From Phycisphaerae bacterium (GTDB lineage: Bacteria > Planctomycetota > Phycisphaerae > UBA1845 > PWPN01), in contig PWPN01000171.1 in assembly GCA_003557125.1 (NCBI GenBank), forward strand, positions 1 through 13,766: 13,766 nt of DNA, in the 5' to 3' direction. The position numbers and the translations under genes are program-made. The notes under the pieces were generated by a model, which saw nothing but the letters and a program-made list of their open reading frames with translations, had not been told where the DNA came from and did not search any database. Of the stretch, positions 1 to 13,766 are shown in pieces (the first letter of the stretch is position 1; each line of letters opens with the position of its first letter).

Positions 1-119
1 CTCCGCGACGTCCGACCACAAAACCTGTACAACCCTGCACCTCATGAAATATCCGGGTTAGCGCCCTGCCAACCTGTAGCGCCCGTACCCCCCTGAGAAG
101 CAGGCATTGCTCACACGGA

Positions 120-1616
120 TCAGCCTGTAATATGGCTGTAGGCCAACCCTGAAAGCTGGGTATAGGCTTTGAGCATCGGCAGATGCTTGCCGTAGACGAG
201 CACGTTGTGATGCCCTCGGATGTCGCGTGTGTCAGCCACATCGTCTACGGACATTTCGAAGGCGGTGCGACAGCCTCCGACGCCGTCGCCGGGATGCGTC
301 TCGATGTTGGCCAGCAGCGTACCGGTGCAGGCCATCAGCTCGCCCGGATGGAGGAATTTCATCATCGTGACATCCTGGCCTTCGCGGAGAATGACCTGGG
401 GAGCGACGCCCCAGTCCGACTCATGATGGGAGCGAAGGACGTACTCGCTGTCCGGTTCGTCGACGCCGTCCATTTTCGTCGGGGCTGTGCAGTGCGCGCC
501 CATGTAGGTGTTACGGACCGTGTTGGGCGAGGGGTTGTGCATAAAGCCGGGACGATCGAGCAGGAAGCTGCCCAGAAGAAGCGAGAGCGTGGCTGTGATG
601 TCGCGTTCGCATGCCCCGCACGTTCCTTCGTTGAGAAGCTGCATGTAGGCCATGCATGGCGGCGGCGTGCGTCGGTCGGCCACGAGGCCGAGGCAGTCCA
701 TCGTGATGGCGTCGCAGCCGGTCTCCTTGATCAGCTGGCGATTGGCGACGTAGGTGCGGGCAGCCTCGAAGATCTCGTTCTCATCCGGCTCGACGATCCG
801 TTGCGATTTGGAGCGGTAGCAGGCCGCGATTTCGCGTGCTTCGGTGGAATTGGCTGTGGCGTCGTAGGCCAGTGCGAAACGCTCGAGCGGAATGTGATGG
901 AGCATCGTCCCGAGCGGTTCGAGCTTCTGCTCCTGCTCCTGTTGCCCGTGGACCACGGCGACCCGCGTCACGGACATCTGCCATACGGTTTTGAGCATGC
1001 GCAGGGCGGTCCCCAGCCACTCGACGTCCTGTGTCGAGCCGACGAACAGGCGCGGGATCGTGCGGTATTTCTGGAGCGTGGGCGTGAACTGGGTCCCTTG
1101 CGGAGCGAAGACGATCGTGGGCAGGTCGCCGCGATTCTCAAGGTACCAGTCGACCTTGTCCCATCCGCAGGGGTGCAGCCCCATGACGGTGAGTATGACG
1201 CCGTCGGCCTGGGTGGCTGCGGTCGATTCGAGGAAGGCATTGACGGCAGCGCTGTCCGTCAGCGCTTCGGCCTGAATGTCGATTTTTACGCCGAGTCTAG
1301 CGGCAGCTTTTTCGAGCACTTCGGTGTAGCGTCGTTGGCTGGCTGCGATGTCGTAGGCAGCGCCGGGCCAGCCCATGTAGTAGCGGTCGACAGGTTCGCG
1401 CGTGAAGGCCGCTCGGAACAGGGGTTGCTTGGCGTTGCCCGGTTTGGGGGTAGCCTCCATCGCGTTGGCGACAGCCGAGTCGAACAGGCCCAACTGGACG
1501 GCCAATGCCGCTCCCCCCAGTGCGCCCAGGCCGGTCAGGAACTCCCGGCGGCCGATGTTCGAGCAGCAACCGACGGGGCAGCATGACTTTCGCGAACGAG
1601 GATCGTTTGCACACAT
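120..1616 (-). CDS. Tat-exported L-fucose/L-arabinose isomerase-like protein
   Basis: The 498-residue product begins with a twin-arginine signal: GRREFLTG at residues 22-29, a hydrophobic Ala/Gly/Leu stretch to about residue 46, and an ANA cleavage site near residue 52. It should therefore be folded in the cytoplasm and exported. The n-region is unusual in carrying five cysteines (C3, C12, C13, C17, C18). The mature part has the overall look of the L-fucose/L-arabinose isomerase fold: alternating alpha/beta N-terminal domains, then a C-terminal part with NEGTCGACERD, a HxxxDxG-like HHESDWG, and a GVGGCR segment. No substrate can be named from sequence. The start is ATG with AAAGGAG eight bases upstream. 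The gene stands alone behind its own promoter and is probably not part of the iron operon. The fold assignment is moderately sure and enzyme activity is not shown; such exported isomerase-like proteins are, from memory, common in Planctomycetes and relatives. Confidence 0.75.
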   Translation of the reverse strand: MCANDPRSRKSCCPVGCCSNIGRREFLTGLGALGGAALAVQLGLFDSAVANAMEATPKPGNAKQPLFRAAFTREPVDRYYMGWPGAAYDIAASQRRYTEVLEKAAARLGVKIDIQAEALTDSAAVNAFLESTAATQADGVILTVMGLHPCGWDKVDWYLENRGDLPTIVFAPQGTQFTPTLQKYRTIPRLFVGSTQDVEWLGTALRMLKTVWQMSVTRVAVVHGQQEQEQKLEPLGTMLHHIPLERFALAYDATANSTEAREIAACYRSKSQRIVEPDENEIFEAARTYVANRQLIKETGCDAITMDCLGLVADRRTPPPCMAYMQLLNEGTCGACERDITATLSLLLGSFLLDRPGFMHNPSPNTVRNTYMGAHCTAPTKMDGVDEPDSEYVLRSHHESDWGVAPQVILREGQDVTMMKFLHPGELMACTGTLLANIETHPGDGVGGCRTAFEMSVDDVADTRDIRGHHNVLVYGKHLPMLKAYTQLSGLAYSHITG

Positions 1617-1763
1617 GGAGGGGCTCCTTTCGCATTGCTTGAAGTGTGTCGCTGCATAGCCGACCTGACCTGATTGAGATGGTAAGGCTCAGAGCCTCAT
1701 GTATTCGGACGATCGCTTATCGCCAGAGCGAAGGTCCCCCTGAAAGAGGGGGATGCGAGGTGC

Positions 1764-1791
1764 ATTATACCACAGGCTGCTCCGCCGTCGA
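1764..1791 (-). promoter_or_regulatory. Sigma70-type promoter of the Tat protein gene
   Basis: Read on the minus strand, TCGACG (1791-1786) is followed after 16 bases by a perfect TATAAT (1769-1764). Transcription would start near 1757, giving a leader of about 140 nt before the ATG at 1616. The leader contains a small hairpin with five C/G pairs at 1735-1753. The -35 matches consensus at four of six bases. Confidence 0.5.
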
Positions 1792-1867
1792 TAATATTTT
1801 TATGGCGGAACGTCACAGAGGGCAGGGGTTGGACCGATTTTCAGGGGGGGGGCTCAACACGACCATC

Positions 1868-1912
1868 ATGAAAGCTCACTTGCACAGGGGGGGGCGTGCA
1901 GTGAGCTTTCAT
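1868..1912. terminator. Strong hairpin with G8 loop after the iron operon, possible terminator
   Basis: Arms ATGAAAGCTCACTTGCAC (1868-1885) and GTGCAGTGAGCTTTCAT (1896-1912) pair along their full length with one bulged base. They enclose a ten-base loop holding eight consecutive G. The hairpin lies about 60 bases after the last gene of the minus-strand iron operon, so it may end transcription or protect the 3' end. No U-tract follows on either strand, so it is not a typical intrinsic terminator. It could equally be a protein-binding palindrome. Confidence 0.45.
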
Positions 1913-1974
1913 CGAATGACGATCGATCCCGAGGGGATCTTTCTTGTCCGGGCCGTGGCGTACTTTTCGGGCGA

Positions 1975-2316
1975 TCAGTGGTCGGTCTTCCTGGAGCGCG
2001 TCCGTTTGGATTTGTCGGATCCGTCCTCCTGCTCCAGGCCCTCGTGCGGTTCCTCGCTTTCCTCGTACGATTCGGGTTCGAGCTCGGAGGAGTATTCGCG
2101 CTCGGCGATGACGTCTTCGAGTCGCTCTTTCTCGGCGACGAGCTGTTCGAGGGTGAGGCTCTCGACGTCGAGCGTGCTGCACGCGGGCAGCTCGATGCCG
2201 TGCTTGCGAAGATACGCATCGACCTGGGTTTTGTTCTTCTTGTACAGGTAAAAGCCTACTGCGGCTGTGCCGAGGCCGACAAAGAATCCGGTTACGTGCT
2301 GCAAGGTCGTTTTCAT
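1975..2316 (-). CDS. Small acidic single-span membrane protein of the iron operon
   Basis: The 113-residue product has an N-terminal hydrophobic helix with Gly motifs (about residues 8-24: TGFFVGLGTAAVGFYLY), then YKKNK and a charged helix. A likely coiled coil spans residues 54-75 (LEQLVAEKERLEDVIAE). The tail is very acidic (residues 75-101) and ends in a basic patch. I chose the ATG at 2316 because AAAGGTG sits directly upstream; an in-frame TTG at 2331 would lie over that site. It begins 27 bases after the stop of the upstream HMA-like gene, so it is the last gene of the operon. The N-terminal layout recalls small DUF-type membrane proteins found beside HMA2-domain P-type ATPases, but I cannot name the family with certainty. 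The acidic tail could bind cations; that is inference. Confidence 0.7.
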   Translation of the reverse strand: MKTTLQHVTGFFVGLGTAAVGFYLYKKNKTQVDAYLRKHGIELPACSTLDVESLTLEQLVAEKERLEDVIAEREYSSELEPESYEESEEPHEGLEQEDGSDKSKRTRSRKTDH

Positions 2317-2343
2317 TTCGTCACCTTTCAAATGGTATGCGCC

Positions 2344-3189
2344 CTATGTTTGCGTCTTATCCTTGTCTCCAATACGGAGCGGGATTCCTTTCTCCCACGG
2401 GCCCAGCGCATCGAGCATCTTGTCGTGAAGACGGCTGACTTCCTGGAGATTGCTCAAGAGGTCGCCCTTGGGGCTTCCCGCTCCGACAAAAGTATGGAGC
2501 AAGCTGGGCAGAACTTCCAGCCATGCGCGCCAGCCGGTCCGGCGGATCGCCGAGGCGGTGACCTCGGGCGCATCTCCGTTTCCGTCAGGCCTTACTTCCA
2601 CAGCCTCGGCCCGGCTCTCCAGCAGGTGCCGGCCGAAGGATGCGAACCAGGTCAATAACGCCGATCGCCAGGCATGGCCGCGTAACATCCCGACCGCCAG
2701 GTACGCGACCGAGACGACCTCGGGGTGATACGCACCTTGCTGGCGAAGCTCCCGGACGGCATGCGAGAGGACGGCCGAGCCGGTCGCCATCCCCGCCGCG
2801 ACATCGAGCGCCTTGAGGTTGGAGGGCTTGACCCCGAACGATCTGCAAAGCCAGGAAGCCAGCAGGATCGCCCCCGAGGCTGCGACCGAGGCGGTCAGCG
2901 GATCGTGCGGGGGGCCGGATTCGATCCGGACGGGGCGATTGTCGTGCTGCAAGGACATGGCCAATGCGATACGGACCAGCAGTTCCTCCCGGCGGATGAC
3001 CATCGGGTCGAACTTCACGAGGATCGTGCGGACCGCAGGGGTGTAGCGCAGCGGGGCGATGCCCGCATGCGAGCGAAGCTCCCGCTCGAAAGCGGCCGGG
3101 TCGGGCAGTGGGTGCGAAAGCTCGGCCCGGAGCCTGGCGGGCAGCTCATGCAGCACGGTCACAGTCAATGCATTGTCATCCTGCATCAT
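2344..3189 (-). CDS. HMA-like R-x-R domain membrane protein, ATPase accessory
   Basis: The 281-residue product starts with an HMA2-like ferredoxin-fold domain. It has HELPARLRAE at residues 14-23, the counterpart of PGRxR in its neighbours, then FERELRSHAGI and TPAVRTILVKFDP at 50-62. Hydrophobic segments follow at roughly 97-115, 128-142 and 157-182. It resembles the front part of a P1B ATPase without catalytic domains. The start is ATG at 3189, whose ATGA overlaps the ATPase stop and suggests translational coupling; GGGAAG lies upstream. The stop is TAG, and the frame stays open through 2331 into the next gene. A role as a partner of the ATPase or in organising iron storage is inferred from position. 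The domain family is fairly sure and the function is not. Confidence 0.75.
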   Translation of the reverse strand: MMQDDNALTVTVLHELPARLRAELSHPLPDPAAFERELRSHAGIAPLRYTPAVRTILVKFDPMVIRREELLVRIALAMSLQHDNRPVRIESGPPHDPLTASVAASGAILLASWLCRSFGVKPSNLKALDVAAGMATGSAVLSHAVRELRQQGAYHPEVVSVAYLAVGMLRGHAWRSALLTWFASFGRHLLESRAEAVEVRPDGNGDAPEVTASAIRRTGWRAWLEVLPSLLHTFVGAGSPKGDLLSNLQEVSRLHDKMLDALGPWEKGIPLRIGDKDKTQT

Positions 3190-5396
3190 GATTGCTTCCC
3201 GGTAACATCGTGCCACAACAGGCGGCCCGAATTGGCGACGACGGCGACCGTGCAGGCATTGTGCAGCACGGCGCCCCAGAATACCGGCAAGACGCCCATG
3301 GCCGAGAGGACCAGCCCGACGGTGTTGACGCCGATGGAGATCCCGAAATTCTGCCGGACGATGTCCATGGTCTTTTTCCCGAGGCGGATCACGCCCGGGA
3401 TCAGCAGCGGGTCGTCGCCGGCGATGGTGATGTCGGCAGCTTCCATAGCCACATCGGTGCGGCTCGCGCCGGTGGCGATGCCCACGTTGGCATAGGCCAG
3501 GGCGGGTGCGTCGTTGATGCCGTCGCCCACCATGACCACGTTCGTGCCGCGCGACTGAAGGCGGAGGATCATCTCGGCTTTGTCCTCGGGCAGCGCCTCG
3601 GCGTGGTAGCGATCCATGGCCATCCGGTCGGCGACGACGGAGGCATGCTGCTCGACGTCGCCGGTCAACAGGACGATGTCGTCCATGCCCGTCATGCGCA
3701 GGCGGTTCAGCGCTTTCTTCATGTTCTCGCGGAGCGCGTCCTGCACGCCCAGCACGCCAAGCAGTCGGCCGTCGCCCGCGACGTACAGGATATTTTCGCC
3801 CGAGGCGACCAGCTTGTGCACCGCTACCGTCGCCGAGGCGAGGTCCACACCGCTCTCTTCCATGTGCCGCCGACTGCCGACGCGGACGGTTTGCCCGTCG
3901 ACTTCGACCTCCACGCCCCGGGCCACGACGACGTCGGCGGTCCCGTGCTGGGGGATGGCATAGCCGCTACGGCGGACTTTTTCGAGGATGGCCGCTGCCA
4001 TCGGGTGCGAGGACGTTTCCTCGGCGGCCGCAGCCAGTTCCAGCAGTCGCCGTGAGGTTATGCCCGTCTCAAGCGGGACGACGCTGAGCACCTGGGGGCG
4101 CCCCTCGGTGAGCGTGCCGGTCTTGTCGAGGATGAGCGTGTCGGCCTCGTCCATCAGTTCGAGATAGCTGCCGCCCTTGATGAGGATCCCGTGCCGTGCC
4201 CCGGTGCAGATCGAGGCCGACAGGGCCGTCGCGGTCGAAAGGCGCACGCCGCAGGAATAATCGATGATCAGCATGTTCAGCGCGCGGTCCGCTCTTCGGG
4301 TCACGGCATAGACCAGGGCCGCCAGGGCGAAGTTGACGGGGATGAACGCAGCCGAAAACTTGTCGGCAAAGGCCTGAATGGGGGCCTTGTGCTGGGCGGC
4401 TTCCTCGACCATGTGGACGATGCGCCCCACAGCCGTCTGGTCGCCCACGCGATGGGCGCGTACCCTGACCGAGCCGTTCTTGACGACGCTGCCGGCATAG
4501 ACCTCGTCATTCGCACCGCAGGTGACCGGCATGAACTCGCCCGTGATCGAAGCCTGGTCGACGGCAGCCTGCCCAGCCTCGACGATGCCGTCCACGCTGA
4601 TCTTCTGGCCGGTGTGCACTGCGATCAGGTCGCCGACCTCCAGCTCCTGGACGGTGACCTTGATCTGCGCGCCGTCGGGGAGGACTTTCCAGACGTCCTG
4701 CTCGCCGACCGCGAGCATCTCGCGGATCGCGCGACGTGTACGACCCATCGTCCAGCCGGTCAGTAGCTCGGCGATGTCGGCCAGCCAGATGATCGTCAAC
4801 GCCGCGACGTCCTTGCCGGCCAGGACGCTCGAAAGGATGGCTGTGGCGCTGAGCGTGTCGGCATTGGGGCGACGCGTGTGTTTCAGGGATCCAAGGCCGC
4901 TGCGAAAGATCGGTGCCGCCAATGAGAGGGCCGTCATCGCAGGCATGGAAAACAGGCGACGCAGGAAAGGCACCGAGGCCTTGTGGCCGGATTGACGCAT
5001 CCAGATCATGGCCAGCGCGACCGACGTCACAGCCACCCGTATGGCCATGTCCCTGAGCGGCTCATCCTGCAACCTGCGTTCGGTCACGGTCAGACTGGCC
5101 TGTTTCTGCCTTTCGGACTTGAACGCCTGAAGCGAATAGCTGCCGATGATCTGCTCGACGAGATCGCAGGCCATCTCGTGCGTGAGCCGTTCGGGATCGA
5201 ACCGCACCAGGACATTGCCCGTCAAGCTCGTGACGCGCGCTTCGGTGATGCCCGGAGCTTCCCGCAGCCGCGCCTGGATCCGGTCGGCGCGATCGGACAG
5301 GTGGCGCAGCGCACGCGAACTGATACGGACGCGCCCGGGCAGTGCGTGAACGATCTCGCAGTGCAGCAACGGCTTGGGTTTACGACCAAATTGCAT
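3186..5396 (-). CDS. P1B-type heavy-metal ATPase with N-terminal R-x-R domain, FezB-like
   Basis: The 736-residue product is a complete metal-transporting P-type ATPase. An N-terminal HMA2-like domain has HALPGRVRIS (residues 17-26) in place of a CxxC motif. The actuator TGE is at 285-287, and the transport helix motif is Ser-Cys-Gly at 381-383. The phosphorylation site DKTGT is at 424-428, SSHP at 462-465, TGD at 578-580 and GDGINDAP at 624-631. The last helix carries LHNAC and NSGRLL. From memory, P1B-6 ATPases carry Ser-Cys-Ala here and include FezB of ferrosomes; Mn/Fe/Co exporters of the CtpC type also have HMA2 domains. Hence the metal is probably Fe(II), or Mn/Co. Its start overlaps the end of the preceding gene by 17 bases, with AAGGTGA upstream. 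The family is certain; the ferrosome role is inferred. Confidence 0.9.
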   Translation of the reverse strand: MQFGRKPKPLLHCEIVHALPGRVRISSRALRHLSDRADRIQARLREAPGITEARVTSLTGNVLVRFDPERLTHEMACDLVEQIIGSYSLQAFKSERQKQASLTVTERRLQDEPLRDMAIRVAVTSVALAMIWMRQSGHKASVPFLRRLFSMPAMTALSLAAPIFRSGLGSLKHTRRPNADTLSATAILSSVLAGKDVAALTIIWLADIAELLTGWTMGRTRRAIREMLAVGEQDVWKVLPDGAQIKVTVQELEVGDLIAVHTGQKISVDGIVEAGQAAVDQASITGEFMPVTCGANDEVYAGSVVKNGSVRVRAHRVGDQTAVGRIVHMVEEAAQHKAPIQAFADKFSAAFIPVNFALAALVYAVTRRADRALNMLIIDYSCGVRLSTATALSASICTGARHGILIKGGSYLELMDEADTLILDKTGTLTEGRPQVLSVVPLETGITSRRLLELAAAAEETSSHPMAAAILEKVRRSGYAIPQHGTADVVVARGVEVEVDGQTVRVGSRRHMEESGVDLASATVAVHKLVASGENILYVAGDGRLLGVLGVQDALRENMKKALNRLRMTGMDDIVLLTGDVEQHASVVADRMAMDRYHAEALPEDKAEMILRLQSRGTNVVMVGDGINDAPALAYANVGIATGASRTDVAMEAADITIAGDDPLLIPGVIRLGKKTMDIVRQNFGISIGVNTVGLVLSAMGVLPVFWGAVLHNACTVAVVANSGRLLWHDVTGKQS

Positions 5397-5805
5397 CGGG
5401 AATAGTCACCTTCGGATCGAATACCGGGCGCTGGCGCGTCTGCGCGCGGACCCATTTCTCAAGTTGACGGGCCACGCGTGCGGCCCGGCCGTTGGGCATG
5501 CCCCTGAGGCGATCACGATTGCGACGGAGCATTTCGAGCAACGCGTGCAGGAACCCCAGGATGTCGGACTCCTGAAGTACGTCGGCATCGTAGACGATCA
5601 GCAGGCTGCCCGTTCTGCGGTCGCTTCGGGCCGAGACGATGCCCTGCGGGGCGGCTATCACGCGTTCCAATATCTCGGCCACGTTGAGCCAGTCGTCGGG
5701 GATCCTTTTCAGGAGCGGGATGCGCAGACGAAGTCGGCCCGGCAGCCTGTGGAGGACCCGGGGACGCACCTGTGTCCAGAACCCGATGTCTTCCAGAAGC
5801 TTCAT
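5380..5805 (-). CDS. Small R-x-R/HMA2-like protein of the iron operon
   Basis: The 141-residue product has HRLPGRLRLRIPLLKR (residues 19-34) and TGSLLIVYDADVL (65-77), the same two strands seen in the HMA2 domain of the neighbouring ATPase. It lacks any CxxC metal motif and any clear membrane helix. A long basic helix follows (residues 83-127) with many Arg. I chose the ATG at 5805 because it overlaps the previous stop as ATGA; a GTG at 5847 is possible but reaches further into the upstream gene. The end overlaps the ATPase start. The four adjacent genes with this motif suggest a multi-protein assembly. Ferrosome-associated proteins are recalled to share an R-x-R motif, which supports but does not prove that role. 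Confidence 0.72.
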   Translation of the reverse strand: MKLLEDIGFWTQVRPRVLHRLPGRLRLRIPLLKRIPDDWLNVAEILERVIAAPQGIVSARSDRRTGSLLIVYDADVLQESDILGFLHALLEMLRRNRDRLRGMPNGRAARVARQLEKWVRAQTRQRPVFDPKVTIPDAIWS

Positions 5806-6407
5806 GAATCGTTCTGCCTTCCCGACATCAATCCGTTCACCGCCCACCAGAGCAGTGTAAAGCCGGCTGACAACGCGATCGAGCGCCTCCGCACGAGTTG
5901 CTGGACGCCGAGTCCTGCCAGGGCCAGAAACAGGATCGTCTTCATATCGAGCATGCCGCCGGTCTGCTCGTAGATCGCGCGATTCATCGCCCGTGCCAGT
6001 TCGCGCAGCTCGCGTGCGAACTTGGCTTCCACGTCGCCGTAAATCTGCTTTTCCAGCCCCAGCAGACGGATCAGGGCCGCTGCCAGAACGTCCGGGAAAA
6101 CGCGCTTCGGGTTGTGCTTGACCAGGATGGTGCCGCTGACGATGTTGACGTCGACGTCCTCGACGCCTTCGATACCGAGAAGCGTTTTCCTGAGCTTCTG
6201 AGAAGCTGAGGTCATGCCGACCAGCATCGGTACGCGGAACCGGGTGCGCCCGGGAATCGAATGGACGACCGACAGTACACTGGGCATTTTCAATAGGGGT
6301 GAACTAAACCGGGATTCCTCTTGGTCCGATTCCGCTTTTTTTTCAGCGGACTTTTTTTTTCTGCGGTGGAGCAGACCGGTAATCAGCAGGCTCGTAAGGA
6401 TGTGCAT
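5802..6407 (-). CDS. R-x-R/HMA2-like membrane protein, first gene after feoAB
   Basis: The 201-residue product begins with a short hydrophobic segment (MHILTSLLITGLL), then a Lys/Glu-rich linker encoded by A9 and A8 runs (residues 15-30). The HMA2-like domain follows, with HSIPGRTRFRVP at 49-60 and VNIVSGTILVKHNP at 87-100. An amphipathic region leads to two membrane helices (about 156-170 and 177-193). It belongs to the same motif family as the three genes after it. The ATG at 6407 has only a weak GGAAAAAAGA site upstream. The gene lies 91 bases after the feoB stop, and that gap may contain a weak promoter. Its stop overlaps the next start as ATGA. It may be a ferrosome-type structural or ATPase-partner protein; that is inference. 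Confidence 0.75.
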   Translation of the reverse strand: MHILTSLLITGLLHRRKKKSAEKKAESDQEESRFSSPLLKMPSVLSVVHSIPGRTRFRVPMLVGMTSASQKLRKTLLGIEGVEDVDVNIVSGTILVKHNPKRVFPDVLAAALIRLLGLEKQIYGDVEAKFARELRELARAMNRAIYEQTGGMLDMKTILFLALAGLGVQQLVRRRSIALSAGFTLLWWAVNGLMSGRQNDS

Positions 6408-6457
6408 GTCTTTTTTCCAATGGCTGGGACAGCCTCATCGCCCGAAACAGGGCGGTC

Positions 6458-6486
6458 ATGCTAACGGTCTCCAATCTTGCAGGCAA
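6458..6486 (-). promoter_or_regulatory. Possible internal promoter before the HMA/ATPase genes
   Basis: On the minus strand, TTGCCT (6486-6481) and TAGCAT (6463-6458) are 17 bases apart, each matching consensus at four of six positions. It would start transcripts near 6451, about 45 bases before the ATG at 6407. The downstream genes may also be read from the feo promoter, and the match could be chance. Confidence 0.3.
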
Positions 6487-6498
6487 GGATTCAGCGGT

Positions 6499-8028
6499 TC
6501 AGCTTCCCCTCATCAGGTAGACCGTCTGAGCGACAGCCAGGCAGACCGTGACGGCCACGGCCAGGGGGATCAGGTTTGCCAGCAAGGTCCATTTTTTCGA
6601 CCGCGTCTCCGACCAGATCGTCAACGTGGTGGTCGTGCATGGGTAGTGTAGCAGGGCAAAAAGCATCAGGCAGATCGCTGTCAGGAGCGTCCATCCATTG
6701 TCCCGGAACAGCTGCCCCGGGTCGTCCAGCTCGATCATGCGCCCGAGATTCATGTAGCCCATGATGACCGTGGGAATGACGATCTCGTTGGCCGGGATCG
6801 CGAAAATGAATGCGAGAAGGATGACACCGTCCAGGCCGATGGCATGGCCGATCGGTCCCAACGCATCGGCCATGGTCGAAAACAGGGTCCCTTCGCCGTA
6901 TCGAATCGCCCCCAGCAGCCAGATGATCCCCCCGGCCGGTGCCGCACAGATGATCGCCCGCCGGAGGACGAACAGCGTCCTGTCGATCAGCGACGTATAG
7001 AGAATGCGGCCGATCTGCGGACGGCGGTAGGGGGGGAGTTCCAACGTGAAGGCTGACGGCTCGCCTTTGAGGATCGTTTTCGAGAGCGCCAGTGAGACGA
7101 GCAGGGTGACGGCGACCCCCAGCAGCGTCGCACCGGTGATTGCAGCGACGGCCACCACCGTCGCGAGGTGTGCCGGCACGCTGGCGGCCACGAAGAGCGA
7201 GGCGACCAGGATCAGCATCGGCCATCGACCGTTGCAGGGCACGAAGTTATTCGTCAGGATCGCGATGATCCGTTCGCGCGGCGAATTGATGATCCGGCAG
7301 GCGATGACGCCGGCCGCGTTGCAGCCGAACCCCATCGACATCGTCAGCGACTGCTTGCCGTGCGCTCCGACCCGTCGAAAGATCCGATCCAGATTGAAGG
7401 CGACACGCGGCAGATAGCCGAAGTCCTCCAGCAGTGTGAACAGCGGGAAAAAGATCGCCATCGGCGGCAGCATCACGGAAACGACCCACGCCAGTCCGAG
7501 ATAGACGCCGTCGATCAGGAATCCGCTCAGCGCCGTCGGCCAATAAAGACGATCGGCCAACGCGTGCAGTCCTTCGTAAAGGCTGTACGACAGCCATCCC
7601 GGAGCCGATACGCCGAGGTAATCGGCCAACCATGCGCTCAGGCCTCCCTCTTCGATGAGGACGCCTGCCAGAAAGGTACTCGGGATGTTCGATCCGATGA
7701 TCGTGATCCAGAAGATGGCCGCCAGCAGCGCCACCATGATGGGGATGCCGAACGCACGACTGGTCAGAATGCGGTCGAGGCGCTGCTGCCAGGAAGGTGA
7801 GCCGGCACGGGTCTTTTTTACGGACCGATCGACGATGGCACGCGCCCGGTCGTAGACAGCCTCGGTGACGCGGTCGTGGACCGTCCAGCCGAACCGGGCA
7901 TGATGCTTGTCTGCCCGTTCGAGAATCGCATGCAACAATGGAGTATTCAAGGACACCCAGCTATCTCCTGATTCCAACTGTCTGCGTATCCCTGCTATCC
8001 GCGGATGCCCACTCCCTGCGGATGCCAA
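6499..8028 (-). CDS. feoB: FeoB C-terminal membrane part, separated from the G domain by an in-frame TAG
   Basis: This open frame of 509 codons carries the membrane half of the ferrous iron transporter FeoB. It starts with the end of the GDI helical region (residues 28-71), then about nine to eleven membrane helices. Gate motif one is GFGCNAAGVIACR at 233-245 with NNFVPCNGR at 260-268, gate two is FAIPANEIVIP at 409-419, and HYPCTTTT is at 461-468. It is in the same reading frame as the upstream FeoA/G-domain segment and follows its TAG directly. TTG at 8028 is merely the first possible start codon; no ribosome binding site precedes it, so independent translation looks doubtful. Residues 1-24 are encoded by a 17-bp tandem repeat. 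The membrane part itself shows no further damage, so the gene is either freshly broken or rescued by readthrough. Confidence 0.85.
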   Translation of the reverse strand: MASAGSGHPRIAGIRRQLESGDSWVSLNTPLLHAILERADKHHARFGWTVHDRVTEAVYDRARAIVDRSVKKTRAGSPSWQQRLDRILTSRAFGIPIMVALLAAIFWITIIGSNIPSTFLAGVLIEEGGLSAWLADYLGVSAPGWLSYSLYEGLHALADRLYWPTALSGFLIDGVYLGLAWVVSVMLPPMAIFFPLFTLLEDFGYLPRVAFNLDRIFRRVGAHGKQSLTMSMGFGCNAAGVIACRIINSPRERIIAILTNNFVPCNGRWPMLILVASLFVAASVPAHLATVVAVAAITGATLLGVAVTLLVSLALSKTILKGEPSAFTLELPPYRRPQIGRILYTSLIDRTLFVLRRAIICAAPAGGIIWLLGAIRYGEGTLFSTMADALGPIGHAIGLDGVILLAFIFAIPANEIVIPTVIMGYMNLGRMIELDDPGQLFRDNGWTLLTAICLMLFALLHYPCTTTTLTIWSETRSKKWTLLANLIPLAVAVTVCLAVAQTVYLMRGS

Positions 8029-8040
8029 CTATCTCCGGAT
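7956..8040 (-). repeat. Five-copy 17-bp degenerate tandem repeat inside feoB
   Basis: On the minus strand five 17-base units follow one another without gaps, near the consensus ATCCGCAGATAGTTGGC. Units begin at 8040, 8023, 8006, 7989 and 7972. Seventeen is not a multiple of three, so each unit is read in a different codon phase. Units one and four share a phase: unit one has the in-frame TAG and unit four has CAG at the same place. The array encodes a loop between FeoB's GDI region and membrane part. Confidence 0.85.
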
Positions 8041-9132
8041 AACAGTCCGGTCCGGCCGTATGCCATCGCTCAACGATCCGCTGCCGATCCTCCCGGCCAG
8101 GTCGGCCAGGACGCCGCTGACCATCTCCTGGCGGAGGCGTTCGTCGCAGCCGTCGATGAGCCGCATCGCGATCCAGCGTGCATTGGGAAGATCCGGCAAC
8201 GCCCGTTCGATCCATGGCAGGACGTCGTCGACAGCCTGCTGGAGTTCGGGGTCGTAGGCGGTGCGCTTCGGCCGGGTCTGGATACGTGCGGTGGCCAGGT
8301 CGTGGATCGTTTGCCGCAGCTCTTCCATACCCTCTCCGTGACGGGCCGCGGTCAGCACGACCGGGACGCCGAGCTCTTCGCTCAAGGCTTCGGCGTCGAT
8401 TTCCACGCCCCAGCGTCGCGCTTCATCGATCAGGTTCACGCAGACCATTGCCCGATCCGTGATCTCCAGGACTTGGAGAATGAGATTCAGGTTCCGCTCC
8501 AGGGTTGTGGCATCGGCGACCACGACGGTGCAGTCCGGCGCACCGAACAAGACGTAGTCGCGTGCGATCTCTTCGTCCGTGGAAGCTGACAGCAGGGAAT
8601 ACGTCCCCGGCAGGTCGACGATCCGGAAGGCTTGCCCCTGATAGGTCCAGCTCCCTTCGACGCGGGTGACGGTTTTGCCAGGCCAATTGCCCACGTGCTG
8701 GCGGAGGCCTGTCAATGCATTGAACACGGTGCTCTTGCCGGTATTCGGGTTGCCCGCCAGGGCGACGGTCAGCTCCTGGGTCGGGTTCGGCGGGTCGTTA
8801 ACCTTGTCGGTCAAGGGAAGGCCTGTCGAATGCGGCTGGCACCCGTTGCAGCCCGGTGATGCTCCGCAGGATCGGGCAGATATCTTTTCATCTTTGGGCA
8901 TGTCCGGACGGTCCGATATCCGAATCAGTTCCGCATCGTCACGTCGAAGCGCGATCTGCGAACCTTTCACCCGGTAGGCGACCGGGTCGCCGCTCGGGCT
9001 GGCGAAGGAGATGGTCACCTCCGCCCCCGGGACGAAGCCCAGGTCCACCAGGCGGCGTCGCAGCAAGCCGTTGGCGACGATGCCTTGCACATAGGCGGAT
9101 TCCCCGTCCGTAAGCGATGCGAGTGTCTTCAT
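8029..9132 (-). CDS. feoAB: FeoA-FeoB fusion, N-terminal part: FeoA domain plus FeoB G domain, ended by TAG
   Basis: The 367-residue segment opens with a FeoA SH3-like domain (residues 1-73; LGFVPGAEVTI and YRVKGSQIALRRDDAELI). A linker follows with three cysteines (C89, C95, C98), then the FeoB GTPase. Its motifs are G1 GNPNTGKST 127-135, G2 Thr154 in NWPGKT, G3 DLPG 173-176, G4 NLID 233-236 and G5 TAAR 261-264, followed by the start of the GDI helical domain. FeoB takes up Fe(II) across the inner membrane, and FeoA supports it. I chose ATG at 9132 because GAGG lies five bases upstream and the FeoA homology starts there, although the frame is open further upstream. The TAG at 8031-8029 is in frame with the membrane half; a full FeoAB would span 6499-9132, about 877 residues. 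A GTPase without membrane part could not transport iron. Confidence 0.88.
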   Translation of the reverse strand: MKTLASLTDGESAYVQGIVANGLLRRRLVDLGFVPGAEVTISFASPSGDPVAYRVKGSQIALRRDDAELIRISDRPDMPKDEKISARSCGASPGCNGCQPHSTGLPLTDKVNDPPNPTQELTVALAGNPNTGKSTVFNALTGLRQHVGNWPGKTVTRVEGSWTYQGQAFRIVDLPGTYSLLSASTDEEIARDYVLFGAPDCTVVVADATTLERNLNLILQVLEITDRAMVCVNLIDEARRWGVEIDAEALSEELGVPVVLTAARHGEGMEELRQTIHDLATARIQTRPKRTAYDPELQQAVDDVLPWIERALPDLPNARWIAMRLIDGCDERLRQEMVSGVLADLAGRIGSGSLSDGIRPDRTVIRR

Positions 9133-9147
9133 GAAAACCTCGAAGAC

Positions 9148-9180
9148 GGTTATCGATTGGGATAATGAATCGACATAACC
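9148..9180. promoter_or_regulatory. Inverted repeat at the feo start, candidate metal-regulator operator
   Basis: GGTTATCGATT (9148-9158) and AATCGACATAACC (9168-9180) are inverted copies with a two-base insertion, around a centre containing GATAATG. The site lies between the predicted feo transcription start and the ATG, where a repressor would act. GATAATGA matches one half of a Fur box, but the full 19-bp Fur consensus is not met. DtxR/MntR-type binding or a leader hairpin are alternatives. Confidence 0.4.
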
Positions 9181-9193
9181 TCGGATTAAAGGG

Positions 9194-9222
9194 ATCATAG
9201 TACTGCATACCAATATTTTCCA
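9194..9222 (-). promoter_or_regulatory. Predicted promoter of feoAB and the iron operon
   Basis: On the minus strand TGGAAA (9222-9217) and TATGAT (9199-9194) are 17 bases apart, matching the sigma70 consensus at four and five of six bases. Transcription would start near 9187, about 55 bases before the ATG at 9132 and directly in front of the inverted repeat at 9148-9180. Confidence 0.5.
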
Positions 9223-9284
9223 TGTGCATGACTTGAATTCACGTGAGTTTGGCTGGATCGAATCGACTTGCATGCAACTCGAAC

Positions 9285-9328
9285 CCGTAAGGAAGCGCGT
9301 TCGATAAGACGCAACCGCTTCCTTACGG
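9285..9328. repeat. Long perfect inverted repeat, hairpin of unknown role
   Basis: CCGTAAGGAAGCG (9285-9297) is followed by its exact reverse complement CGCTTCCTTACGG (9316-9328). A further GTT/AAC pairing inside follows a one-base bulge. There is no T-run on either side. A second small perfect hairpin, GCGTC-TCG-GACGC, lies at 9331-9343. The pair sits between the divergent feo and tRNA promoters. Confidence 0.6.
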
Positions 9329-9432
9329 TCGCGTCTCGGACGCCCGATCCGCTTCTTAAGCTCCTCGCAGGACTGAACAAATAACAACAGACGACTTGTC
9401 CCGGACTTGGCTTTACAGGTCGGGTCCGCTCG

Positions 9433-9461
9433 TTGACGGCGGCGCGCGCGGTCCGTACACT
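9433..9461 (+). promoter_or_regulatory. Predicted promoter of tRNA-Ser
   Basis: TTGACG (9433-9438) and TACACT (9456-9461) are 17 bases apart, matching consensus at five and four of six positions. Transcription would begin near 9468, giving a 5' leader of about 75 nt that RNase P would remove from the tRNA at 9542. Confidence 0.55.
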
Positions 9462-9541
9462 GTGCGCCTTGCCGTCGGAAGTGCTGCCGCGGGAGGACGC
9501 TGGGCGTCGGCTTGCGTCGCGATCCGACGGCCGACACGATG

Positions 9542-9628
9542 GGAGAGGTGTCCGAGTGGCTGAAGGAGCAGCCTTGGAAAGGCTGTGTACGGCTTGCCGT
9601 ACCGGGGGTTCGAATCCCCCCCTCTCCG
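9542..9628 (+). tRNA. tRNA-Ser (GGA)
   Basis: An 87-nt class II tRNA. The acceptor stem GGAGAGG (9542-9548) pairs with CCTCTCC (9621-9627), with discriminator G at 9628. The anticodon stem CAGCC/GGCTG encloses the loop TTGGAAA, giving anticodon GGA for UCC/UCU serine codons. The long variable arm is TACGG-CTTG-CCGTA, and the T arm is GGGGG-TTCGAAT-CCCCC. The CCA end is not encoded and must be added after transcription. Confidence 0.95.
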
Positions 9629-9654
9629 TTCTTTTTGAATCTAGCCATGTCGGG

Positions 9655-9684
9655 AACCCCAGGTACTTGCGACCTGGGGTTTTT
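9655..9684 (+). terminator. Intrinsic terminator after tRNA-Ser
   Basis: AACCCCAGGT (9655-9664) pairs perfectly with ACCTGGGGTT (9672-9681) around a seven-base loop, and the stem ends in a run of five T (9680-9684). It lies 26 bases after the tRNA end and fits a plus-strand rho-independent terminator. Confidence 0.85.
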
Positions 9685-9739
9685 GTCATTTTGGCGGGCT
9701 GTCCCCATACTGCCCCAAAAGCCGCTGACTTGGATAGCT

Positions 9740-9798
9740 GATTAGCGCCACGATCGCGCGATCGTCATCAAGCAAATGTTCAAATGGGCGGAAAAGGG
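9740..9798 (+). pseudogene. Possible fragment of a tyrosine integrase
   Basis: Between a TAG and the point where similarity is lost, one plus frame reads RHDRAIVIKQMFKWAEKG. From memory, this resembles the stretch near the end of the core-binding domain of planctomycete-type tyrosine recombinases (…RIKRMFKWAV…). Nothing recognisable precedes or follows it. Its place just behind a tRNA gene fits an old integration event. The fragment is very short and could be chance. Confidence 0.25.
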
Positions 9799-9923
9799 GC
9801 GCTGTACATATTTTGAGACATTTCAAAGTGTGCGTGTACTATGATCCCTCCGTGGATACTGTCGCGTACGCCAGAGCGACTTGGTCAGGAACGAACATGA
9901 AGGCCTCATGCAGAGCCATTCGG

Positions 9924-9952
9924 TTGCCCATTAAGACATGCGGGTGGATAAC
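9924..9952 (+). promoter_or_regulatory. Candidate promoter of the sulfur operon
   Basis: TTGCCC (9924-9929) and GATAAC (9947-9952) are 17 bases apart, four of six matches each. The start near 9959 falls just before the palindrome at 9964-9981 and would leave a leader of about 140 nt. A second candidate is TTGAGA (9813-9818) with TACTAT (9837-9842), 18 bases apart. Confidence 0.35.
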
Positions 9953-9963
9953 CGGCCCGCGCG

Positions 9964-9981
9964 TACACTTGTCAACGTGTA
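9964..9981. promoter_or_regulatory. Palindromic operator candidate upstream of the sulfur operon
   Basis: TACACTTG at 9964-9971 and CAACGTGTA at 9973-9981 form an inverted repeat with one extra base. It lies just after the likely -10 element, so a repressor could act here. Persulfide-sensing regulators (CsoR/CstR or ArsR-type BigR/SqrR) often control such operons, but no regulator gene is in the window and the sequence is not a confirmed site for any of them. Confidence 0.35.
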
Positions 9982-10047
9982 GCAGACGACCTCGCATGAC
10001 GCAAAGCCCCCTTGTCCAGAGGCCACAGGCCCTTCGTCATAGAAAAA

Positions 10048-10073
10048 CCCCGATCCACATCGTTTGTGCGGGG
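10048..10073 (+). promoter_or_regulatory. Leader hairpin before the persulfide dioxygenase gene
   Basis: CCCCG and CACA on the left pair with TGTG and CGGGG on the right around TCGTT, with three unpaired bases on the left arm. The hairpin ends 28 bases before the ATG, just ahead of the strong ribosome binding site. Role unknown. Confidence 0.35.
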
Positions 10074-10100
10074 ATGTTCCGGTGCACCAAGGAGGTGACC

Positions 10101-11516
10101 ATGTACATTGAACAGTATTATGTCGATGGTATTGCCCATCTTTCCTACCTGGTCGGTGGCGCGAATACATGTGCGATCATCGATCCGAAGCGCGACATCG
10201 AAGAATACATCACGGCTGCCAAAAGGCTGCATCTTAAGATCACGCACATTCTGGAAACTCACCTGCACGCCGACTTTATCTCCGGGCACATGGATCTCGC
10301 CCGGCGGACCGGCGCGACCATTTACGCACCGAAATCGGGAAAATGCACCTACGACCATGTGGCTGTCGGCCAAGGCGACAGTTTCGATCTCGAGAACATG
10401 CACTTCGAGGTCCTGGATACGCCGGGCCACACGCCCGACGGCGTCTGCTACGTGGTCACGGATCGCTCCCGGGGCGATACGCCTGTCGCGGTCTTTACGG
10501 GCGACACCCTTTTTGTGGGGGACGTGGGCCGTCCCGACCTGTTTCCCGGCCGGGGGGACGAGTTGGCCTCGCAGTTGTACGCCAACCTGAACGATAAGCT
10601 TCTGAAGCTGCCCGACGCGTGCTTTGTTTATCCTGCCCACGGGGCGGGTTCACTCTGCGGCAAGGCCATGGGCGCCATGCGCGTCAGCACCATCGGCTAC
10701 GAACGCCGTCATAACGCGGCCCTTCAACATGCCACGGAGACGGAGTTCAAGGAGGCGCTGTTGAGTGGCATGCCGGAAGCGCCGGACCACTTTGCACGCT
10801 GTTCGGAGATCAACCGCAAAGGCCCCGCGCTGGTGGAGGAATTGCCCGCGTCGCGCCCGCTTTCGCCCGGCGCACTGCAACAACTTGCCGACCAGGGCCA
10901 CGTTGTGCTCGACACGCGCGATTACGCAGCCTTCGGCGGCGCGCACGTTCCTGGTGCCTGGAACATCGACGCGGCCCATAATTTTTCGACCTTCGCCGGC
11001 TGGCTTCTGCCACAGGACAAGCCGATCCTGCTCGTGGCTGCCTCGGACGACAGGGTCGCCCAGTTGACTACCATGCTGCGCCGGGTCGGCCATGACCACG
11101 TTGCCGGCTATCTCGAACAGGGGATGCAACCGTGGATCGTCAGCGGCATGCCCCTCGAGCATATCCCCACGATGACGATCCGCGAGGTTCAACAGCTTTG
11201 TGAGGATGGAAAACAGGCGATGACCATCCTGGACGTGCGCGCTTCGAGCGAGTGGGATCGCAGCCATATCGAGGGCGCGGTGCATATGCCGTTACCTGAC
11301 ACCCGCACGCGCCACGAGACATTGGACCGCGACGCGACGACGGTGCTGGTATGCAAGAGCGGTGCGCGTGCCTGCACAGCCGGAAGCATTTTGCAGCAGC
11401 ACGGCTTCAGAAAGCTGGCGGTCATGGCCGGCGGCATGACAGCATGGACGGCGGCGGGTTTTGCCCCCACCTGCGCCACCTGCGCGTTGCCCCACGGGCC
11501 GAGAACCCAATATTAA
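10101..11516 (+). CDS. cstB: CstB-like persulfide dioxygenase with two rhodanese domains
   Basis: The 471-residue product begins with a metallo-beta-lactamase-fold persulfide dioxygenase. THLHADFISGH spans residues 53-63, TPGHT 108-111 and FTGDTLFVGDVGRPDL 132-147; likely Fe(II) ligands are H54, H110 and D135. PAHGAGSLCGK at 178-188 places C186 where S. aureus CstB has its extra catalytic cysteine. A first rhodanese domain (about 255-350) has VAASDD where the active loop should be and lacks cysteine. The second (about 358-455) has the active loop CKSGARA with C418. The enzyme should oxidise cytoplasmic persulfide and pass sulfane sulfur to sulfite, forming thiosulfate. AAGGAGGTGACC directly precedes the ATG. 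This three-domain order matches CstB, so the activity is likely; the symbol is by analogy. It is the first gene of a tight operon with sulfur transporters. Confidence 0.9.
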   Translation: MYIEQYYVDGIAHLSYLVGGANTCAIIDPKRDIEEYITAAKRLHLKITHILETHLHADFISGHMDLARRTGATIYAPKSGKCTYDHVAVGQGDSFDLENMHFEVLDTPGHTPDGVCYVVTDRSRGDTPVAVFTGDTLFVGDVGRPDLFPGRGDELASQLYANLNDKLLKLPDACFVYPAHGAGSLCGKAMGAMRVSTIGYERRHNAALQHATETEFKEALLSGMPEAPDHFARCSEINRKGPALVEELPASRPLSPGALQQLADQGHVVLDTRDYAAFGGAHVPGAWNIDAAHNFSTFAGWLLPQDKPILLVAASDDRVAQLTTMLRRVGHDHVAGYLEQGMQPWIVSGMPLEHIPTMTIREVQQLCEDGKQAMTILDVRASSEWDRSHIEGAVHMPLPDTRTRHETLDRDATTVLVCKSGARACTAGSILQQHGFRKLAVMAGGMTAWTAAGFAPTCATCALPHGPRTQY

Positions 11517-11530
11517 GGAGGCCCCTTGCG

Positions 11531-12052
11531 ATGGATCTTTTCACGATGGACCGATGGTCGCCCTACGCCGTGGGGATCGGTATCGGTGTTCTGAGCTGCC
11601 TTGCCTTTCTATTGTCGAATAAACCGATCGGATGTTCGACGGCCTTCGTGCGAAGTGCGGGTCTCCTGGAGCGGCTTTTTCGCGGCCGAAAGGTCGATGA
11701 CAAGCCGTATTACAGGAAGTTTGCACCCCGGATCGACTGGGAATGGATGCTCGTTCTCGGAGTCCTCGTCGGCGCGCTGGCATCTGCTTGGCTCGCCGGC
11801 CAATTCGAATGGCGCTGGGTGCCGCACAGGTGGGCTGCCGCGGCCGGTACAAGCGCGTCGATCCGCTGGTTGGTCGCATTGCTGGGTGGCTTCTGCGTCG
11901 GGTTTGGTGCGCGCTGGGCAGGCGGCTGCACGAGCGGCCATGGGATCAGCGGCACGCTCCAATTGGCCGTCAGCAGCTGGATCGCGGCTGTGGGCTTCTT
12001 TGCAGGCGGCATCGCGACCGCCATGCTCATCTACCACGTCATCCTGGGATGA
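11531..12052 (+). CDS. YeeE/YedE-family sulfur transporter, first half
   Basis: The 173-residue membrane protein has about four to five helices. It carries the family's conserved cysteine motifs: KPIGCSTAFVRSAG near residues 35-48 and GGCTSGHGISG near residues 134-144. YeeE/YedE (TsuA-type) proteins pass thiosulfate or related sulfur species through the inner membrane, using cysteines along the path. Full-length members have about 350 residues; this is one of a pair of half-size proteins, as in PmpA/PmpB. AAGGAGG overlapping the upstream stop gives a good start at ATG 11531, and the next gene follows after 12 bases. The substrate is inferred from the persulfide enzyme upstream and could be thiosulfate, sulfite or persulfide. 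Confidence 0.87.
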   Translation: MDLFTMDRWSPYAVGIGIGVLSCLAFLLSNKPIGCSTAFVRSAGLLERLFRGRKVDDKPYYRKFAPRIDWEWMLVLGVLVGALASAWLAGQFEWRWVPHRWAAAAGTSASIRWLVALLGGFCVGFGARWAGGCTSGHGISGTLQLAVSSWIAAVGFFAGGIATAMLIYHVILG

Positions 12053-12064
12053 GGAGGCCTTGTC

Positions 12065-12619
12065 ATGCTGAAAGCATTGCACGACCAGAAAGGTGCCCAG
12101 CTGCTTTTGGGCTTCCTGTTGGGCGTCGGTTTCGGCTTTCTGTTACAAAAAGGCAGCGTCACCTACTACGACGTTATTATCAATCAGCTTCTTTTGAAGG
12201 ACTTCACCGTCGTCAAAATCATGCTGACAGCCATGGTCACCGGGATGATCGGCGTCCACCTGCTCGTGGGCCTCGGACTGGCGCAATTGCACCCCAAGCC
12301 AGGGTCCTGGGGAACCCTCATTCCCGGCGCACTGATTTTCGGCGTCGGGTTCGGCATCCTGGGTTACTGTCCCGGGACGGCCGTCGGCGCGGTCGGTCAT
12401 GGCGCGCTGGACGCCCTTGCAGGCGGAGTGCTCGGCATGCTGGCCGGCGCGGCCGTTTTTGCCGCCCTCTACCCGAAGCTCGCGTCCCTTCTTCAGAAAG
12501 GAGATTTCGGAGATGCGACCTTCCCGCGGCTGTTCGGACTTCGTCCGTGGCCTGTCGTCATTGTCGTCGCGCTGATGGTGACAGGGTTGCTCTACGCGAT
12601 AGAAAACGCGGGTCTGTAA
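12065..12619 (+). CDS. YeeE/YedE-family sulfur transporter, second half
   Basis: The 184-residue membrane protein has about five helices. FGFLLQKGSV lies at residues 22-31, and the conserved GYCPGTAVGAVGHG at about 99-112 carries the family cysteine. It pairs with the preceding half-size protein, and together they would equal a full YeeE/YedE channel. The ATG at 12065 follows GAGGAGG by eight bases. The C-terminus has an extra membrane helix after a charged loop (LLQKGDFGD). It lies in the same operon as the persulfide dioxygenase, which fits uptake or release of thiosulfate-like compounds. Confidence 0.87.
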   Translation: MLKALHDQKGAQLLLGFLLGVGFGFLLQKGSVTYYDVIINQLLLKDFTVVKIMLTAMVTGMIGVHLLVGLGLAQLHPKPGSWGTLIPGALIFGVGFGILGYCPGTAVGAVGHGALDALAGGVLGMLAGAAVFAALYPKLASLLQKGDFGDATFPRLFGLRPWPVVIVVALMVTGLLYAIENAGL

Positions 12620-12644
12620 GAGGCCGTAACGGCAAGGGAAGCGC

Positions 12645-13766
12645 ATGGCCTACCGTATCCTTACTGGAGTTGTCCCGTGGATTCGCGGCTACACGCGAAG
12701 CGATTTGCGCAGCGACCTGCTCGCGGGCGCGATCGTCGCCGTGATGCTGGTTCCCCAGGCGATGGCTTATGCGAACCTTGCGGGTCTGCCGCCGGTGATG
12801 GGGCTTTATGCGTCCACGATTCCCCTGGCGCTCTATGCGCTTGTCGGCTCTTCAAGGCATCTCGCTGTAGGGCCGGTGGCGATCATATCCATGGTCGTTT
12901 TTGCACGGTGTTCGCTTATCGCTGAACCCGGAACTCCTGAATTCATCCGTGCCGTGCTCCTGCTGAGCGCCATGGTCGGCATCATTCAAGCAGCGATGGG
13001 GCTGCTGCGACTGGGTTTCCTGGTCAATTTCCTGTCTCACGCCGTCATCAGCGGGCTGACCTCGGCCGCAGCCATTCTCATTGCGTTGAGCCAGCTCAAG
13101 CACCTTTTGGGGATTCCACTTGCTCCGCACCATTCGGCCTTCGGTTTTCTATTCGAGGCCGGGCGGCGCGTCGGTGAAACGCATCTCGCGAGCCTGGTGC
13201 TCGGCCTTGGAAGTATGGTTGTCCTGATTGTATGCAGGCGCCGCTGGCCTCGCTTCCCGATTGCCATTCTGGTGGTACTAACCGCCACCTTGCTTGTTCG
13301 CGTGCTGCGCCTCGACGCAGCGGGCGTCAGCATAGTCGGTACCGTGCCGGCCGGCCTGCCCCGCCTCTCCCTGCCGCAGGGGGATATCGAGGCGATCCGC
13401 GCATTGCTTCCGGCTGCCCTGGTCATTGTGCTTATCGGCTTCGTTGAATCCATCTCCATTGCACAGGTCATTGCCGTGAAAGGCCGATATCGCGTTCACC
13501 CCAACCGGGAACTGGGGGCACTGGGTTTTGCGAATATCGCGGCGGCCTTTTTCAGCGGCTATCCCGTCACCGGCGGTTTTTCCCGCACAGCCGTCAATTA
13601 TCAGGCCGGGGCAAGGTCCGGAATGTCATCCCTTGTCACTGTCGCGCTTGTCCTGCTGACCCTGCTCCTGCTCACCCCGCTGTTTTATTACCTCCCCTAC
13701 GCCGTGCTGGCCGCGATTGTGATCGTTGCGGTGGCCGACCTGGTTGACTTCAGGGCCGCCTGGAAA
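12645..13766 (+). CDS. SulP-family anion permease, 3' end outside the window
   Basis: The first 374 codons of a SulP transporter are present, open to the last base. The N-terminal family signature is clear: SDLLAGAIVAVMLVPQAMAYANLAGLP in the first helices, SSRHLAVGPVAIIS, then NFLSHAVISGLTSAAA and GYPVTGGFSRTAVNYQAGA around residues 305-323. About ten helices are visible; the last helices and the cytoplasmic STAS domain expected in this family lie beyond the window. SulP proteins exchange sulfate, bicarbonate or other anions. The position 25 bases after the YeeE pair suggests a role with sulfate or sulfite made from persulfide oxidation. The ATG at 12645 has AAGGGAAG upstream. The family is certain and the substrate is inferred. 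Confidence 0.92.
   Translation, partial: MAYRILTGVVPWIRGYTRSDLRSDLLAGAIVAVMLVPQAMAYANLAGLPPVMGLYASTIPLALYALVGSSRHLAVGPVAIISMVVFARCSLIAEPGTPEFIRAVLLLSAMVGIIQAAMGLLRLGFLVNFLSHAVISGLTSAAAILIALSQLKHLLGIPLAPHHSAFGFLFEAGRRVGETHLASLVLGLGSMVVLIVCRRRWPRFPIAILVVLTATLLVRVLRLDAAGVSIVGTVPAGLPRLSLPQGDIEAIRALLPAALVIVLIGFVESISIAQVIAVKGRYRVHPNRELGALGFANIAAAFFSGYPVTGGFSRTAVNYQAGARSGMSSLVTVALVLLTLLLLTPLFYYLPYAVLAAIVIVAVADLVDFRAAWK

What the first reader, a model, noticed from the sequence alone, without database searches (positions are those of the whole stretch)
8026..8034. Single in-frame amber codon splits an otherwise intact FeoAB fusion
The FeoA/G-domain segment ends at TAG 8031-8029, and the membrane half continues in the same frame from the next codon. 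All GTPase and gate motifs are intact on both sides. The second half has no ribosome binding site and only a TTG. This is either a very recent nonsense break, amber readthrough or suppression, or a true two-protein FeoB. Ferrous uptake would depend on which applies.
Basis: seen in the sequence. Interest (0 to 1): 0.8.

Follow-up and report, generated by a model that had tools for sequence, protein, structure and literature searches.

The report
A genuine two-gene FeoB iron transporter
The stop codon that seems to cut an iron transporter gene in half is the normal end of the first of two neighbouring genes, an arrangement shared by relatives in many bacterial phyla, so nothing is broken or recoded here.

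Summary
The TAG at 8031-8029 (minus strand) is real and the frame is open on both sides, but it is a normal gene end, not a nonsense break or recoded codon. FeoA plus the FeoB G domain is one protein (9132-8029, 367 aa). Two database proteins from a 7,529-bp contig, one residue different from the window in each, have the same end and predicted start. The nearest homologues agree. All 8 close relatives among 60 related genomes have two genes in different frames. Of 80 named best-match loci, 58 are two-gene, 20 fused, 2 lack upstream sequence. The in-frame look reflects a 17-bp tandem repeat (8040-7957) filling the gap. The split falls inside the helical GDI domain, so the halves probably assemble into one transporter (inferred). 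Nine searches of open papers showed no description of such a split FeoB; one paper suspects FeoA-NFeoB proteins without a membrane part to be sequencing errors.

The parts
8029..9132 (-). Gene 1: FeoA domain fused to FeoB G domain and, by alignment, the first part of the helical GDI domain; 367 aa, ends at TAG 8031-8029
   Evidence: Pfam FeoA and FeoB_N; near-identical 367-aa protein P0121 from another contig; homologues end at or within a few residues of the same column
8917..9126 (-). FeoA domain (residues 3-72)
   Evidence: PF04023, 65.3 bits
8305..8769 (-). FeoB_N GTPase domain (residues 122-276)
   Evidence: PF02421, 204.5 bits, 200.6 bits
8029..8031 (-). TAG, the normal stop of gene 1
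   Evidence: conserved end in A4
7957..8040 (.). 17-bp tandem repeat, 4.9 copies, covering the stop and the gap between the genes
   Evidence: TRF score 70; 0 of 100 shuffles reach 70
7965..7969 (-). Shine-Dalgarno AGGAG of gene 2, in the last repeat copy
   Evidence: 8-nt spacing to GTG
6499..7956 (-). Gene 2: FeoB membrane half with, by alignment, the rest of the GDI domain at its N terminus; 485 aa, GTG start 7956-7954, TGA stop
   Evidence: Gate and FeoB_C; near-identical P0001, 485 aa; start aligned with predicted starts of relatives
7204..7479 (-). Gate domain, best-scoring of two stretches (residues 160-251)
   Evidence: PF07670, 80.7 bits
6991..7134 (-). FeoB_C domain (residues 275-322)
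   Evidence: PF07664, 57.5 bits

Best explanation
This is a two-gene FeoB. Gene 1 makes a soluble FeoA-GTPase protein and gene 2 makes the membrane pore, from its own GTG with AGGAG (shown by sequence and comparison, not by protein data); both are probably translated from one mRNA (inferred). The cut falls inside the helical GDI domain, so each protein carries about half of it, and the two most likely reassemble through that domain into a GTP-gated ferrous iron importer (inferred). The genes look in-frame because a 17-bp unit holding the ribosome binding site and stop was duplicated (4.9 copies). Taking away four copies leaves stop and start 7 nt apart and out of frame, close to the overlapping layout of the relatives (inferred).
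For: (1) The database holds P0121 (367 aa) and P0001 (485 aa), both listed with a longest contig of 7,529 bp, so probably one contig and not the window's 13,766-bp one. They differ from the window at one residue each (P295S, L286I), with the same end and the same predicted start. (2) 12 homologues of gene 1 end at or within a few residues of the window's stop; 8 of 13 homologues of gene 2 have predicted starts at the column of the window's GTG and 5 have short extensions. (3) 8 of 8 close relatives among 60 related genomes have two genes in different frames: 5 ATGA, 2 GTGA, 1 with ATG 10 nt past the first base of the stop. (4) Of 80 named loci, 58 are two-gene, 20 fused, 2 lack upstream sequence. 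(5) Of the 120 listed homologues of the membrane half (own included), 116 lack the G domain, although full-length FeoB was eligible by length. (6) SD and GTG. (7) In a natural fusion, P0033, FeoB_Cyto spans 300-386; the window-type G protein P0121 aligns to 334 (homologue P0153 to 345) and the window-type membrane protein P0001 from 351 (P0011 from 350). The model has a loop at 341-344 between helices.
Against: No protein or RNA data; homologue starts are gene-caller predictions. The repeat copies are diverged (10-14 of 17 positions alike), so the expansion history is inferred. Single-chain relatives exist in the same clade (20 of 80 named loci; 4 of 120 listed proteins carry a G domain). The GDI placement rests mainly on one natural fusion: FeoB_Cyto passes its cut-off in P0033 but not in fusions P0063 (no match) or P0083 (20.2 against 23.4 bits); the window's own gene 1 end and membrane N terminus gave no FeoB_Cyto match even at E 5, and only 1 of 6 membrane N-termini did, weakly (E 0.056).
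Confidence: 0.95

Rival explanations
1. Recent nonsense mutation in a single-chain FeoAB gene (pseudogene in the making).
For: One stop separates two frames that are otherwise open.
Against: Same end in a second, non-identical source; ends and predicted starts shared by homologues at 56-82% identity; 8 of 8 close relatives are two-gene; the stretch between stop and GTG is tandem repeat without counterpart in the natural fusion.
Confidence: 0.02
2. Amber readthrough, suppression or pyrrolysine, giving some full-length FeoAB.
For: The frames are in register, so a low level of readthrough would give a full-length protein.
Against: Relatives mostly have the genes in other frames (8 of 8 near; 51 of 57 wider). 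No PylS over cut-off (19.3 against 178.15 bits). 18 tRNAs found, none with a CUA anticodon. Another predicted window gene, 2344-3216 (no Pfam match), also ends in TAG. The genome is 55.7% complete and the contig may be mis-binned, so these absences are weak.
Confidence: 0.02
3. Assembly or sequencing error in a single gene.
For: Draft genome in 392 contigs.
Against: Second source with the same two proteins; homologues agree.
Confidence: 0.01

Closest known systems
Single-chain FeoB (TIGR00437) and FeoAB fusions such as Bacteroides fragilis FeoAB (PMC8980893, section 4 and passages read)
   Same: Same domains in the same order: FeoA, G domain, helical GDI domain, Gate, FeoB_C.
   Different: Here they are two polypeptides, cut inside the GDI domain. 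Each half alone scores below the TIGR00437 cut-off (208.3 and 162.4 against 315.65 bits), covering model positions 1-166 and 249-594.
FeoA-NFeoB proteins without TM region (44 with FeoA and G domain only, 31 with FeoA and intact NFeoB, InterPro 2021; PMC8980893 section 4)
   Same: Gene 1 here is of this general architecture.
   Different: That paper suggested they may be sequencing errors; here the TM region is the next gene and the layout is shared by relatives. I did not look at that paper's own sequences.
Database proteins named 'FeoB small GTPase domain-containing protein' and 'ferrous iron transporter B'
   Same: Homologues of the two halves, annotated as separate proteins.
   Different: These searches give no gene context. 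In the named loci most two-gene systems have a G domain without FeoA; FeoA-G plus a separate membrane gene is the minority form (2 of 58, by an HMM built here).

Membership tests
FeoB ferrous iron transporter | FeoB_N GTPase domain | tested here: met
   PF02421 200.6 bits
FeoB ferrous iron transporter | Gate and FeoB_C membrane domains | tested here: met
   PF07670 80.7 and PF07664 57.5 bits
FeoB ferrous iron transporter | Single chain scoring above the TIGR00437 cut-off | tested here: not met
   208.3 and 162.4 bits for the two chains, cut-off 315.65; the halves cover complementary parts of the model
FeoB ferrous iron transporter | GTP-dependent ferrous iron transport | not testable with these tools
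   needs a transport assay
Two-gene FeoB clade (as drawn here) | Separate membrane gene with its own start next to the G-domain gene | tested here: met
   GTG 7956 with AGGAG; start aligned in A1 and A5
Two-gene FeoB clade (as drawn here) | Membrane domain falls in the clade apart from ordinary FeoB | tested here: met
   103 rows against only 5 ordinary FeoB rows, SH-aLRT 100; quick LG+G4 tree
Amber recoding (pyrrolysine or suppressor) | PylS or a tRNA with CUA anticodon in the genome | tested here: inconclusive
   none found, genome 55.7% complete

The most novel reading that the evidence does not exclude
A deep, widespread clade of FeoB works as a two-subunit transporter whose GTPase is a separate, exchangeable protein. 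Cutting the GDI domain in two lets the cell set or regulate coupling of GTPase to pore by association, and the TM-less FeoA-NFeoB proteins once suspected as errors are its regulatory subunits.
Probability: 0.35. Interest if true: 0.6.

Novelty: new variant of a known kind. Interest (0 to 1): 0.38.

Why it matters
In the paper passages I read FeoB is treated as one polypeptide, and how its GTPase couples to the pore is, to my knowledge, unsettled. A natural two-subunit form, cut within the domain that links them, gives a soluble GTPase and a separate pore that could be studied apart and recombined. It also shows that TM-less FeoA-NFeoB sequences in databases need not be errors, and warns that a single-chain model with a high cut-off misses FeoB when it lies in two genes.

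Tried and rejected
Rejected: nonsense break, readthrough and assembly error (see rivals). Whether the 17-bp unit is a dispersed repeat: in the own genome 10 hits at up to 3 mismatches, 2 in the window and 8 single ones on other contigs; the reversed-pattern control gave 2, so there is a mild excess that I did not follow. Conserved P-type ATPase neighbour: only 4 of 80 named loci have one in the stretch held, many stretches being short, so no link shown. Pfam on membrane N-termini alone: FeoB_Cyto in 1 of 6, below cut-off. The 120 listed G-domain homologues cannot show fused forms, because that search admits only 0.55-1.75 times the query length, so I do not count them as evidence for the split. 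Alignment A2 mixed the two halves (seen) and was not used further. No PDB chain matched the membrane half at E 0.001; 55 distinct sequences matched the FeoA-G half. Phylum sample: none of 391 other genomes had a match at E <= 1e-150, a strict cut on a drawn sample that shows patchiness, not absence; within the family 5 of 12 others match at 1e-100. In the tree, protein rows without gene context were counted as two-gene if they lack a G domain, and M-only loci were left out of the count of changes.

Full report
Observation. On the minus strand the FeoA/G-domain frame ends at TAG 8031-8029 and the membrane frame is open from the next codon to 6499. Pfam finds FeoA (65.3 bits) and FeoB_N (200.6) before the stop, and Gate (80.7) and FeoB_C (57.5) after it, all above cut-off.

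Not an error and not a recent break. The protein search returned near-copies of the window's two proteins, P0121 (367 aa) and P0001 (485 aa), both listed with a longest contig of 7,529 bases, so probably from one contig other than the window's. They differ from the window at one residue each and have the same end and the same predicted start. In alignment A4 the 12 G-domain homologues given end at or within a few residues of the window's last residue. In A5, of 13 membrane homologues (82 to 63% identical), 8 begin at the column of the window's GTG and 5 have short extensions; these starts are gene-caller predictions. Of the 120 listed membrane-half homologues (own protein included), 116 have no G domain; 3 are full fusions and P0038 carries part of one. 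Full-length FeoB was within the length range of that search.

Relatives. Of 60 related genomes searched, 57 had some match; 8 had the close type, 56-60% identical. All 8 have a G-domain gene ending in TGA followed by a separate membrane gene in another frame (7 at +2, 1 at +1), with ATGA in 5, GTGA in 2, and ATG 10 nt on in 1. Among 80 named loci, motif-based sorting gave 57 two-gene, 20 fused and 3 without a G gene found; HMM-based sorting gave 58, 20 and 2, the last two with only 324 and 13 bases upstream. In the 57, frames were 38 at +2, 13 at +1 and 6 in frame, and 29 had the NTGA overlap. A Shine-Dalgarno 4-mer precedes 23 of 57 chosen starts against 133 of 3781 start codons inside the genes. 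The closest named relative, Candidatus Hydrogenedentota L044 (66%), also has an in-frame pair: TGA, then ATG 30 nt on.

Tree. In a quick LG+G4 tree of 108 membrane domains, 103 rows form a clade apart from 5 ordinary FeoB rows (support 100); with so few outgroup rows the clade's bounds are rough. Two-gene and fused forms need at least 12 changes. The window groups with P0002 (98), and in a 16-row clade (100) with one Hydrogenedentota and one Riflebacteria locus, not with its own family's copies L007-L009 or L012. This points to transfer, or to a wrongly binned contig; either leaves the main result unchanged.

Why it looks in-frame. TRF finds a 17-bp tandem repeat, 4.9 copies, at 7957-8040; its score of 70 is not reached in 100 shuffles, maximum 59. 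The last copy holds the AGGAG and runs up to the GTG; the first holds the TAG. From the first base of the stop to the first base of the GTG is 75 nt = 4 x 17 + 7. Taking four copies away leaves 7 nt and a different frame, close to the relatives' layout. This history is inferred; the copies agree at 10-14 of 17 positions.

How it likely works. In the natural fusion P0033 (820 aa) the FeoB cytosolic helical domain spans 300-386 (39.9 bits); in fusions P0063 and P0083 that domain is not found or is below cut-off. The window-type G protein P0121 aligns to 334 of P0033 and its homologue P0153 to 345; the window-type membrane protein P0001 aligns from 351 and P0011 from 350. In the AlphaFold model of P0033 (mean pLDDT 79.8, pTM 0.66, 23 sequences) the cut falls at a short loop, 341-344, between helices 337-340 and 345-359. 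The split G protein P0125 matches only positions 1-45 of the 90-position domain; the window's own pieces gave no match to it. So the two chains each probably carry about half of the GDI domain, and assembly through it is the likely mechanism. That step is inferred.

Amber recoding. No PylS match above cut-off; 18 tRNAs in 17 loci, none with a CUA anticodon; another predicted window gene, 2344-3216, ends in TAG. The genome is 55.7% complete, so these absences are weak, but the comparative evidence does not depend on them.

Literature. Nine searches of the open library listed no paper that I recognised, from titles, abstracts' beginnings or the passages opened, as describing FeoB split between G domain and membrane domain; subscription papers are not held, so priority is not claimed. 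PMC8980893 (section 4 and passages) reports 31 FeoA-NFeoB sequences without a TM region and suggests sequencing errors. PMC8749426 (passages) treats fusions of FeoA and FeoB; 'split' does not occur in its text. PMC10353542 (passages) concerns separation of feoA from feoB, a different split. PMC8351635 (passages) concerns methanogens and speaks of FeoB as one protein. Other papers were seen only in the search listings.

Noticed in passing
window 9285-9328: Perfect 13-nt inverted repeat with 18 nt between the arms, and a near-palindrome at 9263-9282, upstream of gene 1; possible regulatory or terminator structure, no Rfam match there at gathering cut-offs.
   Followed up: partly
window 1975-6407 (-): Downstream, mostly overlapping genes: two HMA_2 proteins, a P-type ATPase with HMA_2, and two proteins (290 and 118 aa) without Pfam match.
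   Followed up: partly
window 10101-13766 (+): Sulfur gene group on the other strand: metallo-beta-lactamase/rhodanese protein, two Sulf_transp proteins that match different parts of the profile, and a sulfate permease cut by the contig end.
   Followed up: no
window 9542-9628 (+): tRNA-Ser (GGA) between the feo genes and the sulfur group.
   Followed up: yes
P0180: 611-aa protein joining an iron-dependent repressor domain (PF02742), FeoA and FeoB_N without a membrane part: a regulator fused to the split G domain.
   Followed up: no
G000:C2 (window contig): Its FeoB groups with a Hydrogenedentota locus, and its sulfate permease has no match at 1e-20 in 12 other family genomes; transfer or a mis-binned contig.
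   Followed up: partly
G000, 8 contigs other than C2: Eight single copies of the 17-bp unit at 3 mismatches against 2 for the reversed-pattern control; mild excess, unexplained.
   Followed up: no
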